Below the pieces are notes generated by a model that was given only the letters and a program-made list of their open reading frames with translations, was not told where the DNA came from and searched no databases. Positions 1-64,000 of a DNA stretch of 64,000 bases are shown here, in pieces. The stretch spans positions 744,001-808,000 of the forward strand of contig JAPWJW010000001.1 of assembly GCA_028283825.1 (NCBI GenBank), written 5' to 3'. The position numbers were made by a program, and so were the translations under genes. The DNA comes from Azospirillaceae bacterium (lineage in GTDB: Bacteria; Pseudomonadota; Alphaproteobacteria; Azospirillales; Azospirillaceae). Every line of letters begins with the position of its first letter. Position 1 is the stretch's first letter.

Positions 1-838
1 CGCGCAAGGGCAGCGATTCCTCCGCCGCCTCATGCGCCAGCGGCGATTCCGCCAATGTCATGCCGGCGAAGAAGGCGCCCAGCGCGAAGGACACGCCGAA
101 CAGTTCGGCCGCACCAAAGGCCACGCCCAGCGCCACGGCCAGCACGGCCAGGCGGAACAGTTCGCGCGAACCGGTCTGCGCCGTGCGGTGCAGCACCCAG
201 GGGATCACGCGGCGGCCCACCACCAGCATCAGGACGACAAAGCCCGCCACCTTGCCCAGGGTCAGCAGCAGGGTCATGCCCAGTTGCGAGAAGGAGGGCG
301 TGCCCATCCCACCCAGCAGGTCACCCAGCGCCGGCAGCAGCACCAGCGCCAGCACCATGGCCATGTCCTCCACCACCAGCCAGCCGATGGCGATCTTGCC
401 GCCCGCGGTTTCCATCAGCCGGCGTTCCTGCAGGGTGCGCAGCAGCACCACGGTGCTGGCGACCGACAGGGCCAGGCCGAACACCAGTCCCGCCCCCAGG
501 CCCCAGCCCATCAGGTGGGCCAGGCCCATGCCCATCAGGGTGGCGACGGCGATCTGGGCCAGCGCCCCCGGTATGGCGATCAGCTTCACCGACATGAGGT
601 CGGAAAGCGAGAAGTGCAGGCCGACCCCGAACATCAGCAGGATGACGCCGATCTCCGCCAGCTGCGGCGCCAGGTGCTGGTCGGCGACGAAGCCCGGTGT
701 GAACGGGCCCAGCAGCACGCCGGCCAGCAGATAGCCCACCAGCGGGGACACGCGCAGGCGGGTGGCGATGGCGCCCAGGACAAAGGCGCAGCCAAGGCCG
801 CCGACGATGGTGGCGATCAGGGGGGTCTCATGCATCAT
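1..838 (-). CDS. Kef-type cation:proton antiporter (CPA2), C-terminus cut off
   Basis: An inner-membrane cation:proton antiporter of the CPA2/Kef (YbaL/RosB-like) family, expected to exchange K+ or Na+ for H+. Translating the minus strand from the ATG at 838 (a second ATG lies at 835) gives about 279 residues starting MMHETPLIATIVGG and rich in hydrophobic helices. Typical family blocks are visible: RVSPLVGYLLAGVLLGP near residue 30, then LMFGVGLHFSL, and ASTVVLLRTLQERR in the middle. The reading frame runs off the left edge, so the rest of the membrane domain and any TrkA-N domain are outside. It follows the peptidase/ABC operon on the same strand but is separated from it by 279 bp that hold a structured repeat. 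Family assignment is firm; the ion is not known. Confidence 0.85.
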   Translation of the reverse strand, partial: MMHETPLIATIVGGLGCAFVLGAIATRLRVSPLVGYLLAGVLLGPFTPGFVADQHLAPQLAEIGVILLMFGVGLHFSLSDLMSVKLIAIPGALAQIAVATLMGMGLAHLMGWGLGAGLVFGLALSVASTVVLLRTLQERRLMETAGGKIAIGWLVVEDMAMVLALVLLPALGDLLGGMGTPSFSQLGMTLLLTLGKVAGFVVLMLVVGRRVIPWVLHRTAQTGSRELFRLAVLAVALGVAFGAAELFGVSFALGAFFAGMTLAESPLAHEAAEESLPLR

Positions 839-984
839 GGGCGGGCGGGGGCCTCCGGTGTGTCGTGGTTTTGGGGACGGGGAACCCATCCCGCGCGCAC
901 CCTAGCAGGGTGCGGCGTCCCGTCCCACCCCACAGGTCACACCCCCCATGACGGTTTCATGATTTTTGAGTGTTTATGCGTGGC

Positions 985-1114
985 CCTCAATCGCCGGGCG
1001 CGGCCATCCGGCCGCTGGGCTGATCCCCGCTCTTCGGTCCGCGTCGCTTCCCGAACAGCTCCGGCGCCCGCAGTCGCGGTCTACAGGGACAGGCGGCAAA
1101 GCCGCATGTCCCTG
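985..1114 (-). repeat. Structured intergenic element, copy C (four hairpins)
   Basis: Read on the minus strand, it starts 2 nt after the stop codon of the M1-peptidase/ABC gene. P1 is 1084-1114 (outer arm CAGGGACA with TGTCCCTG, inner GCGGC with GCCGC). P2 is CCGC-GACT-GCGG. P3 is CCGGA-GCTG-TTCGG. P4 is 1000-1015 (GCGGCC-GGAT-GGCCGC). A conserved linker containing GCGGAC lies between P3 and P4, and the copy ends near TTGAGG. Two further copies with the same layout are at 15145-15270 and 46593-46720. Stem sequences differ between copies but stay paired. Function is unknown; it could be a 3'-end RNA element, terminator or mobile repeat. Confidence 0.7.
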
Positions 1115-1116
1115 GT

Positions 1117-4100
1117 TCAGCTTCCCGTCTCGGCACCCAGCTTGGCGACGTTGTCATCGGAATTGCGGTCGATCAGCTTGTTGTAGGGGTCGATGCCCAC
1201 AAAGCCCGGCTTCCTGTCCACCACCAGCTCGATGGTCTGATCGCCGTCATGGATGGGCTGCTTGGCCAGGTGGATGACATCGCCGTCGGCGAAATCGCCC
1301 TTGCCGGGTTCCTTCAGGAACAGGCCGACATCAATGGGCAGGCTGAAGGGCTGGGGCGTTTCCTTGCCCTGGCCGTCGGCCTCCAGTTTGCCGGCGTGGA
1401 TGTCCAGGCGGACCTTGAAGCGCCCGTCGGGCAGCGCTTCGGCGCTGGAACCGGTGACCTTCAGGTCATACAGGACGATCCGGGTCAGCATGTCGTCGAT
1501 CAGGCCCGACCATTGGGGTCCTGCCTCCGCCTTCAGGGCGTCCACCAGGTCGGTGGACAGGGCGTAGCGGTCGGTGCGGGCCTTGCCCTCGCGCAGCAGG
1601 CGGGCCAGCGCCCGGTTCACCACGTCCTCGCCCAGGTAATCCTTCAGGGCGTACATCACCACTGCCCCCTTGCGATAATGGATGTAGGGCTGGTCCTCCA
1701 CCCGGTTCAGCGGCAATTCCTCCAGTTCCTCATGCCCGCGGCTGGAGAGGTAGCGGTCCAGCTCATACTTCAGGAACTTGCGGATCTGGTTGGGGCCGTA
1801 CTGATGCTCCATCACCATCAGCGACGTGTACTGGGCCAGCGTCTCCACCAGCAGGGTGTTGCCCTGGACGTTGGCCGCCTCCAGCTGGTGCCCCCACCAT
1901 TGGTGGGCGACCTCGTGCGCGGTCACATAGAACACGCTGTCGATCTTGGTCTTGTCGCGGTTGTCCTCGATGAAACCCATGCCTTCGGAGAAGGGCACGG
2001 TGTTGGGGAAGCTCTGGGCGAAGCGGGCGTAATCGGGAAATTCCAGGATGCGCACCTGGCGATGCTGATACGGACCGAACGCCGTGGAGCAATAAGCCAG
2101 CGATTGCTTCATGGACGTCATCATGCGGTCCACGTTCCAGACGTGGGGCGCGTGGTAATAGACGGCCAGGTCCACCGGCTTGCCGTCCGTCCCGCCCGTC
2201 CAGCTGTCATGGGCGACGGCATAGCGCGCGGACAGCCATGAGACGAAGTAGGGGATGGGTGCGTCGCTGGCGTAATGGAAATAGCGACGCTCCTGGCCCG
2301 TGGCGTCCATGGCCGTCCATTCGCGTTCCAGATATCCCGGCGCCACCGCCGTTTGGTCCGGGTCGGTGGAAATGGTGGTGTCGAAGTCGATCAGGTTGGC
2401 CTGCGGCCCCAGGTCCGACACCGCCCATTGGCTGCTGTCCTCCAGCTTGGGCTCACGATCGATGGGCGGCAGGTGGTGCTTGCGGCGCCTGAACTTGTCC
2501 TGGAGCATGGCTTGCCGGCTGAAGCCCACCGTGGGCAGGGCGCTCCAGTTGTTGATGAAGCTGCCATTGCCCACCACCATGGGGGCGTTGGCGTCGTTGG
2601 TGAAGCCGGGGTGGCGCTGGCTGACGGCGAAGTCCAGGCGCAGCCGGCCGCCGGGCGCCAGCGGTTGGTCCAGGGTGAAGATGCGGTAGTGAAGGCGTTG
2701 GTCGTCCGTCGTCAGGTGTCCGCCCTCCAGTGCCATGCTCTCCAGGTCGGTGTCCGTCGGCATGACCACATGCACCTGGGTCAGCGGCTGGCCGGTCCGG
2801 TTTTCCAGGATGTAATGGCCATGGGCGTCATATCCCTGGACGGCGGGGTGCAGGTCCATGGCCACCGAGACGGCGACGATGCGCGGCTGGGGCAGGGTCT
2901 CATACTGGCGGTAGGCATTCTCGTAATCGACCTGAAGGGCCTCGCGCTCATCCTGGGTGCGGAACTGGTTCAAATGGTGGGTGTTCCAGGCGGTCCACCC
3001 GCCGCTGCCGGCGAAAACCAGCACCAGCAGGCAGGCCAGCGCCGCCATCGGCCGGGTCCAGCCGGTGGCCAGCGCCCGGCGGCGATCCCGCCAGGTCAGC
3101 GCGCGCCCACGCGGCCAGATCAGGTGGGCCAGCACCAGCAACAGGCCGGCCGCCGCCCCCCAATAGACATCGAACCAAATGTGGGCCAGCAGGAAATGAC
3201 CGTAGCCGTTCATGTCCGACAGGGGCAGGTTGGGGGCGGTCCCATAGACCAGCAGCTTGTCCTCCAGCCCCAGGCTGCCGGCCTTCATCTGGAAGACGAC
3301 GTACAGCACCATGACGGCATAGCCGACGAACTTGTTGGGCGACAGCACCTGCACGAACAGGGTCAGCGCCAACAGGATCAGCGTGTCGGGCAGCGCCGTG
3401 CCCAGCAGGGACACGAGGTATAGGCCGGGTTCCAACGGCACCGGGCCGCGGGCCAGTTGCACCGCCGCTGCCGGGACGATGGCCACCAGCCACAGGCCGG
3501 CCAGCACCAGGGCGATGGCCAGGTATTTTGAGACTGTGAACACCCAGCCGGGGGCCGGCGTGGCGCCCAGGATTTCCGCCACGTTGGCCTGGCGGTCCCG
3601 CCACACCAGTTCACCGCTGTAATAACCGGCGATGGCGAAAGGCGCGATGCTGAAGGCACCCAGGATGGCGGTCACCATTTCCCGTGTCACGGGGTAGGAG
3701 GTGACGTCGTAATTGCTCTTCAGCAGCAGCAGGGTGGCCGTCAGGTTCATCAGGCTCACGGCCAGCAGGATCAGGAAGCTGGGGCTGCGGACGGTGGCCG
3801 TCGCCTCGAACTGCAGCCGGACGCGCAGCATGGACCAGAGCGTCGCGGCCGTCAGCGCCGTCGCCACCGGCCGCAGGGGTGGCGGGGCGGTTCGTGTTTC
3901 CGTGGCGGCGGGTGCCCCGGTGCGCCGCGGGCCCCGCCGTAGCGCCCAGGCGTCGCCGACCAGGCCCAGGACGATCAACCCCAGGGACACGGCGATCCAG
4001 ATCAGGCGGTTGGCCAGCAGGGCCCCGGTCAATGGCGGCAACAGGCCGTTGCGCTCCACCACCGTCCAATAGCGGGTGACGACCTGCAGGGTCGCGATGC

Positions 4101-4749
4101 CGAACGGGTCCAGATAGCTCATCAAGGGGCGCAGGCCGGGGTCGGACAGGGCGCGGCTGATGACCAGATAGGCCACCAGCAGGGCGATCATGGCGATGTA
4201 TGTCGCCATCTGCCGCCGGGTGAAGGCGGCGACGGCGAAGAACAGGGCCCCCGTCACCGCCATGTCGGGCAGGCCGAACACGCCCAGGGCGTAGAGATAA
4301 TCCCAGGGGCGGAAGGCGCCGAAATGCTCCGGATCCACCCACCAGGCGAGGCGCCCGACGATAGTGCCCCATTGGCAGGCGCTGATGGCCACTGCGCAGG
4401 CGATGAAGGCGCCCGCCAGCCGCGCGGCCAGCAGCAGGGGACGCGGTACCGATGTGGCACCGATCAGGCCCGCCATGCCCGTGTCGTCGTCGCGCAGCAC
4501 CGGGTCCGTCAGGCCGCGCAGGGGGATGCCCATGGCGAACAGGCTGAGGATGCTGGTGACCATCAGGATGGTGAAGGGCGCGTCCATATGCACGCCGCTG
4601 CTGCGCCCGCCGATCTGGATCTGGTCCACCGTGGTGGCCAGGAAGGTCAGCAGGAAAAACAGGGCGAAGTTGATCAGCAGGGCTGGTTGGCGCAGCTGAT
4701 AGCGCAGCTCGAACCAGGCGATGCGGGCGAATAGGCGCGGCGCGGTCAT
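1117..4749 (-). CDS. ABC-2 type permease fused to M1-family zinc aminopeptidase
   Basis: A 1210-residue inner-membrane protein. The N-terminal half (about 1-560) holds many hydrophobic helices in two ABC-2-permease-like blocks. The C-terminal half resembles M1 metallopeptidases: the zinc motif HEVAH is at residues 945-949, the third zinc ligand is probably the Glu of LLVETLAQY about 20 residues later, and SEGMGFIED takes the place of the GAMEN-type exopeptidase motif. The ATPase partner lies 48 bp upstream in the same operon (4798-5688). Fusions of this kind are known in proteobacteria and Bacteroidetes, but their substrate is unclear. By inference the peptidase faces the periplasm and acts on, or together with, what the transporter moves. 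A structured repeat begins 2 nt after the stop codon. Confidence 0.9.
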   Translation of the reverse strand: MTAPRLFARIAWFELRYQLRQPALLINFALFFLLTFLATTVDQIQIGGRSSGVHMDAPFTILMVTSILSLFAMGIPLRGLTDPVLRDDDTGMAGLIGATSVPRPLLLAARLAGAFIACAVAISACQWGTIVGRLAWWVDPEHFGAFRPWDYLYALGVFGLPDMAVTGALFFAVAAFTRRQMATYIAMIALLVAYLVISRALSDPGLRPLMSYLDPFGIATLQVVTRYWTVVERNGLLPPLTGALLANRLIWIAVSLGLIVLGLVGDAWALRRGPRRTGAPAATETRTAPPPLRPVATALTAATLWSMLRVRLQFEATATVRSPSFLILLAVSLMNLTATLLLLKSNYDVTSYPVTREMVTAILGAFSIAPFAIAGYYSGELVWRDRQANVAEILGATPAPGWVFTVSKYLAIALVLAGLWLVAIVPAAAVQLARGPVPLEPGLYLVSLLGTALPDTLILLALTLFVQVLSPNKFVGYAVMVLYVVFQMKAGSLGLEDKLLVYGTAPNLPLSDMNGYGHFLLAHIWFDVYWGAAAGLLLVLAHLIWPRGRALTWRDRRRALATGWTRPMAALACLLVLVFAGSGGWTAWNTHHLNQFRTQDEREALQVDYENAYRQYETLPQPRIVAVSVAMDLHPAVQGYDAHGHYILENRTGQPLTQVHVVMPTDTDLESMALEGGHLTTDDQRLHYRIFTLDQPLAPGGRLRLDFAVSQRHPGFTNDANAPMVVGNGSFINNWSALPTVGFSRQAMLQDKFRRRKHHLPPIDREPKLEDSSQWAVSDLGPQANLIDFDTTISTDPDQTAVAPGYLEREWTAMDATGQERRYFHYASDAPIPYFVSWLSARYAVAHDSWTGGTDGKPVDLAVYYHAPHVWNVDRMMTSMKQSLAYCSTAFGPYQHRQVRILEFPDYARFAQSFPNTVPFSEGMGFIEDNRDKTKIDSVFYVTAHEVAHQWWGHQLEAANVQGNTLLVETLAQYTSLMVMEHQYGPNQIRKFLKYELDRYLSSRGHEELEELPLNRVEDQPYIHYRKGAVVMYALKDYLGEDVVNRALARLLREGKARTDRYALSTDLVDALKAEAGPQWSGLIDDMLTRIVLYDLKVTGSSAEALPDGRFKVRLDIHAGKLEADGQGKETPQPFSLPIDVGLFLKEPGKGDFADGDVIHLAKQPIHDGDQTIELVVDRKPGFVGIDPYNKLIDRNSDDNVAKLGAETGS

Positions 4750-4797
4750 GGGGCGACCTGTCCGTTATGGGGGGATGGAAACGGCGGGGATGCGGTG

Positions 4798-5688
4798 TCA
4801 GGCCGCCAGCACGGCGGGATGCCGGCGCTGGTACAGGGCCGCGAAGTACACGTCCTCCAGGTCGCCGGGCACGGCCTCGAATCCGTCGCCGGGCGGGGTG
4901 TCGGACAGGACGTGCAGCACGCTGCGCCCGGCCACCAGCCGCGTGGCGATGACCTGATGGGCCTGGCGGTGGGCGTCCACGTCGGTCTTGGGCACCACCT
5001 TGCGCCAGACGCGGCCGCGCATGCCGTCGATCAGGGCCGCCGGTTCCCCCTGGGCCACGATCTCCCCGCCCTCGATGATGGCCATGCGCGGGCACAGGTC
5101 GGCGACGTCATCGACGATGTGGGTGGACAGGATGACCACCACGTTCTCGCCGATTTCCGACAGCAGGCCGTGGAAGCGGTTGCGCTCTTCCGGGTCCAGG
5201 CCGGCGGTGGGCTCATCCACGATGATCAGGCGCGGGTCGCCCAGCAGCGCCTGGGCGATGCCGAAACGCTGGCGCATGCCGCCGGAAAAGCCCGACAATG
5301 CCTTTTTACGCACATCATACAGGTTGGTCTGGTGCAGCAAGGCCGCCACCTGTTCCCGCCGTTGCGCCGTGTCAGCAACGCCCTTCAACACCGCCAGATG
5401 GTCCAGCATGTCTTCCGCCGAGACGCGGGGATAGACGCCGAATTCCTGCGGCAGGTAGCCCAGCGCCTGGCGCAGGCGCTGCGGTTCCTTCAGCACGTCG
5501 ATGCCGTCGAAGGCGATGCGGCCGGCTGTCGGCTGCTGCAGCGTGGCGATGGTCCGCATCAGGGTGGACTTGCCGGCGCCATTGGGGCCCAGCAGCCCGA
5601 ACATGCCGCGCGGGATATCCAAGGTCAGCCCCCGCAACGCCTGCACGCCGTTGGCGTAGGTGTGTGTCAGGCCCTCTATCTGCAACAT
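4798..5688 (-). CDS. ABC transporter ATP-binding protein
   Basis: A 296-residue cytoplasmic ATPase that should power the permease/peptidase encoded just downstream. The Walker A motif GPNGAGKST is at 34-42, the signature region LSGFSGGMRQR at 131-141, Walker B LIIVDEPTAG with D158/E159, and a switch histidine in STHIVDD near 189. The C-terminal third (after about 215) is the usual variable extension of exporter ATPases of the CcmA/NatA type. ATG at 5688. A sigma70-like promoter lies about 45 bp upstream (5734-5761). Membership of the operon with the 1210-residue protein is inferred from the 48-bp gap and common strand. Confidence 0.93.
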   Translation of the reverse strand: MLQIEGLTHTYANGVQALRGLTLDIPRGMFGLLGPNGAGKSTLMRTIATLQQPTAGRIAFDGIDVLKEPQRLRQALGYLPQEFGVYPRVSAEDMLDHLAVLKGVADTAQRREQVAALLHQTNLYDVRKKALSGFSGGMRQRFGIAQALLGDPRLIIVDEPTAGLDPEERNRFHGLLSEIGENVVVILSTHIVDDVADLCPRMAIIEGGEIVAQGEPAALIDGMRGRVWRKVVPKTDVDAHRQAHQVIATRLVAGRSVLHVLSDTPPGDGFEAVPGDLEDVYFAALYQRRHPAVLAA

Positions 5689-5733
5689 CGATTCTATTCC
5701 CCGTCCGGCGTCCTTTTTTCGGTGCGCGCCGTT

Positions 5734-5761
5734 ATCGTATTGCGCGCATTCGTTTAATCAA
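5734..5761 (-). promoter_or_regulatory. Predicted sigma70-type promoter for the ABC/peptidase operon
   Basis: On the minus strand TTGATT (5756-5761) and TACGAT (5734-5739) are separated by 16 bp, about 45 bp before the ATPase start codon. Both boxes are close to the TTGACA/TATAAT consensus. Predicted by eye only. Confidence 0.4.
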
Positions 5762-6815
5762 CGCCATTATGGGGCGATGGCGTGGGGCCACTCGTGGGCC
5801 GGCGTCTTAAAGACCCGGCAGCATGTCGTTGGGCCAACGGCGGAGCGGCTGGTTTGCGCGGCCGGCGCGGGGCCCGCTGGCGCCGGGCTTTGGGGGCCGC
5901 ATCGCCAGGCGCCGCCACCATGGCCTCGGCCTCGACGACGGGTGGTGGTTCCAAATCGGCCGGAGCGTCCCCCTCCGCCGTCTGCGGTGGATGATAGAGC
6001 ATCCAGGTGTAGACCACGGCCATCAGCACGAAAGCGGTGACCAGCAGGCCGCCGGCCAGCATGTGGACCATGTCGCCCCGGCGGATGAGGACCAGGCCGA
6101 ACAGGATGCAGGCGGCGCACTGTCCCGGCACCAGGGCGCGATGCCCCAATTGGCGCCAGGGATAAAGGCGCAGGCGCCGGGCCAGGGCGGCCGGCCAGGG
6201 GCGGAGCGTTCGTCCCAACCGGGCCAGGTGGGACCGAAGGAACCCCATCGCCCGTATCGCGCGACGGCCCAGCCAATCCACGCCCCTGGCGACACCTTCC
6301 ACCCCGGCCCAGGCGGCGGCACCCAGCCGGCCCAGGGTGCTGGTGACGCGGGAAGGCCGGTAGGGTTCGCGTGTGGCGGACGCCATGGGGGCCACGCATT
6401 CCCGTTCCAGGGCGCGCAGGGTGCGGGCCAATCGCCAGGTCAGCCGGTTGGCCTGATGGTCCAGGGCGTATCCCACCCGCGCCAGGGCGCCGACCCAGGC
6501 GCGGCCCAGCCGGTGCCGGGCGCCCGTCGCCGGCAGCTTTCCTGCCCGTCGGGCGGCATGGTCCAGGGCGCGGTCGCGGCCCCGACGCAGCATGGCGGCG
6601 AGGTTCTGGGGCGCCGTCAGGGTCAGCGCCTGGCTGGTCCGGTGCCACAGGGCTACGGAACTGCCACTGATGCGCGCGCGCGCGGACTGTCCCGTTGATC
6701 GCAGGATCAGGACCGTCAACGTCCAGGCGATGGTGGCCCGGCGGCCCAGCGCGGCGCGCAGGCGATAGACGATTTGGGCGAAGACCCCCGCCTGGCTGAT
6801 GCCATCCCCTGACAT
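5754..6815 (-). CDS. Unknown Arg/Ala-rich membrane protein
   Basis: I do not recognise this protein. It has 353 residues from the ATG at 6815 (MSGDGISQAG); an in-frame ATG at 6887 would add 24 residues that do not look like a signal. The first two-thirds is strongly basic and rich in Arg, Ala and Leu, with possible amphipathic helices. Two hydrophobic segments follow (CAACILFGLVLI, and MLAGGLLVTAFVLMAVVYTW), then a Pro/Ala/Arg-rich tail that is probably disordered. The hydrophobic segments in this frame argue that it is the real reading frame, as overlapping frames lack them. It is upstream of the ABC ATPase on the same strand; no functional link is evident. Confidence 0.55.
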   Translation of the reverse strand: MSGDGISQAGVFAQIVYRLRAALGRRATIAWTLTVLILRSTGQSARARISGSSVALWHRTSQALTLTAPQNLAAMLRRGRDRALDHAARRAGKLPATGARHRLGRAWVGALARVGYALDHQANRLTWRLARTLRALERECVAPMASATREPYRPSRVTSTLGRLGAAAWAGVEGVARGVDWLGRRAIRAMGFLRSHLARLGRTLRPWPAALARRLRLYPWRQLGHRALVPGQCAACILFGLVLIRRGDMVHMLAGGLLVTAFVLMAVVYTWMLYHPPQTAEGDAPADLEPPPVVEAEAMVAAPGDAAPKARRQRAPRRPRKPAAPPLAQRHAAGSLRRRPTSGPTPSPHNGVD

Positions 6816-6970
6816 GCTGTCCGCCCCGATTGCGGGCGAAGGCCCCCCGGCCTCGCACCGGCGACCAGTCTGGCAGGTCGGCGGCAACCCGCAAGAGGCC
6901 CCGGCCTATCCCTTTCGGACGTATCGCCTACCCGGGCAGGCGGAACCTGCCCCCGATGGACAGGCGATGC

Positions 6971-7276
6971 CTAAAGGGCGATGCCGAAGGCTAGGCGCAG
7001 TCCCTCATGGAACTGCACGCCATATCCGCCCAGCACCGCCAGGCGTTCGATCAGCACCAGGACCAGGGCGGAGATCAGGATCAGCCGCAGGGTGGCGCGC
7101 AGGCGCCGTTCCGGCACCACCTTGGTCCACACCCGGACCAGACCGGCAAGGAAGCCCAGGAACAGCAGGCCGGCCGCGACCCGCAGGGCCACGACAATGC
7201 CCAGTGTGCCGGCTAGGGCGACGCAGACGGCCAGCCCCACCAGCAGCAGACGCAGAATGGCGCCGCGGCCGTTCAT
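6971..7276 (-). CDS. Small membrane protein coupled to tyrS
   Basis: A 101-residue protein of unknown function with three hydrophobic stretches (about 7-30, 31-48 and 63-80) and a short basic loop [17 protein letters not shown] between the second and third. Its ATG overlaps the tyrS stop codon in an ATGA arrangement (7273-7276), so it is very probably translated by coupling to tyrS. The genuine hydrophobic pattern and the overlap support a real gene; no family is recognised. Confidence 0.7.
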
Positions 7277-8544
7277 CGGACGACCTTCACCAGGGCGTGG
7301 TTCTTCTTGCCCGACGACAGCTTGATGATGTCGCCGTCGGTGATGTCGGCGGCGGTGATCTTGGCCTGTTCATCCGGGATGCGGATGTCGTTGACCTTGG
7401 CGCCGCCGCCCTTGATCAGGCGCCGGGCCTCGCCGTTGCTGCCGGCCAGGCCGGACCGCAGCAGCAGCGCGTAGGCGGGGATGCCTTCCTCCAGTTCCGC
7501 CAGGCCGACGTCGATGCTGGGCAGGCCCTCCGACGTGCTGCCTTGCTCGAAGGTCTGGCGGGCGGTCTCGGCGGCGGCGGCCCCCGCCTCCTCCCCCCGC
7601 ATCAGGGCGGTGACGGCGTTGGCCAGGATCTTCTTGGCCTCGTTGATCTCGGCACCCTGCAGGGCCTCCAGGCGCGCGATCTCATCCAGCGGCATTTCGG
7701 TGAACAGGCGCAGGAAGCGGCCCACGTCCGCATCCTCGGTATTGCGCCAGTACTGCCAGAAGTCCCAGTCCGACAGGCGTTCGGCGTTCAGCCACACGGC
7801 ACCGCTGGCGGTCTTGCCCATCTTGGCGCCCGACGCGGTGGTCAGCAGCGGGGCGGTCAGGCCGAACAGGCTGGCCTGCGACACACGCCGGCCCAGTTCC
7901 ACGCCGTTGACGATGTTGCCCCACTGGTCCGACCCGCCGCACTGCACCTGGCAGCCGTAGCGCCGGTTCAGTTCCACGAAGTCGTAGGCCTGCAGGATCA
8001 TGTAGTTGAATTCCAGGAAGGTCAGCGGCTGTTCCCGGTCCAGCCGCAGCTTCACGCTATCAAACGTCAGCATGCGGTTGATGGTGAAGTGCCGGCCCAC
8101 GTCGCGCAGGAAGGGGATGTAGGCCAACTCGTCCAGCCAGTCGGCGTTGTTGGCCAGGATGGCGCCGTTGGGCCCATCGTTGAAATCCAGAAGCCGGTCC
8201 ATGGGCTTGCGGATGCCCAGGATGTTCTGGTTGATGCTGTCGTTGGTCAGCAGTTGGCGGGATTCGTCCTTGCCCGACGGGTCGCCGATCTTGGTGGTGC
8301 CGCCGCCCATCAGGGCGATGGGGCGGTTCCCCGTCCGCTGCATCCAGCGCAGGATCATGATCTGCACCAGGCTGCCCACATGCAGGCTGTCCGCCGTAGC
8401 GTCGAAGCCGATATAACCCGTCACCGGCCCGGCCAGGAAGGCGGCGTCCAGCGCTTCCAGATCCGTGCACTGGTGATAGAACCCGCGCTCGGTCATGGCG
8501 CGCAGGAAATCGGACTTGGGGGCGTACGCGGACGCGCTGCTCAT
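7273..8544 (-). CDS. tyrS: Tyrosyl-tRNA synthetase
   Basis: Charges tRNA(Tyr) with tyrosine in the cytoplasm. 423 residues, the usual length. The class I HIGH-like motif is HVGS at 55-58 inside [11 protein letters not shown], and the KMSKS-like loop is KMGKT in [12 protein letters not shown]. The C-terminal S4 RNA-binding domain is recognisable around [14 protein letters not shown]. The start was placed at ATG 8544 ([13 protein letters not shown]) because the frame continues open far upstream through unrelated sequence and family homology begins here. It is transcribed divergently from anmK across a 108-bp gap and its stop overlaps the start of a small membrane-protein gene. Confidence 0.96.
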
Positions 8545-8652
8545 GGGATGGACTCGTGTCGGCTTGGGAAAACGGCGGTACGAGACGTCTGTTATCACAT
8601 CCCCCGATGCCGTAAAACCAGGGTATCGGCATTCAACGGATGGGGAAGCGCC

Positions 8653-9747
8653 ATGAGGGAAATCGTCCGCGCCTTGGGCCTGATGAGCGGCACGTCGCTG
8701 GACGGCATCGATGCCGCCCTGATCCGCACCGACGGCCGCGACCATGTGGAAACCGGTCCCCACCTGACCCTGCCGTATGAGGCCGGCTTTCGTGATGCCT
8801 TGCGCGCCGTCCTGGGCCGGGTGGATGGGGCCGATGTGACGGCGGTGGAGGGCGAACTGACCCGCCTGCATGCCCAGGCGGTGGACCGGCTGCTGGACCA
8901 GGCGGGGCTGACGGCAGCGGATGTGGACCTGGTCGGCTTCCACGGCCACACCATCCATCATGCCCCGCACCAGCGGCTGACGCGCCAGATCGGCGACGGC
9001 GCCCTGTTGGCGGCCCTGACCGGCATCGCCGTGGTGAATGATTTCCGCAGCGCCGACGTGGCGGCCGGCGGCCAGGGGGCGCCGCTGGTGCCGCTGTTCC
9101 ACCGGGCGCTGGCGGCCGGCCTGCCCCGGCCGGTGGCGCTGCTGAACATCGGCGGTGTCGCCAACGTCACCTGGCTGGGCGACGATGATGACGCCGTGCT
9201 GGGGTTCGACACCGGCCCCGGCAACGCCCTGATCGACGATTGGGTGCGGGCCCGGACGGGGGCGACCTATGACGCCGGCGGGGCGCTGGCGGCCCAGGGC
9301 ACGGTGGACCCGGTCGCTTTGGACGCGCTGATGGCGCATCCCTATTTCACCACGGCCATCCCGAAATCGCTGGACCGTGACGCCTTCGATCCGTTGCCGG
9401 TGGCGGCATTGTCGCCGGCCGATGGGGCGGCGACGCTGACCCATTTCACCGCCGCCGCCGTGGCCGCCGCCGTGGCCCACCTGCCGCAGGCGCCGCGTAC
9501 CTGGCTGGCCTGTGGCGGCGGGCGGCACAACGGCGCCCTGATGCGGGCCCTGTCCGACCGGCTGGGCGTGGCCGTGGGCAATGTCGATGATTTGGGCTGG
9601 TCGGGCGACGCGCTGGAGGCCCAGGCCTTCGCCTACCTGGCGGTTAGGTCCCGCCGGGGCCTGCCGCTGTCGCTGCCCGGCACCACCGGCGTGCCGGCGC
9701 CGCAGACCGGGGGACGCTTCCACCAGCCGACGCGCAACGCCGCGTAA
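8653..9747 (+). CDS. anmK: Anhydro-N-acetylmuramic acid kinase
   Basis: Phosphorylates and opens 1,6-anhydro-N-acetylmuramic acid to MurNAc-6-phosphate, a cytoplasmic step of peptidoglycan recycling. 364 residues. The ATP-binding start [16 protein letters not shown], the mid-protein [13 protein letters not shown] and [13 protein letters not shown], and [11 protein letters not shown] near the C-terminus are all diagnostic. ATG 8653 is preceded by GGGGAAG (8642-8648). The frame is open far upstream, but homology and the ribosome site fix this start. The muropeptide permease AmpG lies 15 kb away in the window, so both ends of the recycling route are present. Confidence 0.96.
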
Positions 9748-9754
9748 ATGAACT

Positions 9755-10651
9755 TCAATCCCTAGCCACTGGCAGGGTGGCCTCAGCCGCGATGGCCTGG
9801 TTCAGGCGGTCGATCAGGGCGTTCGGTATGGATTGGGTGCACATCACGCGGCCCGGCTGGTTGGGGCCGGCATCGGGCGCGGGGATGATGCGCAAATCCG
9901 CCTGGGCGACGTTCCCGTCCGACAGCATGCGACCCAGCGAGGCGCGGTTGACGAGGGCGTAATCCACGCGCCCCTTCTGCACCATGGCCAGCAATGTGCT
10001 TTGCCCGCCGCGCACGCGCTCGCGGTTGGGGGCGTCGGTGGGCGTCTGACCCTCCGCATGGGGCGGCAGGAAGGGCTGCACGTAACGCTCATCCACCCAG
10101 GTGCCGTCGGAAAAGCCGAAGATCAGGTCCGGCCGGGGCAGCAGGGTGCCCAGTGTCGGTTCGGCACCCAGGCGGGTGTCGCCGGCGCGGACCACCAGCA
10201 CCCAGTCGGGCGGGGGCCCCAGCGGTTCGGTGAACTTGAAACGGTGGGCGCGTTCCGGCGTCAGGGCCCAGTTCACGGCGCACAGCGGTTGCCGGCCGGC
10301 GTCCAGGTCGGCCAGTACCCGCCGGCGGGCCCAGGGCTCCTGCCAGGACAATGTCAAACCGGCCCGCGCGGCGATTCGGTTCATCGCGACCGCCAGCGTG
10401 CCGCCGGGCTGGTGGGTATCGCGATCCCAGGTCAGCAGCGGCGGCTGTTCGGCGAAGATCATCACCAGGGTGGTCGACGCCCCGGGGCTGGACAGGGTGG
10501 GGGCCGCGTCCTGCGCCCACGCAGGGGGCATGAACAGGCAGAAAATAAAAAGCCCCACGGCCCAGGACACCCAGGTCCCGGGCCGGCGGCTTCGGGGGTG
10601 GTTTGCCGGAACGCCGTTATTCGGCGGCAAGCGTCTTGCCCAGGTTGGCAT
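9755..10651 (-). CDS. Periplasmic solute-binding-like protein (SBP_bac_3 type)
   Basis: A 298-residue exported protein. A hydrophobic segment [21 protein letters not shown] ends in an AxA-like signal-peptidase site near residue 47. What follows resembles family-3 extracellular binding proteins ([25 protein letters not shown], then [20 protein letters not shown]), of the orphan kind without transporter genes beside it. The ATG at 10651 overlaps the preceding hydrolase by 35 bp; a GTG at 10570 just before the hydrophobic segment is an equally good start and would avoid the overlap. It is convergent with anmK, with a 7-bp gap. The ligand is unknown. Confidence 0.7.
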
Positions 10652-11273
10652 CCAGATAGGTGCCCAACACTTCGTTCAACGCGTCGGAACGGTCGTTGAA
10701 GAAGTGGTTGGCGCCTTCGACCTTCTTGAAGTCGATCTTGATGTCGCGCTGGTTGGACAGCTTGTTGACCAGCTTGGTCACGGCCGCGTCCGGCACCAGT
10801 TCGTCCTTGTCGCCATGGACGATCAGGCCGGAGGAGGGGCAGGGCGCCAGGAAGCTGAAGTCGAACATGTTGGCGGGCGGTGCTACCGACACGAAGCCGT
10901 CGATTTCCGGCCGGCGCATCAGCAACTGCATGCCGATCCATGCCCCGAAGGAAAAGCCGCCGATCCAGCAGGCCGCGGCATTGGGGTTGTAGGTCTGCAG
11001 CCAGTCCAGCGCGGATGCCGCATCCGACAACTCGCCTTCGCCCCGGTCATAGGTGCCTTGGCTGCGGCCCACGCCCCGGAAATTGAAGCGCAGGCAGGAG
11101 AAGCCGCGCTGGGCGAAGGCGTGGAACAAGGTGTAGACCACCTTGTTGTTCATGGTGCCGCCGTACTGCGGGTGCGGGTGCAGCAGCAGAGCAATCGGGG
11201 CGTTGGTCGTCTTGCCGTGAAGATAACGCCCTTCCAACCGGCCAGCCGGTCCATTGATGATGACTTCAGGCAT
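10617..11273 (-). CDS. Alpha/beta hydrolase (COG2945-like)
   Basis: A 218-residue cytoplasmic alpha/beta hydrolase. It starts [17 protein letters not shown], has the [15 protein letters not shown] block typical of this small family, the nucleophile elbow GFSFGAW, the acid in HGDKDELVP and the histidine in GANHFF. ATG 11273 was chosen because GGAG lies about 10 nt upstream and homology starts there. The natural substrate of this family is unknown. It is followed with overlap by the binding-protein-like gene on the same strand. Confidence 0.85.
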
Positions 11274-11534
11274 CGTGCTCCGGTTCCGCTGCTGTCTGGG
11301 GGCATGGGGCCTCATGGATACGGTCCACAAGGATGGGAAACGGCCTGGTCAGGACCGTCGGCATGGGCTTCGCTTGACCCGGCAGGCAGGCGATCTTATA
11401 TCGCAAGGCTGGGCCTCCTGGAGCCGTGTACAGACGCATCGAACAATCTGACCCCCCGTTTTCCGGGATGGCCAGGCTGCGCCGATGGCAGAAAGACCAT
11501 TCCGGGCGCGATTTATACCACAGCGAGCGCATCG

Positions 11535-12272
11535 GTGTTCAAGCGTCTTCAAGAAGAGATCGAGGGTATTAAGGCCCGCGACCCGGCGGCGCGCTCCACT
11601 TTGGAGATTTTGCTGTGCTATCCGGGGCTGCACGCGGTGCTGCTGTACCGGGTCGCGAACCATTGCTGGCGCCATGGCTGGCTGACGCTGGGCCGATTCA
11701 TCTCGCACATCGCCCGCATGGGCACCGGCATCGAAATCCATCCCGGCGCCACCATCGGCGACGGCTTTTTCATCGACCATGGCATGGGCGTGGTGATCGG
11801 TGAAACGGCGGAAATCGGCCGCAATGTCCACCTCTACCACGCCGTCACCCTTGGCGGCACCTCGCTCAGCAAGGGCAAGCGCCACCCCACCGTGGGTGAC
11901 AACGTCATCATCGGCGCCGGGGCCAAGATCCTGGGTGCCGTCACTGTTGGATCCGGCGCCCGCATCGGCGCGAACGCGGTGGTGGTGGCCGATGTGGCGC
12001 CGGGCGCCACCATGGTGGGCATCCCCGCCAAGGCGGTGACGTCCAAGGCCAAGACGGAAAAGGATCAGTTCCTGGCCTACGGTACCCCCTGCAACAACGT
12101 GCCCGATCCCGTGGTGCGTGCCCTGCAGGCCCTGACCGACCAGGTCAGCACCCTCAGCCGCCGGCTGGAGGAACTGGAACAGGCGGCCCCGCCCATCGCC
12201 TTGGTTCCCCCCGTCCTGGCCGCCCGAGGGGCGGAGGATGATTGCGGCCCGGCCGGCTGGCCGCCCTATTGA
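11535..12272 (+). CDS. cysE: Serine O-acetyltransferase
   Basis: Makes O-acetyl-L-serine from serine and acetyl-CoA, the committed step to cysteine. 245 residues from a GTG at 11535, giving the family N-terminus (M/V)FKRLQEEI...[22 protein letters not shown]. The left-handed hexapeptide helix follows ([47 protein letters not shown]). The C-terminal tail after about 190 is longer and less conserved. No ATG is available near this start, so GTG is likely. It is followed at 20 bp by a cysteine desulfurase, which consumes the cysteine produced, so the two probably form one unit. Confidence 0.95.
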
Positions 12273-12292
12273 CCCGTCTGGGGGGATTTCCC

Positions 12293-13462
12293 ATGAACGC
12301 CGTCTATCTCGACCATAACGGCACCTGTCCGCCGCGCGCCGAAGCGGTGGCGGCCATGGTGGCGGTGTTGTCCCTGCCGGGCAATCCATCCTCCGTCCAT
12401 GCCCAGGGGCGTGAGGCGCGCCGCCGGGTGGAGGTGGCGCGGCGCCAGGTGGCGGCCCTGGTCGGGTTGCCCCCGGCCACGCTGGTCTTCACCGGTGGCG
12501 GGACCGAGGCCAACGCCCTGGCGCTGAACAGCGCCGGTGATCGTGCGGTGATCACCAGTGCCATTGAGCACGCCAGCGTGCTGGAGGCGACACCAGGTGC
12601 CGTCCGCTGCCCCGTCACGACCGATGGCGCCATCGACCTGGCGGCGCTGGATGCCCTGCTGGCGCAGGCCGGCGCGCCTGCGTTCATTTCCATCATGGCG
12701 GTGAATAATGAGACGGGCGTGATCCAACCGGTGGCCGAGGTGGCCGCCCTGGCCCGGCGTCATGGTGCCCTGTTCCATTGCGACGCCAGCCAGGCGGTGG
12801 GCCGTCTGGCGCTGGATTGGGCCGCCATCGCGCCCGATTACCTGGCCTTTTCCGCCCACAAGATCGGCGGGCCCCAGGGCGTGGGTGCCCTGTTCGTGCG
12901 CGACGGCGTGCCGTTGGCGCCGCTGCTGCGCGGGGGTGGGCAGGAACGGCGCCGCCGCGCCGGCACTGAGAACGTGGCCGGCATTGTCGGGTTCGGGGCG
13001 GCGGCGGCGTGTGACGTCGCGGCTTTCGCGACCCTGGCGATTTTGCGCGACCGCCTGGAACGGGAACTGGCGGCTGTGGCGCCTGACCTGATGGTGGCCG
13101 GTGCGGGTGCCGCGCGCGTGGCCAACACCAGTTGCCTGGTCGCCCCCGGCTGGCGGGGCGAAACCCAGGTCATGGCGCTGGACCTGGCGGGCGTGGCGGT
13201 CAGCAGCGGTTCTGCCTGTTCCAGTGGCAAGGTCGCGGCCTCGCACGTGCTGGCGGCCATGGGGCTGGGGCCGGACCTGGCGGGGGCCGCCATCCGCGTC
13301 AGCCTGGGCTGGTCGACGACGCCGAAGGACGTGGACCGCTTCATCGCCGCCTGGACCGACCTGTACCGCCGCCGGCCGAATCCAGCTTCGCCACCAGCTC
13401 AGCAAGCCCTATCCCATCCGGATGTGCGGTCTGTCATTTCACAATCGGCCGTCCAGCAGTAG
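12293..13462 (+). CDS. iscS: Cysteine desulfurase (IscS/NifS family)
   Basis: A PLP enzyme that takes sulfur from cysteine as a protein-bound persulfide. 389 residues: YLDHNGTCPP at the start, the cofactor-site region EHASVLEAT, the PLP lysine K190 in SAHKIGGPQG, and the persulfide cysteine C309 in SGSACSSGK. ATG 12293 follows GGGGGAT (12281-12287). The symbol is given on family grounds; neither iscU nor iscR is beside it, so a NifS/IscS paralogue is possible. It sits between cysE and hscB on one strand with short gaps, which points to Fe-S assembly or sulfur trafficking. Confidence 0.9.
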   Translation: MNAVYLDHNGTCPPRAEAVAAMVAVLSLPGNPSSVHAQGREARRRVEVARRQVAALVGLPPATLVFTGGGTEANALALNSAGDRAVITSAIEHASVLEATPGAVRCPVTTDGAIDLAALDALLAQAGAPAFISIMAVNNETGVIQPVAEVAALARRHGALFHCDASQAVGRLALDWAAIAPDYLAFSAHKIGGPQGVGALFVRDGVPLAPLLRGGGQERRRRAGTENVAGIVGFGAAAACDVAAFATLAILRDRLERELAAVAPDLMVAGAGAARVANTSCLVAPGWRGETQVMALDLAGVAVSSGSACSSGKVAASHVLAAMGLGPDLAGAAIRVSLGWSTTPKDVDRFIAAWTDLYRRRPNPASPPAQQALSHPDVRSVISQSAVQQ

Positions 13463-13507
13463 GGTGGCCACTGGATTTGGGATTGGGACACAGGGGTTTC
13501 TGGGCGC

Positions 13508-14188
13508 ATGGCTGACGGTGTGGGCGGGGGCGGGACCCCGGGGGACAATCCGGGTCCGGTGCCGGACGGCATGGGGGCGTGCTGGTCTTGCGGCAGGCCG
13601 GTGTCCGGCAGGGCGCTGTTTTGCCACAACTGCGGTGCCATTCAGCCGCCGGCGGATTTGGATGCCTTTGTCCGCCTGAACCTGGAACGCCGCTTCGATG
13701 TGGAACGGGCGGTGCTGGACCGGCAGTTGGCCGGATTCAACCGCATCCTTTCCTCGGAAAGACTGAAGGACCGCAGCGCCGAGGAACAGGCCCTGGCCGA
13801 GCGGCATCGCGTGGCGGTGGCGCAGGCCTATGCCACCTTGCGCGACCCGGCCTCCCGCGCCCGCCACCTGCTGCACCTGATCCAGCCCGAGGGTGACCTG
13901 CCGGGTACCGTGGGCAAGGGCCCGGAGGATGCCGACATGGCCGACCTGGCGGCCCAGGTGGCGGCCCTGCATGGCGTGGCACCGGTGGATGAGGACACGT
14001 TGGAACAGGTGACGCTGGCCGTCATCGGCGCCATTGCCGGCACCTTGATCGACCTGTCCGCCGCCTTCCACTCCGGCAACCTGGCCGCCGTGCCCCCCCT
14101 GGCGGAACGTTTGACCCTGTGCCAGACCCTGGGGGAGGCGCTGGGCGCCGTCACCCCGCCCGAAGCGGCCAACGATTCACAGGAATAG
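13508..14188 (+). CDS. hscB: HscB-type Fe-S co-chaperone with N-terminal zinc ribbon, HPD motif missing
   Basis: Family role: a J-domain co-chaperone that brings the IscU scaffold to the Hsp70 HscA. 226 residues. A CxxC...CxxC ribbon (C25, C28, C39, C42) resembles that of mitochondrial HSC20. The J domain runs about 53-120 and the C-terminal three-helix scaffold-binding domain about 150-210. The key HPD triplet at the end of J helix II is replaced by S82-S83-E84 (RILSSERLKD), while helix III (AQAYATLRDPASRARHLL) is intact. HPD is required for Hsp70 stimulation in studied J proteins, so the activity may be altered or lost. No hscA is nearby. An alternative ATG is at 13571. Confidence 0.85.
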   Translation: MADGVGGGGTPGDNPGPVPDGMGACWSCGRPVSGRALFCHNCGAIQPPADLDAFVRLNLERRFDVERAVLDRQLAGFNRILSSERLKDRSAEEQALAERHRVAVAQAYATLRDPASRARHLLHLIQPEGDLPGTVGKGPEDADMADLAAQVAALHGVAPVDEDTLEQVTLAVIGAIAGTLIDLSAAFHSGNLAAVPPLAERLTLCQTLGEALGAVTPPEAANDSQE

Positions 14189-14311
14189 AACGGCGGGCAG
14201 GGCGGCTTTGAGTTTTTGGTGGCTTTGGTGCCCTGGCATCCGCCGGGGCGGCGGGGCTATCATCGCGGGCGGCGGCGCTTTTCCGCCGATGCTGTCGAGC
14301 AGGTGCGGCAC

Positions 14312-15130
14312 ATGCATGACGCCTTATCCCCGTCCACCCTGTCTGCCAACGTCTTGCCCACCACCGTTCCGCACAGGCTCATCGACCGCCTGCGCCGGTT
14401 GATCGCGCCTGAGCGCAGCGACCGTGCCGATTCGCATCTGGCGGTGGCCTTATGCCTGGTGGCCGGCATGACCAACGCGGGTGGTTTCCTGGCGGTGGGG
14501 CAGTACACCTCGCACATGTCGGGCGTGGTCTCGTCCCTGGCGGATAATCTGGTGCTGGGCGCCCTGGGGCTGTTCGGTGCAGGGCTGGCGGCCCTGTGCG
14601 CCTTCATGGCCGGGGCCGCCTGTTCCGCCATCCTGATCAACTGGGGCCGGCGCCACCACAACGCCAGCCAATATGCCCTGCCCCTGTCGTTGGAAGGGCT
14701 GCTGCTGCTGGCGTTCGGCTTTCTCGGGGCATGGCGCCTGCACCTGCCGTGGTTCCTGGCGGTGGCCGTGCCCCTGTTGTGCTTCATCATGGGGTTGCAG
14801 AACGCCATCATCACCAAGTTGTCGCGCGCCCGCATCCGCACCACCCACATGACGGGCATGGTCACCGATATCGGCATCGAACTGGGCAAGCTGATCTACT
14901 GGCACCGCCACGCTGTGGCGGGCGAGAGCGGGGCACCCGACCGGGTGCGGGCCGACCTGCCCAAGCTGCGCCTGCTGTCCTGCCTGGTGGGCGCTTTTTT
15001 CGGCGGCGGGGTGGCCGGCGCCCTCGGCTTCAAGATCATCGGTTTTTCCGTGACCGTGCCCCTGGCCGCCCTGCTGTTCCTGCTGGCGGCGGTACCCCTG
15101 GCCGACGATCTGCGCGGAAAGAGGTCTTAA
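14312..15130 (+). CDS. DUF1275 (YoaK-type) membrane protein
   Basis: A 272-residue inner-membrane protein of the DUF1275/YoaK family, whose function is not established. After a polar N-terminus it has about six or seven hydrophobic helices. Family motifs are AGMTNAGGFLAVGQYTSHMSG near residue 55 and the central FIMGLQNAIITKLSRARIRTTHMTGM. ATG 14312 was chosen over an in-frame start at 14216, whose translation is Arg-rich and unlike the family. It is the first of four unrelated genes that separate hscB from fdx. It ends 15 bp before the distal end of structured repeat copy B. Confidence 0.85.
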   Translation: MHDALSPSTLSANVLPTTVPHRLIDRLRRLIAPERSDRADSHLAVALCLVAGMTNAGGFLAVGQYTSHMSGVVSSLADNLVLGALGLFGAGLAALCAFMAGAACSAILINWGRRHHNASQYALPLSLEGLLLLAFGFLGAWRLHLPWFLAVAVPLLCFIMGLQNAIITKLSRARIRTTHMTGMVTDIGIELGKLIYWHRHAVAGESGAPDRVRADLPKLRLLSCLVGAFFGGGVAGALGFKIIGFSVTVPLAALLFLLAAVPLADDLRGKRS

Positions 15131-15144
15131 TCTTAGACGTGTTC

Positions 15145-15270
15145 CCTCAGGCGGCGGGCGGCCACATCCGTGGCCTTGCCTTATCCTCGGTTTCCAGTCC
15201 GCTTACGCTCCCCAGAAACCTCCGGCGCCCCCGTCGGGGGCTAGCGGCATGAGGTATGGCCTCATGCCGC
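15145..15270 (-). repeat. Structured intergenic element, copy B (four hairpins)
   Basis: In minus-strand sense it begins 9 nt after the stop of the CocE-type hydrolase. P1 is 15244-15270 (11-bp stem GCGGCATGAGG). P2 is GCCCCC-GAC-GGGGGC. P3 is 15212-15225 (CCGGA-GGTT-TCTGG). A linker containing GCGGACTGG and GAGGAT follows. P4 is 15160-15175 (GGCCAC-GGAT-GTGGCC), and the copy closes with GCCTGAGG. Spacing from P1 to P4 is 111 nt, against 114-115 nt in the other two copies (985-1114, 46593-46720). Confidence 0.75.
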
Positions 15271-15279
15271 GTGTTGTTG

Positions 15280-17298
15280 TCAGGGCGTGCCGGGTGCCGG
15301 CATGACGTGCACCTCCAGCCCCGACGGATAGTCGGGCGACCGGTAGATGCGTTCCCGCGCCGCCTTGAAATCCTCCGGCTTGGCCTGGGGGATGTTGACG
15401 AAGGTTTGGGGGTTGCGGTCGACCAGGGGGAACCAGCTGCTCTGGATCTGCACCATGATGCGGTGGCTGCGGCGGAAGGTGTGGTTGATGTCGGCCAGGG
15501 CGTAGCGGATGGGCGTCACCTGGTCCGGCACCATGGGTTCCGGTTTCTCAAAACCATTGCGGAACTTGCCCCGCAGCGGGTCGCCACGCACCAGTTGCTG
15601 ATAGCCTTCCATGTCCACGCTGGGCGGCGGCACGTCGGCCTTGGGATCGGACGCCCCTTCCCCGCCCGGCACCGGCGGCAACTCATCAGGATAGACGTCG
15701 ATCAGCTTCACCACCCAGTCGCTGTCGGTGCCGGAGGTGGAGACGAACAGTTTGGGCGACACCGGCCCCACCAGCGTCACGTCGTTTTCCAGGGGTGCGG
15801 TCTGATAGACCAGCACATCCGGGCGCGTGGTGGCGAAGCGCTGGTCGGCCACCATGTATTCCTTGGGCACGTCGGTGGTGACGTAGCCGACATAGGGCAC
15901 CGGGTGGGCCGGGTCGCTGATGTATTCGTCGAACTTGGCGGGTGCCGTCGCCGGCGCCGTCCAGCCCAGGCCGCCGTCCGGCAACAGATACAGGGTGCGG
16001 GTCTGGGCCTGCTTGGGCGGCCATGAGGGATATTGGCGCCAGACATTGGTGCCGGTCTCGAACACCGTGGCCTTGGCCAGCTTCGCGTCCGGGGCGCCCT
16101 TCAGATGCTGTTCGAAGAAGGGGAACAGGATGTTCTTCCGGTAATAGTCGCCGGTGTCGGCCGCGAAATCCACCGCCCCCAACTTGTGCCCATAGGTCCG
16201 GGCCCAGCCACCGTGCACCCACGGGCCGATCACCAGGTTGTTGGGCGTGCCGGGGTTTTGCGCCTCGATGGCGTTATAGGTGGTGAAGGGGCCGTGCAGA
16301 TCCTCCGCATCGAACCAGCCGCCCACGGTCAGCACGGCGGCCTTGATGTTCTTCAGGTGTGGGGCGATGGCGCGCGGCTTCCAGTAATCATCGTAGGTGG
16401 GATGGTCCACCATCTCATGCCAGCCAACGGGATCGCCGTTGGCCAGCAGGTCGCCCATCTGGTCCAGATTGCCCTGCTTCAGATAGAAGTCGTAGCCGTC
16501 GGCGGTGCCGAAATCATAGTCGGACCAGCCGCGCGGTTCCGGCGTGGGGTTCTTCTGCGCCTTGAAGGCGGCATAGAAGGCGAAGTTGGCCGCCAGCATG
16601 TAGGCGCCACCATGATAGGCGTCGTCGCCCAGGTACAGGTCGGTCACCGGCGCCTGGGGGGAGGCCGCCTTGATGGCCGGATGGCTGTCGACGATGCTGG
16701 CCGAGGTGAAGAAGCCTGGGTAGCTGATGCCCCAGATGCCGACCTTGCCGTTGTTGCCGGGCACGTTCTTCAGCAGCCAATCAACGCTGTCGTGCATGTC
16801 GCTGCTGTCGTCCACGTCATTCTTCGACTTCTTGTCGTCGATATGCGGCCGCGTCTCCATCCACTTGCCGCCGGACATGAAGCGGCCGCGCACGTCCTGG
16901 AAAACGAAGATGTACCCGGCGCGGTCGAAGTCCGGCGAAGGGCCCAGTTGCTTGGGATAGGACTCCGCACCGTACAGGCTTTCTCGCCCCACCCGCGCGC
17001 CCGAGCCATAGGGCGTGCGCACCATCAGGAAGGGGTAAGTCTTGGACTGGTCCTTGGGCACGTAGACGACGGTGAACAGGTCCACCCCGTCCCGCATGGC
17101 GATGCGGTATTCGTACTTGGTGTAATGCTCCTGAACGCTGAACGGCTTGTCCTGGCCCGCAGTGCCGCTTTGGGCCAGCGCCACCGGTGCCGTCATGGAC
17201 CCCGTGAGCGCCAGGCCTGCCAAGCCCACCCCAAGGATGCCCGCCGCCGCGACGATGTGCCGGGCACGTAAGCGCCGGCCTGTTTCCCTTTTCCCCAT
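15280..17298 (-). CDS. Exported CocE/NonD-family hydrolase (alpha-amino-acid ester hydrolase-like)
   Basis: A 672-residue serine hydrolase of the X-Pro dipeptidyl-peptidase/CocE group. A signal peptide (basic start, hydrophobic core about 14-38) ends near SVALAQ-like residues 40-43. The nucleophile is S192 in GIWGISYPGF; the acid is in GGWFDAEDLHG and the histidine in GPWVHGGWAR, all as in alpha-amino-acid ester hydrolases. The C-terminal jelly-roll domain (from about 480) is typical. It probably acts in the periplasm on acyl, ester or peptide bonds; the substrate is unknown. A TetR gene lies 128 bp upstream on the same strand and could control it. A structured repeat starts 9 nt past its stop. 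Confidence 0.88.
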   Translation of the reverse strand: MGKRETGRRLRARHIVAAAGILGVGLAGLALTGSMTAPVALAQSGTAGQDKPFSVQEHYTKYEYRIAMRDGVDLFTVVYVPKDQSKTYPFLMVRTPYGSGARVGRESLYGAESYPKQLGPSPDFDRAGYIFVFQDVRGRFMSGGKWMETRPHIDDKKSKNDVDDSSDMHDSVDWLLKNVPGNNGKVGIWGISYPGFFTSASIVDSHPAIKAASPQAPVTDLYLGDDAYHGGAYMLAANFAFYAAFKAQKNPTPEPRGWSDYDFGTADGYDFYLKQGNLDQMGDLLANGDPVGWHEMVDHPTYDDYWKPRAIAPHLKNIKAAVLTVGGWFDAEDLHGPFTTYNAIEAQNPGTPNNLVIGPWVHGGWARTYGHKLGAVDFAADTGDYYRKNILFPFFEQHLKGAPDAKLAKATVFETGTNVWRQYPSWPPKQAQTRTLYLLPDGGLGWTAPATAPAKFDEYISDPAHPVPYVGYVTTDVPKEYMVADQRFATTRPDVLVYQTAPLENDVTLVGPVSPKLFVSTSGTDSDWVVKLIDVYPDELPPVPGGEGASDPKADVPPPSVDMEGYQQLVRGDPLRGKFRNGFEKPEPMVPDQVTPIRYALADINHTFRRSHRIMVQIQSSWFPLVDRNPQTFVNIPQAKPEDFKAARERIYRSPDYPSGLEVHVMPAPGTP

Positions 17299-17425
17299 GC
17301 CCCGTCCATCCCTTGAGCCGAACCGGCCGCGCGCCCAAAGGGTGCCGCAGCGTTGTTGGCATCCAAGCTAAGTCATTCGGGGATCGGGGCGAAAGGGGGA
17401 ACCGGCGCATGCTCCGGCGGTGATG

Positions 17426-18046
17426 TCAGCAGCGGTGGTGGGCCCAGAACAGGGCGACCGCCTCATCGGCCACGCGCATGGCGTCCGCCTGGCCCCCGCC
17501 ACTGGCCAGCACGCGTGGCCAGTGCAGCGGCTCCGCGATCAGGCCCAGGAACTGCTGCGCCGCCAATGCCGGGTCGGGACAAGTGATCAGGCCGGCCGTG
17601 GCCAGATGGTCCAGGCAAGCATCGATGCGGTCCAGCATTGGCCGGCGCCCCAGGCGGGCGTAGTCCTCCGCGATCTGGGGCTGGTTGCGGGATTCGGCGA
17701 TGACCAGACGCACCAATGCCACGTGGTCGGCCCGCGCCAATCGTGCCGCCAGGATGTGGGCCAGCGCGCGCAGCGGACGAGCGGGATCGTCCGCCGTCGG
17801 TGGGGGCAGGGCGACGGCTTCCGAAAGTCCGGTTTCCAATGCCGCCCATTCCCGCGCCAGCATGGCGCGGAAGATGGCGTCTTTGCCGCCGAACTGGTTG
17901 TACAGCGTCCGCCGCGCCAGTCCCGCCAGGGCGGCTAAATCATCCATGCTGACGCTTTCGTACCCCCGCCCCAGGAACAGGGTGCGGGCGGCATCCAGGG
18001 TCGCTTCGCGGCTCAGAAACAAGGCGTGGGTGGTTTGGTTTGGCAT
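17426..18046 (-). CDS. TetR-family transcriptional repressor
   Basis: A 206-residue regulator from ATG 18046 (MPNQTTHALFLSREATLDAA). The N-terminal helix-turn-helix is clear: FLGRGYESVSMDDLAALAGLARRTLYNQFGGKDAIFRAML. The C-terminal ligand domain is the usual variable helical part. ATGs at 18061 and 18106 would extend it, but they run into the promoter palindrome. A perfect 8-bp-arm palindrome at 18079-18097, 33 bp before the start, is a likely autoregulatory operator. The downstream CocE-type hydrolase on the same strand is the most likely second target. Confidence 0.9.
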   Translation of the reverse strand: MPNQTTHALFLSREATLDAARTLFLGRGYESVSMDDLAALAGLARRTLYNQFGGKDAIFRAMLAREWAALETGLSEAVALPPPTADDPARPLRALAHILAARLARADHVALVRLVIAESRNQPQIAEDYARLGRRPMLDRIDACLDHLATAGLITCPDPALAAQQFLGLIAEPLHWPRVLASGGGQADAMRVADEAVALFWAHHRC

Positions 18047-18078
18047 CAGCCATCTATGCATTAATAAGTGCATAAAGT

Positions 18079-18097
18079 ACACTGCATGGTGCAGTGT
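18079..18097 (-). promoter_or_regulatory. Probable TetR operator (palindrome)
   Basis: ACACTGCA-TGG-TGCAGTGT is a perfect inverted repeat with 8-bp arms and a 3-bp centre in an AT-rich stretch, 33 bp upstream of the TetR start codon where the core promoter should lie. TetR dimers bind such sites; the assignment rests on position. Confidence 0.6.
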
Positions 18098-18143
18098 TAA
18101 ATTCATATGAAAATAACATCATATAATCAATTGACTGCTGGAA

Positions 18144-18839
18144 TCAGCAACCGTTGTCGGTATCGGGTGCTTCGCCATTCTGGCGGGGGATCCGCAATTC
18201 AGTCGCCAACGCCGCGTCGCTGCTGCAATAGGGGATCCTGGTTTTCCAGCTGCGGATGCGGTGGAAGGCGTCGGCGGTATCGCCGACCGCGTCCTCCGCG
18301 TCGGTCCGGTTGCTGACCAGCTGATAGACGTCGATGGTGGTCGGCGCCGGATCGGGCACGGAATCCTGCATCGTCCGGGTGGCGATCAGCATCAGGGTCT
18401 GGGCCTGGCCATTGATATTGCCGTGCGCGAACATCACGGACCGCAAGGCATCCTCGCCGGTATGGGGACTGTCGCGGACGATTTCCGCCACGCCCGGCGG
18501 CTTCTCCGCCTCGGTCGCCACCAGATTCCATTCGCCGCGCGCGGGGTCGGCGCCGTCGCCCTTGGGCACCATCATCACCATAAAGGTGTTGTGGCCCCAG
18601 GCATTGCCGTTGTCCCGCCAGGCCTGGACGATTACGGCGGCGCGGCCGTCGGCGCTGAAGTCCCGGATGTGGTTGACGCCCAGATGCAGCGCAATGGGCG
18701 CCAGGCCGGTGATGCCGGCCGGGCCCTGACCGCCGCCGCCGGATTTGGCGGCCGGTGCCGCGGCGTGGGCGGTGACGGCGCTGGTGATGGCGAGCGCCAG
18801 GCCGAGGCGGGCAAGATTGGCAGGGGATAGCGGGCGCAT
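18144..18839 (-). CDS. Exported protein of unknown function
   Basis: 231 residues from ATG 18839 (MRPLSPANLARLG). It has a clear signal peptide with core LGLALAITSAVTAHAAA and probable cleavage near residue 25-28, followed by a Gly-rich linker. The mature part has no motif I know; it includes GHNTFMVMMVPKGDG and ends CSSDAALATELRIPRQ and a short acidic tail. Three Cys are absent or sparse, so a lipoprotein is excluded. An upstream ATG at 18911 would add a non-signal-like extension and is rejected. It stands alone between the TetR promoter and fdx, which is divergent. Confidence 0.65.
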   Translation of the reverse strand: MRPLSPANLARLGLALAITSAVTAHAAAPAAKSGGGGQGPAGITGLAPIALHLGVNHIRDFSADGRAAVIVQAWRDNGNAWGHNTFMVMMVPKGDGADPARGEWNLVATEAEKPPGVAEIVRDSPHTGEDALRSVMFAHGNINGQAQTLMLIATRTMQDSVPDPAPTTIDVYQLVSNRTDAEDAVGDTADAFHRIRSWKTRIPYCSSDAALATELRIPRQNGEAPDTDNGC

Positions 18840-19061
18840 CGGGGCCTTGGGGGCTGGGTATGGAAGGGCCCGCCCAGTATCCAAACACCGCCGGGGCCAT
18901 ACAAGCGACATCGCCGGCGCGCATGCCGCCGCTCTTAAGACGGCATCTTTACAAGCGCGATTGCGCCCTCTACCAAGACAGGCTGTTCCGGCCGGTGCCC
19001 GCAGCGCCCGCCGGCCAAATCACGACCTATTGGCCAACCCCTATCAGAGTGACGCAGTGCC

Positions 19062-19376
19062 ATGCCCAAGATGACGTTCGTTGAGACCGATGGAACCCGC
19101 CGCGAGGTGGATGCGCCGCTGGGTCTATCGATCCTGGAGGTCGCCCGTCGGCATAACATCGATCTGGAAGGCGCCTGCGAGGGTTCGCTGGCCTGCTCCA
19201 CCTGCCATGTCGTCGTGGCGCCGGAATGGTACGACCTGCTGCCCGACGCCAAGGAAGATGAAGAGGACATGCTGGACCTGGCTTTCGGCCTGACCAAGAC
19301 CTCGCGCCTTGGTTGCCAGATCCGCATTTCCGGGGAATTGGACGGCCTGGTCGTCATGCTGCCGGGCGCCAAGTAA
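19062..19376 (+). CDS. fdx: [2Fe-2S] ferredoxin, adrenodoxin/Isc type
   Basis: A 104-residue electron carrier. Cluster ligands are C39, C45, C48 ([14 protein letters not shown]) and C85 (RLGCQI), the spacing of adrenodoxin-type ferredoxins that give electrons to Fe-S cluster assembly. The acidic patch [17 protein letters not shown] after residue 62 is the usual partner-binding helix. It lies 100 bp upstream of mnmA on the same strand. In related bacteria fdx usually follows hscB and hscA; here it is 4.9 kb from hscB. Confidence 0.95.
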
Positions 19377-19476
19377 GGGCCACTGCCCCCCATCATCCCA
19401 AACACAGGCCGGCCTTGCGGGACTGACCGCCGGGCCGCGCTTGCGCTTGAGCTCATCTTGGCCCATATGCGGGGCC

Positions 19477-20610
19477 ATGAATTCGCTTGGCTTCGATAAG
19501 GCGCCGGCCGACACCCGCGTGGTGGTCGCCATGTCCGGCGGGGTGGACAGTTCCGTGACCGCGGCCCTCTTGAAGGAAGAGGGCTACGACGTGGTGGGCG
19601 TCACCCTGCAACTCTACGACCACGGCATGGCCGTCGGGCGCAAGGGGGCCTGCTGTGCCGGCCAGGACATTTACGACGCGTCGCGGGTGGCCGAGACCAT
19701 CGGCATCCCCCATTACGTCCTGGATTATGAGAACCGCTTCTCCGACGCGGTGATGCAGGATTTCGCCGACAGCTACCTGCGCGGCGAAACGCCCATCCCC
19801 TGCGTGCGCTGCAACCAGCGGGTCAAGTTCCGCGATCTGCTGGACCAGGCGCGCGACCTGGGGGCGGAGGCGCTGGCCACCGGCCATTATGTGCGCCGGG
19901 TGCAGGGTGCCGCCGGCGCCGAACTGCACCGCGCCGCCGACCCGGCCAAGGACCAGAGCTATTTCCTGTTCGCCACCACCCAGGCGCAGCTGGACTTCCT
20001 GCGTTTCCCCCTGGGCGGCATGCCCAAGACGGAAACCCGGGCGCTGGCCGAGCGCTACAACCTGCCGGTGGCGGACAAGCCCGACAGCCAGGACATCTGC
20101 TTCGTGCCCAACGGCTCCTACGCGGCGGTGGTGAACCGCCTGCGCCCCGGGGCGGTGACGGCGGGCGACATCGTCCATGTCGACGGCCGTGTGCTGGGCC
20201 GGCATGAGGGCGTGATCAACTACACCGTGGGACAGCGCAAGGGCCTGGGCCTGGGCGGCAACGCCACGCTGGCGGAAGCGGGGGCCGATACCGACCCGCT
20301 GTATGTCGTGCGCGTAGACGCCGCATCCGCCCAGGTGGTGGTGGGGCCGCGTGCGGCCCTGGCCCGCAGCCGGGTGACGGTGCGTGAGGTCAACTGGCTG
20401 GGCGGTGCGGCCCCGGCCGATGGCGTGCCCGTGACGGTCAAGTTGCGCTCCGCCCAGCCGGCCCTGGCCGCCCACCTCCTCCTGGGGGCGGTCGGCGATG
20501 CCGTCCTGGAGTTGGACCAGCCGCAGTTCGGCGTGGCGCCGGGCCAGGCGGCCGTCTTCTACCAGGGTGACCGCGTCCTGGGCGGCGGCTGGATCGTGGG
20601 CGCCGCCTGA
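19477..20610 (+). CDS. mnmA: tRNA-specific 2-thiouridylase
   Basis: Puts sulfur at U34 of tRNA-Lys, Glu and Gln, taking it from the IscS persulfide relay. 377 residues. The PP-loop SGGVDSS is at 20-26, the catalytic cysteines are in PCVRCN and DICFVPNG, and GHYVRR and KDQSYFL are family motifs. ATG 19477 is preceded by GCGGGGCC rather than a strong ribosome site; homology starts at [12 protein letters not shown], so the start is right within a few codons. Lies with fdx and, further off, a cysteine desulfurase, which fits the sulfur pathway. Confidence 0.95.
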
Positions 20611-20626
20611 ACCGACCCCTCGCCGC

Positions 20627-20663
20627 GCGTGTTGGTGTGTTAGCCCGCGTGTCGGTGTGTTAA
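20627..20663 (+). repeat. Direct repeat with 20-bp period upstream of methyltransferase
   Basis: GCGTGTTGGTGTGTTAG (20627-20643) and GCGTGTCGGTGTGTTAA (20647-20663) match at 15 of 17 positions and are offset by 20 bp, about two helical turns. The second copy ends 34 bp before the methyltransferase ATG. Could be a pair of activator sites; no regulator is identified. Confidence 0.4.
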
Positions 20664-20697
20664 GTTGGGCAACCTTGCATTGCTGAGGTTGCTTTCC

Positions 20698-21558
20698 ATG
20701 GAACCTAGCCGTCCCAGCCAAACAGCCCTGACCATGGCCACCCTGAGGGCGGCGCACCAGTTGCTGGATCAACCGCCCATCTTCATTGATCCGCTGGCCC
20801 TGCCCATTTTGGGGCCGGGAAAGGAAGAGGAGTTGCGGGCCCAGGCGGAAGCCCTGAAGGCGCCAGGCCCGCGTATCCTGCGGGCCACGTCGGCGGTTCG
20901 TAACCGCTATGCCGAGGACGCGCTGGCGGTGGCCGTGGCGGGCGGTGTGGATCAATACGTGCTGCTGGGCGCCGGCCTCGATACTTTCGCCTACCGCAAT
21001 CCCCACGCCGGATTGGGTGTGATCGAGGTGGACCACCCGGCGACCCAGGCGTGGAAGCGGGAACTGCTGACGGCGGCCGGCATCGCGATCCCGTCCAGCC
21101 TGGCTTTCGCGGCCGTGGATTTCGAGATGGATACCTTGGCCGACGGTCTCACGCGCGCCGGCTTCGCCTGGGACCGGCCCGCCCTGTTCGCTCTACTGGG
21201 TGTCAGCATGTATCTGACGGTCGACGCGCTGACGGACGTGCTGCGGCTGGTCGGGGGCCTGCCGACCGGCAGTGGTGTCATTCTTGACTACATCCTGCCG
21301 CCGGAACATTTGACCGAGTGGTTGCGTGCCCCCTTCCAGGCACTGACTGATCGTGTCGCCGCGCAGGGGGAGCCCTGGCGCACCCTGTTCACGCCCGACA
21401 CCTTGACGCCTCATCTGGAGGCTGCCGGCTTGGTGGTGGCGGAGGATGTGGGCCCGGCAGAGTTGAACCCCCGCTATTTCACCGGCCGGGACGATGCCCT
21501 GGCGTTGGTGGGGGTCAGCCGGCTGGTCCATGCCCAGGTCGCGCCCACCACGGCGTAG
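20698..21558 (+). CDS. Class I SAM-dependent methyltransferase (TIGR00027/PPM1-like)
   Basis: 286 residues. The family mark is the Rossmann motif LLGAGLDTFAYR followed by VIEVDHPATQAWKREL, and the LFALLGVSMYLTVDAL block, as in the leucine carboxyl-methyltransferase-like family common in actinobacteria and alphaproteobacteria. ATG 20698 (MEPSRPSQTALTMATLRAAH) fits the family start better than an in-frame ATG at 20665. The substrate is unknown. It stands alone behind mnmA with a direct repeat in its upstream region. Confidence 0.88.
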   Translation: MEPSRPSQTALTMATLRAAHQLLDQPPIFIDPLALPILGPGKEEELRAQAEALKAPGPRILRATSAVRNRYAEDALAVAVAGGVDQYVLLGAGLDTFAYRNPHAGLGVIEVDHPATQAWKRELLTAAGIAIPSSLAFAAVDFEMDTLADGLTRAGFAWDRPALFALLGVSMYLTVDALTDVLRLVGGLPTGSGVILDYILPPEHLTEWLRAPFQALTDRVAAQGEPWRTLFTPDTLTPHLEAAGLVVAEDVGPAELNPRYFTGRDDALALVGVSRLVHAQVAPTTA

Positions 21559-21617
21559 GACCTACGCTTTCGCCCGGCCGTGGTGCCACTGATACGGATA
21601 TGCCGTAGGGCCGGGCG
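21553..21617 (+). terminator. Double hairpin at the methyltransferase 3' end
   Basis: GCGTAG-GAC-CTACGC (21553-21567) overlaps the stop codon and is followed by TTT; then CGCCCGGCC (21571-21579) pairs with GGCCGGGCG (21609-21617) around a 29-nt loop. No long T-run, so this is a weak or factor-dependent terminator, or another structured 3' end. Confidence 0.35.
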
Positions 21618-21814
21618 TCCTAGCCGGACGGTTCAATCATAAGGAGGTATCGCCAGGACCGATGCCCGCGCGCATAGTTGGGGCCACCACATTCGGCATG
21701 CGGAACAAGGGCTTGTGGCCCGCTGTCCGATTATCCGGCCAGCTTCCGCAGGGCGCCCACGTCCCGGGACGGATTCCCCATCCGCGCCCCTGCCGATCAT
21801 TCGGGGAGGATTCG

Positions 21815-22351
21815 ATGCTGCGTAGCGTCTCCATCGCGTGCCTGGCGGCCCTGGTGCTGGCCGGTTGTTCCATGCCCAAGCCTGTGTCCAACGTCTCGGC
21901 GGAGGATCTGGCCGGCACCGGCTGGGAGCTGCAGCACTGGCAGCAGCGTAACGGCGCGGCTTATCCGCTAATCCCCGGCGGCAACGGCGGGCCGGTCAGC
22001 ATCCGCTTCAGCCGCGATGGGGCCGCCAACATCATGTCGGGCAACGCCGGCTGCAACCGCTATCGCGGCGGCTACACCCTGGGCGGCGGCTATCTGCAGG
22101 TCATGCCGGCGGCCACCACCCGCATGGCCTGCCTGTCGCCGGAACGGGCCAAGCTGGAACAGGATTATCTGAGGGTCCTGACCGACGCCACGACCCTGAC
22201 CCGCGACCGCGACCCGCAACGCGACCTGGATACCCTGACCCTGGCCAGCAGCGATGGCGATGAGTTGCTGTTCGTCCGCACGTTAAGCGGCGAGGCGCCG
22301 GAACCCGCCTCGGTGGGCAACACCGTGGGCAGCGGCACGCCGGGGCAGTAA
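21815..22351 (+). CDS. META-domain lipoprotein (HslJ-like)
   Basis: 178 residues. It has a lipoprotein signal with lipobox LAGC (C18). The META domain starts at LAGTGWELQHW, and the MSGNAGCNRYRGGYTL stretch is the conserved core of HslJ/META proteins, which are envelope proteins linked to stress or drug resistance in some bacteria. ATG 21815 follows an excellent ribosome site GGGGAGGA (21803-21810). An ATG at 21662 in the same frame also has an AAGGAGG upstream but would bury the lipobox, so it is rejected. Function in this organism is not known. Confidence 0.88.
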   Translation: MLRSVSIACLAALVLAGCSMPKPVSNVSAEDLAGTGWELQHWQQRNGAAYPLIPGGNGGPVSIRFSRDGAANIMSGNAGCNRYRGGYTLGGGYLQVMPAATTRMACLSPERAKLEQDYLRVLTDATTLTRDRDPQRDLDTLTLASSDGDELLFVRTLSGEAPEPASVGNTVGSGTPGQ

Positions 22352-22375
22352 GCGGCCGCCGCGCCAGAAACAACA

Positions 22376-22407
22376 AACCCCCGGGGGCCGATGGGCCGCC
22401 GGGGGTT
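22376..22407 (-). terminator. Rho-independent terminator after the tRNA
   Basis: AACCCCCGG (22376-22384) pairs with CCGGGGGTT (22399-22407), with further GGCC pairing inside. On the minus strand it is followed by TTGTTGTTT, so it ends the tRNA transcript; it may also stop the META-lipoprotein transcript from the other side. Confidence 0.75.
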
Positions 22408-22415
22408 CGGTATTT

Positions 22416-22490
22416 TGGTAGCAGCGGAGGGATTTGAACCCCCGACCAAGGGATTATGATTCCCCTGCTCTACCACTGAGCTACGCTGCC
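22416..22490 (-). tRNA. tRNA with CAT anticodon (elongator Met most likely)
   Basis: A full cloverleaf can be drawn: acceptor GGCAGCG with CGCTGCT, D arm GCTC/GAGC with a short 7-nt loop, anticodon stem GGGGA/TCCCT with loop ATCATAA, T stem GGGGG/CCCTC with TTCAAAT, and encoded ACCA. The anticodon stem lacks the three G-C pairs of initiator tRNA, so this is not tRNA-fMet. A lysidine-modified tRNA-Ile2, which also reads CAT in DNA, cannot be excluded; the variable loop TTGGTC slightly favours it. Confidence 0.93.
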
Positions 22491-22692
22491 ATAGACCACC
22501 GCCGGGCAAGCCGGCGTTGGTGAGGGCCGTCATGTAGGACAATCGCCCCCGGGCTGTCAAGGCCCTCGCCGGGGGCGCTGCGCGATTTTCTGGCATGCTT
22601 TGGTGGTGCCAGGTAGCGGGGAAGGGCCGCCAACGATACAGTGGCGCCCGCCAACCATTCGCGGCCACAGATATTCCCTGCCAGCGGTATCC

Positions 22693-23292
22693 ATGCTGTC
22701 CCTGATAACCGCGCCCTTCCGCCTGCTGTTCCGGCTGGTGGTGTTCCTTATCCTGATGGCGGGCGTGCTGGTGGTGGTGTTCCCCTACGCGGTGGATTTG
22801 CCGGCCTGGGCGCGCCGGGTGATGGCGGATTCGGGGGCAGGTCCCGGCGGCGTGACGGTTTCCGCCGTGCCGGAGGTGCGACAGGGCTTTCCCGCCCATC
22901 TGGTGCTGCACGACTTGGTGCTGGCCAACCCCACCACGCCCGACCGGCCGTCGCTGACTGCCGCCACCGCAATGGTCGAGGTCGACGTCCTGCGTTCCCT
23001 GACGGCCGGCCGCCTGGTCCTGCACACGCGCATCATAGAGCCCGTGCTGTACGCCGACCGGCCGTTCAGCCTTGCGGGGTTTGCCGCCGGGCTGAATCGC
23101 GCGCTAGGCGGAAGCGGTGTGGTCCACAGCCTCAGCATTGAGGGTGGCCGTGTGCGCTTGGCCGGGAAAGGGGACGGCCCCGGCATCGACCTGGGCGGCA
23201 CCACGCTGGAGGTGGCACCCGGGCTTGACGTCGTGGCGAAAGAAAAGGCTCCGGCGGCCGCCTATGCCGGCACGGGGCGCGATCCGTCCTGA
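22693..23292 (+). CDS. AsmA-like exported/membrane-anchored protein
   Basis: 199 residues from ATG 22693. It has an N-terminal transmembrane anchor (LLFRLVVFLILMAGVLVVVFPYAV), then a beta-rich periplasmic part whose layout (LVLHDLVLANP, VEVDVLRSLTAGRLVLHTRIIEPVLYA, VHSLSIEGGRVRL) resembles the start of AsmA-family proteins, thought to help lipid transport or outer-membrane assembly. It is far shorter than AsmA. Its 3' end overlaps the convergent ampG gene by 31 bp. The family call is tentative. Confidence 0.65.
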   Translation: MLSLITAPFRLLFRLVVFLILMAGVLVVVFPYAVDLPAWARRVMADSGAGPGGVTVSAVPEVRQGFPAHLVLHDLVLANPTTPDRPSLTAATAMVEVDVLRSLTAGRLVLHTRIIEPVLYADRPFSLAGFAAGLNRALGGSGVVHSLSIEGGRVRLAGKGDGPGIDLGGTTLEVAPGLDVVAKEKAPAAAYAGTGRDPS

Positions 23293-24599
23293 ACCTCGCT
23301 CCCGCCTGCCGGGCGGTGCTGGATATCCGCCCGGCGGGCCAGCCAGCCCAGCAACAGAAGGCCGGGGATTCCCAGGGCGGCGCTGACGGTGAAGTACAGC
23401 GGCCATGAATTCAGGTAGTCCGCCAACAGGCCGGTGCCGCCCGACAGCATGTCCAGCGGCAGGGTGGCCAGGCTGGACAGCAGGGCGTACTGCGTGGCGG
23501 TGAAACCAGCGTCGCACAGGCGGGAGAGAAAGGCGGTGAAGGCCGCGGCGCTCATCCCGCCGGCAAAGAATTCCAACCCCACCACGCCGCCCAGCAGGAC
23601 GACGCTATGCGGCTGCGTCGCCAGCACGACGTACATCAGGTTGGTGATGATCATGAAGGTGCCGCACAGGAACAGTCCGCGCACCGCACCCAGCCGTCCC
23701 GCCACCGTGCCGCCGACGATGGCGCCGGCGATGGCGCAGGCCATGCCCAGCATCTTGGTGACGGCCGCGATCTCCCCCTTGGAATAGCCTTCACTCAGAT
23801 AGAAGTTGGTGGCCATGACGTTCACATAGACGTCGCCCAGCTTGTAGATGCCCACGAACACCAGGATGGCCAGCCAGCCGCGCCGGGTGGCGAAGCGGAT
23901 GAAGGGGGCGATCACCTCTTCCTCCACCCACACCATGAAGGTCTGGCGCGGTGGTGCTGGCGGACGGGCAGGCTCCGGCGCCAGCAGCACGGCGACCATG
24001 CCGGCCACCACCAGGCCGGCCATGGCGGTGTAGACGACCGACCAGGGCACCAGGGTGGACAGGTACAGGGCACCGGCGCCGGCCACGATCATGCCCAGGC
24101 GGTACCCGACCAGATAGGCGCCGGCCCCCGGTGCCTGCAGGCTGTCGGGCAGCAGTTCGATGCGCAGGGCGTCCAGTACGATGTCCTGGCTGGCCGAGGC
24201 GAAGGAGGTGGCGACCGTGGCGACCGCCAGCCAGTAGAGGTTGGCGGCGGGATCGCTGGACGCCATGGCCAGCAGGGTCAGCATCAATGCCGCCTGTGTC
24301 ACCAGGGCCCAGCCGCGCCGCTGGCCCAGCCGGGAGGTCAGGCCCGGGATGGGCAGCCGGTCGATGAAGGGCGCCCATAGCGGCTTGAAGGTGAAGGGAC
24401 TGCGCACCATCGCGAACAGCCCGATGGCCGTGCGGCTGACATGCACCTCGGTCAGCCAGGCCGACAGGGTGGAAAACAGCAGGAAATAGGGCAGGCCGCT
24501 GGCGAACCCCAGGGCCAGCACCGTCAGGACGCGGCGGTCCAGCCACAGGGTCCACCCCGGCGCGGGAGCGGGGGCGTGGGGGGCGGTGGGCGATGTCAT
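23262..24599 (-). CDS. ampG: AmpG-family muropeptide permease (MFS)
   Basis: Imports anhydro-muropeptides from the periplasm for recycling. 445 residues with about 12-14 hydrophobic helices. Characteristic are LALGFASGLPYFLLFSTLSAWL near the start, VRSPFTFKPLWAPFIDRLPIP (the conserved AmpG loop) and SASQDIVLDALRIE. ATG 24599 begins just before WTLWLDRRVLTVLALGF; an ATG at 24647 adds a Pro-rich tail and is less likely. anmK in the same window acts on its cargo. No ampD or nagZ is seen beside it. Confidence 0.92.
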   Translation of the reverse strand: MTSPTAPHAPAPAPGWTLWLDRRVLTVLALGFASGLPYFLLFSTLSAWLTEVHVSRTAIGLFAMVRSPFTFKPLWAPFIDRLPIPGLTSRLGQRRGWALVTQAALMLTLLAMASSDPAANLYWLAVATVATSFASASQDIVLDALRIELLPDSLQAPGAGAYLVGYRLGMIVAGAGALYLSTLVPWSVVYTAMAGLVVAGMVAVLLAPEPARPPAPPRQTFMVWVEEEVIAPFIRFATRRGWLAILVFVGIYKLGDVYVNVMATNFYLSEGYSKGEIAAVTKMLGMACAIAGAIVGGTVAGRLGAVRGLFLCGTFMIITNLMYVVLATQPHSVVLLGGVVGLEFFAGGMSAAAFTAFLSRLCDAGFTATQYALLSSLATLPLDMLSGGTGLLADYLNSWPLYFTVSAALGIPGLLLLGWLARRADIQHRPAGGSEVQDGSRPVPA

Positions 24600-24756
24600 G
24601 GGGGCCGGTGGTCCTGGGCTTGGGCGGTCTCGCGGGCGGGCCATCATGGCCGGCCCCTGGGCCTTCGTCCAGCCAAGGGTTCCTGATGACAGCGCTTGGC
24701 CGTTGCGGGACTATCGGCGCCACCAAAGATCACGGGTTATCGAAGGGATGAGGACG

Positions 24757-25863
24757 ATGGGAACCAGGGGCGCGCGGCTGTTGGCGGGCGTGGCAATGAT
24801 GGCATTGGTAACGGTGCCGGCCATGGCAGAGCCCCTCCATCCCTGGGCCCTGGAACTGCACGGCGGCGCCGGTACCTTGGATCCGGCCAAGATGACGCCT
24901 GAGGCGGCCGCCGCCTATCAGGCCGGCATGACTGCGGCACTGAAGGCCGGCACCGACGTGTTGCAAGCGGGCGGTAGCGCCATGGACGCGGTGGAGGCCG
25001 CCATCAAGGTGATGGAGGATGACCCCCTGTTCAACGCCGGCCGGGGGGCGGTGTTCACCGCCGCCGGTCGCAATGAGATGGACGCCGCCATCATGGATGG
25101 CGCCACGCTGAAGGCGGGCTCCGTCGCCACCGTCACCCACACCCGCCACCCCATCAGCCTGGCCCGCGCCGTGATGGAAAAGACCCCCCACGTCATGCTG
25201 GCGGGTGAGGGGGCGGACACCTTCTCCCGGGAAGCGGGCCTGGAACAGGAAGACCCTGCCTGGTTTTTCACCGAACGGCGCTGGCAGGCCCTGATGACAG
25301 AGTTGAAGGACAAGGGACTGCCCATCCCGCCCCGGCCTGAGGGCGCGCCGCCGGAACCGGACAAGCATACCCTGCTGGACCTGAAGGGGTTCGAACCGGC
25401 GGATGCCCACCGCTTCGGCACCGTGGGCGCGGTGGCGGTGGACGCCCAGGGCAACGTGGCGGCCGGCACCTCCACCGGCGGCATGACGGCCAAGCGGCCG
25501 GGCCGCATCGGCGACAGCCCCATCATCGGTGCCGGCACCTATGCCTCCAACCAGTCCTGCGCCGTGTCGGCCACCGGGGCGGGCGAGTATTTCATCCGCC
25601 TGACGGTGGCGCGCGAGATCTGCGCCCTGGTGCAGTACAAGCACATGCCCCTGCAAGCGGCGGTGGACGAGGTCATCCAGCACCGGCTGACAGCCTTGGG
25701 CGGTGACGGCGGCGTCATCGCGGCCGCGCCCGACGGCACGCTGGCCTGGGGCTTCAACACCAGCGGCATGTACCGCATTCGTCTGAAGCAAGGCGGCCAG
25801 CCCGAATTCGGCATCTTCAAGGATGGGGCGGCCGCCACCGCCCAGCCGAAGAATGAGCCCTGA
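24757..25863 (+). CDS. Exported isoaspartyl peptidase/L-asparaginase (Ntn hydrolase)
   Basis: 368 residues with a signal peptide ([18 protein letters not shown]...AMAE). The family core is [39 protein letters not shown] and the autocleavage site [23 protein letters not shown], in which the Thr of GTVG becomes the N-terminal nucleophile after self-cleavage. It hydrolyses beta-aspartyl dipeptides or asparagine, here in the periplasm. Of two ATGs (24748, 24757) the second has AAGGG at an ideal distance. The amidohydrolase gene starts 4 nt after its stop, so the two are probably one operon for peptide or amino-acid salvage. Confidence 0.92.
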
Positions 25864-25867
25864 TCCC

Positions 25868-27151
25868 ATGTGGCGCGTCGTCATGGTCGCCTGCCTCACC
25901 TTGCTGTTCTGCGGCGGGGCGCGGGCGGGCGAGGCCCTGCTGCTGATCCGCCCGGCGCGGGTGTGGACGGCGGAGGAGGCTGCCCCCCACGCCGGCTGGG
26001 TCGTGCTGGTGAAGGGTGAACACATCCAGGCGGTGGGGCCGGAGGCGGCCGTGGCCGCACCCGCCGGCACGCCCGTGCTGGACCTGCCGGGCGCCACCCT
26101 GCTGCCGGGCCTGATCGACCTGCACTCCCACCTGTTCCTGCACCCCTATAACGAGGCGTCGTGGGACGACCAGGTGCTGCGCGAAAGCCTGGCCTACCGC
26201 ACCCTGCGCGCCGGCCGGCAGGCCACGGCCACCCTGATGGCGGGCTTCACCACCCTGCGCGACCTGGGCACCGAAGGGGCCGGGTATGCCGACGTGGGCC
26301 TCAAGCAGGCGATCACTCACGGCCTGGTGCCAGGCCCGCGCCTGTTCATCGCCACCCGCGCCATCGTCGCCACCGGCGCCTACGGTCCTTCCGTCGCCAA
26401 GTTCCGCGAAGATCTGGACCTGCCCCAGGGCGCGCAGGAGGCCAGCGGCGAGGCCGGCGTGGCGGCGGCCGCGCGGGAACAGGCGGCGCGGGGTGCGGAC
26501 TGGATCAAGTTCTACGCCGATTACCGCACCGGGCCGGACGGCGGCACCCGCCCCACCTTCAGCCAGGCGGAGATGGCGGCCCTGATCGCCGCCGCCCACG
26601 ATACCGGTCGCCCGGTGGCGGCGCACGCGTCCTCGGACGAGGGCATGCGCCGGGCCGTCCTGGCCGGCGTGGACACCATCGAACATGGCTATGGCGGCAG
26701 CGACGCCACCTTCCAGGAAATGGCCAAACGCGGCGTCGCCTACCTCCCCACCCTGACGGCGCCTGAGGCCACCAGCCGTTATTTCAAGGGCTACGTCCCC
26801 GGCCAGACCCCGCCCACCCCCGCCATGCAGGCGGCGGAGGTGGCCTTCCGCCGCGCACTGAAGGCCGGCGTCCTTATCGGCTGCGGCAGCGACGTGGGCG
26901 TCTACGCCCATGGCGAGAACGCGCGCGAGCTGGTCTGGATGGTGCGCGATGGCATGACGCCGGCCCAGGCCCTGACGGCCGCCACCGCGACCAACGCCCG
27001 CATCCTGGGCCGCAGCGACCAGTTCGGCCGCGTCCACGCCGGTCTGCTGGCCGATCTGGTGGCGGTCAACGGCGATCCGACCCAGGACATCGGCGCCGTG
27101 GCCGACATGGTTTTCGTCATGAAGGGCGGCACGGTGTACCGCAAGCCGTGA
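25868..27151 (+). CDS. Exported metal-dependent amidohydrolase (prolidase/imidazolonepropionase-like)
   Basis: 427 residues. A signal peptide ([21 protein letters not shown]) precedes an amidohydrolase TIM barrel. Metal ligands are visible in [12 protein letters not shown], a probable carboxylated lysine in [28 protein letters not shown] and the aspartate in GCGSDVG. Members of this group are often dipeptidases with a binuclear zinc site (Xaa-Pro or Xaa-Arg dipeptidases). It follows the isoaspartyl peptidase gene by 4 nt, which supports a joint role in periplasmic peptide breakdown. An ATG at 25853, within the previous gene, is an alternative start. Confidence 0.9.
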
Positions 27152-27154
27152 GGG

Positions 27155-28297
27155 ATGAAGATGGGTTTGATGTCAGGACGTTGGCGGCTGCCGGAGACGG
27201 TAGTGGTGCCCTTGCAGGCGCTGGCGCGGGGCCTGGCAACAGGCCGGGCGCCCGGAATCGAAGTCGAACGCGTACGCGCCGCCCTGGCAGCCTTGCCGTT
27301 ACGCTGGTTGATGATTGCGGAAATGGAGGTCGGACACCTGCTCGACATGCGAGGGCCGCCAACCCAATCCGGTCGGCAGACCCGTGATTTGGACCTGCTG
27401 CGCCTAACGCCCGGTTTGGAATACCCTTTCCTGTTTCACAAAAGCGGCTATTGCCGTGAGGCGGCGTTGCGCAAGCTGGGTGGCCAGCCACCGGCCACGT
27501 TCTGGACTGCGGCGATCGCCTATCGCCAGAATGACTGGGTCGAGCCGGTGCGGAAGGCCGCCTGCGATTGTGTGTCGCGACTATTTCCTCTACTGGCGCC
27601 TGAGGTGATGGCGGAGGCTGCCTATTTCTTGCTGACGCGCATGCCAATGTGGGGGCGTTGGCAACTGGAACCCAAAGTGCCCCCCGATGGCCTGTTACTG
27701 GAGCAGGCGGAGGTGGCGGCCGCCTTGGCCCATCATATAGGCCGCGCGACGAGTGGCCCGGCGGGTGCCGTCCTGCGGCAGGCGTTGCGGCAGCCCGGCC
27801 TTGATGGTCATTTGCCGGCCCTTGCGATCGATGCGGTGCAACCCATTGTGCGCCTGGTGGCCCTGCATACCCTGATCGAAGGGGCGGCGATCTGGCCCGA
27901 CGGCCATGAGCGCGAGATCGTCAACAAACCCTATCAGATTTATCGCGAAGTACCCGTCTTCGCGCGCCGGCCTATCATTCGCCCAGGGTCGTCATCGGTT
28001 TACCTGGACATGGCGGCGCGCGACCGGTCGGTGATCGTGCGTCGTCTGGCGGCGGCTACCCTGGCGAAGCAATTGGGGCGCACGGAAACTGAGTCTTGGA
28101 TGGAGCATGAGCCAGTGCTGACGTTGCTGGAGCGTGATCCCGACAAATCCATCCGGGACCGAATTGCCTTTATTCGTCGCTTCCTGCACCAAGGGCCGCC
28201 GACCTTGGTGCAGGCGCTTGAGGCCCTGTGCAGCCCGGGAACGCCAGAACCGGTCCGCGACCGTGACTTGGGCCGCGATGTGGAGTTACTGGATTAG
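27155..28297 (+). CDS. Unknown protein with HEAT-like helical repeats
   Basis: I cannot assign a family. 380 residues, no signal peptide, mostly amphipathic helices. Segments such as DWVEPVRKAACDCVSRLFPLL and RDRSVIVRRLAAATLAKQLG have the pattern of HEAT/armadillo repeats, which bind proteins. By eye it uses more TTG, GAT and TAT codons and is less G+C-rich than the genes around it, so it may be a later arrival. It follows the amidohydrolase stop by 3 nt and ends at a two-way terminator. Confidence 0.7.
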   Translation: MKMGLMSGRWRLPETVVVPLQALARGLATGRAPGIEVERVRAALAALPLRWLMIAEMEVGHLLDMRGPPTQSGRQTRDLDLLRLTPGLEYPFLFHKSGYCREAALRKLGGQPPATFWTAAIAYRQNDWVEPVRKAACDCVSRLFPLLAPEVMAEAAYFLLTRMPMWGRWQLEPKVPPDGLLLEQAEVAAALAHHIGRATSGPAGAVLRQALRQPGLDGHLPALAIDAVQPIVRLVALHTLIEGAAIWPDGHEREIVNKPYQIYREVPVFARRPIIRPGSSSVYLDMAARDRSVIVRRLAAATLAKQLGRTETESWMEHEPVLTLLERDPDKSIRDRIAFIRRFLHQGPPTLVQALEALCSPGTPEPVRDRDLGRDVELLD

Positions 28298-28321
28298 GTT
28301 CCGTCTATCGCCGGCCATGAA

Positions 28322-28353
28322 AAAAGGCGGCGCCAGGCCCGGCGCCGCCTTTT
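28322..28353. terminator. Bidirectional rho-independent terminator
   Basis: AAAAGGCGGCGCC (28322-28334) and GGCGCCGCCTTTT (28341-28353) form a long stem with A-tract and T-tract on the two sides, between two convergent genes (stops at 28297 and 28373). It works for both strands. Confidence 0.9.
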
Positions 28354-28372
28354 CCATAAGCCTCAAGGGCGC

Positions 28373-28879
28373 TTAGCGGTTGCCCAGGAAGTCCGACTTG
28401 CCCAGTTCCACGCCGTTGTGGCGCAGGATGTCGTAGGCGGTGGTGACGTGGAAATAGAAGTTGGGCAGGGCCATGAACAGCAGGAAGGTCTGGCCGGGGA
28501 AGTTCTTTTCCTCGCCACGCAGCTTCAGGGTGATGGTGCGTTCCTCGCTGCCATCGATCTGTTCCGCCGTGACGGTCTTCAGGAAATCCACCGTCTTGGC
28601 GATGCGGGCCTGAAGCTCGGGGAAGGTGGTCTCGGTATCGGCGAAGCTGGGCACCTCGACACCGGCCAGGCGGGCGGCCGCACCCTTGGCGGAGTCGGTC
28701 GCGATCTGTACCTGGCGGGCCAGGTGCAGCATGTCGGGGGCCAGGCGCGCGTTGATGAAGACCGACGGGTCGATCTTCTTGGCCTCGGCATGGGCGGCCG
28801 CCTTGTCCAGGATGGCCGACAGGTTGCCCAACAGGCGCAGGAACACCGGCACGGACGCCTGGTACATGGAAAGCGACAT
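28373..28879 (-). CDS. DUF1993 family protein (DinB-like fold)
   Basis: 168 residues of the DUF1993 family: starts MSLSMYQASVPVFLRLLGNLSAILDKA, contains RLAPDMLHLARQVQIATDSAKGAAARLAG and ends LPNFYFHVTTAYDILRHNGVELGKSDFLG, all standard for the family. It is thought to share the DinB four-helix-bundle fold with a possible metal site, but no function is established. Cytoplasmic by lack of signal. Single gene ending at the bidirectional terminator. Confidence 0.88.
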   Translation of the reverse strand: MSLSMYQASVPVFLRLLGNLSAILDKAAAHAEAKKIDPSVFINARLAPDMLHLARQVQIATDSAKGAAARLAGVEVPSFADTETTFPELQARIAKTVDFLKTVTAEQIDGSEERTITLKLRGEEKNFPGQTFLLFMALPNFYFHVTTAYDILRHNGVELGKSDFLGNR

Positions 28880-29022
28880 CGGGAAGCTCCGATTGATAAG
28901 GGGTGGATGGCGGCCAACATACGGGGCGCCGGTTACGGTGATGTGCGCGCGGTCACCCGCGTGGAAATTTCACACACCCGATTGCCGTAAATTCCCCCTT
29001 CGGAAAAAATGCCGCGGACGGC

Positions 29023-31425
29023 TCAGAAGCGATAGCTCAGGCCGACACGCGCCACCCGGTCACCCAAGCCCCGGATATTGCCGGCATCCTGGCGGTATTC
29101 CAGCGTGCCGCTGACCATCAGGCCCTGGCCCCAGCGGCCACCGTCCAGCAGGGCGGTGTAGCTCAACGCCATGTCCGTCTCCGCGCCATCGGGGCGCAGC
29201 GAAACGGCGGTGGGCAGGGTGGTGGCGTAACCCTGGTCGTCCACGCTGGTCATCATGAGGGTGGCCGTGCCCGATACCACGCGCAGGGGGCGGCGCCAGG
29301 CCACGGTCAGGCTGTCGCCCGCCGTCACCGTGTCGCGCTGTGACAGGGCCATGCCATAGGATCGGGACAGCAGCGGGCCGATACCGGCAATGATGCCCTG
29401 GGCGCTGTCGCCAGCACCGGTGCGGGCCAGGCTGGCATCCAGCATCAGGCTGCCGCCGTTCCAGACATCGACGGCGGTGGCCAGGCCCACCGACACGGTG
29501 TCGTTATGGTCGCCCAGGGCCAGCGGCGACCCGCTGCGGAACTGGCTGCCCAACAGGCCGTTGCGTTCATCCAGCAGGCTGAGGGACAGGCTGGTGGTCC
29601 AGCCCTTGGCCAGGGCCCAGTTCAGGCCGGCGGCGAAGGCGTCGGCCTGGCGGTTCCAGCCCGCACCGGTCAGCACGGCCCCCTGCCACGGGTTCCAGTC
29701 GCCGGTCTCAAGGCCCCGCCGCGCTTCGGCGTCCATGCCGGGCGCGCCCGACCAGCTGACGGCCAGGTGGGCGCCGCCCAGCGCCCGCGCCAGCCAGCCA
29801 TCCAGGTCGGTGCCCAGGGCCATGAAGCCACCGCCCTGGGCCAGGCCCGTCAGGGCGTTGGATACGCCCAGGGTCCGTGCCGCCTCCGCCCGGACGCCGC
29901 CGCCCCACAGGGCTTCCGCGAACGACGCGCCGCCGGGGAAACCCTGGCCCGTGATCAGCGACAGGCCGCCCTGGTTGTAGGCCAGCGCCCAGCCGTCGTG
30001 GCCGGCATAGCCGCCCCGGTCCACCAGGCCCGTGGGCCGTGCGGCGGCCAGCCCCTGGTCCTCGGTGTAGGCCAGCGACAAGGTGGCGCCGCCGGCGAAT
30101 TTGGTGGTGCTGGTGGTGACGGTGGGGGCCGGGAGTGCCGCGGTGATGGAGGAGGCGGAGACCGGCTGCTTGGCGATCAGGCCCGCCAGGTTGACGGTGA
30201 AGTTGCGCTGGAAGCCGTCGAAGGCGGTGTAGCTGGACAGCAGGCTGCTGACGCTGGACAGGCTGCCCAGGGCACCGCCGGTGATCAGGGACCCCGTCAG
30301 GCTGGTGACGGCGGTGGACTTGCCGTTGGCGCCCACCACCGACAGGGTGCCCAGGGGCTTGAACGCGGCGGTCAGGTTCAGCAGGCCGTTGCCGTAGGTG
30401 CTGTCCACCCCCTTGGCACCCAGGTCCGTGGCCGAGGCGAACAGGACGGCGGTGGCGGTGCCGTTGCGGTACAGCACCGGCCATGTCGCCTCCAGCAGGG
30501 CGAGGGCGCCCGACACCATGGGGGCGGACATGGATGTGCCGCTCCAGTACGCCAGCATGTTGGGGCCGTATTGGATGCCGGGGGCGATGATGTTCTGTCC
30601 CGGCGTCACCAGCCAGAGGGAGGCATAGCTGGCCTTGGTGGTGGCGCTGGCGATGGCGGCCCCGGCGCCCGGCGTGTTGGAAAAGCTGGACAGCATGTTG
30701 GCGCTGGTGACCGAACCGACGAAGGCCAAATGGGTCAGGGCCGCCGCACTCAAGCCCGTGCTGTTGGCGCCGCCGTTCAGCACGGTGGCGGAATTGCCGC
30801 CGGCGAACACCAGGACCGCGCCCTTGGACGCGGCGTAGTTGATGGCGTTGACGATGGCCGTGGTCGGCAGATAGGTCAGCGACAGGTTGATGACCTTGGC
30901 GCCGGCGTTGGCCGCCTTGATGATGCCGTTGGCGACGTCGGCGTCCGTGCCCGAACCGGCGGTGTTCAGGGCCTTTTCCGACAGGATGGTGGCCTTGGGC
31001 GCCACGCCGGCCATGCCGGCGCCCGTACCGGTGGTGGCGCCTGCCGCGATGGCGGCGGTGGCGGTACCGTGGCCGACATCGTCGGCATATCCGCTGGAGC
31101 AGGTGAAGCTGACGGCCGCACAGGATGAGGCGGATAAGACGCGGCCGACGATGTCGGGCTGGGTGGCGGCCACGCCGGTATCCACCAGGCCGATGGTGAT
31201 GCCGGCACCGCCGGTCGCTGCCACCTCGATGGCGTTGGTAATGCCCAACTGTGACCACCAACCGGCTGAATAGCCGGATGCGTAGGTCTGGGTGGTCGTG
31301 CTCTGGGCCCCCGCCCTTTGGGGGGCGCCCAGGCCGATGCCGGCGCATGCGGTTGCCAGAAGGACGGCCCGCCCCGCAGGCCGCAAAGGGGCAAGGGCGC
31401 GTCGATGGTTGGCGGAGGCCGTCAT
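29023..31425 (-). CDS. Subtilisin-like (S8) autotransporter serine protease
   Basis: 800 residues. A signal peptide ends near AGAQ (about 41). The S8 catalytic triad is D82 (GLVDTGV), H119 (DVGHGTATA) and S298 (SGTSMSAPMVSGA), with the oxyanion Asn in AGGNS. After a Ser/Thr-rich linker (about 380-440) the C-terminal half ends in VGLSYRF, a terminal aromatic as in outer-membrane beta-barrels, so the protease is probably displayed on or released from the cell surface by a type V pathway. ATG 31425 follows GGGGAG. It is divergent from the DAHP synthase gene. Confidence 0.88.
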   Translation of the reverse strand: MTASANHRRALAPLRPAGRAVLLATACAGIGLGAPQRAGAQSTTTQTYASGYSAGWWSQLGITNAIEVAATGGAGITIGLVDTGVAATQPDIVGRVLSASSCAAVSFTCSSGYADDVGHGTATAAIAAGATTGTGAGMAGVAPKATILSEKALNTAGSGTDADVANGIIKAANAGAKVINLSLTYLPTTAIVNAINYAASKGAVLVFAGGNSATVLNGGANSTGLSAAALTHLAFVGSVTSANMLSSFSNTPGAGAAIASATTKASYASLWLVTPGQNIIAPGIQYGPNMLAYWSGTSMSAPMVSGALALLEATWPVLYRNGTATAVLFASATDLGAKGVDSTYGNGLLNLTAAFKPLGTLSVVGANGKSTAVTSLTGSLITGGALGSLSSVSSLLSSYTAFDGFQRNFTVNLAGLIAKQPVSASSITAALPAPTVTTSTTKFAGGATLSLAYTEDQGLAAARPTGLVDRGGYAGHDGWALAYNQGGLSLITGQGFPGGASFAEALWGGGVRAEAARTLGVSNALTGLAQGGGFMALGTDLDGWLARALGGAHLAVSWSGAPGMDAEARRGLETGDWNPWQGAVLTGAGWNRQADAFAAGLNWALAKGWTTSLSLSLLDERNGLLGSQFRSGSPLALGDHNDTVSVGLATAVDVWNGGSLMLDASLARTGAGDSAQGIIAGIGPLLSRSYGMALSQRDTVTAGDSLTVAWRRPLRVVSGTATLMMTSVDDQGYATTLPTAVSLRPDGAETDMALSYTALLDGGRWGQGLMVSGTLEYRQDAGNIRGLGDRVARVGLSYRF

Positions 31426-31771
31426 GCCTAAACTCCCCAGGTCCCTTTGTGGCCTGATGGGCGGGCCCTTTCTGGGCACAGGAATGCGTTCAGGCTCACG
31501 CCCTTTTGGCTAGGCCTGGACTATGCCATCTGGACAGGTGTGGGGGCTGTTCAAGGGTAGGGGAACGGGGCAATGACGTTTGGTGGGTAACAGTAATGCG
31601 CGAACGGACCTCAAGAGGACTGGAAAAGAATAAAACCTGGCAGTACATAACGAGACCGGCTTGCAGCCAGACGTGGATGCGGCACTAGGGCGGATCCCTG
31701 GGATCTTTCCCATCCGTACAATCCAAGGCCCTGGAATTCCTGCCGGTTCGACTTGTTCACAGAGGTGGGTC
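31426..31771. promoter_or_regulatory. Divergent upstream region of the S8 protease and DAHP synthase genes
   Basis: 346 bp without a convincing gene. It must carry promoters for both flanking genes. The stretch from about 31560 to 31660 is less G+C-rich than the rest. I see no clear riboswitch, leader peptide or attenuator, and no strong -35/-10 pair. Confidence 0.4.
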
Positions 31772-33163
31772 ATGGCACTGGAAAAGGCGGGGCGCTGGGC
31801 GCCCGATAGCTGGCGGTCTCGGGATGTGCGGCAGATGCCGAACTATCCGGATGCGCAGCGCCTTGCCACGGTCGAGGCCCGCCTCGCCAATTATCCGCCG
31901 CTGGTCTTCGCCGGCGAGGCCCGGCGCCTGAAGGACCATCTGGGCCGCGTGGCCAAGGGCCAGGGTTTCCTGCTGCAGGGCGGCGACTGTGCCGAAAGCT
32001 TTGCCGAGTTCCATCCCAACAACATCCGCGACACCTTCCGCGTGATGCTGCAGATGGCGGTGGTGCTGACCTTCGGTGGTGCCACCCCGGTGGTGAAGGT
32101 GGGCCGCATGGCCGGCCAGTTCGCCAAGCCGCGCTCATCCGACCTGGAAGACATCGGCGGCGTCTCGCTGCCCTCTTACCGGGGCGACATCATCAACGGC
32201 TTCGACTTCACGGCCGAGGCGCGGGTGCCCGATCCGGAGCGCATGGTCCAGGCCTACAACCAGGCGGCGTCCACGCTGAACCTGCTGCGCGCCTTCGCCC
32301 AGGGCGGTTATGCCGACCTGCACAAGGTGCACCAGTGGAACCTGGGCTTCGTCGACCGCAGCCCGCAGGGCGAACGCTACCGCGACCTGGCCAACCGCCT
32401 GGATGAGGCGCTGGCCTTCATGGCCGCCTGCGGCATCACGGCGGAAACCACCGCCCAGATCCGCGAGACGGAGTTCTTCACCAGCCATGAGGCGCTGTTG
32501 CTGCCCTATGAGCAGGCGCTGACCCGCGTCGACAGCACCACGGGTGATTGGTACGACGTTTCCGCTCACATGCTGTGGATTGGCGACCGCACCCGCCAGC
32601 CGGATGGCGCGCACGTGGAATTCCTGCGTGGTGTGAAGAACCCCATCGGCCTGAAGTGCGGCCCCACCACCGATCCGTCGGAGCTGATCCGCCTGATCGA
32701 CATCCTGAATCCGACGGATGAACCGGGCCGCCTGACCCTGATCGCCCGCATGGGCCACGACAAGGTGGCCGACAAGCTGGCGCCGCTGCTGCGCCGCGTG
32801 CGGGACGAAGGCCGCACCGTGGTGTGGAGCTGCGACCCCATGCACGGCAACACCATCAAGTCCGCCACCGGCTACAAGACGCGGCCGTTCGACCGCATCC
32901 TGGCCGAGGTGCGCGGCTTCTTCGAAGCCTGCCAGGCCGAGGGCGTGCACGCCGGCGGCGTGCATTTCGAGATGACGGGCCAGGACGTGACGGAGTGCAC
33001 GGGTGGCGCCCAGGCCATCACAGAGCACGCCCTGTCGCAGCGCTATCACACCGCTTGCGATCCGCGCCTGAACGCCAACCAGGCGCTGGAACTGGCCTTC
33101 CTGGTGGCCGAAGGCCTGAAGGCCACCCGGGCCGGCCAGCCCCGCCAGACGGCGGCGGAGTAA
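31772..33163 (+). CDS. Class II 3-deoxy-7-phosphoheptulonate (DAHP) synthase
   Basis: Joins phosphoenolpyruvate and erythrose-4-phosphate, the first step of the shikimate pathway. 463 residues of the plant-like class II type: WAPDSWRS at the start, [15 protein letters not shown] (metal/PEP region), [15 protein letters not shown]-like [15 protein letters not shown], and [14 protein letters not shown] 31772 follows AGAGGTG. A strong terminator lies 22 bp after the stop and the group II intron begins right after it. Chorismate mutase, further along the pathway, is 9 kb away. Confidence 0.96.
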
Positions 33164-33185
33164 AGTTTCCTGGGGTTGGAAAGAG

Positions 33186-33220
33186 AAAGGGCGGGTGCCG
33201 GTGACGGCCCCGCCCTTTTT
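33186..33220 (+). terminator. Rho-independent terminator of the DAHP synthase gene
   Basis: AAAGGGCGGG (33186-33195) pairs with CCCGCCCTTT (33209-33218), with GCCG/CGGC inside and a T-run at the 3' end. The intron starts about 5 nt further on, in keeping with group IIC target choice. Confidence 0.93.
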
Positions 33221-33224
33221 CATG

Positions 33225-35065
33225 GTGCGCCCAGCATGGGCGCGTTCTTGAGGGTGGAAGTCCCTCCGTAAGCTGATCACGGTGAACGAAGCGAAACGCA
33301 ACTGCGAGAGGGCGACTGATCGTGGGGAGGAAGCGTGGAGCGAAACCACGAGCCGATGAACAAGAACCGGATAGAAGGCGGTGCCGAGCAGGGCGAGCGG
33401 GCCATGAACCGCGAAGCTCTCGTGATCAAGGGTCGGCGCCGTAGATCCGGCGGTTGTGTGGTGAAGGAGCGCGCTCTTACCTGGGGAGATCCCGCCTTAT
33501 GCCTGAAAGGGTGACGGTGTCGAGCCGGAGCGGGAAGTCAGCAGAGGTCATAGTAGGGGCCGGTTCAACTGGTGCCGAAGGACCGAACGAGGAGGAGTGT
33601 TGATCCACCGTGGCGATGCGGAAGGCAGAGCGTCAGATGTCCGCGCAAGCGGGGCGGTCGGGAGGGGGGCGAGGTGAAGCCTTGCCCGGGCCCGGCAGCG
33701 ACGAAGCCTTGCGCCCGCGCCCGGAAATGGAAAACACGGGGTCAGGGCTGCTGCTGGCGGCCCTGACGCGAGAGAACCTGCAACGGGCTTGGCGACGGGT
33801 GCGGTCCAACAAGGGCGCGGCGGGGGTTGACGGTCTGGACATTGACCAGACGGCGGCCCATCTGCGCACGGTGTGGCCCGCGATCCGGAGCCAGGTGTTG
33901 TCGGGGACGTACCGGCCTTGGCCGGTACGACGGGTGGCGATCCCGAAGCCGGACGGTGGCGAGCGTGAACTCGGCATCCCGACGGTGACGGATCGCCTGA
34001 TCCAGCAGGCGCTGCTGCAGGTGTTGCAGCCGCTCCTTGATCCGAGCTTCAGCGAGTACAGCTACGGCTTCCGTCCGGGGCGAGGGGCGCACGACGCGGT
34101 GCTGAAGGCACAGTCGTACGTCCAGTCGGGCCGGCGGGTTGTGGTTGACGTGGACCTGGAGAAGTTCTTCGACCGGGTGAACCACGACATCCTGATCGAC
34201 CGTCTCTGGAAGCGCATTGGGGATGCCGGCATCGTCCGGCTGATCCGGTCGTACCTGGACAGCGGGATCATGGTGGGGGGCGTGGTCCAGGCACGGGAGA
34301 GGGGGACGCCGCAGGGCGGCCCGCTGTCGCCGCTGCTGGCCAACGTCTTGCTCGACGAGGTGGACCGGGAACTGGAGCGCCGGGGTCATCGCTTCGTGCG
34401 CTACGCTGACGATGCGAACGTTTACGTTCGCAGCCGGAAGGCGGGTGAGCGGGTGATGGCGCTGTTGCGGCGGCTCTACGGCCGACTGCGTCTCTCGGTC
34501 AACGAGACCAAGAGCGCGGTGACCAGCGTGTTCGGCCGCAAGTTCCTGGGCTACGGCTTCTGGGTGGCGCCCGGTGGCGTCATCAAGCGGCGGGTTGCCG
34601 ACAAGCCGCTGGCGACCTTCAAGCATCGCATCCGGCAGCTGACCCGCCGTTCCGGCGGGAACAGTGTGCAGGAGGTGGTGATGCGCCTGCGTTCCTATGT
34701 TCTGGGATGGAAGGCCTACTTCCGCCTGGCGCAGACACCCCGGGTCTGGAACGACCTGGACAAGTGGATGCGCCATCGGCTGCGGGCCATCCAGCTCAAG
34801 CATTGGAAACGGGGCACGACCATCTACAGGGAACTGAAAGCACTCGGGGCCAAACCCAAGGTGCTCCATCAGGTGGCGGCCAATAGCCGCCGCTGGTGGC
34901 GCAACAGCGGGATGGCCCTCAATGCCGTCCTCTCCCTGCAATGGGCGGACGCCCTGGGAATGCCCCGTCTCTCTTGACCTCAACTCCTCGAACCGCCCGG
35001 TGCGGACCCGCATGCCGGGTGGTGTGGGAGGGGAGCGGTCCTCAAGGATCGCCCCCTATCCCGAT
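33225..35065 (+). mobile_element. Group II intron with its own reverse transcriptase, inserted after a terminator
   Basis: About 1.84 kb. The 5' end reads GTGCGCCC (GUGYG-like consensus) just after the DAHP synthase terminator. A structured ribozyme part occupies 33225 to about 33600, then the maturase gene. Domain V can be folded at 34992-35023: ACCGCCCGG pairs with CCGGGTGGT, TGCG-GACC-CGCA on top with a 2-nt bulge, and a CGC catalytic triad. Domain VI is 35024-35065 and ends CCCGAT, a proper 3' boundary. Insertion behind a terminator and the CGC triad suggest class IIC; the class is inferred. Ends are accurate to a few bases. Confidence 0.85.
33610..34977 (+). CDS. ltrA: Group II intron reverse transcriptase/maturase
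   Basis: 455 residues. Reverse-transcriptase blocks are in order: GAAGVDGLDIDQT, VRRVAIPKPDGGERELGIPTVTDRLIQQALLQ, SYGFRPGRGAHDAV, VVDVDLEKFFDRVNHDIL, GTPQGGPLSPLLANVLLDEVD and the catalytic YADD (FVRYADDANVYV). The maturase X/GIIM domain follows from FLGYGFWV to the end (RRWWRNSGMALNAV...LGMPRLS). No HNH endonuclease domain. ATG 33610 is preceded by AGGAGGAG (33591-33598). It splices and reverse-transcribes its host intron. The frame is intact, so the element may be active. Confidence 0.95.
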   Translation: MAMRKAERQMSAQAGRSGGGRGEALPGPGSDEALRPRPEMENTGSGLLLAALTRENLQRAWRRVRSNKGAAGVDGLDIDQTAAHLRTVWPAIRSQVLSGTYRPWPVRRVAIPKPDGGERELGIPTVTDRLIQQALLQVLQPLLDPSFSEYSYGFRPGRGAHDAVLKAQSYVQSGRRVVVDVDLEKFFDRVNHDILIDRLWKRIGDAGIVRLIRSYLDSGIMVGGVVQARERGTPQGGPLSPLLANVLLDEVDRELERRGHRFVRYADDANVYVRSRKAGERVMALLRRLYGRLRLSVNETKSAVTSVFGRKFLGYGFWVAPGGVIKRRVADKPLATFKHRIRQLTRRSGGNSVQEVVMRLRSYVLGWKAYFRLAQTPRVWNDLDKWMRHRLRAIQLKHWKRGTTIYRELKALGAKPKVLHQVAANSRRWWRNSGMALNAVLSLQWADALGMPRLS

Positions 35066-35077
35066 CCGTGAACCCGA

Positions 35078-35509
35078 TCACACCAACGCCGCGTCCAGCG
35101 TGATGTCGGCGTTCAGGACGCGCGACACCGGGCAGTTGGCCTTGGCGTCGGCAGCCAGGTCCTGGAACTTGCCCGCCTCGATGCCCGGCACCTTGGCCCG
35201 CACCGTCAGCTTGACGGCGGCGATGCGCCAGCCGCTGCCTTCGCCTTCCATGGTCAGGACGGCATCGGACTTGATCTCCTCCGGCGGAAAGCCCGCGCCC
35301 GACAGCTGGAAGGCCAGCGCCATGCTGAAGCAGCCGGCATGCGCCGCGGCGATCAGCTCTTCCGGGTTGGTGCCTTTGCCATCGCCGAAACGGGCGATGT
35401 AGGAATAGGGAACGGCGGACAGGGTGGCGCTCTGCGTCGTCAGGGCGCCGGCGCCATCCTTGCCGGTACCGTGCCAGACGGCGTTCGCGGTGCGCTTCAA
35501 TTGGGCCAT
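35078..35509 (-). CDS. OsmC-family peroxiredoxin
   Basis: 143 residues. It reduces organic hydroperoxides using two conserved cysteines, in AAAHAGCFSMAL and KANCPVSRVLNADI, with the preceding NPEELIAAAHA typical of OsmC rather than Ohr. Cytoplasmic. Its stop codon is 12 bp from the 3' end of the group II intron, so the intron did not break it. Single gene. Confidence 0.94.
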   Translation of the reverse strand: MAQLKRTANAVWHGTGKDGAGALTTQSATLSAVPYSYIARFGDGKGTNPEELIAAAHAGCFSMALAFQLSGAGFPPEEIKSDAVLTMEGEGSGWRIAAVKLTVRAKVPGIEAGKFQDLAADAKANCPVSRVLNADITLDAALV

Positions 35510-35647
35510 GACGTTCTCCTCATCCAGTGGATATGCCCTTGGCGGTGCTATCGTCGGCCAAGGTGCGGTGGTTAGACTAGCAAGCTAGCGCGTCAGTTCC
35601 ATGGCATCAGGGACCGATGCGCCGGTCGCAACCACACCAGGCCTTTC

Positions 35648-36505
35648 ATGCATCGTTTCCTTCTGCGCCGCTTTTGGCTGGTTCTGTTGCTGGCGGTGAT
35701 GGCGATAGGCCCGGCACGGGCCCAGACGTATCAGGATCGCGCGTGGCAGCGGGTCGATGCGGCCACCCTGGCCTTCCGGGGCCAGATACAGCCCCGCCGC
35801 TTCTTGCCCACCGAACATCCGGTCAGCGATGCCGTCCTGCTGGCCCGTAACCTGACACCGGAAACCCGCACCCTGGTCCTGTCCTCCGGCGGGGGTGACG
35901 TGGCCGTTGCGCTGGCCATGGCGCGGATGATCCACGAACGGCGGTTGAACGTGGTGGTGGACGGGCGGTGCGCTTCGGCCTGCGCCGTCCTATTGTTCCT
36001 GGCGGGCGATCAGAAAGCGGTGCGGCCCGGTGCTGTGCTGGAGTTCCACTCCACCAACAGTCTGGATCCGCGCGACACACCCGATGCCCACCTCCGGCTG
36101 ACGCGCGAGATGCAGGCCATCCAGGGCCGGCTGCCCGACCTGGCGCGGGACGGCGTGGCGGTGGCGCCGCCGGATTTGGGCGGTGCGACGGTGGATGCGA
36201 TCCTGGCGGCCCGGCGGCAGAACGCGGCCCAATTGCGTGACGACATCGCCGCCCTTTACCAGGACCTGGGCGTGGACGCCGCTCTGCTGGGCGATATCGA
36301 TCGTGCCGCCGATGCTTATCTGGCGGACCATCCCGACCTGACGCGGGATCAGGTGTGGTGGTGCCTGTCGCCACGCCTGTTGGCCGACCGCTACCACGTC
36401 ACCGGCCTGGGGGATGTGTGGATGCCGGATACGGCGGACGCCCTGACCCAGGCGGCGGAACGTTTCATCACCGGCGGCATGCACCTGATTCGCGACCATT
36501 GGTGA
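35648..36505 (+). CDS. Exported ClpP/crotonase-fold protein, possible serine protease
   Basis: 285 residues with a signal peptide (FWLVLLLAVMAIGPARAQ). The central part LVLSSGGGDVAVALAMARMIHERRLNVVVDGRCASACAVLLFLAG matches ClpP-like exported proteins: a GGG oxyanion strand and the Ser of ASAC at the nucleophile position, followed by EFHST with a candidate histidine. The C-terminal 120 residues are helical and unique. Such proteins are common and uncharacterised in alphaproteobacteria. Convergent with the small membrane protein at 36516. Catalytic activity is inferred only. Confidence 0.75.
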   Translation: MHRFLLRRFWLVLLLAVMAIGPARAQTYQDRAWQRVDAATLAFRGQIQPRRFLPTEHPVSDAVLLARNLTPETRTLVLSSGGGDVAVALAMARMIHERRLNVVVDGRCASACAVLLFLAGDQKAVRPGAVLEFHSTNSLDPRDTPDAHLRLTREMQAIQGRLPDLARDGVAVAPPDLGGATVDAILAARRQNAAQLRDDIAALYQDLGVDAALLGDIDRAADAYLADHPDLTRDQVWWCLSPRLLADRYHVTGLGDVWMPDTADALTQAAERFITGGMHLIRDHW

Positions 36506-36515
36506 ACCGGCGGTT

Positions 36516-37046
36516 TCAGGAAGCGTGGCTGTCGTCCATCCACCAGCGCCGGCTCAACGCCTGCACATCTTCCATCTGCCGGTCCAGGACGCCCAGAATG
36601 CCGCCGGTCCACGTCTCGAACACGGCGCTGCCGTCCAGCGCCCGCACATTCTGCGGCAGGGTGCGGATCAGGTAGACCGTGTTTTCCCCATGATCATAGT
36701 CGTGGCCCAGTTGCTGGAAATAGAAACCCGGCATCTTGAAGCGCGGCGTGCCGCGATAGGCCAGCACCACGGTGTCATAGCTGCGTTCGTCCAGCGCCGC
36801 CGCCGTCTGCAGCAGGGCGCGCAGCACGTCCAGGGGGCTGGCGGCCGGCTGGGTGCCCCAGATATCCACGACCAGGGTATCGGGCAGGACAAACCCGCGA
36901 TGATAGGCCACGACATGCACGGGGCCATTCCGGGGATCCTTGCCCAAGGCGTGCGCCACCGGCAATGCGACAAAGGCAAAGTTCCAGACGGCGATGGCCG
37001 CGACCAGGACGGCCAGTCCGATGGCCCCTTTCACCCACGTCTTCAA
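36516..37046 (-). CDS. Unknown membrane-anchored protein
   Basis: No family recognised. 176 residues from a TTG start at 37046 (reading (M)KTWVKGAIGLAVLVAAIAVWNFAF), which has GGAG 11 nt upstream and puts a transmembrane anchor at the N-terminus. An ATG at 37109 would extend the frame by 21 residues but has no ribosome site and falls in an inverted repeat, so the TTG is preferred. The outer part (about 130 residues) includes DTVVLAYRGTPRFKMPGFYFQQLGHDYDHG and ENTVYLIRTLPQ and is probably periplasmic. Confidence 0.6.
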   Translation of the reverse strand: MKTWVKGAIGLAVLVAAIAVWNFAFVALPVAHALGKDPRNGPVHVVAYHRGFVLPDTLVVDIWGTQPAASPLDVLRALLQTAAALDERSYDTVVLAYRGTPRFKMPGFYFQQLGHDYDHGENTVYLIRTLPQNVRALDGSAVFETWTGGILGVLDRQMEDVQALSRRWWMDDSHAS

Positions 37047-37108
37047 GTCGCAGAATCTCCGCAGCGAGCATAACTGACGCCATGCTAGCGCTACCGGGGA
37101 ATAATGCA

Positions 37109-37131
37109 ATCGATAGGCGTAAAATATCGAT
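37109..37131 (-). promoter_or_regulatory. AT-rich inverted repeat upstream of the unknown membrane protein
   Basis: ATCGATA (37109-37115) and TATCGAT (37125-37131) are perfect inverted arms 9 bp apart in an AT-rich block between the racemase stop (37135) and the TTG start at 37046. It has the look of a dimeric repressor site in the leader of the downstream gene. Confidence 0.45.
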
Positions 37132-37134
37132 ATA

Positions 37135-37830
37135 TTAATACGTTAACGCGAAATCCATCGCCATTTCGGCGTGCAGGCGCGTCGTGTCGAAAACCGGCAG
37201 ATCAATGTCGCTTTTATTGATGATCATGCCGATTTCGGTGCAGCCCAGGATAACGCCGTCGGCGCCCCGCGCCACCAGCCGTTCCACCTCCGCCAGGATG
37301 GCGGCCTTGGACTCCGAGCGGACCACACCCTGGCACAATTCCGCATAAATGATGTGGTGCACGGTGTCGCGTCCGGGCGCGTCCGGGATCAGGGCGTCCA
37401 CCCCATAATGCTGTGCCAGGTGGCCGCGGTAGAATTCCTGCTCCATGGTGTAACGCGTGGCCAGCAGGGCCGGGCGGGTGCTGCCGGCGGCCTTCAGTGC
37501 GCGGCCAGTCGCGTCGGCGATGTGCAGCAGGGGGATGGACGTCGCCGCCCGCACGGCGTCGGCCGTCTTGTGCATGGTGTTGGCGCCGATCATCAGCGCC
37601 TCGGCGCCTGCGCCCTGCAGGCGGCGGGCGGCGTCGGCCATCAGGGCGCCGGCCCCGGCCCAGTCGCCGGCCTGCTGCTTGGCCGCCACCTCGGCGAAAT
37701 CCACCGACCACAGCAGCACGCGGGCGGAATGCAGCCCGCCCAGCCGGTCGCGGGCGATGGTGTTCAGGTGGCGGTAATACAGGGCGGTGCTTTCCCAGCT
37801 CATCCCGCCGATCAGGCCCAGCAGCCGCAT
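37135..37830 (-). CDS. Aspartate/glutamate racemase family protein (YgeA-like)
   Basis: 231 residues of the PLP-independent amino-acid racemase family: RLLGLIGGMSWESTALYYRHLN at the start, the first active-site segment IGANTMHK (T85 where many homologues have Cys) and the second, LGCTEIGMII, with the catalytic Cys. The Thr/Cys pair is the pattern of YgeA-type broad-range racemases rather than of classical aspartate racemase. Cytoplasmic. It is 38 bp downstream of a TetR gene on the same strand and is likely co-transcribed. Confidence 0.92.
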   Translation of the reverse strand: MRLLGLIGGMSWESTALYYRHLNTIARDRLGGLHSARVLLWSVDFAEVAAKQQAGDWAGAGALMADAARRLQGAGAEALMIGANTMHKTADAVRAATSIPLLHIADATGRALKAAGSTRPALLATRYTMEQEFYRGHLAQHYGVDALIPDAPGRDTVHHIIYAELCQGVVRSESKAAILAEVERLVARGADGVILGCTEIGMIINKSDIDLPVFDTTRLHAEMAMDFALTY

Positions 37831-37868
37831 GGTGCGTCCCCGTTTCCCATTGTCAGGGCGAAACGGTC

Positions 37869-38417
37869 TCACAGCACCATGGACGCCGCCAGTTGGAAGG
37901 GCGCACGGGTGCGTTGCACCCGGGCCAGCAGCCAGGCGCCCTCCAGCGCGATGAAGAAGCGTTCCGCCCGCTGGCGGGGATCGGGCACGCCCAGGCGCTC
38001 CGCATGGGCCGTCGTGCGGGCGGCCCAATCCTCCAGCACCTCGGCCACCACGGCGGACAGGCGCGTGGACTCCGGTATGGCGCCGATGACCAGGGCGGTG
38101 ACCGGGCAGCCGTCGCGCCATTCCGACGCCTCGAACCAGTCGGCAATGCTGCCGGCCAGGCTGTGGACGCCGTCGGCGAAGGTGGCGGCCTCCGCAAACG
38201 CTTGGTCGATCATGCGGGCGATGCGGTGGCCGGCCAGGCGTGCGGCCTCCTCCGCCAGTTCCTCCTTGCCGCCGGGGAAGTGGTGGTAGAACGAGCCCTT
38301 GGGCGCGCCGCTGACGGCGATGATCTCATTCAGGCCGACGCCATTGTAGCCCTTGCGCCGGAACAGGGTCACGGCGGTATCGACGAAGTGTTTCTTGGCA
38401 TCGGAAAGGCGCGGCAT
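37869..38417 (-). CDS. TetR/AcrR-family regulator
   Basis: 182 residues from ATG 38417 (MPRLSDAKKHFVDTAVTLFRRKGYNGVGLNEIIAVSGAPKGSFYHHFPGGKEEL), preceded by AAAGGGGG. The HTH is textbook TetR, of the LmrA/YxaF-like subgroup (GAPKGSFYHHFPGGK). It is divergent from an alpha/beta hydrolase (38516) and upstream of the racemase. The 98-bp gap holds GACCGACCGAC (minus strand), a plausible binding site that could control both directions. Confidence 0.92.
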   Translation of the reverse strand: MPRLSDAKKHFVDTAVTLFRRKGYNGVGLNEIIAVSGAPKGSFYHHFPGGKEELAEEAARLAGHRIARMIDQAFAEAATFADGVHSLAGSIADWFEASEWRDGCPVTALVIGAIPESTRLSAVVAEVLEDWAARTTAHAERLGVPDPRQRAERFFIALEGAWLLARVQRTRAPFQLAASMVL

Positions 38418-38436
38418 CCCCCTTTCATGCCAATTG

Positions 38437-38452
38437 TATGTCGGTCGGTCTA
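38437..38452 (-). promoter_or_regulatory. Candidate TetR operator in the divergent gap
   Basis: The minus strand reads TAGACCGACCGACATA, with repeated GACC units like those bound by several LmrA/YxaF-type TetR repressors. It lies between the TetR gene and the divergent hydrolase. The palindrome is imperfect, so this is a suggestion from position and motif. Confidence 0.35.
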
Positions 38453-38515
38453 GTGATAACGGTTCTATGGTGACTGCCATAGAATGGGCATCGCGAGAGA
38501 ACCGGGGAGGGGGCG

Positions 38516-39394
38516 ATGGCGGCGGAACAGGCGCGGGTGCTGGAACAGGCGGTGGACCTCGCCACGCCGGATGGAAAACGCCTGGCCGGCCGGCTGGTGC
38601 TGCCCGTCGGTGAGGGGGTGCCCAAGGTGGCGGTGGTCCTGCATGGCGCCACCGGCGTGCCGCGTGATTATTACGCCCGTTTCGCCGCCTGGCTGGCCCA
38701 GGCGCGCAATGCCGCCGTGCTGATCTACGACTATCGGGATTTCGGCGCTTCGGCCACCGGGCCGGCCAACCGCTCCGACGCCACCATGGCGGCCTGGGGC
38801 GTGGTGGACCAGGCGGCGGCGTTGGACTTCCTCTGCGCGCGCTTCCCGGTGGCGGAAATTTGGGTGGTGGGCCATTCCCTGGGCGGCATGTGCCTGCCCT
38901 TCCACGCGAACGCCGGGCGGGTGGCGCGGCTGATCGCGGTCGCCTCGGGGCCGGCGCATTGGACCAAGCATCCGCTGGCCTACATGCCGTCCGTCATCGC
39001 CTTCTGGTTTCTGCTGGGCCCCCTGGCCACGGCTGTGCTGGGGTACCTGCCGGGGCGGCTGCTGGGCTTGGGCGCCGACCTGCCCCCGGGCGTGTTCTGG
39101 CAGTGGCGGCGCTGGTGCACGTCACGCGGCTTTTATCGGGGCGATTGGGGGCGGCACATGCCGCAGCCGGTGCTGGGCCGCATGACCGGTGCTGTCACCC
39201 TGGTGGCCGTCCAGGACGACCAGATGATGCCGCCGGAAAGGGTGCGCCGGCTGGCGGACTTCTACCCCGCGGCGCGCATCGGCCACCGCCTCATCACGCC
39301 GGCGGAGGCCGGGTCCAAGGCCATCGGCCATCTGCGCCTGTTCGCGGAGCGTAACGCCCGCGCCTGGCCCCTGTTGCTGGAGGATGCGGCTTAG
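38516..39394 (+). CDS. Alpha/beta hydrolase
   Basis: 292 residues, no signal peptide. Nucleophile elbow GHSLGGM near residue 120, oxyanion segment VVLHGATGVPRDYY, and a C-terminal acid/histidine region (VAVQDDQMMPP and IGHRLITP or KAIGHLRLF). ATG 38516 follows GGGGAGGGGG. The insert YMPSVIAFWFLLGPLATAVLGYLP is hydrophobic and may form a lid. Divergent from a TetR gene that may repress it. It ends 4 bp into the convergent ferritin-like gene. Substrate unknown. Confidence 0.85.
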   Translation: MAAEQARVLEQAVDLATPDGKRLAGRLVLPVGEGVPKVAVVLHGATGVPRDYYARFAAWLAQARNAAVLIYDYRDFGASATGPANRSDATMAAWGVVDQAAALDFLCARFPVAEIWVVGHSLGGMCLPFHANAGRVARLIAVASGPAHWTKHPLAYMPSVIAFWFLLGPLATAVLGYLPGRLLGLGADLPPGVFWQWRRWCTSRGFYRGDWGRHMPQPVLGRMTGAVTLVAVQDDQMMPPERVRRLADFYPAARIGHRLITPAEAGSKAIGHLRLFAERNARAWPLLLEDAA

Positions 39395-40083
39395 GCGGCG
39401 ACGGCCGCCGGCGGGGCCACGGCGCGTTCCAGCCGACCCAGCAGCACGCCGAACAGGGCGGTTTCGGCCCGGCACATCTCCAGCAGGCGGCCGGCGTCCC
39501 AGGCGCCCAGGCTTTCCAGCCGGGTGCCCATGTCGGCCAGATGGCCCTGTTCCTCGGCCAGCAGGCCTTTCAGGGAAATCCTGGAGCCGGCGGCGCGCAA
39601 CGCCGTCTCATACAAATGGTAGAACCACACCGCGCGGAACTCCACGATCAGCGACACGTGCAGGTACAGGACCTTGGAGCGGGGCGGTTCGCCCGCCAGG
39701 CGCTGCTCCACGGCCATGTCCAGCTTCTGGAAATACAGGCGGCCGGCGGCTGGCGACAGCAGGTCGGCCTGGACATAGTCCAGCGGCCGGCGGGCCACAC
39801 CCTCGGCATGGCGCTTGAAGAAGAAGGCGTGGCGCGCCTCTTCCGCCAGGTGTTTCAGCGTCGGCTGGTCCATGCCGGCGCCGTGCTGGGTGATCATGAT
39901 CTTGTTGCTGCCCATATGTTCCATCAGGGACAGCTCATTCATGAAGCGGGCATGGGATGTCGGCGTGCGCAGGATTTCGGTCAGGAAGGACTGAACCCGG
40001 GGCAACAGGGCCGCATTGTCGGCCTCGAACGCCGTGCGCACCGCATCCAATGACATCTGCATGACCGTGAAACCTGTTTCCAT
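39391..40083 (-). CDS. Ferritin-like di-iron protein of unknown role
   Basis: 230 residues, predicted helical. The ligand pattern of di-iron four-helix bundles is present: E50 in FMNELSLMEH, E82xxH85 in LAEEARHAFF, E148 in LIVEFRAVWFYH and E178xxH181 in LAEEQGHLADM. This E...ExxH...E...ExxH spacing matches ferritin-like oxygenases and oxidases more than iron-storage ferritin, but I cannot name the reaction. No signal peptide, so cytoplasmic. Start ATG 40083; internal ATGs at 40062 and 40056 are alternatives. It overlaps the convergent hydrolase by 4 bp. Confidence 0.75.
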   Translation of the reverse strand: METGFTVMQMSLDAVRTAFEADNAALLPRVQSFLTEILRTPTSHARFMNELSLMEHMGSNKIMITQHGAGMDQPTLKHLAEEARHAFFFKRHAEGVARRPLDYVQADLLSPAAGRLYFQKLDMAVEQRLAGEPPRSKVLYLHVSLIVEFRAVWFYHLYETALRAAGSRISLKGLLAEEQGHLADMGTRLESLGAWDAGRLLEMCRAETALFGVLLGRLERAVAPPAAVAA

Positions 40084-40211
40084 GAAGCCCCGTCGGGCGG
40101 CGGCGCACTCTGCGCGCGGGTGGCGGGACCGGGCAACATGAATCGACGCCGTGGTTATGCCACCATCGACGCGCCATCATGGTGCATCATCCAGGGGGAA
40201 GCCCACCGCCC

Positions 40212-41900
40212 ATGTCCAGGCCCGCGACATACCGATCTTCAGGTCCAATCCGCGCAATGCTCGTGGTGCTGGCCTTGTTATTGCCGCTGCCGACTGGTCC
40301 GGTCTGGGCCCGCCAGGACGCGTGGACACCGGATGCCGACAGCACCCCTGTCGTGGATCCACCGGCCCGCGTGGGGCGCCTGGCCCGGGTGCAGGGTACC
40401 GTCTCCTTTCGCGCCGATGGGGCTAATGAAGGGGATTGGACCGTCGTCCCACCCAACTATCCGCTGACCGGCGGCAACGATCTGTGGGTGGAGGCCGGAT
40501 CCGGCGCGGTGGTGGAGGTCTCGATCACCCGGGTGGCGCTGGACGGCGGCACGGAACTGGACATCACCACCCTGGACGACCACGCGCTGGTGGCCGATCT
40601 GGTCCAGGGCCAGATCTATGTTCGCGTCCGCGGGTTGCTGCCCGACGAAAGCTACACCTTCCGCACCCCGCGCGGCGACGTCACCCTGGACGCGCCCGGG
40701 CGCTATCAACTGTCGGCCGGCGACGGCCAGGCGTCGACGCGCGTCACCGTCCTGGAAGGCCTGGCGTGGATCAATGGCGACGGACTGTCCCTGCGCCTGC
40801 AGGGCGGCCAGACGGGGGAGATATCGGGCGATGACCCGCCCAACATCAGCGTGCTGCCGGTCCAGCGTGACGCCTTCCTGACGGGCGCGCTGGCGGCCGA
40901 CCGGGTGGGGTCCTCCACCCCGCCCGACCTGCTGGGCATGCCGGGGGCCGATGACCTGGCGTCCTACGGTGTCTGGCAGGTCACGCCGGATTACGGCCAG
41001 GTCTGGTATCCACAGGTGGCGCCGGACTGGGCGCCCTACCGCCAGGGCAGTTGGGTCGATGTGGCGCCCTGGGGCCGGACATGGATCGACAGCGCGCCGT
41101 GGGGTTTCGCGCCCTTCCACTATGGGCGCTGGGTGGACATCCGGGGCCGTTGGGCTTGGGCGCCGCGCGGCGGCAATGTCGTGCCGGGCGCGCCGTTCCG
41201 CCCGGTCTATGCGCCGGCCCTGGTGGCTTTCTTCGGCGCGGGACCGTCGGTCGGCTGGTGCCCCCTGGGGTGGCAGGAGCCCTACCGGCCCTGGTACCGG
41301 ACCAGCCGGTTCTACGTGGACTATGTCAACCGCCCGGCGGTGCGTGGTTTCACCCGGGGCGTGGGCGACCGTTCCCTTGACAGTTATGCCGACTGGCGCG
41401 GCGCATCGATGATGGCGGCCGACGGCAGGCGGGGGGTGCGCCCCTTCGACGACCGGCAGTTCGGCGGCCCCGCCCGTGCCATGGCGGGCGGCCCGCCTCC
41501 GTCCTTTGGTCAAGGGGTGTCGCCGGCGGCCACCCATCCCCCGCACAGGCCCAAGCCCAGGCCATTGTCGCGTCCCGATGTCTCATCCGCAGGTCGCCCG
41601 CTGCCGATGATGAATGGTCCCACGGAGCGGCCCGCGCCGGTTTGGAGGGGCGACCGGCGCCCCGACGCGGCTCGCGCCCAAGCCCCCATGCAGCACGGCC
41701 CGCCTGATGCACGGCCGGGGCCGCCGCGTCCGCCGGATCATCACCCGCCGTCCGGCCCTCCTGCGCAACAGGCGCGGCCAATGCCACATCCCACGGCACC
41801 TCAGGCCCAGGCGCGCCCCGTCCCGGTCCAGCCATCCCATCCGGAACCGGCACGGCCGGCGCCTGGGCGCAATGACAGCCCCGCCCTGCCGCGCCGATAG
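40212..41900 (+). CDS. Exported FecR-like/DUF6600 protein with proline-rich tail
   Basis: 562 residues. A signal peptide (MLVVLALLLPLPTGPVWARQ) is followed by a FecR-like beta domain (about 50-220: RVQGTVSFR, WVEAGSGAVVEV, YTFRTPRGDVTLDAPGRYQL), then a Trp/Tyr-rich DUF6600 part with repeats of the type W(A)PYRQGSWVDV, GFAPFHYGRWVDI and WAWAPRG, and finally a disordered tail rich in Pro, Arg and His (about 430-562). Proteins of this layout are frequent in Rhodospirillales and have no assigned function. The true start could be the ATG at 40257. Confidence 0.82.
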   Translation: MSRPATYRSSGPIRAMLVVLALLLPLPTGPVWARQDAWTPDADSTPVVDPPARVGRLARVQGTVSFRADGANEGDWTVVPPNYPLTGGNDLWVEAGSGAVVEVSITRVALDGGTELDITTLDDHALVADLVQGQIYVRVRGLLPDESYTFRTPRGDVTLDAPGRYQLSAGDGQASTRVTVLEGLAWINGDGLSLRLQGGQTGEISGDDPPNISVLPVQRDAFLTGALAADRVGSSTPPDLLGMPGADDLASYGVWQVTPDYGQVWYPQVAPDWAPYRQGSWVDVAPWGRTWIDSAPWGFAPFHYGRWVDIRGRWAWAPRGGNVVPGAPFRPVYAPALVAFFGAGPSVGWCPLGWQEPYRPWYRTSRFYVDYVNRPAVRGFTRGVGDRSLDSYADWRGASMMAADGRRGVRPFDDRQFGGPARAMAGGPPPSFGQGVSPAATHPPHRPKPRPLSRPDVSSAGRPLPMMNGPTERPAPVWRGDRRPDAARAQAPMQHGPPDARPGPPRPPDHHPPSGPPAQQARPMPHPTAPQAQARPVPVQPSHPEPARPAPGRNDSPALPRR

Positions 41901-41909
41901 ACGCCAAGC

Positions 41910-42248
41910 TCAGGTCGGGTCCGGCGCGCGGAAACTATCGTGGTGGCGGATGACTTCCTTGATGATGAAGTTCAGGAACTTGGCGGCGAAGTCGGGGTCC
42001 AGGTGCGCGCCTTCGGCCAGGCGGCGCAGGCGCTCGATCTGGGCGGCCTCGCGGCCGGGGTCGCTGCTGGGCAGGTCGATGCGGGCTTTCAGCGCCCCCA
42101 CCTGCTGGGTGCATTTGAACCGCTCGGCCAGCATGTAGATCAGGGCGGCGTCGATGTTGTCGATGCTGTCGCGCAGGCGCTGCAACTCGGGATGGGTGCC
42201 CCCCGGCGTACTGGTGGGGGCGGGGTTCTCGGCGCCGGACATGGGCAC
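41910..42248 (-). CDS. Chorismate mutase, AroQ class
   Basis: 112 residues. It converts chorismate to prephenate for Phe and Tyr synthesis. The helical AroQ core is clear: LQRLRDSIDNIDAALIYMLAERFKCTQQVGALKA, with the Arg, Asp and Glu/Lys residues of the active site, and DFAAKFLNFIIKEVIRHHD at the end. It is a stand-alone domain of normal length. ATG 42242 is a possible second start. Cytoplasmic. Works downstream of the DAHP synthase encoded at 31772. Confidence 0.9.
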   Translation of the reverse strand: MPMSGAENPAPTSTPGGTHPELQRLRDSIDNIDAALIYMLAERFKCTQQVGALKARIDLPSSDPGREAAQIERLRRLAEGAHLDPDFAAKFLNFIIKEVIRHHDSFRAPDPT

Positions 42249-42571
42249 TCCTTCATCGCGCGGACGATCTGTCGGGCGCAGACATTAACGTCCCCGGCGG
42301 CGTATCGGCAGTGAAATTTGCAGGGGGCCTTTTATAATAAATGATCCCATATAATCGGATTTTTGCGCGATGTCGTCCGTCCGAGGGCCATTTCACGATA
42401 TAATAACGTCAAGCTGAATGTCGGATAGGGGCAGCGGCGGCGGTTTAGGCCGTGCCCCATTAATTCCCGGTCTGCGACCATTTTTCGCCACCTTTGGCTG
42501 TTTTCCTGTAACTGCCCGGTGATGCCGGGCGTCCGGGGCAGCCGCCCCATTTTGTCAGAAGGACGAAGCCC
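42249..42571 (+). promoter_or_regulatory. AT-rich upstream region of the histidine-run peptide gene
   Basis: 323 bp with no gene. Two TATAAT boxes are at 42350-42355 and 42399-42404 in a local AT-rich block, an obvious contrast to the surrounding G+C-rich DNA. Closer to the gene, TTTTTCGCCACC (42481-42492) also occurs upstream of the next exported gene (43023-43034). AAGGA near 42560 is the ribosome site. Confidence 0.45.
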
Positions 42572-42799
42572 ATGCTTTCCACGACCGACAAGACCGCCGG
42601 CCAGTCCCGGTTCCGCCCCTTCCTGGCGCGCGGTGCAGCCGCGCTGGCCTTGGTTGCCGGCCTGGTGGCGGCTCCCCTGATGACCGGGACCGCCCAGGCG
42701 CAGGTGGTGGTGGTCAAGCATCCCGTGCACCACCATCACCATCACCACCACCATCATCATCACCATCGCATGGTGCACCACGTGGTCCACCCCCATTGA
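42572..42799 (+). CDS. Small secreted histidine-run peptide
   Basis: 75 residues. A twin-part N-terminus with a basic region (RFRPFLAR) and hydrophobic core (GAAALALVAGLVAAPLM) ends in a good signal-peptidase site after A43 (TAQA). The 32-residue mature peptide has 18 His: H50, a run H53-H65 of 13, and H69, H70, H73, H75. AAGGA about 10 nt before the ATG supports translation. Such runs bind Ni2+, Zn2+ or Cu2+ tightly, so a periplasmic metal buffer or scavenger is a fair inference. No metal transporter is adjacent. I know no named family for it. Confidence 0.8.
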   Translation: MLSTTDKTAGQSRFRPFLARGAAALALVAGLVAAPLMTGTAQAQVVVVKHPVHHHHHHHHHHHHHRMVHHVVHPH

Positions 42800-42860
42800 T
42801 CAAGGGCCCCTGATCGGCGCGCGGGACGCGACTTTTCAGGGGTAGCACCCGCCTTCTAAA

Positions 42861-42874
42861 GACCTGATCAGGTC
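42861..42874. promoter_or_regulatory. Perfect 14-bp palindrome
   Basis: GACCTGATCAGGTC is a perfect palindrome without spacer between the histidine-run gene and the terminator at 42881. It could be a protein-binding site or the lower part of the 3'-end structure; nothing in the window identifies a partner. Confidence 0.35.
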
Positions 42875-42880
42875 TGAACG

Positions 42881-42918
42881 ACACCCCGGTGGAACCGAAC
42901 CGTTCCCCGGGGTGTTTT
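42881..42918 (+). terminator. Rho-independent terminator of the histidine-run gene
   Basis: ACACCCCGG (42881-42889) pairs with CCGGGGTGT (42907-42915), with GGAAC/GTTCC inside, followed by TTTTC. About 80 nt after the stop codon. Confidence 0.85.
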
Positions 42919-43087
42919 CATGGGGCGCGCCATCCCGGGTTGCACGCCACCATCGACGATCCCGGGATGGGGCAAAGGACATACCCCCGCCCTGACCACA
43001 TTGTTTGCGGTGCCGCGACGCTTTTTCGCCACCATTGGGCGGTCCCCTGAAATCACGCGATTCCTACAGGTCAAGGAGGACGACCCC

Positions 43088-43633
43088 ATGCTCACGAAGT
43101 TTACCGCCCCGGGCTGGACCCGCAAGGTGACCGCGCTGACCCTGGCCGCCGGCTTGGCGTCAGCACCGGTGTTGAGCGCGGCCGCCTGGGCGCAGACCGC
43201 CCCGCCGACCGGCACCCCCATGCCCGGCACGCCGGAGGCCGAAGGGCCCAGCACCGCCGGCCGGTCCAGCAACCTGCCGCCCGCCCCCGACAGCACGTCG
43301 CCCAATCCATCAAACTCCCACACCCTGCCGGGCGACCGCGACCAGCCGGACACCAGTTCGACCATGCCGCCGGCCCCGTCGGACCAGGGGCCGTCCTATT
43401 CGTCCCCGTCCTCTTCCCAGGCGATCGGGGAAAAGCCGCCGGTGGTGCAGCCGTTGCCGGCGCACGATCCCAATGACGACAAGGGCAAGACGACCAAAAA
43501 GTCATCGAAGAGCCATGGCGGCGGCATGAAGAAGACCGACCCGGGCATGGGGTCGGATGAATCCTCCCCGCCGCCGGCGCCATCCAATACCGATAGCGGC
43601 GCGAGCAACCAGCCGGAGACACCGCGCCACTAA
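43088..43633 (+). CDS. Exported Pro/Ser-rich low-complexity protein
   Basis: 181 residues with a signal peptide (VTALTLAAGLASAPVLSAAAWAQ, cleavage near 36). The mature part is disordered: rich in Pro, Ser, Thr, Gly and Asp with no predicted fold and no Cys. ATG 43088 has an excellent ribosome site AAGGAGGA. A motif TTTTTCGCCACC 54 bp upstream of the start is shared with the histidine-run gene, so the two may be expressed together. It is closed by a strong terminator at 43662. Role unknown; it could be an envelope linker or matrix protein. Confidence 0.7.
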   Translation: MLTKFTAPGWTRKVTALTLAAGLASAPVLSAAAWAQTAPPTGTPMPGTPEAEGPSTAGRSSNLPPAPDSTSPNPSNSHTLPGDRDQPDTSSTMPPAPSDQGPSYSSPSSSQAIGEKPPVVQPLPAHDPNDDKGKTTKKSSKSHGGGMKKTDPGMGSDESSPPPAPSNTDSGASNQPETPRH

Positions 43634-43661
43634 CCTTTTGAAATGCCTATGTGATGACCAG

Positions 43662-43692
43662 AACCCCCGGGACGGATACGCCCGGGGGTTTT
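43662..43692 (+). terminator. Rho-independent terminator
   Basis: AACCCCCGGG (43662-43671) pairs with CCCGGGGGTT (43681-43690), followed by TTG and more T residues. It ends the Pro/Ser-rich gene. Confidence 0.88.
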
Positions 43693-43797
43693 GTTCGTGC
43701 GCACGGCGCCTTTTTCTCTGAGCAGATTTATCGTACAAAAGCGCGCCGGCTTCGTGCCGCCCAAAGAACAATCTGATCCGGGAGGATGTGGCGCCCC

Positions 43798-45012
43798 ATG
43801 CGTAAGCTTATCCTGGCCTTGGCGGCCTTGTTTTTCTGCCAGCTGTTGGCGCTGGCTCACCCAGCACTGGCGGACGACCCCAAGGAGGTGGAGCCGCCGC
43901 GCCTGCCCAACGGCTTGGCCCTGACCCCGCCCATGGGCTGGAACACCTGGAACAAGTTCGCCTGCGAGATCAATGAAGAGGTGATCCGCAAGGCCGCCGA
44001 TAGCCTGGTCGACACCGGCATGGCCAAGGCCGGCTACAAATACGTGGTGATCGACGATTGCTGGCATGGCGCCCGTGACGCCCATGGCGATATCCAGGCC
44101 GATCCCGCACGTTTCCCGTCCGGCATCAAGGCGTTGGCCGACTACATCCATTCCAAGGGCCTGCTGTTCGGCATCTATTCCGATGCCGGCAAGCGCACCT
44201 GCGGCAAGCGGCCGGGCAGCCTGGGCCATGAATACCAGGATGCCGCCCAGTACGCCGCCTGGGGTGTGGACTACCTGAAGTATGACTGGTGCTATACCGG
44301 CACGCTGGACGCCAAGGCGGCCTACACCCTGATGAGCGACGCGCTGCGCGCGTCCGGCCGCGACATCGTCTTCAGCATGTGCGAATGGGGCACTGCCAAG
44401 CCCTGGCTGTGGGCCCAGAACGTGGGCAACCTGTGGCGCGCCACCGGCGACATCTATGACGGCTGGCAGGGCAAGAAGGACTATTCCCTGGGCGTCATGG
44501 ACATCCTGGATCTGGAGGCCGACCTCCATCCCTATGCCGGTCCCGGCCATTGGAACGATCCCGACATGCTGGAGGTCGGCAACGGCGGCATGACGGAGAC
44601 GGAGTACCGTTCCCACTTCAGCCTGTGGGCTCTGCTGGCCGCCCCGCTGATCGCCGGCAACGACCTGACCGCCATGTCGCCCGCCACCAAGGCCATCCTG
44701 ATGAATGCCGAGGTCATCGCCGTCGACCAGGATGCCCTGGGCGCCCAGGGCCGGCGCGTGGCCAAGCAGGGCGACCTGGAGGTCTGGTCCCGTCCCCTGG
44801 CCAGCGGCGATCGCGCCGTGGTGCTGCTGAACCGCGGTACGGCCCCGGCCCGGATCACCGCCAACTGGTCGGACCTGGGGTATCCCGCCAAGCTGCCGGC
44901 CAAGGTGCGCGACCTGTGGCAGGCCAAGGACCAGGGCACGGCCAAGGGCAGCTATACCGCCGAGGTGGCGCCCCACGGCGTGGTCATGGTGACCGTCCGC
45001 CCGGTGACCTGA
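43798..45012 (+). CDS. Exported alpha-galactosidase-like glycoside hydrolase, family GH27
   Basis: 404 residues. A signal peptide (MRKLILALAALFFCQLLALAHPALA) leads to a GH27 barrel: ALTPPMGWNTWNKFACEI, VIDDCWHG, the nucleophile D163 in YLKYDWCY, and the acid/base D218 in the RxxxD motif (WRATGD). WNDPDMLEVGNGGM follows. The C-terminal beta domain starts near 315. It should release terminal alpha-galactose (or a related sugar) in the periplasm. Of two ATGs, 43786 overlaps the ribosome site GGAGGA, so 43798 is the start. No sugar transporter is adjacent. Confidence 0.92.
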   Translation: MRKLILALAALFFCQLLALAHPALADDPKEVEPPRLPNGLALTPPMGWNTWNKFACEINEEVIRKAADSLVDTGMAKAGYKYVVIDDCWHGARDAHGDIQADPARFPSGIKALADYIHSKGLLFGIYSDAGKRTCGKRPGSLGHEYQDAAQYAAWGVDYLKYDWCYTGTLDAKAAYTLMSDALRASGRDIVFSMCEWGTAKPWLWAQNVGNLWRATGDIYDGWQGKKDYSLGVMDILDLEADLHPYAGPGHWNDPDMLEVGNGGMTETEYRSHFSLWALLAAPLIAGNDLTAMSPATKAILMNAEVIAVDQDALGAQGRRVAKQGDLEVWSRPLASGDRAVVLLNRGTAPARITANWSDLGYPAKLPAKVRDLWQAKDQGTAKGSYTAEVAPHGVVMVTVRPVT

Positions 45013-45019
45013 CGGTTCC

Positions 45020-45066
45020 TGCGGGGGCGTCCACCCATGGATCGTCCGGGGTGGGCGCCCCCGCAG
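45020..45066 (+). terminator. Long hairpin after the GH27 gene
   Basis: TGCGGGGGCG pairs with CGCCCCCGCA, and CACCC with GGGTG inside, around an 11-nt loop. There is no T-run after it, so it is a factor-dependent terminator or a 3'-stabilising structure rather than a classical intrinsic terminator. Confidence 0.5.
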
Positions 45067-45195
45067 TCAATGTCTGAAAAATCCCTTCTGTCCCAAAGAC
45101 TTCACTGAAACCACCACCGCCCCTGCGGTATTACGTCCCGCCTGGCACATCAGGGCGACGGGTTGGGCGGGGTTGCCCCGTGTCAGTGCGACTGA

Positions 45196-46566
45196 GTGGT
45201 CTATTCTCTGGGGGCATGGGGCATCGTGGCGGTCTTTGGGGGCGTTTTCGGCCGCCGCGCGTTCAAGCGCGCGGCGTTGCTTGCGGGTGTGGCGGCCTTG
45301 TCCGTGCTGGGGGCCTGCGTCGATGTTCCGGACAGTTCCCCCCTGCCGGATGCGTCGGCCCCGCCGCCGCCCTCCTATGCCGCCGACGCCGCGCCGCCGC
45401 CCCTGATCCTGGTGTCCATCGACGGTTTCCGCACCGACCTGATCGACCGGGGTGTGACCCCGACGCTCAGCGCGCTGGCGGCCGACGGCGTGCGGGCCAA
45501 GTCCATGCGCCCATCCTTCCCGTCGCTGACCTTCCCCAACCACTACACGCTGGTGACCGGCCTCTATCCCGACCATCACGGCATCGTGAACAACACGATG
45601 GAGGATGCGGAACTGGGGCACTTCGCGCTTTCCGAACACGCCGCCGTGGCCGACGCCCGGTGGTGGGACCAGGCCACGCCCCTGTGGGTGACGGCCCAGG
45701 ACCAGGGCCGCCGCACCGGCATCATGTTCTGGCCGGGGTCGGAGGCGCCGATCCAGGGTGTGCGGCCCGATCATTGGATGCCTTTCGACGCCAAGATGCC
45801 GCCTGACCAGCGGGTGGACACCCTGCTGGGCTGGATGGACCTGCCGGCCGACCAGCGACCTGCCTTCCTCACCCTGTACTTCGACCAGGTCGACCATGCC
45901 GAACACCAGACGGGCCCGGACAGTGCCGAGACCAACGCCGCCCTGGCCCAGGTGGACCAGGCGCTGGCCCGGCTGGTGGATGGCCTGAAGCGCCGTGGCC
46001 TGGCCGACCAGGTCAACCTGGTCATCGTGTCCGACCACGGCATGGCGGCGACGGCGCCGGACCGGCAGGTGGTGCTGGACGACATGGTGGATGCCGCGGC
46101 GCTGCACGTCGTCACCACCGGCCCGCTGGCCAGCATGGACATCGTCCAGGGGCATGCCGACGCCGCGGTCAAGCTGGTGGGCCGGCATGAGCACATGGAA
46201 TGCTGGCGCAAGCAGGACCTGCCGGCCCGCTTCCACTACGGCACCAACGACCGCGTGCCCCAGATCCTCTGCCTGGCCGACAACGGCTGGGTCGTCACCA
46301 CCCATGCCGACTTGGAAAAGCGCAAGAAGGACCAGGATGGCAAACAGAAATCAGGCAAGCGCGGTGACCACGGCTATGACAATGCCGATGCCGACATGCG
46401 CGCCCTGTTCGTCGCCCATGGCCCCGCCTTCAAGCAAGGCCTGGTGGTGAAGGAATTCCCCAATGTCGACGTCTACCCCCTGCTGGTGCGCCTGCTGGAC
46501 ATCCAGGGCGAACGCAACGACGGGCACCTGGAAGACACGTTGGACATGCTGCGGCCCGGTTTTTGA
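45196..46566 (+). CDS. Type I phosphodiesterase/nucleotide pyrophosphatase lipoprotein
   Basis: 456 residues from GTG 45196; nearby GTG codons give slightly shorter forms. A lipoprotein signal ends in LGAC (C41), followed by a Pro-rich linker. The NPP/alkaline-phosphatase fold is clear: metal site SIDGFR, nucleophile T112 in PSLTFPNHYTLVTGLYP, FDQVDHAEH, SDHGM and GDHGYDN. These enzymes cleave phosphodiester or pyrophosphate bonds, here at the cell envelope. The gene stands behind GH27 on the same strand. A structured repeat starts 26 nt after its stop. Confidence 0.9.
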   Translation: MVYSLGAWGIVAVFGGVFGRRAFKRAALLAGVAALSVLGACVDVPDSSPLPDASAPPPPSYAADAAPPPLILVSIDGFRTDLIDRGVTPTLSALAADGVRAKSMRPSFPSLTFPNHYTLVTGLYPDHHGIVNNTMEDAELGHFALSEHAAVADARWWDQATPLWVTAQDQGRRTGIMFWPGSEAPIQGVRPDHWMPFDAKMPPDQRVDTLLGWMDLPADQRPAFLTLYFDQVDHAEHQTGPDSAETNAALAQVDQALARLVDGLKRRGLADQVNLVIVSDHGMAATAPDRQVVLDDMVDAAALHVVTTGPLASMDIVQGHADAAVKLVGRHEHMECWRKQDLPARFHYGTNDRVPQILCLADNGWVVTTHADLEKRKKDQDGKQKSGKRGDHGYDNADADMRALFVAHGPAFKQGLVVKEFPNVDVYPLLVRLLDIQGERNDGHLEDTLDMLRPGF

Positions 46567-46592
46567 TCTGGCCGTGTGCATTGGACCTGTAG

Positions 46593-46720
46593 GCGGCATG
46601 AGGCTGAGCCTCATGCCGCTGTAGGACGCGACCGCGTCCGCCGGAGATTTCCGGGGAGCCGAAGGCGGACTGGGAATCGAGGATAGCCAAGGGCCCGGAC
46701 GGGCCCGCCGGCGCCTGAGG
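46593..46720 (+). repeat. Structured intergenic element, copy A (four hairpins)
   Basis: P1 46593-46619 is a 13-bp stem with arms GCGGCATGAGGCT/AGCCTCATGCCGC. P2 46624-46639 is GGACGC-GACC-GCGTCC. P3 46641-46654 is CCGGA-GATT-TCCGG. A linker with GCGGACTGG and GAGGAT follows. P4 46691-46706 is GGGCCC-GGAC-GGGCCC, and the copy closes with GCCTGAGG. It lies between two convergent genes, in the sense of the phosphodiesterase gene before it. The P1 arm is nearly the same as in copy B; P2 and P4 have different sequences but remain fully paired. Confidence 0.75.
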
Positions 46721-46723
46721 AAC

Positions 46724-49195
46724 TTAGAAGCTAAACGCCAGCCGCAGATTGCCCCACAGGTGGCGGTTGACCAGGATGGGGCAGTCCACTTCCTTGATGC
46801 GCACCATCTGGCCGTCGCCCATGTCGCGGTGATAGGCCTGGATCAGGAAGGGCCGGGTGTTGCGCGCGGCGGCCAGGCCCGTCCGGTCCATGTACTGCCG
46901 CCGGCCCCGGCAATGGGCGGCGTCGCGGTAATGGTCGCCCTTGGCGCTTTCCGAATAGCGGGCGTTGTGCGTGGGCAGATAGGCGTTGGTGGTGGTGGCG
47001 ACGCAAAAGACGACGCGGCGGTCCAGGTCCAGCACCGGTTCCTGCAGGGCGGGGAACAGCCGGTCGGTCAGGGCGGTGTAGGGGGCCGTGAACTGTTCCG
47101 GCGTCGTGCCGGGGATGGGTTCCAGCACCTCGCTGAACAGCGCGTCGTGGGTGATGTCGCCCTGCGCCATGGCCTGGCTCAGGGCCTGGGCCATCTTGGT
47201 TGCCGTTTCCTGGGCCACGGCGATCAGCCCGTCATCGGCCTTGATCATGGCGAAATAGGCGGCCTTCAGCCGTTCCGCCGTGGCCGCGTCCAGGATGTCG
47301 AACCGGACATGCAGCCCCGACGGGCTGTGCGCGGCCAGCACCGACGGCAGGTCGCCGACCCCATCCAGATGCAGGATGGCGGCGGTGCCGTCCGGCGGCA
47401 CGTCGTTGGCGTTATCGGTCAACAGGGCCACGGCCCCGCCCAGCGACAGGTCCAGCATGCGGGCCGGGCGCCGCTCGCCATTCACCGTCATGTTGACGGC
47501 CAGGTCGCAGGGAATGCGGTCGGACTCGCGCCTGTCGCCCGCCACCGACTGGCGCAGCACCATCAGCAGGCGGTTCTTCATCTGGGCCACCGCCTGGTTG
47601 GTGGCGGCCACCTGCTGGCTGACCGTACCGGCGGCCAGGCATACGGTATCGGCCTGGCCGCGGATGTGCTGCACGCTGCCCGACACCTGGGTCGCCCCGT
47701 CGGCGGACTGGACCGCTCCCCGGCCGATTTCCGCGTTGGCGGCGGCCTGTTCCTCCACCGCCGCCGCCGTGGCGGTGGCGGCCTCGTCAATTTCCTCAAT
47801 GGTATGGATGACGGCGTTCAGGGCGTTGACGCTGCCCTCCACCGCGTCGCGGATGCCGGCCACCTGGTGCGCGATCTGGTCGGTGGCGCGCGCCGTCTGG
47901 CCGGACAGGTTCTTGACCTCGCCGGCCACCACGGCGAAGCCCTTGCCGGCCTCACCCGCGCGTGCCGCCTCGATGGTGGCGTTCAGGGCCAGCAGGTTGG
48001 TCTGGCTGGCGATGTCGCCGATCAGGGCCAGGACCTGGCCCACCTCGGCCGTCGCATCCTCCATCCGGTGCAGGGCATGGGCGGCGTGGCGCGCGTCGGC
48101 CACCGCCCGGCGGGCGATGTCGCTGGACCGGACGGCCTGGCTGGCGATTTCGGCGCCGGCCGCCCCCTGTTCCTCCGCCGCGGCGGCCACGGTGCTGGCG
48201 GTGCCACTGGCTTGCGCCGCGGCGGCGGCCACCACCACGGTGTCCTGCTGGACCTCCTTGATGTTGCCCAGCAAGCCGGTGACGGCCTGTTCCACCGCCG
48301 CCGCCGTGCGGCTGATGTCGCGCCAGGTGGTTTCCAGGTCGGTTTCGATCAGCTGGCAGGTTTCCAGCAGGGTGCGGCGCGTCGTCTCCTGCTCCCGCGC
48401 TTCCAGTTCCACCCGTTCGCGCGCCTGATAGGCCAGGATGGCGCGCAGGGCCCGCAGGCGCGCCGCCGTGGGCTGCACATCGCGCAATGCCGGCAGTTCC
48501 ACCACGTGCAGGTGGTTGCCCTGGATCAGGGCGTCGATGTCCTGGCGCTGGCGCACCAGCACGCGGCGCAATTCCCGCGCCAGGATGGTGCCGCCGGCCA
48601 GGGTCGCCGGTACGCCCAGGGCTGCGGCCCATAGCGGGTTGAGGCCGGCCGCCGTCGCCGCCAGGGCCGCGACGGGCAGGGCGCCGGCGGCCGCCAGCCG
48701 GGCGTTCAGCCCGCTCAGCCAGCGTGCCGCTGCATTGGCCAGCCCTATCCCCACCACCTGGCCCTGGGCCAGGCGGATGCCGCTGCCGGTCTGGCGCAAG
48801 GTGGCGTACAGCCGATCCGCCGCCGCCACGTCCGCCCGGGCGGGCTTGGTGCGGATGGAGATGTAGCCGGTGATGCGGCCATCCTCCTGCACCGGGGTGA
48901 CGTTGGCCCGCACCCAGTAGAAGTCACCGGACTTGGCCCGATTCTTCACCAGTCCTTCCCACGGCTGCCCCGACTGTACGGTGGTCCACAAATCTGCGAA
49001 GGCCGCGCGCGGCATGTCCGGGTGGCGCACCAGATTGTGCGGTGCCCCCAGCAGTTCCGACTCGCTGAAGCCGCTGATATCGATGAATGCCTGGTTGGCA
49101 AAGGTGATGCGGCCCTTGTCGTCGGTTTTTGAGACCAGCATTTCGCCATCGGCGACAAGGATTTCATTCTGGGTGACGGGGCCGTTGTCGCGCAT
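46724..49195 (-). CDS. Aer-like chemoreceptor: PAS, two membrane helices, MCP signalling domain, PilZ, extra C-terminal domain
   Basis: 823 residues. An N-terminal PAS domain of the Aer type ([30 protein letters not shown]...[13 protein letters not shown], about 5-120) is followed by hydrophobic helices near 150-205, then the MCP helical domain with the hairpin tip [30 protein letters not shown] PilZ domain comes next (RRESDRI and DLSLGG, the c-di-GMP contacts), then about 180 residues resembling a Cache-like sensor (ending [19 protein letters not shown]). It probably senses redox or energy state and answers to c-di-GMP, as PilZ receptors of Azospirillum do. ATG 49195 follows AAGGGAAA. Confidence 0.9.
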
Positions 49196-49402
49196 GTCGT
49201 TTCCCTTGCCAATGATTGGCGCTGGTTGCGGTCTGCGGCCTTTATCTTTCATTTTATGAAATTGTATTTGATCTAGAGCAAACCTATCCGACAGCATACC
49301 TTCGAATATGCAACCCAATCATTTTACCAGAAAACCAGTTCCCGGGCGGCGGTCAGTGCCGCCCGGGAACGCCCGGTGAACGGTCGTACCGGCCCGCTGC
49401 CG

Positions 49403-50515
49403 TTACTTGGCCCGAGGTGCCGTTTGGGCCAACAGGGCCGCCAGCTTGTCCTGCCACAGCGCCGCCCAGGTGTGGGTGCCATGGCCATGGGTCTGGTCGC
49501 TGGCGGGGATCAGGATGAACTGCGCATGCGGCATGCGCTTCACCAGCTGCTCGGCGATGCCCAGTTCCGGCGGGTTGATGAAATCGTCGCCGGAATTGAT
49601 CCAGGTGACCGGGATCGTGATGGTTTCCAGTTTGGGTGATGGGTCGTAGGTGCGCGACGCGTCCAGCTGATAGATCAGGTCGTTGGCTTCCATATGGTCG
49701 ATCTGCCCCTCCACCAGCGTCTGCACGGCGGCGTCGGCCGCCTCACGCGTGGGGTAGGATTTCTGCATCTGGATGGGGGCGCTGCCGGCGATGACCAGCA
49801 GGCCGGATGCGGTGCGCAGGCCTTCGCGCGGCGGGGCCTTGTACTCGCCCCCTTGCCAGGCGGGGTCGGCCTTGATGGCGCTGATCGCCATCTGGCGCCA
49901 CAGGCGGTTGCGGCCGGCGATGGTCTGCGGCAGGCAGGCCAGCGGCATCAGGGCGTCCATGTCCTTCGGATAGGTCTCGCCCCAGACGAAGGCGTGCATG
50001 CAGCCCATGGACGTCCCCATGACCAGGCGCAGGTGATCCACGCCCAACCCCTCCGTCACCAGGCGGTGCTCCAGCGCCACCATGTCGTCGTAGTCGTAAT
50101 GCGGGAAGCGGGCGTGCAGGCCGTCGCTGGGTTTGCTGGACTGGCCGTGGCCGATGTCGTCCGGCAGGATGATGAAATACTTGGCCGGGTCCAGCACGCC
50201 GCCCGGCTGGAACAGCACATCGCTGAATTGTGGGCGCAGGAACTGCCCGCCGGTGCCGCCGGTGCCGTGCATGATCAGGATGGCGTTGTCGACATGGCCC
50301 TTGGCGTCGCGGTGCGGCGTGCCCAGGGTGGCATAATGCAGCTTCACCTCCGCCAGGGTCTCACCACTGGCGAACTTGAAATCCTTCACCACCACGTCGG
50401 CTTCATGCGTTACCGGCTTCACCGGGGCGGCGCCGGCCGGCGACAGAAGCGTGCTGGCCAGCAGGGCGCCCAGCAGGACGGGCGCGCGCAGGGCGCGGGC
50501 GATGGGTCGGATCAT
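49403..50515 (-). CDS. Exported alpha/beta hydrolase of the MetX (homoserine acetyltransferase-like) group
   Basis: 370 residues. A signal peptide (ALRAPVLLGALLASTLLSPAGAA) rules out cytoplasmic methionine synthesis. The fold is MetX-like: LHYATLGTPHRDAKGHVDNAILIMHGTGG, nucleophile elbow GTSMGCMHAF, acid in NSGDDFINPP and histidine in DQTHGHGTH. ATG 50515 has GGAG about 10 nt upstream. It probably hydrolyses an ester in the periplasm; the acceptor is unknown. It lies downstream of the ClC channel gene on the same strand, with no sign of functional coupling. Confidence 0.88.
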   Translation of the reverse strand: MIRPIARALRAPVLLGALLASTLLSPAGAAPVKPVTHEADVVVKDFKFASGETLAEVKLHYATLGTPHRDAKGHVDNAILIMHGTGGTGGQFLRPQFSDVLFQPGGVLDPAKYFIILPDDIGHGQSSKPSDGLHARFPHYDYDDMVALEHRLVTEGLGVDHLRLVMGTSMGCMHAFVWGETYPKDMDALMPLACLPQTIAGRNRLWRQMAISAIKADPAWQGGEYKAPPREGLRTASGLLVIAGSAPIQMQKSYPTREAADAAVQTLVEGQIDHMEANDLIYQLDASRTYDPSPKLETITIPVTWINSGDDFINPPELGIAEQLVKRMPHAQFILIPASDQTHGHGTHTWAALWQDKLAALLAQTAPRAK

Positions 50516-50604
50516 GATGTGAAGCTCCAGGCCTGGTTTTTGTTGTATGCAATATACAGCCTGGGCGGCCAGACCCTGCATACGCCATTGGTAAAAGGGC
50601 AGAT

Positions 50605-51990
50605 TCAGGGCGCTCGGTTGGCCGGCCGGGCGGCGATGGCCTTGTGGGCGCGGTCCAGGAAGCCATGGGACAGGGCGTGGTAGATCGCCTCCGCCCCCAT
50701 CATGCGGGCGGCACCGCAGCCGATCAGGCTGCCCGCCATGATGGGCACGGCCAGGGCGTGGTTGCCGGTCATCTCCAGCACGATGACGAAGGCCGTGATG
50801 GGGGCCTGTACCACGCCGCTGAAGTAACCGACCATGCCCACCAGCACCGCCACCTCCAGGTTGGCGCCGGGCAGCAGGTGCCCGATCTCCGCCCCCAGGC
50901 CGGCACCCACGGCCAGGGAGGGGGAGAAGATGCCACCCGGAATGCCGCTGATGGCGGAAATGACGGTGGCCAGCCACTTGGCGGGACCGAATAGGGAGGA
51001 GACGGCGGCCGCCGCCTGCGGATGGGCCACCCCTTCCAGCAGCGCCTTGGCCTGGGCGTAGCCGGTGCCGTAGGTGTCGCCGCCGGTCGCCAGGCCCAGC
51101 AGGGCCAGCGCCAGGCCGCAGCCGGCCGCGAACCACACGGGATGTGCCTTGATCCAGCGGCCGGCGATGCCGGCGTGGCCCGGCCAATGGCCGAAACCCC
51201 GGGCCAGACGCACCACCACCCGGCTGAAGGCGCCGCCGGCCAGGCCGCCCAGCACGCCGCACAGCGGCACCAGGGCCCAGTCCTGCCAGGTCGCCATGTG
51301 GACGGTGCTCTGTCCGAAATAAAGATAGTCGCCCTGGATGGCCAAGGGGGCCGCACCCGCCACGGTCACGGCGGCCAGCACCAGGGCGCCGGTGCGCATG
51401 TCGAAGCCGCGCCCCATTTCCTCAATGGCGAAGACGATGCCGGCCAGCGGCGTGTTGAAGGCGGCGGCCACGCCGGCGGCACCGCCGGCCAGCAGCAGGC
51501 CGGGGAAACGCCCGCCGAAGGTGGCCCCCACCCGGTGCATTAGTGACGCGCCGACCTGTACCGTCGGCCCCTCACGTCCCACCGAGGCGCCGACCAGCAG
51601 GCCCAGCAGGGTCAGCACGACCTTGCCCACGGCCAGGCGGATGGACACCAGGGCCGTGCGCTCCTGCCCGTCGCGCAGTTCGCGGGCGGCGATGGCCTGG
51701 GGGATGCCGCTGCCGCCGGCGTTGGGGAAATAGCTGCGGGTCAGCCAGACCGACAGGGCCAGGCCGGCGGGCGTGGCCAGCAGGGGCAGCCAGGGATGCG
51801 CGCCGGCATAGCGCCCGAACAGCTCCTGGGCGCCGTCCGCCAGGGTGGCGAAGATCACCGCCACCAGCCCCACCAGGATACCGCCGCCCCAGAACACCAG
51901 CCGGCGTTGCCAGCCGTCGCGGGAAAACCACAGGCGCCGCGTGCGGCGGTATGCTGCTAATGCCATTGGGAACTGCCTTCGCCCGCCCAT
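50605..51990 (-). CDS. ClC-family chloride channel/transporter
   Basis: 461 residues (453 if the ATG at 51966 is used), all membrane helices. The three anion-binding motifs are GSGIPQ, GREGPTVQ (with the gating Glu) and GGIFSPSLA. It moves Cl- (or fluoride/nitrate) across the inner membrane, as a Cl-/H+ exchanger or channel. It lacks a CBS domain. Function in acid or osmotic balance is inferred from the family. Confidence 0.92.
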   Translation of the reverse strand: MGGRRQFPMALAAYRRTRRLWFSRDGWQRRLVFWGGGILVGLVAVIFATLADGAQELFGRYAGAHPWLPLLATPAGLALSVWLTRSYFPNAGGSGIPQAIAARELRDGQERTALVSIRLAVGKVVLTLLGLLVGASVGREGPTVQVGASLMHRVGATFGGRFPGLLLAGGAAGVAAAFNTPLAGIVFAIEEMGRGFDMRTGALVLAAVTVAGAAPLAIQGDYLYFGQSTVHMATWQDWALVPLCGVLGGLAGGAFSRVVVRLARGFGHWPGHAGIAGRWIKAHPVWFAAGCGLALALLGLATGGDTYGTGYAQAKALLEGVAHPQAAAAVSSLFGPAKWLATVISAISGIPGGIFSPSLAVGAGLGAEIGHLLPGANLEVAVLVGMVGYFSGVVQAPITAFVIVLEMTGNHALAVPIMAGSLIGCGAARMMGAEAIYHALSHGFLDRAHKAIAARPANRAP

Positions 51991-52123
51991 TTCACGCAGG
52001 CGCGGGCTTTTATGGAACGGAAAAGCCCGGCCACCTTAGACCACGATCCGGCCCGGGACGACCGGATCGTGGCCCATCACCAGGGCATCTGCCCTGTCCA
52101 TCAGGCATGCGCTTGACGGGCGC

Positions 52124-52432
52124 TTATTTTGGCGTGCCGGTGCCGTTGAACGGCGTGGTCTTGCCGCCCATGCTGGTGCAGGTGCCGGCCTTCACTTCCT
52201 TCCAATCCTGGCCGTCATAATTCTTGGTGGACTGGCCGGCGCAGGAATGGGCGCCCGCGGCGCAGCCGTTCTGGCCCGCCTTGGTGATGCCGTAGCATTT
52301 TTCCACGGCGTCTGCCGCGTGGGCGGGGGCCGCGAAGGCGGCCAGCGCTATGGCGCCGGCCAGGGCCGCCGCCGCGACGGTGCCGGCGTTTTGCGGCGTG
52401 GGATGTGTGGTGGTCTTGTGGGACTGGGACAT
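52124..52432 (-). CDS. DUF2282/BufA1-type bufferin precursor (metal-binding peptide), orphan
   Basis: 102 residues. A hydrophobic signal ([25 protein letters not shown]) precedes a 60-residue peptide with four cysteines: C46 in EKCYGI, C57 in NGCAAG, C64 in HSCAGQS and C85 in GTCTS. This is the DUF2282 signature; bufferins of this type are RiPP metallophores whose cysteines are modified by a DUF692 (MNIO) enzyme and which protect against copper. Here neither bufB (DUF692) nor bufC (DUF2063) is adjacent: the neighbours are a ClC channel and a TPR protein. Either the enzyme is elsewhere or the peptide acts unmodified. Confidence 0.85.
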
Positions 52433-52593
52433 GGGCCTTCCTCCTGTTCAGGGCCGGATTTACGGGTGGACCCCATCCGGGATGGCCCCGAAGATACGGG
52501 CAGGGTCCCCCGGTTTCAAAACGTCCTTTGGGGCGGATGTGCGATAAGGGGCCGCGGATGTGCGGCAACTTCCAGTGAAGGATGGATCAGCGC

Positions 52594-54840
52594 ATGGGTG
52601 ACGCGTTTCAAGCCGACGACATGATGCGGTATGCCGTCGGCCTGCACAAGGCGGGGCAGACCGCGGCGGCGGAGGATCTCTACCGCCAGGTGATCGCACG
52701 GGAACCGGGGCGTGCGGACGCGGCGCAGCTGCTGGGCGTGCTGATGGCCCAAGCCGGACGCCTGACGGAGGCCGAGGCCCATTTGCGCCAGGCCCTGCTG
52801 CGTTTCCATGCCGTGCCCGACCTGCACCTCAGCCTGGGCCTGGTGCTGGTCGATCTGGGGCGCGCGGATGAGGCGGCGGCCTGCTGGCGCCGGGCGCTGG
52901 CCCTGGCGCCGCCGGACGCGCCGTGGGTTGCGGACATCACCGCCCGCCTGGCCGCCGCCCCGCCGCCGCCGACGCCATCGGCACCCAAGGGGGGGGCTGC
53001 CATCCTCATGGCCCAGGCCCGGGCGCGCCTGCGGGATGATGAGCTGTCCACGGCGGAAAAATTGTGTCGTGAGGCGTTGAAGCAGGACCCGGCCTGTGCC
53101 GACGCCTGGAACATGCTGGGCGTGCTGGCGCTCCAGCGGCGGGATGCCGACGCGGTGGGGCATTTCGCCCAGGCGGTGCGCCATGCGCCCCAGGCCATCG
53201 AACACCACCGCAATCATGCCGCCTCCCTCTACATCCTGCACCGCCCGGCGGAAGCGGCGGAGGTGCTGAACCAGGCGCTGGTGGTCATCGGCGTGCGGGG
53301 TGTTCTGCTGGCCGACCTGGGCGATGCGCGTTTCGCCCAGGACGACGCCTTCGCGGCTGCGGCCGCCTATCGGCTGGCGCTGGAGCATCTGGCGCGCGAG
53401 GCGGCATCGGGGGATGAAAGCTTACTACGCCCGGCCATCGATCCGGCCCGTGTGCAGGGTAATCTCACCCGCGCCCTGTGCGCCTGCGGTCTGCCGCATG
53501 AGGCGGTGGCCGTGGCGCGGGAACGGGCGGCGGCGGCGCCGGGCGTTCCGGCCTGGCGCGACCTCGCCATCGCCCTGCTGGCCGCCAACGATCCGGACGC
53601 GGCCCTGGAACCCGCCCTGCGTGCCGTGGAACAGGCGCCGGAACGGGCCGACCTGCGGGTGACGGCGGCGGCGGCCCTGATCGACAGCAACCAGGTCGAC
53701 CGCGCGGCGGCCCAGGTGGCCATTGCCCTGGAACTGGATCCTGATTCGGCGGAGGCGTACGCCAACCGGGGCTTCATCGCCTTGCGGCAGGGGGATGCGG
53801 TGGCGGCGGAACAGGCGTTCCGCACGGCGCTGGCCAATCATCCGCCGACCATCGACGCCAACATCGCGGTGCTGCACCAGGGCCTGGGCATGGCGCTGTT
53901 GCGCCAGGGCGATATCGCGCAGGGCGCGCCGCACTTCGCCTGGCGCACACGCACGCCGGGCCAGGGACCGGCGCTGGCGGATGTGCCGGTCTGGGACGGC
54001 CGGGTGCAGCGGGGCGGGCACCTGGTGGTGACGGCCACCCGCGGGCATGGCGACCTGCTGCACTTCATCCGATATGCCGGCCTGCTGAGGCGGCGGGGCA
54101 TGCGGGTGATCTTCCGGGGCATGGCCGCCTTGGTGAACCTGGTGGCGGCGTCAAATCTGGTGGAGGATGCCGGCCCGTTGGACCGGCCGTTGCCGCCACC
54201 CATGCCGGGGCAGGCTTGGTTCCAGGCCGACTGCCTGGCCCTGCTGCCGCTGGCCGCGACGGACATGGGGTTCGCCGGCGAGGCCGTGCCCTACCTTGTT
54301 CCCCCGGCGGAGGCGGCGGCGCGCTGGCAGGGCGTGCTGGATACCCTGCCGCCTTTCCGCGTGGCGCTGGCCTGGGCGGGATCGACGCAATTCGCCTATC
54401 ACCGCCACCGCGCGCCCCGCCTGGCGCCGCTGCTATCCCTCCTGTCCGATTCCCGGCTGGCGGGCCGTGTCGGCTGGGTATCCGTGCAGACGGATGAGGG
54501 GCGGCGTGATTTTGAGCCGGCGAAGCTGCCGCCGGCCGTGCTGGCGGACTTCCTGGACGTGGCTGACGGCTTGCGCAGCTTTTCCGATACCGCGGCCATC
54601 CTGGCCCAGGCCGACTTGGTCATCGCCATGGACACGGCGGTGGCGCACCTGGCCGGCGGCTTGGGAAAGCCCTTGTGGCTGATGCTGGACACCGGCTCGG
54701 AATGGCGCTGGCAGGGAACCCGCACCGACAGCCCCTGGTATCCCACCGCCCGCCTGTTCCGCCAGGGTCGGTCGAGCGATTGGCCCGGCGTGGTGTCGGC
54801 GATGGCCGACGCCCTCCATAGCCTTTTGGTACAAGCGTGA
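52594..54840 (+). CDS. TPR protein with C-terminal glycosyltransferase family 9-like domain
   Basis: 748 residues, no signal peptide. About 1-430 are tetratricopeptide repeats (GLHKAGQTAAAEDLYRQVIAREPGRADAA, AYANRGFIALRQGDAVAAEQAFRTAL). The last 300 form a GT9-like domain (LVVTATRGHGDLLHFIRYAGLLRRRG, VALAWAGSTQFAYHRHRAP, QADLVIAMDTAVAHLAGGLGKPLW), related to ADP-heptose and TPR-linked glycosyltransferases that often modify flagellin or polysaccharide. ATG 52594 fits the ribosome site AAGGA better than ATG 52582. The acceptor is unknown. Confidence 0.88.
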   Translation: MGDAFQADDMMRYAVGLHKAGQTAAAEDLYRQVIAREPGRADAAQLLGVLMAQAGRLTEAEAHLRQALLRFHAVPDLHLSLGLVLVDLGRADEAAACWRRALALAPPDAPWVADITARLAAAPPPPTPSAPKGGAAILMAQARARLRDDELSTAEKLCREALKQDPACADAWNMLGVLALQRRDADAVGHFAQAVRHAPQAIEHHRNHAASLYILHRPAEAAEVLNQALVVIGVRGVLLADLGDARFAQDDAFAAAAAYRLALEHLAREAASGDESLLRPAIDPARVQGNLTRALCACGLPHEAVAVARERAAAAPGVPAWRDLAIALLAANDPDAALEPALRAVEQAPERADLRVTAAAALIDSNQVDRAAAQVAIALELDPDSAEAYANRGFIALRQGDAVAAEQAFRTALANHPPTIDANIAVLHQGLGMALLRQGDIAQGAPHFAWRTRTPGQGPALADVPVWDGRVQRGGHLVVTATRGHGDLLHFIRYAGLLRRRGMRVIFRGMAALVNLVAASNLVEDAGPLDRPLPPPMPGQAWFQADCLALLPLAATDMGFAGEAVPYLVPPAEAAARWQGVLDTLPPFRVALAWAGSTQFAYHRHRAPRLAPLLSLLSDSRLAGRVGWVSVQTDEGRRDFEPAKLPPAVLADFLDVADGLRSFSDTAAILAQADLVIAMDTAVAHLAGGLGKPLWLMLDTGSEWRWQGTRTDSPWYPTARLFRQGRSSDWPGVVSAMADALHSLLVQA

Positions 54841-54911
54841 CACCTTGACGCGCCCCGGGCCGCCGCCGCATCGTTCGACGATGCGGATGTTCGTGCGCGG
54901 CAAGGCGGGTA

Positions 54912-55595
54912 ATGCTGGATTTATCAGGAATTTTTGATCGAACCGGTACGCTTCGACGCCCCTCATATCGGGGTTTGCTGACGGAAATCTGGTCGCTGGC
55001 GTCATACCGCCCCATTCAGCCGCCGCCCCTGCCGCAGGGCAGGGGCACGGTGCTGGTGATTCCCGCCTTCCTGACCGCCGATCCCTTCACCGGCCCCTTG
55101 CGGCGTTTCCTGGGCCAGTGCGGCCATGCCACGGTGGGCTGGGGGCAGGGCATGAACCTGGGGCCCACAGCCGCCGCCCGGGACGGCCTGCGCCGCCGCC
55201 TGGATGAGGCGTGCGCCCAGGCCGGCGGGCCGGTGGATGTCGTGGGCATCAGCATGGGCGGCCTGCTGGCGCGCGACCTGGCGCTGGACCGGCCGCACCA
55301 GATCCGCCGCGTGGTGACGGTGGGCAGCCCCGTCCGCCTGCCCACGGCCAGCCCGCTGGAACCCCTCATCCGCCTGTGCGCCCGCCACTACGCCGGCGAC
55401 CTGGCGCCGGAGCGCCTGGCCCAGCCTTTGCCCATGCCCTCCACCGCCATCTACAGCCGCGACGACGGTGTCGTGGCCTGGCAAAGCTGCTGGGTGCCGG
55501 AACCGCTGGGCCAGGTGGTGGCGGTCGAGGGTCCCCACGTCACCATGTGCCGCAATCCCGAGGTGCTGCGCGCCCTGGCCCAGGCGCTGGCATAG
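54912..55595 (+). CDS. Lipase/esterase-like alpha/beta hydrolase
   Basis: 227 residues without signal. Oxyanion segment VLVIPAFLTADPFTGPLRRFL, nucleophile elbow VGISMGGLLARDLAL, acid in YSRDDGVV and histidine in VEGPHVTMCRN: a triacylglycerol-lipase-like esterase. It follows the TPR/glycosyltransferase gene on the same strand after 72 bp. Substrate unknown. Confidence 0.83.
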   Translation: MLDLSGIFDRTGTLRRPSYRGLLTEIWSLASYRPIQPPPLPQGRGTVLVIPAFLTADPFTGPLRRFLGQCGHATVGWGQGMNLGPTAAARDGLRRRLDEACAQAGGPVDVVGISMGGLLARDLALDRPHQIRRVVTVGSPVRLPTASPLEPLIRLCARHYAGDLAPERLAQPLPMPSTAIYSRDDGVVAWQSCWVPEPLGQVVAVEGPHVTMCRNPEVLRALAQALA

Positions 55596-55631
55596 GGGCG
55601 CCATCGGCCGGCCCGCGCCGGCCCGCCGGGT

Positions 55632-55832
55632 TCATTCGGCCGGATCGTCGCGGAAGATCATTTCGATGGGCAGGCCGAACAGCCGCCCGATCCGGAACGC
55701 CAGCGGCAGGGATGGGTCGTAACGCCCGGTCTCCAGCGCGTTCACCGTCTGCCGCGACACGGCCAGGCGGTGCGCCAGGTCCGCCTGCGTCCAGCCGTAC
55801 CGTGCCCGCATTTCGCGCAAGCGGTTGTTCAT
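55632..55832 (-). CDS. XRE/Cro-type HTH regulator
   Basis: 66 residues: NRLREMRARYGWTQADLAHRLAVSRQTVNALETGRYDPSLPLAFRIGRLFGLPIEMIF, a single-domain helix-turn-helix of the YozG/XRE type. It lies 30 bp downstream of a small four-helix membrane protein on the same strand. Such pairs are common, with the membrane protein thought to hold the regulator or sense a signal. Confidence 0.93.
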   Translation of the reverse strand: MNNRLREMRARYGWTQADLAHRLAVSRQTVNALETGRYDPSLPLAFRIGRLFGLPIEMIFRDDPAE

Positions 55833-55862
55833 GGCCGGGCTCCCCGGTGGGACAGGGCGGCC

Positions 55863-56273
55863 TCAATCCTCATCATCAACGGCCTCCACCGCTTCAGGCC
55901 CGGCCAGCTGCCGGGCGATGACATGCCCCAGCACCCACAGCAACACCATCAGCGGCCAGACGAAGAACATGGACAGGCGGGGGAAGCCCGCCACCTCCAG
56001 AAAGCCGTAGGTGAAGGTCAGCAGGGCGGTGCCGACGAAGGCGAACCCGATGGCGACCAGCTGTATCCGCGCCTCCTCCGGCCCGCTGCGGCGCAGATGG
56101 CGCACCACGGCCCACCAGATGCCGATGCAGGCGACCATGGGGGCCAGGCCCACCACGGTGCGGGTGCCGCCCTGGACCCAGCCGTTGTTCAGCGCCACCA
56201 GCGCCAGGGTCATCAGCAGGCCGTAGGCCAGCAGGGCGACGGTGAATTCGATCAGATGGCGTTTGCCGTTCAT
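55863..56273 (-). CDS. Small four-helix membrane protein paired with XRE regulator
   Basis: 136 residues from ATG 56273 (MNGKRHLIEFTVALLAYGLLM). Four hydrophobic helices (about 9-27, 33-53, 70-90, 97-118) and an acidic tail EAVEAVDDED. An ATG at 56327 would add an uncharged extension and is less likely. Located directly upstream of the XRE gene. Function unknown beyond the usual pairing with such regulators. Confidence 0.8.
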   Translation of the reverse strand: MNGKRHLIEFTVALLAYGLLMTLALVALNNGWVQGGTRTVVGLAPMVACIGIWWAVVRHLRRSGPEEARIQLVAIGFAFVGTALLTFTYGFLEVAGFPRLSMFFVWPLMVLLWVLGHVIARQLAGPEAVEAVDDED

Positions 56274-56393
56274 GGCGACGGATCTTCCATCAGGGGCGGT
56301 GGCGGCAAGCGCGCGGGAGCTTGGCACCTGACTTCAGGATACAGGCAGCCGGCGGCCCAAGACAAGCATGCGCGACATGGTGCGAGGGGTTTC

Positions 56394-57113
56394 TCAGGCC
56401 GTGGCGATCAGGGTGTTGAAGGCATTGATCCGTCCCACCAAGGGGCCGTCCCGCCGCATCAGCATGCGGACCTGCAAGGGTGCCAGGGGGAAAGGCAAGG
56501 GCGCCAGTACCGAGGTCAAGCCCAGGGTGCGCAGCAGGTGCCGGCCGTTCTGGTGCACCAGGACGCAGAAATCGGCCCGGCCGTAACGCACGCGTTGCAA
56601 CATGCCCTCCGTCGTGCCGCTGCGTTCCAGCCGCAGGCCGCGGGCTTCCAGTGCGTCCATGTCGGGGCCGTAGGCGCTGCCCAGCGGCGCCACACCCAAG
56701 GGGGCGGGGCGCCCCCGTCCCAGCAGGTCGGCCACGCCATGGTACAGGCCGACATCATCAATGCGGACGAAGGCGCGGACATCGTCCCGGGCATACGGTT
56801 CCGTGTACAGCAGCCGTTCCGTCCGCGCCGGATTCCAGACGGAGGAGATCAGCAGGTCCACTTGCCCGTGCGACAGGGCGGCCAGCGCCCGTTGCCAGAG
56901 GCCGTAGGTTTGCAGGACGTAAGGCAAGCCCAGGCGGGTCAGCGCCGCTGTCGCCCGGTCCATCCCCAGGCCGTGCAACTGGTCGCCTTCCTCCCAGCTA
57001 TAGGGATACCAGGCGGGGTTGCCGGCCAGCCGTATGGGGGCTGGCGCCGCCGCGGATGCGCCGCCAGCCAGCACACCGCCGGCCAGCAGGCCCAACGCCC
57101 GCCGCCGGCCCAC
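56394..57113 (-). CDS. Periplasmic solute-binding protein, family 3-like
   Basis: 239 residues from a GTG at 57113 that yields a proper signal peptide (GRRRALGLLAGGVLAGGASAAAPAP). The open frame continues to an ATG at 57329, but that extension is not signal-like. The mature part is a two-lobed binding protein: IRLAGNPAWYPYSWEEGDQLHGLGMDRATAALTRLG, then GQVDLLISSVWNPARTERLLYTEPY. It lacks transporter genes beside it. Ligand unknown. It ends about 70 bp from a divergently read neighbour. Confidence 0.78.
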   Translation of the reverse strand: MGRRRALGLLAGGVLAGGASAAAPAPIRLAGNPAWYPYSWEEGDQLHGLGMDRATAALTRLGLPYVLQTYGLWQRALAALSHGQVDLLISSVWNPARTERLLYTEPYARDDVRAFVRIDDVGLYHGVADLLGRGRPAPLGVAPLGSAYGPDMDALEARGLRLERSGTTEGMLQRVRYGRADFCVLVHQNGRHLLRTLGLTSVLAPLPFPLAPLQVRMLMRRDGPLVGRINAFNTLIATA

Positions 57114-57353
57114 GGCGCGGACGTGCCATCGCCCGCCGTCCTCAACCTTCGCCCGTATTGTCACCCAACCCCACCCGGCCGCCGCCTCTTCGGCTTGGGC
57201 GGCCGTCCCCACGATTGTTCCCGGCGCCGATACGCCTTTCGGGATGCCCAACCCCGACCATCCCGCGCAAGAATGGCAAAACCCGACGCCCCTGTCGCGG
57301 GGAAGGTGCGCTTGACCCCAATGTTTCATGAAGTCTTTTCAAGGCGCTGCGGG

Positions 57354-57394
57354 GAAAAAACAAACCCCCGAAGGCCGGCGGGCGTTCGGGGGTT
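57354..57394 (-). terminator. Rho-independent terminator of the cheY-cheZ operon
   Basis: AACCCCCGAA (57363-57372) pairs with TTCGGGGGTT (57385-57394); on the minus strand it is followed by TGTTTTTTCC. It lies 26 bp past the cheZ stop codon. Confidence 0.88.
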
Positions 57395-57419
57395 CGTGAT
57401 GGTGCCGACGGATGTCCCC

Positions 57420-58310
57420 TCAGGGGAACATGTCGTCGACGGCGCTTTGGCTCAGTTTGCCATCGGTGCTGGGCGCTTCCGGCGGCTTGGCCGGTTTCTT
57501 CTCGGCCTTGGGCGGCGGGGGCGGTGGTGGAGCCACCGGCACCGGTGCCGCGACGGGGGTGGGTTCCGGCGGCGGGGGCGGTGGTGGTGCGGCGGCGGGC
57601 ATGGCGCCGCCATCCATCAGGGCATCCACCATGTTCTGGTCGATGCCGCCGCCGTGCAGGGCCGGCCCATGCATCAGATGGGCATCGGGCCGGACGTCCT
57701 GGTCGTCCATGATGGCATCGGCGGCCTCACTCTCCAGGCCCCAGATCTCGATCATGGTGTGCACCCGGCGCTCGATATAGCGCATGGTGTTCACGACCTT
57801 GGTCATGCGCTGGCCGGTGATGTCCTGGAAGCTGCACGCGGTCATGATTTCCATGACCTCGTTGTCCAACTCGCTGGCGACGGCCGGCGATTCGCCGCGC
57901 AGGCGGTCGGCGACCGTCTGGATGCGTTCCGCACCGTTCAGGATTTCGGTGGTCGCGTGCTCGGTCGCCTGCAGGATGGCGTCCAACTCCTCGGTCGCCA
58001 GCATGATGCGGTTGGCCGAGGGATCGTCCGGCTTCAGGGCCGCGATCTCGCGCCGGGTCTGGGCGATATGCGACGCCATCTCCTGCAGCTCACGCCGCAG
58101 GATGCGGATATGGGCGCCGGAACCATCGGCCTCGCCCCCTGTCTTCGCTTCCTTCAGCAGGCGGCGGACGTCGTCAATGGCGACCACCCGCCCGCGCCGG
58201 TCGCGCATGCGCAGGAAGGCACGCCCGCGTGCCGTGGACTGCAACGCGTCCTCGATACGGGCGTATTCCTCGTCAGACAGGTCGGAAAAGAAATCCGACA
58301 CAGACATCAT
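57420..58310 (-). CDS. cheZ: Chemotaxis phosphatase CheZ-like protein
   Basis: 296 residues. The catalytic helix motif CSFQDITGQRMTKVVNTMRYIE carries the Gln that takes part in CheY-P dephosphorylation. A helical region precedes it, then a Pro/Ala-rich tether (about 215-275) and a short acidic end QSAVDDMFP, comparable to the CheY-docking tail of CheZ. Its ATG overlaps the cheY stop (ATGA at 58307-58310), so it is translated by coupling. Ends the operon at a terminator. Confidence 0.9.
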   Translation of the reverse strand: MMSVSDFFSDLSDEEYARIEDALQSTARGRAFLRMRDRRGRVVAIDDVRRLLKEAKTGGEADGSGAHIRILRRELQEMASHIAQTRREIAALKPDDPSANRIMLATEELDAILQATEHATTEILNGAERIQTVADRLRGESPAVASELDNEVMEIMTACSFQDITGQRMTKVVNTMRYIERRVHTMIEIWGLESEAADAIMDDQDVRPDAHLMHGPALHGGGIDQNMVDALMDGGAMPAAAPPPPPPPEPTPVAAPVPVAPPPPPPPKAEKKPAKPPEAPSTDGKLSQSAVDDMFP

Positions 58311-58690
58311 CCCAAGGCGCCGATAACGCTCTCGATCTTTTTCTTCAGCGTGTCGGCGTTAAAAGGTTTCACGATGTAGTTGTTGACGCCGGCTTCCTTG
58401 GCGGCAACGACGTTCTCGGTCTTGGACTCGGCCGTGACCATGATGAAGGGCATGCTCTTCAGGCGCACGTCGGCGCGCACTTCCTTCAGAAGCTGCAGGC
58501 CGGTCATCGGTTCCATGTTCCAATCGGAAATGACCAGACCGAAGCTGGCGCCGCGCAGCTTGGCCAGCGCCTCGGCGCCATCGGCCGCCTCTTCGATCTT
58601 GGTGAAGCCGATCTGCGTGAGCAGGTTCCTGATGATGCGCCGCATCGTCGCGTAATCGTCGACGACAAGGACCTGGATATTCAAGGACAC
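58307..58690 (-). CDS. cheY: Chemotaxis response regulator CheY
   Basis: 127 residues, a single receiver domain. Acid pocket D11 and D12, phosphorylated D56 in VISDWNMEPMTG, T86 in MVTAES and K108 in IVKPF are all in place; no output domain. GTG 58690 has GGGGG about 9 nt upstream and gives the canonical length; ATGs further out would add a low-complexity leader. Its phosphate is made by CheA elsewhere, removed by the coupled CheZ. It switches the flagellar motor. Confidence 0.95.
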   Translation of the reverse strand: MSLNIQVLVVDDYATMRRIIRNLLTQIGFTKIEEAADGAEALAKLRGASFGLVISDWNMEPMTGLQLLKEVRADVRLKSMPFIMVTAESKTENVVAAKEAGVNNYIVKPFNADTLKKKIESVIGALG

Positions 58691-58973
58691 GCAAACCCCC
58701 AAGTGCCAAAAGTTGAGCGGAGACTGGAAACAGGGCGCGGGAGAGTGCCCCCTCCGATCCGGTGGCCGGCCAGTGGACCTGGACCGGGGTGGGCGACCTA
58801 CCCCTTGCGGGACGTCCCGTTCGGAACATGAAGACGCATCCCCGGCGCGTCCCTTTATGAACAGCACCGCGCGGCACTTTGGAAGGGGGCCAAACGGTTG
58901 TCAAGCATCGCCCCGGATAGCTTGCCGCTTTGCCAATATCGCCAATGCCGCCAAAGGGGTTGGCGTCCCCATC

Positions 58974-60248
58974 TCAACCCCCGATAGGCTGGCCTCCGCC
59001 ACGCGTGGCGGCCAGCGCCAGGATGTGGTCACAGGCCGCCGCGACGGCATCGCCGGCGGCTAGGCGCGCCGCCACCGCCGCGCATCGCCGATGCAGCACC
59101 GCATCACCCAGCAGGCGGTTCAGGGCCGCCGCCACCCGCTTCGGCCCATAGCGGGTGATGGACAGTTCCTCCGCCACGCCCAGGCGGACGCAGCGCGCCG
59201 CGTTGTCGTGCTGATCATGGGCCATGGGGCGGATCAGCTGGGGCACCCCGGCGGCCAGCGCCTGGCTGGTGGTACCGATGCCGCCATGGTGGACCAGGGC
59301 GGCCACGCGCGGCAGCAGCCGGCTGAACGGCGCATAGTCCACCCGGATGAAATCCGGAGGCAGCTTGTCCGGCACCTGGTCGGCATGGCGGGTCAACAGC
59401 ACGCCGCGCCGGCCGATGCGGCGGCAGCCCTCGACTGAGGCGACGAAGAAGTCGCGGGCCAGCGCTGTGGCCGTGCCGGCGGTAAAGGCCACCGGCGCTG
59501 TACCCGCCGCCAGGAAGGACGCCAGCGCATCCGGCAGGTCAGGGCCAAACGCCTGATCGTAGAGGGGGAAACCGGCCAGGAACAGGTTGGCGGGCCAGTC
59601 CGGCTGTGGCGGCGCGAACCAGTCGGGGAACATGCCGATGACCAGGTCGGCCTGATTCAGCCAGTCGCCCATCAGGCGCCGCACCGGGGGCAGGCCCACC
59701 TGCCGGCGATGCCGGTTCACGGCCGCACCCAGGGTGCGGTCGACCAGCAGGCGATCGGCCAGATACCAGGCGAATCGCTTCAGCAGGCGTGGCGTGCCGC
59801 TGCCCATCGCCATGCCGCCGTGGCGCGGCGCCTGGTGTTCGGTGCGCAGGATGGCGGGCGCCAGGTGCACGGTCACGGACGGCAGGTCGTATCGTTCCGC
59901 CAGCGACCGGGTGATGAAACCCAGGGTGCTGCCAATGACCAGGGTGTCGCCCGGCACCACGTCCGCGCTCATGGTCGCCCACACGCCGGGATCCGCCTGG
60001 TCCAGCGCCCGCCCCATGGCGGTCAGCGACCGGATGGGATGGTTCATGTCGGGATCGCGCAGCAGGGAATGATAGAACTCCGCCGTGCCCAGGCTGGTGA
60101 AGGGCAGGTTTGCCCCCACAGCCAGGTCCCGGAACGGCGCGGCTGCGTAAAGATGGGGCTGGTGGCCCCGCCGGCGCAGTTCACGGCCCAGGGCGATGAA
60201 GGGCAGGACGTCCCCATGCGATCCGGCGGCGACGATCAGGATTTTCAT
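58974..60248 (-). CDS. Glycosyltransferase family 1 (UGT-like)
   Basis: 424 residues from ATG 60248 (MKILIVAAGSHGDVLPFIALGRELRRRGH). The C-terminal nucleotide-sugar site is typical of bacterial UGT/rhamnosyltransferase-type enzymes: LVHHGGIGTTSQALAAGVPQLIRPMAHDQHDNAARCVRLGV. Transfers a sugar to a small acceptor or a lipid; donor and acceptor are not known. It has no partner genes. The 12-residue extension to the ATG at 60290 is not supported by homology. Confidence 0.92.
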   Translation of the reverse strand: MKILIVAAGSHGDVLPFIALGRELRRRGHQPHLYAAAPFRDLAVGANLPFTSLGTAEFYHSLLRDPDMNHPIRSLTAMGRALDQADPGVWATMSADVVPGDTLVIGSTLGFITRSLAERYDLPSVTVHLAPAILRTEHQAPRHGGMAMGSGTPRLLKRFAWYLADRLLVDRTLGAAVNRHRRQVGLPPVRRLMGDWLNQADLVIGMFPDWFAPPQPDWPANLFLAGFPLYDQAFGPDLPDALASFLAAGTAPVAFTAGTATALARDFFVASVEGCRRIGRRGVLLTRHADQVPDKLPPDFIRVDYAPFSRLLPRVAALVHHGGIGTTSQALAAGVPQLIRPMAHDQHDNAARCVRLGVAEELSITRYGPKRVAAALNRLLGDAVLHRRCAAVAARLAAGDAVAAACDHILALAATRGGGQPIGG

Positions 60249-60437
60249 AGGGCGGCGCGCGACGGTTTCGTTAGGGGGACATCCCACCATAGCGCGAGCC
60301 CTTGGGGGCGCGGTACCGGCATGCGCATGGGGCCGCGTTCATCCCCCGTATAAGGGCGACTGCCCGTTGTCTGCCCCGGCCAGGGGCGCTAGGGTCCGTC
60401 AACTTCGCCGCCTCCTGCCGAAAGGGCGTCACGCCCC

Positions 60438-61106
60438 ATGCGCCGTCTTGCCATCCTGATCCCGCTGCTGCTGGCGTCGCCCACGGCATTCGCCCAACAG
60501 CCCACCGCCGCCAGCGTGGGCGCCTTGCCCGCCGGCGGCCTGCCCAAGATGGGGGCCGACTACCAGGCGGCCGAGGTGCTGAGTGTCAACGGCGTGCGCC
60601 AGGACCTGCGGGTTTTCCATGACCAGGGGCGTGAGCGACGCGAGATGAAGGATGGCGGCCTCAGCACCGTCCTCATCCTGCGGCCGGACCGCGACGCCGC
60701 CTTCGTGCTGCAGCCGGACGCCCGCATGGCCGCGCCCCTGTCGCCCCAGGATCCGGAGGCGGCCCCCGACCTGACCCGCCTGGCCCAGTTGGACAGCGAA
60801 GCCGTGGGCCGTGACACCCTGGGCGGTGAGGCGGTGGTGAAATATCGCGTCACCGGCACCTATGAACAGGGCGGCGGGTTCGAGGGCCAGGTGTGGTCCA
60901 CGGCCGACGGCATCTATGTGCGGGTGGAGGGCACGGCCAACGACGGCAGCGGCCCGGTGGCCATCCGCCTGGATCTGAACGACCTGAAGCGCGGCCGGCA
61001 GGAGGGTAGCTTGTTCGAGTTGCCCAAGGGCTACAGCATGATGAATTTCGGCCCCATCGACGCACCGGTGCCGGAAGGCTTGCGCGGGGATGCGCCCAAG
61101 CCGTAA
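60438..61106 (+). CDS. Exported protein of unknown function (LolA/DUF4412-like)
   Basis: 222 residues with a signal peptide (MRRLAILIPLLLASPTAFAQQ). The mature part is beta-rich and carries YQAAEVLSVNGVRQDLRVFHDQGRERREM and TVLILRPDRDAAFVLQPDARMAAPL, then KYRVTGTYEQGGGFEGQVWSTADGIYVRVEG. The pattern recalls LolA/DUF4412-type lipid-binding folds, but the resemblance is weak. It is followed at 124 bp by an FKBP gene on the same strand. Confidence 0.7.
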   Translation: MRRLAILIPLLLASPTAFAQQPTAASVGALPAGGLPKMGADYQAAEVLSVNGVRQDLRVFHDQGRERREMKDGGLSTVLILRPDRDAAFVLQPDARMAAPLSPQDPEAAPDLTRLAQLDSEAVGRDTLGGEAVVKYRVTGTYEQGGGFEGQVWSTADGIYVRVEGTANDGSGPVAIRLDLNDLKRGRQEGSLFELPKGYSMMNFGPIDAPVPEGLRGDAPKP

Positions 61107-61229
61107 TGCTGTAGCGCGTGGCGGGGGAAAGCCACCGTCATGGACAACAACCGTATCCGGATGCCCGGCCGGCGCCTTTCGTCAAGGTGCGGTGGCCGCC
61201 CGGATCGGACGGCTTCGCAGGAGCGTTTG

Positions 61230-61772
61230 ATGCGCGCGCAGACCCTGGTTCTCTCTTCATTGCTGGCGGTGACGCTGGCCCTTCCCTTAGCCGCCGTGCC
61301 GGCGCACGCGCAGTTGAATGCCCAGAAGAAGCCCACCATCGGCGGCCAGGTGGACGCCCAGCACCAGTACGTCCTGGACTATGCCAAGCAGCCGGGCGTG
61401 GAGGTATCGACCGAGGGCGTCGCATACCGCTTCCTGCGCAAGAAGACTCCGGCGGTCGGCCTGCAACCCACCCCCACCAACCGAGTGCGCGTGCACTATG
61501 AGGGCAAGCTGATCAACGGCACCGTCTTCGACAGTTCCTACCAGCGGGATGAGACGGCGGTCATGTCCCTGGAAAAGGTGGTGCCGGGCTGGACCGAGAT
61601 CATTCCCCTCATGCATGTGGGCGACAAGCTGGAAATGGTCATTCCCGCCGAGATGGGTTACGGCCAGAAAGGCTCCGGCGATGGGATGATCCCCCCCGGC
61701 GCCACGCTGATTTTCAAGGTCGAACTGTTCGAGGTGCTGCAGGGCGAGCTTAAGCCGAAGGGCGGCGGCTGA
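61230..61772 (+). CDS. Exported FKBP-type peptidyl-prolyl isomerase
   Basis: 180 residues. A signal peptide (MRAQTLVLSSLLAVTLALPLAAVPAHAQ) and an FKBP domain: VRVHYEGKLINGTVFDSSYQRDETAVMSLEKVVPGWTEIIPLMHVGDKLEMVIPAEMGYGQKGSGDGMIPPGATLIFKVELFEV is the canonical core, with the VVPGW and GAT(L)IF motifs. A short N-terminal helix replaces the dimer domain of longer family members. It helps proline isomerisation of exported proteins. ATG 61230 follows AGGAG. Confidence 0.94.
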   Translation: MRAQTLVLSSLLAVTLALPLAAVPAHAQLNAQKKPTIGGQVDAQHQYVLDYAKQPGVEVSTEGVAYRFLRKKTPAVGLQPTPTNRVRVHYEGKLINGTVFDSSYQRDETAVMSLEKVVPGWTEIIPLMHVGDKLEMVIPAEMGYGQKGSGDGMIPPGATLIFKVELFEVLQGELKPKGGG

Positions 61773-61995
61773 CCTTCCTTAGGCCAAAAGGCGGCGTTCT
61801 TCTAAAGTCGCTTGCGTTGGGGGGCCCAACCCCCGTCACATCTTTGATGCGTATGCCGTTCGGGGAAGCCCCGCGCGGTGGAACGGGAATGGGCACTCGG
61901 GAAACGTTTTGGGATCAGCCGCCGTCGTGAACAGGGGGACGACCGCCGCCGTGTCGGCGCAGGGACAGCGCTGTCCGCTTGGCTTCGCGCGCGTA

Positions 61996-64000
61996 ATGTC
62001 ACTGGCTTGGCTGCTGTTGCTGGTTTTTGTGGGCTTGCTGCCCACGTCTGCCGCGCGCGCCCAGGAATACGCCTTCCGCTCCTACACCCAGGAAGACGGG
62101 CTGGCCAACCTGTCCATCACCGCCTTGGCGCAGGACGCCATGGGTTTCCTGTGGGTGGGGACGGAAAACGGCCTATATCGTTTCGATGGCGGAAAGTTCC
62201 AGCGCTTCGGCCCGGCTGAAGGGCTGAAGGAGCCTTATGTCAGCACCGTCTACGTGGCGCCCGCCGGCGTCCTGTGGGTAGGAACCACCGGGGGCCTTTA
62301 CCGCTGGGATGGCCGCGTCTTCACCCCCGTCCTGCAGGATGACCGCCCGGTGCCGGTGTGGCAGGGGCAAAAACTGGCGGCACTGGACGCCGGCCACCTG
62401 CTGGTGGTGGGCCGGGAAGAGCTGCTGGTGGTCGAGCAGCGGCCGGTCGCGGCCGGCACGCCGGCGCAGTGGGATGCGCGGCCCTTCTTTGGCGCGGATC
62501 AAAAGGCGGCGGCGCCGTCCTTGGCGCATATCCAAAGCGTCCGGGTCTTCGGCGTGGGGGAGCAAGGCGGCGGTGATCTCTGGCTGGGCTGCGGCCAAGG
62601 CCTGTGCACGCTGCGCCAGGGCCGTCTCACCGTCTGGGGGCCGGAGCAAGGGGTGCCTGCCGACCGTTGGGGCAATGTGATGCGCGACGTGGACGGCACC
62701 GTCTGGGCGCGCGGCGAGCACCAGTTGCTGGCCCTGGCGCCGGGGGCCGGCCGGTTCACGGCCCAGCTGCCCATCCCCTCCACCCGTACCAACGTCCGCG
62801 TCTTCCTGCCGCTGCTGCAGGACATGGACCGCAGCGTCATCACCTTCGCCGATCAGGGGCTGCTGCGTCTGGTCCGGGGGCAGGCGCCCGGGGAGCCGGC
62901 CAAATGGGAACAGATCGGCGAGGCCAGCGGCCTGCCGGCGCGTGAGGTCAGTGCCCTGCTGGTGGACCATGATGGTGAGCTGTGGGTGGGGTCTGCCGGG
63001 CTGGGCCTGACCCATTGGGTGGGATACCGCAGCTGGTCCAACTGGACCGCGCGCCAGGGCTTGATGCACGAATCGGTCTGGTCCTTCCGGCGCGATGCCG
63101 CCGGCCGGTTGATGATCGGCACCGATGGCGGCCTGGCCCGTTTGGAGGGGGGCGACGATGCCCCGGCCCGTATCATCCCGGCCCCGGGCGCGCAGGCGGT
63201 GCAGAGCCATCAGGTGGGCGCCCTGGCCGTCGACAAGTCGGGCCGTCTCTGGGGCGGAACCTTCTCCGGCCTGCTGTTCTACCAGGATCCGCCCGCTGCT
63301 GATGGGAAAGAGGGGGACAAGACCGGGCCGGTGACCGTGGTGGCGCACCTGCCCCTGATCTTCCAGGTCTTTGCCGACAATACCGGCCGCCTGTGGGTCA
63401 TGACCCGGAAGAAGGGCCTGTTCGTCATCGATCATCCCGAGGGACCGGATCCCAAAGCGGTGCCGCTGGCGGTCCCGTTGCCCATTCCCGCCGACAGTTC
63501 GGTGTCCAGCGCCTGCCAGTCGCCGTCGGGAACGCTGTGGTTCGCCACCGAATCCGGTCTGCTGCGTTACGGCGACGGACGTTGGACGGCGCCCACCATC
63601 ACCGGCCTGCCCCCCGTCACCCGCTACAATGTCATCGCCTGCGCCCGCGACGGCACCATCTGGCTGGGGGGCGAGACCGTGCGCCTGGCCCATGTGCAGG
63701 AAAGCGACGGCAAGGCGGGCGCGGTGATGCAGCCGGTAGGCGACATCACCGAAGACATGGCCGGGGACCGCCAGATCCTGGGCCTGCTGGAGGATCGGCG
63801 CGGCTGGGTGTGGATGACCACCGACAGCGGCATCCTGGTGTGGAACGCCGGTGCCCTGCGCCAATACGGCCATGAAAGCGGCCTGGTGTGGAATGACTGC
63901 AACCAAAGCGCCCTGATGGAGGATGGGGACGGCACCCTGTGGGTCGGCACCAGCAAGGGCCTGACCCACATCACCCGTCCCGACCTGCTGTTCAACCGGC
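61996..64000 (+). CDS. Periplasmic beta-propeller sensor (Reg_prop), C-terminus beyond the window
   Basis: At least 668 residues, open to the right edge. A signal peptide (MSLAWLLLLVFVGLLPTSAARAQ) is followed by two-component-regulator propeller repeats: FRSYTQEDGLANLSITALAQDAMGFLWVGTENGLYRFDG, then ILWVGTTGGLYRW-, LWLGCGQGLC-, LWVGSAGLGL-, LMIGTDGGLARL- and LWFATESGLLRYG-type blades. Such proteins carry a histidine kinase or GGDEF output after a Y_Y_Y domain; the output here is outside the window. Upstream in-frame GTGs at 61951 and 61927 (the former behind CAGGGGG) may be the true start. Ligand unknown. Confidence 0.88.
   Translation, partial: MSLAWLLLLVFVGLLPTSAARAQEYAFRSYTQEDGLANLSITALAQDAMGFLWVGTENGLYRFDGGKFQRFGPAEGLKEPYVSTVYVAPAGVLWVGTTGGLYRWDGRVFTPVLQDDRPVPVWQGQKLAALDAGHLLVVGREELLVVEQRPVAAGTPAQWDARPFFGADQKAAAPSLAHIQSVRVFGVGEQGGGDLWLGCGQGLCTLRQGRLTVWGPEQGVPADRWGNVMRDVDGTVWARGEHQLLALAPGAGRFTAQLPIPSTRTNVRVFLPLLQDMDRSVITFADQGLLRLVRGQAPGEPAKWEQIGEASGLPAREVSALLVDHDGELWVGSAGLGLTHWVGYRSWSNWTARQGLMHESVWSFRRDAAGRLMIGTDGGLARLEGGDDAPARIIPAPGAQAVQSHQVGALAVDKSGRLWGGTFSGLLFYQDPPAADGKEGDKTGPVTVVAHLPLIFQVFADNTGRLWVMTRKKGLFVIDHPEGPDPKAVPLAVPLPIPADSSVSSACQSPSGTLWFATESGLLRYGDGRWTAPTITGLPPVTRYNVIACARDGTIWLGGETVRLAHVQESDGKAGAVMQPVGDITEDMAGDRQILGLLEDRRGWVWMTTDSGILVWNAGALRQYGHESGLVWNDCNQSALMEDGDGTLWVGTSKGLTHITRPDLLFNR

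Follow-up and report, generated by a model that had tools for sequence, protein, structure and literature searches.

Three intergenic stretches within the window, by which we mean the whole 64,000 nucleotides of Azospirillaceae DNA analysed here, can be drawn as the same succession of hairpins. This raises the questions of what kind of element they represent and whether their fold is kept by selection. The first-pass annotation had placed the copies at 985-1114 (minus strand), 15145-15270 (minus strand), and 46593-46720 (plus strand). These positions and strands agree with the sequence and with a covariance model built from 32 copies (R1), which has exactly three matches in the window scoring 93-110 bits. 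The three copies are composed as follows.

985..1083, minus strand: core of copy 1 (TAG...TGAGG), R1 match of 102.8 bits
1084..1114, minus strand: P1 hairpin of copy 1, CAGGGACATGCGGC TTT GCCGCCTGTCCCTG, from the sequence
1066..1081, minus strand: P2 of copy 1, from the consensus structure
1025..1064, minus strand: P3 of copy 1, from the consensus structure
993..1020, minus strand: P4 of copy 1 with its lower stem and a GGAT loop, from the consensus structure
15145..15243, minus strand: core of copy 2, R1 match of 110.4 bits
15244..15270, minus strand: P1 hairpin of copy 2, GCGGCATGAGG...CCTCATGCCGC, from the sequence
15227..15241, minus strand: P2 of copy 2, GCCCCC GAC GGGGGC, from sequence and folding
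15185..15225, minus strand: P3 of copy 2, from sequence and folding
15153..15180, minus strand: P4 of copy 2, with the swapped lower stem variant GGC/GCC, from sequence, folding, and alignment
46622..46720, plus strand: core of copy 3, R1 match of 93.5 bits and sequence
46593..46619, plus strand: P1 hairpin of copy 3, GCGGCATGAGGC TGA GCCTCATGCCGC, from the sequence
46624..46639, plus strand: P2 of copy 3, GGACGC GACC GCGTCC, from sequence and folding
46641..46682, plus strand: P3 of copy 3, CC ... GG, from the consensus structure
46686..46712, plus strand: P4 of copy 3 with its lower stem and a GGAC loop, from the consensus structure

The TGA stop of the gene at 1117-4749 (minus strand) lies directly upstream of the P1 hairpin of copy 1. 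The cores of the other two copies are flanked by convergent genes, namely 15280-17298 (minus) and 14216-15130 (plus) for copy 2, and 45196-46566 (plus) and 46724-49318 (minus) for copy 3, where the TAA of the latter gene is found 3 nt past TGAGG. The window also harbors a group II intron at 33306-34977 (plus strand), with matches to Rfam RF02001 and RF01998 at 33306-33583 followed by a reverse transcriptase/maturase open reading frame at 33610-34977 (PF00078, PF08388); no connection between this intron and the repeat was shown.

The conserved core starts with TAG, ends with TGAGG, and comprises about 99 nt (97-101 nt). P2 and P4 each have a stem of 6 bp; the loop is GACY in P2 and GGAY in P4, and P4 stands on an additional 3-bp lower stem. 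The variable stems and kept loops of both hairpins had been recognized correctly in the first-pass annotation, but the lower stem of P4 had been overlooked. It reads GCC/GGC; 25 of 135 copies have the swapped form GGC/GCC. P3 rises from an invariant CC/GG base through a GGA/GA step, a 9-bp covarying stem (for example GCUUUCCGG/CUGGAAAGC), and a GGA/GGA internal loop to a tip formed by a short GC-stem. Consensus structure and covariation support this CC/GG-based hairpin in place of the P3 proposed previously, in which CCGGA was paired with TTCGG, TCTGG, or TCCGG. The two stretches described as kept are indeed present: GCGGAC is the 3' side of the internal loop of P3, and TGAGG is the end of the core. 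The proposed order P1-P2-P3-P4 stands as far as the P2-P3-P4 core is concerned, whereas P1 is a separate palindrome outside the core. A closing helix CGCCGG/CCGGCG, suggested by single-sequence folding of copies 1 and 3, was rejected because of the copies with a swapped P4 lower stem.

The stem changes that keep the pairing proved to be compensatory far above chance in two alignments. In a MAFFT alignment of 32 copies 105 cells are changed on both sides of a pair, compared with 26 after shuffling and at most 22 with slid pairing. An alignment of 135 copies from this genome was fitted to the model, and the MAFFT alignment agrees with it. Here, standard pairs make up 98.8% of the paired cells, and both sides are changed in 565 cells versus 157 with shuffled and at most 83 with slid partners; the covariation score amounts to 0.449, as opposed to 0.139 for the shuffled control. 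The unpaired columns are more conserved than the paired ones (mean majority 0.90 versus 0.83), and 34 of the 44 unpaired columns have a majority of at least 0.9.

The wobble pairs are strand-biased. In this genome 182 G.U pairs stand against 16 A.C pairs, and 40 against 15 when two wobble columns are excluded; one pair is G.U in 111 of the 135 copies. The corresponding numbers in the congeners are 86 against 3 and 16 against 3. This excess of G.U over A.C points to a constraint acting on one single strand of the core. Of the earlier proposal that RNA or hairpin DNA structure is under selection, the constraint on structure is therefore retained and can be assigned to one strand, of either RNA or hairpin DNA.

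The element is by no means restricted to the window. A search of this 7.16-Mb genome with a P4 pattern gave 389 matches, and each of six congeners has 81-117, while the reversed pattern used as a control gave none in this genome and none or one across the genomes searched. This genome (G000) thus holds about four times as many copies as each of the six congeners, by a lineage expansion or by losses in the others. All 150 candidates scored were matched by R1. Other genera of the family possess a form of about 75 nt with a shorter P3. An exact P4 pattern occurs in at least 132 places in Erythrobacter, Qipengyuania, Croceicoccus, Sphingomonas, Roseomonas, Neoroseomonas, Falsiroseomonas, Azospirillum, and others; shorter relatives of the element were found in Sphingomonadales, Acetobacteraceae, and Azospirillum, and a class-wide model (R2) was positive in 23 of 289 genomes of the class, distributed over many families. 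Two loci in Roseomonas and Neoroseomonas (L308, L325) contain tandem arrays of three copies each of a related element whose unit measures about 140 bp. The expectation that many intergenic matches with covarying P2 and P4 would be found in this genome and in related taxa was thus confirmed.

In Rfam (release 15) no family matches the element in the window, in support of the first-pass reading. For copy 3 no family scored above its gathering score at E values up to 10, and searches with 18 other loci gave no match on the element. A complete copy had no match in the plasmid collection searched. In a partial coverage of the literature (Azospirillum/Erythrobacter repeats, alphaproteobacterial MITEs and RNA motifs, sphingomonad REPs, IS630 MITEs, and CIR) we found no description of the family, so an earlier description is possible. 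For the core, further copies and covariation were found and no match to a described repeat, the three points on which the first-pass annotation had made its reading depend.

The nature of the whole unit is best seen in a related genus (G028). The complete units of this genome are 156 bp long, have the order P1-P2-P3-P4-P5, and read TACC...GATA; complete units in general begin with TACC or TATC and end with GATA or GCGTA. The units of G028 have terminal inverted repeats, TACCGCCGAGCGTAAG at one end and TATCATCGAGCGTAAAG reverse-complemented at the other, while in the window genome the unit ends have only TAC..GCGGCA in common. Most intact units of G028 are flanked on both sides by the same trinucleotide (TGA, TCA, TAA, or TTA). 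One of them (L068) splits a recombinase frame, which closes if TGA is taken as the duplication. Six complete TNA-flanked units were found in contigs of Acetobacteraceae and related bacteria. The signal of a 3-bp duplication is weak in the genome of the window, where 6 of 26 complete copies show it versus 2.9 after shuffling (p 0.04); this is expected if most copies are old.

G028 contains two identical IS630-like elements (PF13358/DDE_3 and HTH domains) with the ends TACCGYCGmGC; for one of them TNA was read at both flanks, for the other at a single flank. Three IS630-like copies in the window genome have the ends TACCAACGAGCG/CGCTCTTTGGTA and are bordered by TAA on both sides. The ends of the units and those of the insertion sequences have only about 8-15 bases in common. 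With its terminal inverted repeats, its target duplication in G028, its noncoding 156 bp, and its mostly intergenic position, the element shows the features of a MITE. Judged by these sequence features the element is mobile, and we are confident that its carrier is MITE-like. The first-pass annotation had stated that the element was unrecognized and that REP-type repeats are usually simpler. The core indeed matches nothing described in the sources searched, but the P1/P5 ends, the TNA duplications, and the IS630-like ends bring the whole unit nearer to MITEs and REP-type repeats than had been thought.

By a hairpin test, which overlooks some weak P1 hairpins, 27 of 143 copies possess P1 and P5, 78 only P1, 5 only P5, and 33 neither; P1 is absent or unrecognizable in about one quarter of the copies. 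Where both P1 and P5 are lacking, the core is sharply bounded by TAG and TGAGG. G028 also has terminal hairpins that stand alone (L383, L384, L386, L389); they measure 44-54 bp, end like complete units, and are flanked by TNA-like trinucleotides, which suggests that a terminal hairpin alone can move. A long unit of the same genome was considered as an autonomous parent with an internal core. This was rejected, as it is an ordinary copy interrupted by an IS4/5-family element (PF13340/DUF4096, PF01609/DDE_Tnp_1), which is situated inside P1 with TTA flanks (L378:1929-2782, contig 1). Some copies are apparently chimeric: a GGAGCGAAGCGAC-like sequence, which resembles the tip of P3, replaces P1 before P2 (L148 378-478, L157 816-912, L160 2501-2599, L178 1083-1181, L192 4668-4765, and L022 1679-1777). 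A pyrimidine tract lies upstream of some copies without P1 and is not general.

The gene context was determined for 143 sampled copies with a simple codon-based gene caller. Only eight of them overlap a called gene. In this genome the flanking genes are convergent in 64 cases, tandem with the copy in sense in 33, tandem with the copy in antisense in 25, and divergent in 7; class-wide the respective numbers are 26, 34, 45, and 9. Behind tandem genes there is accordingly no preference for the sense orientation, neither here (33 versus 25) nor class-wide (34 versus 45). The right-hand convergent stop is located at a median distance of 13 nt from the copy, and the left-hand sense stop 40-44 nt from it, about the length of P1. 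The trinucleotides TNA include stop codons in both orientations (TAA and TGA; reversed TTA and TCA), so that an insertion at a stop would restore the stop. We infer that the tight spacing of the stop codons arises in this way.

The element does not have the make-up of an intrinsic terminator, a GC hairpin followed by a U-tract: no U-tract follows the core, no such terminator is present near copy 3 on either strand, and P4 is followed by CGCCCGGCGnnTGAGG and not by Ts. Terminators were recognized in 11 of 51 gaps with the element and in 3 of 15 gaps without it, which shows no clear difference.

Comparison of orthologous sites bears on what happens to a copy after its insertion. None of the six congeners has copy 1 at its site; they have other sequence there, several of them with a different hairpin. 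Copy 2 is missing in all five congeners with a readable junction, and in some of these the convergent stops are only a few bases apart. The core is nevertheless well paired irrespective of the mobile ends: 99.1% in copies with P1 and P5, 98.8% with P1 only, 97.1% with P5 only, and 98.6% with neither. In 23 pairs of orthologous sites, some resting on one flank only, 508 base pairs are unchanged, 100 differ on both sides, 12 differ on one, and 9 are broken. In the 14 comparisons with both flanks matched, the identity of the core is 0.88, compared with 0.67 for the 35 nt upstream, 0.74 for the 12 nt downstream, and 0.80 when random copies are compared with each other. A copy between genes read by eye as groES and groEL (L019:1501-1600, L211:1501-1600) is kept in two species, and two of its P4 pairs are changed on both sides between them. 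At another orthologous site (L149:2501-2599 and L210:1501-1600) the best copies of the two species are oppositely oriented to the flanking genes. In one comparison (L213/L233) a single compensated position differs, whereas in two others (L215/L251 and L130/L212) whole hairpins differ at once. Such differences could stem from conversion between copies or from re-insertion as well as from stepwise compensation. For this reason selection of the core in place after insertion is not proven, and we give it about even chances.

Taken together, we favor the following scenario. A MITE-like non-autonomous element would carry the conserved three-hairpin core P2-P3-P4 between the terminal hairpins P1 and P5, and its units would be mobilized in trans by an IS630-like transposase. 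An insertion at the end of a gene would restore the stop, and copies could accumulate at the 3' ends of genes and in convergent gaps. Once a unit is inserted, its ends would decay while the fold of the core stays, being selected in place as a single-stranded structure, probably of RNA. The core would most likely serve as a 3'-end or insulator module that blocks exonuclease or convergent read-through, and its invariant GACY, GGAY, and GGA/GGA loops might be bound by some protein. This combination of a MITE-like carrier with a core kept in place as a one-strand structure falls slightly short of an even chance. The 3'-end role specifically is a best guess from the placement, and we hold it only tentatively. 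A cis function borne by the mRNA predicts a preference for the sense orientation, and the missing preference therefore counts against it. Still more doubtful is the broadest version, according to which the core is a class-wide structured RNA of the alphaproteobacteria, spread by MITEs, kept by selection at hundreds of gene ends, and bound by protein via GACY, GGAY, and GGA/GGA, with a general role at transcript ends.

As the 3'-end role is weakened by the orientation and terminator comparisons, a constraint acting during propagation only is a serious rival. The fold could be selected exclusively while the element moves, as an intermediate of single-stranded DNA or RNA or for recognition by the mobilizing protein, and the genomic copies would then be relatively young snapshots of a diverse mobile pool. 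The indifference to gene orientation, the strand-specific wobbles, the roughly fourfold copy number compared with the congeners, the lineage specificity of copies 1 and 2, and the sharp edges of cores without P1 and P5 are in line with this explanation. Conversely, copies without both terminal hairpins are equally well paired, some orthologous cores are 96-98% conserved with the flanking intergenic DNA less so, and IS630-like elements with similar ends carry no core. We consider selfish propagation unlikely on balance, though well worth weighing.

A DNA repeat of the BIME/REP kind, in which hairpin or cruciform DNA in convergent gaps serves as a binding site for gyrase or a nucleoid protein and RNA is irrelevant, would account for the orientation-independent siting between convergent genes. 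A cruciform needs both strands, yet a G.U on one strand is an A.C on the other, and the 182 G.U against 16 A.C make this explanation improbable. Even less probable is a mutational artefact, in which template switching or gene conversion corrects quasipalindromes with no selection on structure. It could explain whole stems that change at once between orthologous sites, such as the three adjacent P4 pairs of L215/L251, but such correction predicts neither the highest conservation in unpaired loops and linkers, nor the invariant closing pairs, nor the strand bias of the wobbles. Finally, a sponge of the CsrA/RsmA type, titrating a GGA-binding regulator with about six GGA motifs per core (mean 5.9, one of them in an apical CGGAY loop), is hardly credible, as the base preceding the loop changes freely together with its partner; CsrA itself is ruled out by the lack of a PF02599 match in the genome (the control was positive in E. 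coli and B. subtilis), and another GGA binder is possible.

Repeats scattered through bacterial genomes are commonly regarded as simple palindromes or as inert debris. In the present case, hundreds of differing copies in a single genome, and relatives in at least three orders, keep one three-hairpin fold by paired changes, even without the mobile ends. If the fold is selected in place, as in our favored scenario, a class-wide 3'-end RNA module would have been recruited from a mobile element, and the natural variants would allow direct tests of its function and of the protein reading it. If not, the element would still be an unusually clear MITE with a structure as cargo.

Among the known systems, the palindromic REP/BIME repeats associated with RAYT resemble the element in being present hundreds of times, at the 3' ends of genes and in the gaps between convergent ones. 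A REP is a simple hairpin of about 20-40 nt and is not known to leave a TNA duplication, whereas the element described here has five ordered hairpins, TNA duplications, and IS630-like ends. The foot of the single imperfect REP palindrome reads GTAG or GGAG. In the element GTAG precedes P2 in copies that have P1, but the base ahead of TAG is variable in copies without P1, and there are several hairpins. The repeat unit of pneumococcus, RUP, is a MITE attributed to IS630-Spn1 and inserts at TA. It resembles our element in its length of about 100-160 bp, its noncoding and intergenic nature, its hundred or more copies, and its ends like those of the IS630 family (PMC2229807). In contrast to RUP with its dinucleotide TA, three-base TNA repeats flank the TA ends here, and no conserved covarying multi-hairpin core has been reported for RUP. 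ERIC and NEMIS/Correia are small MITE-type repeats whose folding transcripts can alter the stability of neighboring mRNA (PMC2229807); they fold by end-to-end pairing, and no class-wide core of independent covarying hairpins has been described for them. The CIR repeats of Caulobacter, Brucella, and other alphaproteobacteria are intergenic, about 110 bp long, and have a proposed multi-arm RNA fold (PMC2229807). They share class, similar size, and intergenic position with our element, but consist of two long arms joined by a linker instead of three covarying hairpins. Identity with CIR was rejected, since the GANTC expected near the loop is found in only 2 of 132 cores and the number of arms differs. 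The element thus resembles a MITE in its way of working and a REP in its placement; its nearest relatives among the described repeats are RUP for the link to IS630 and CIR for class and size.
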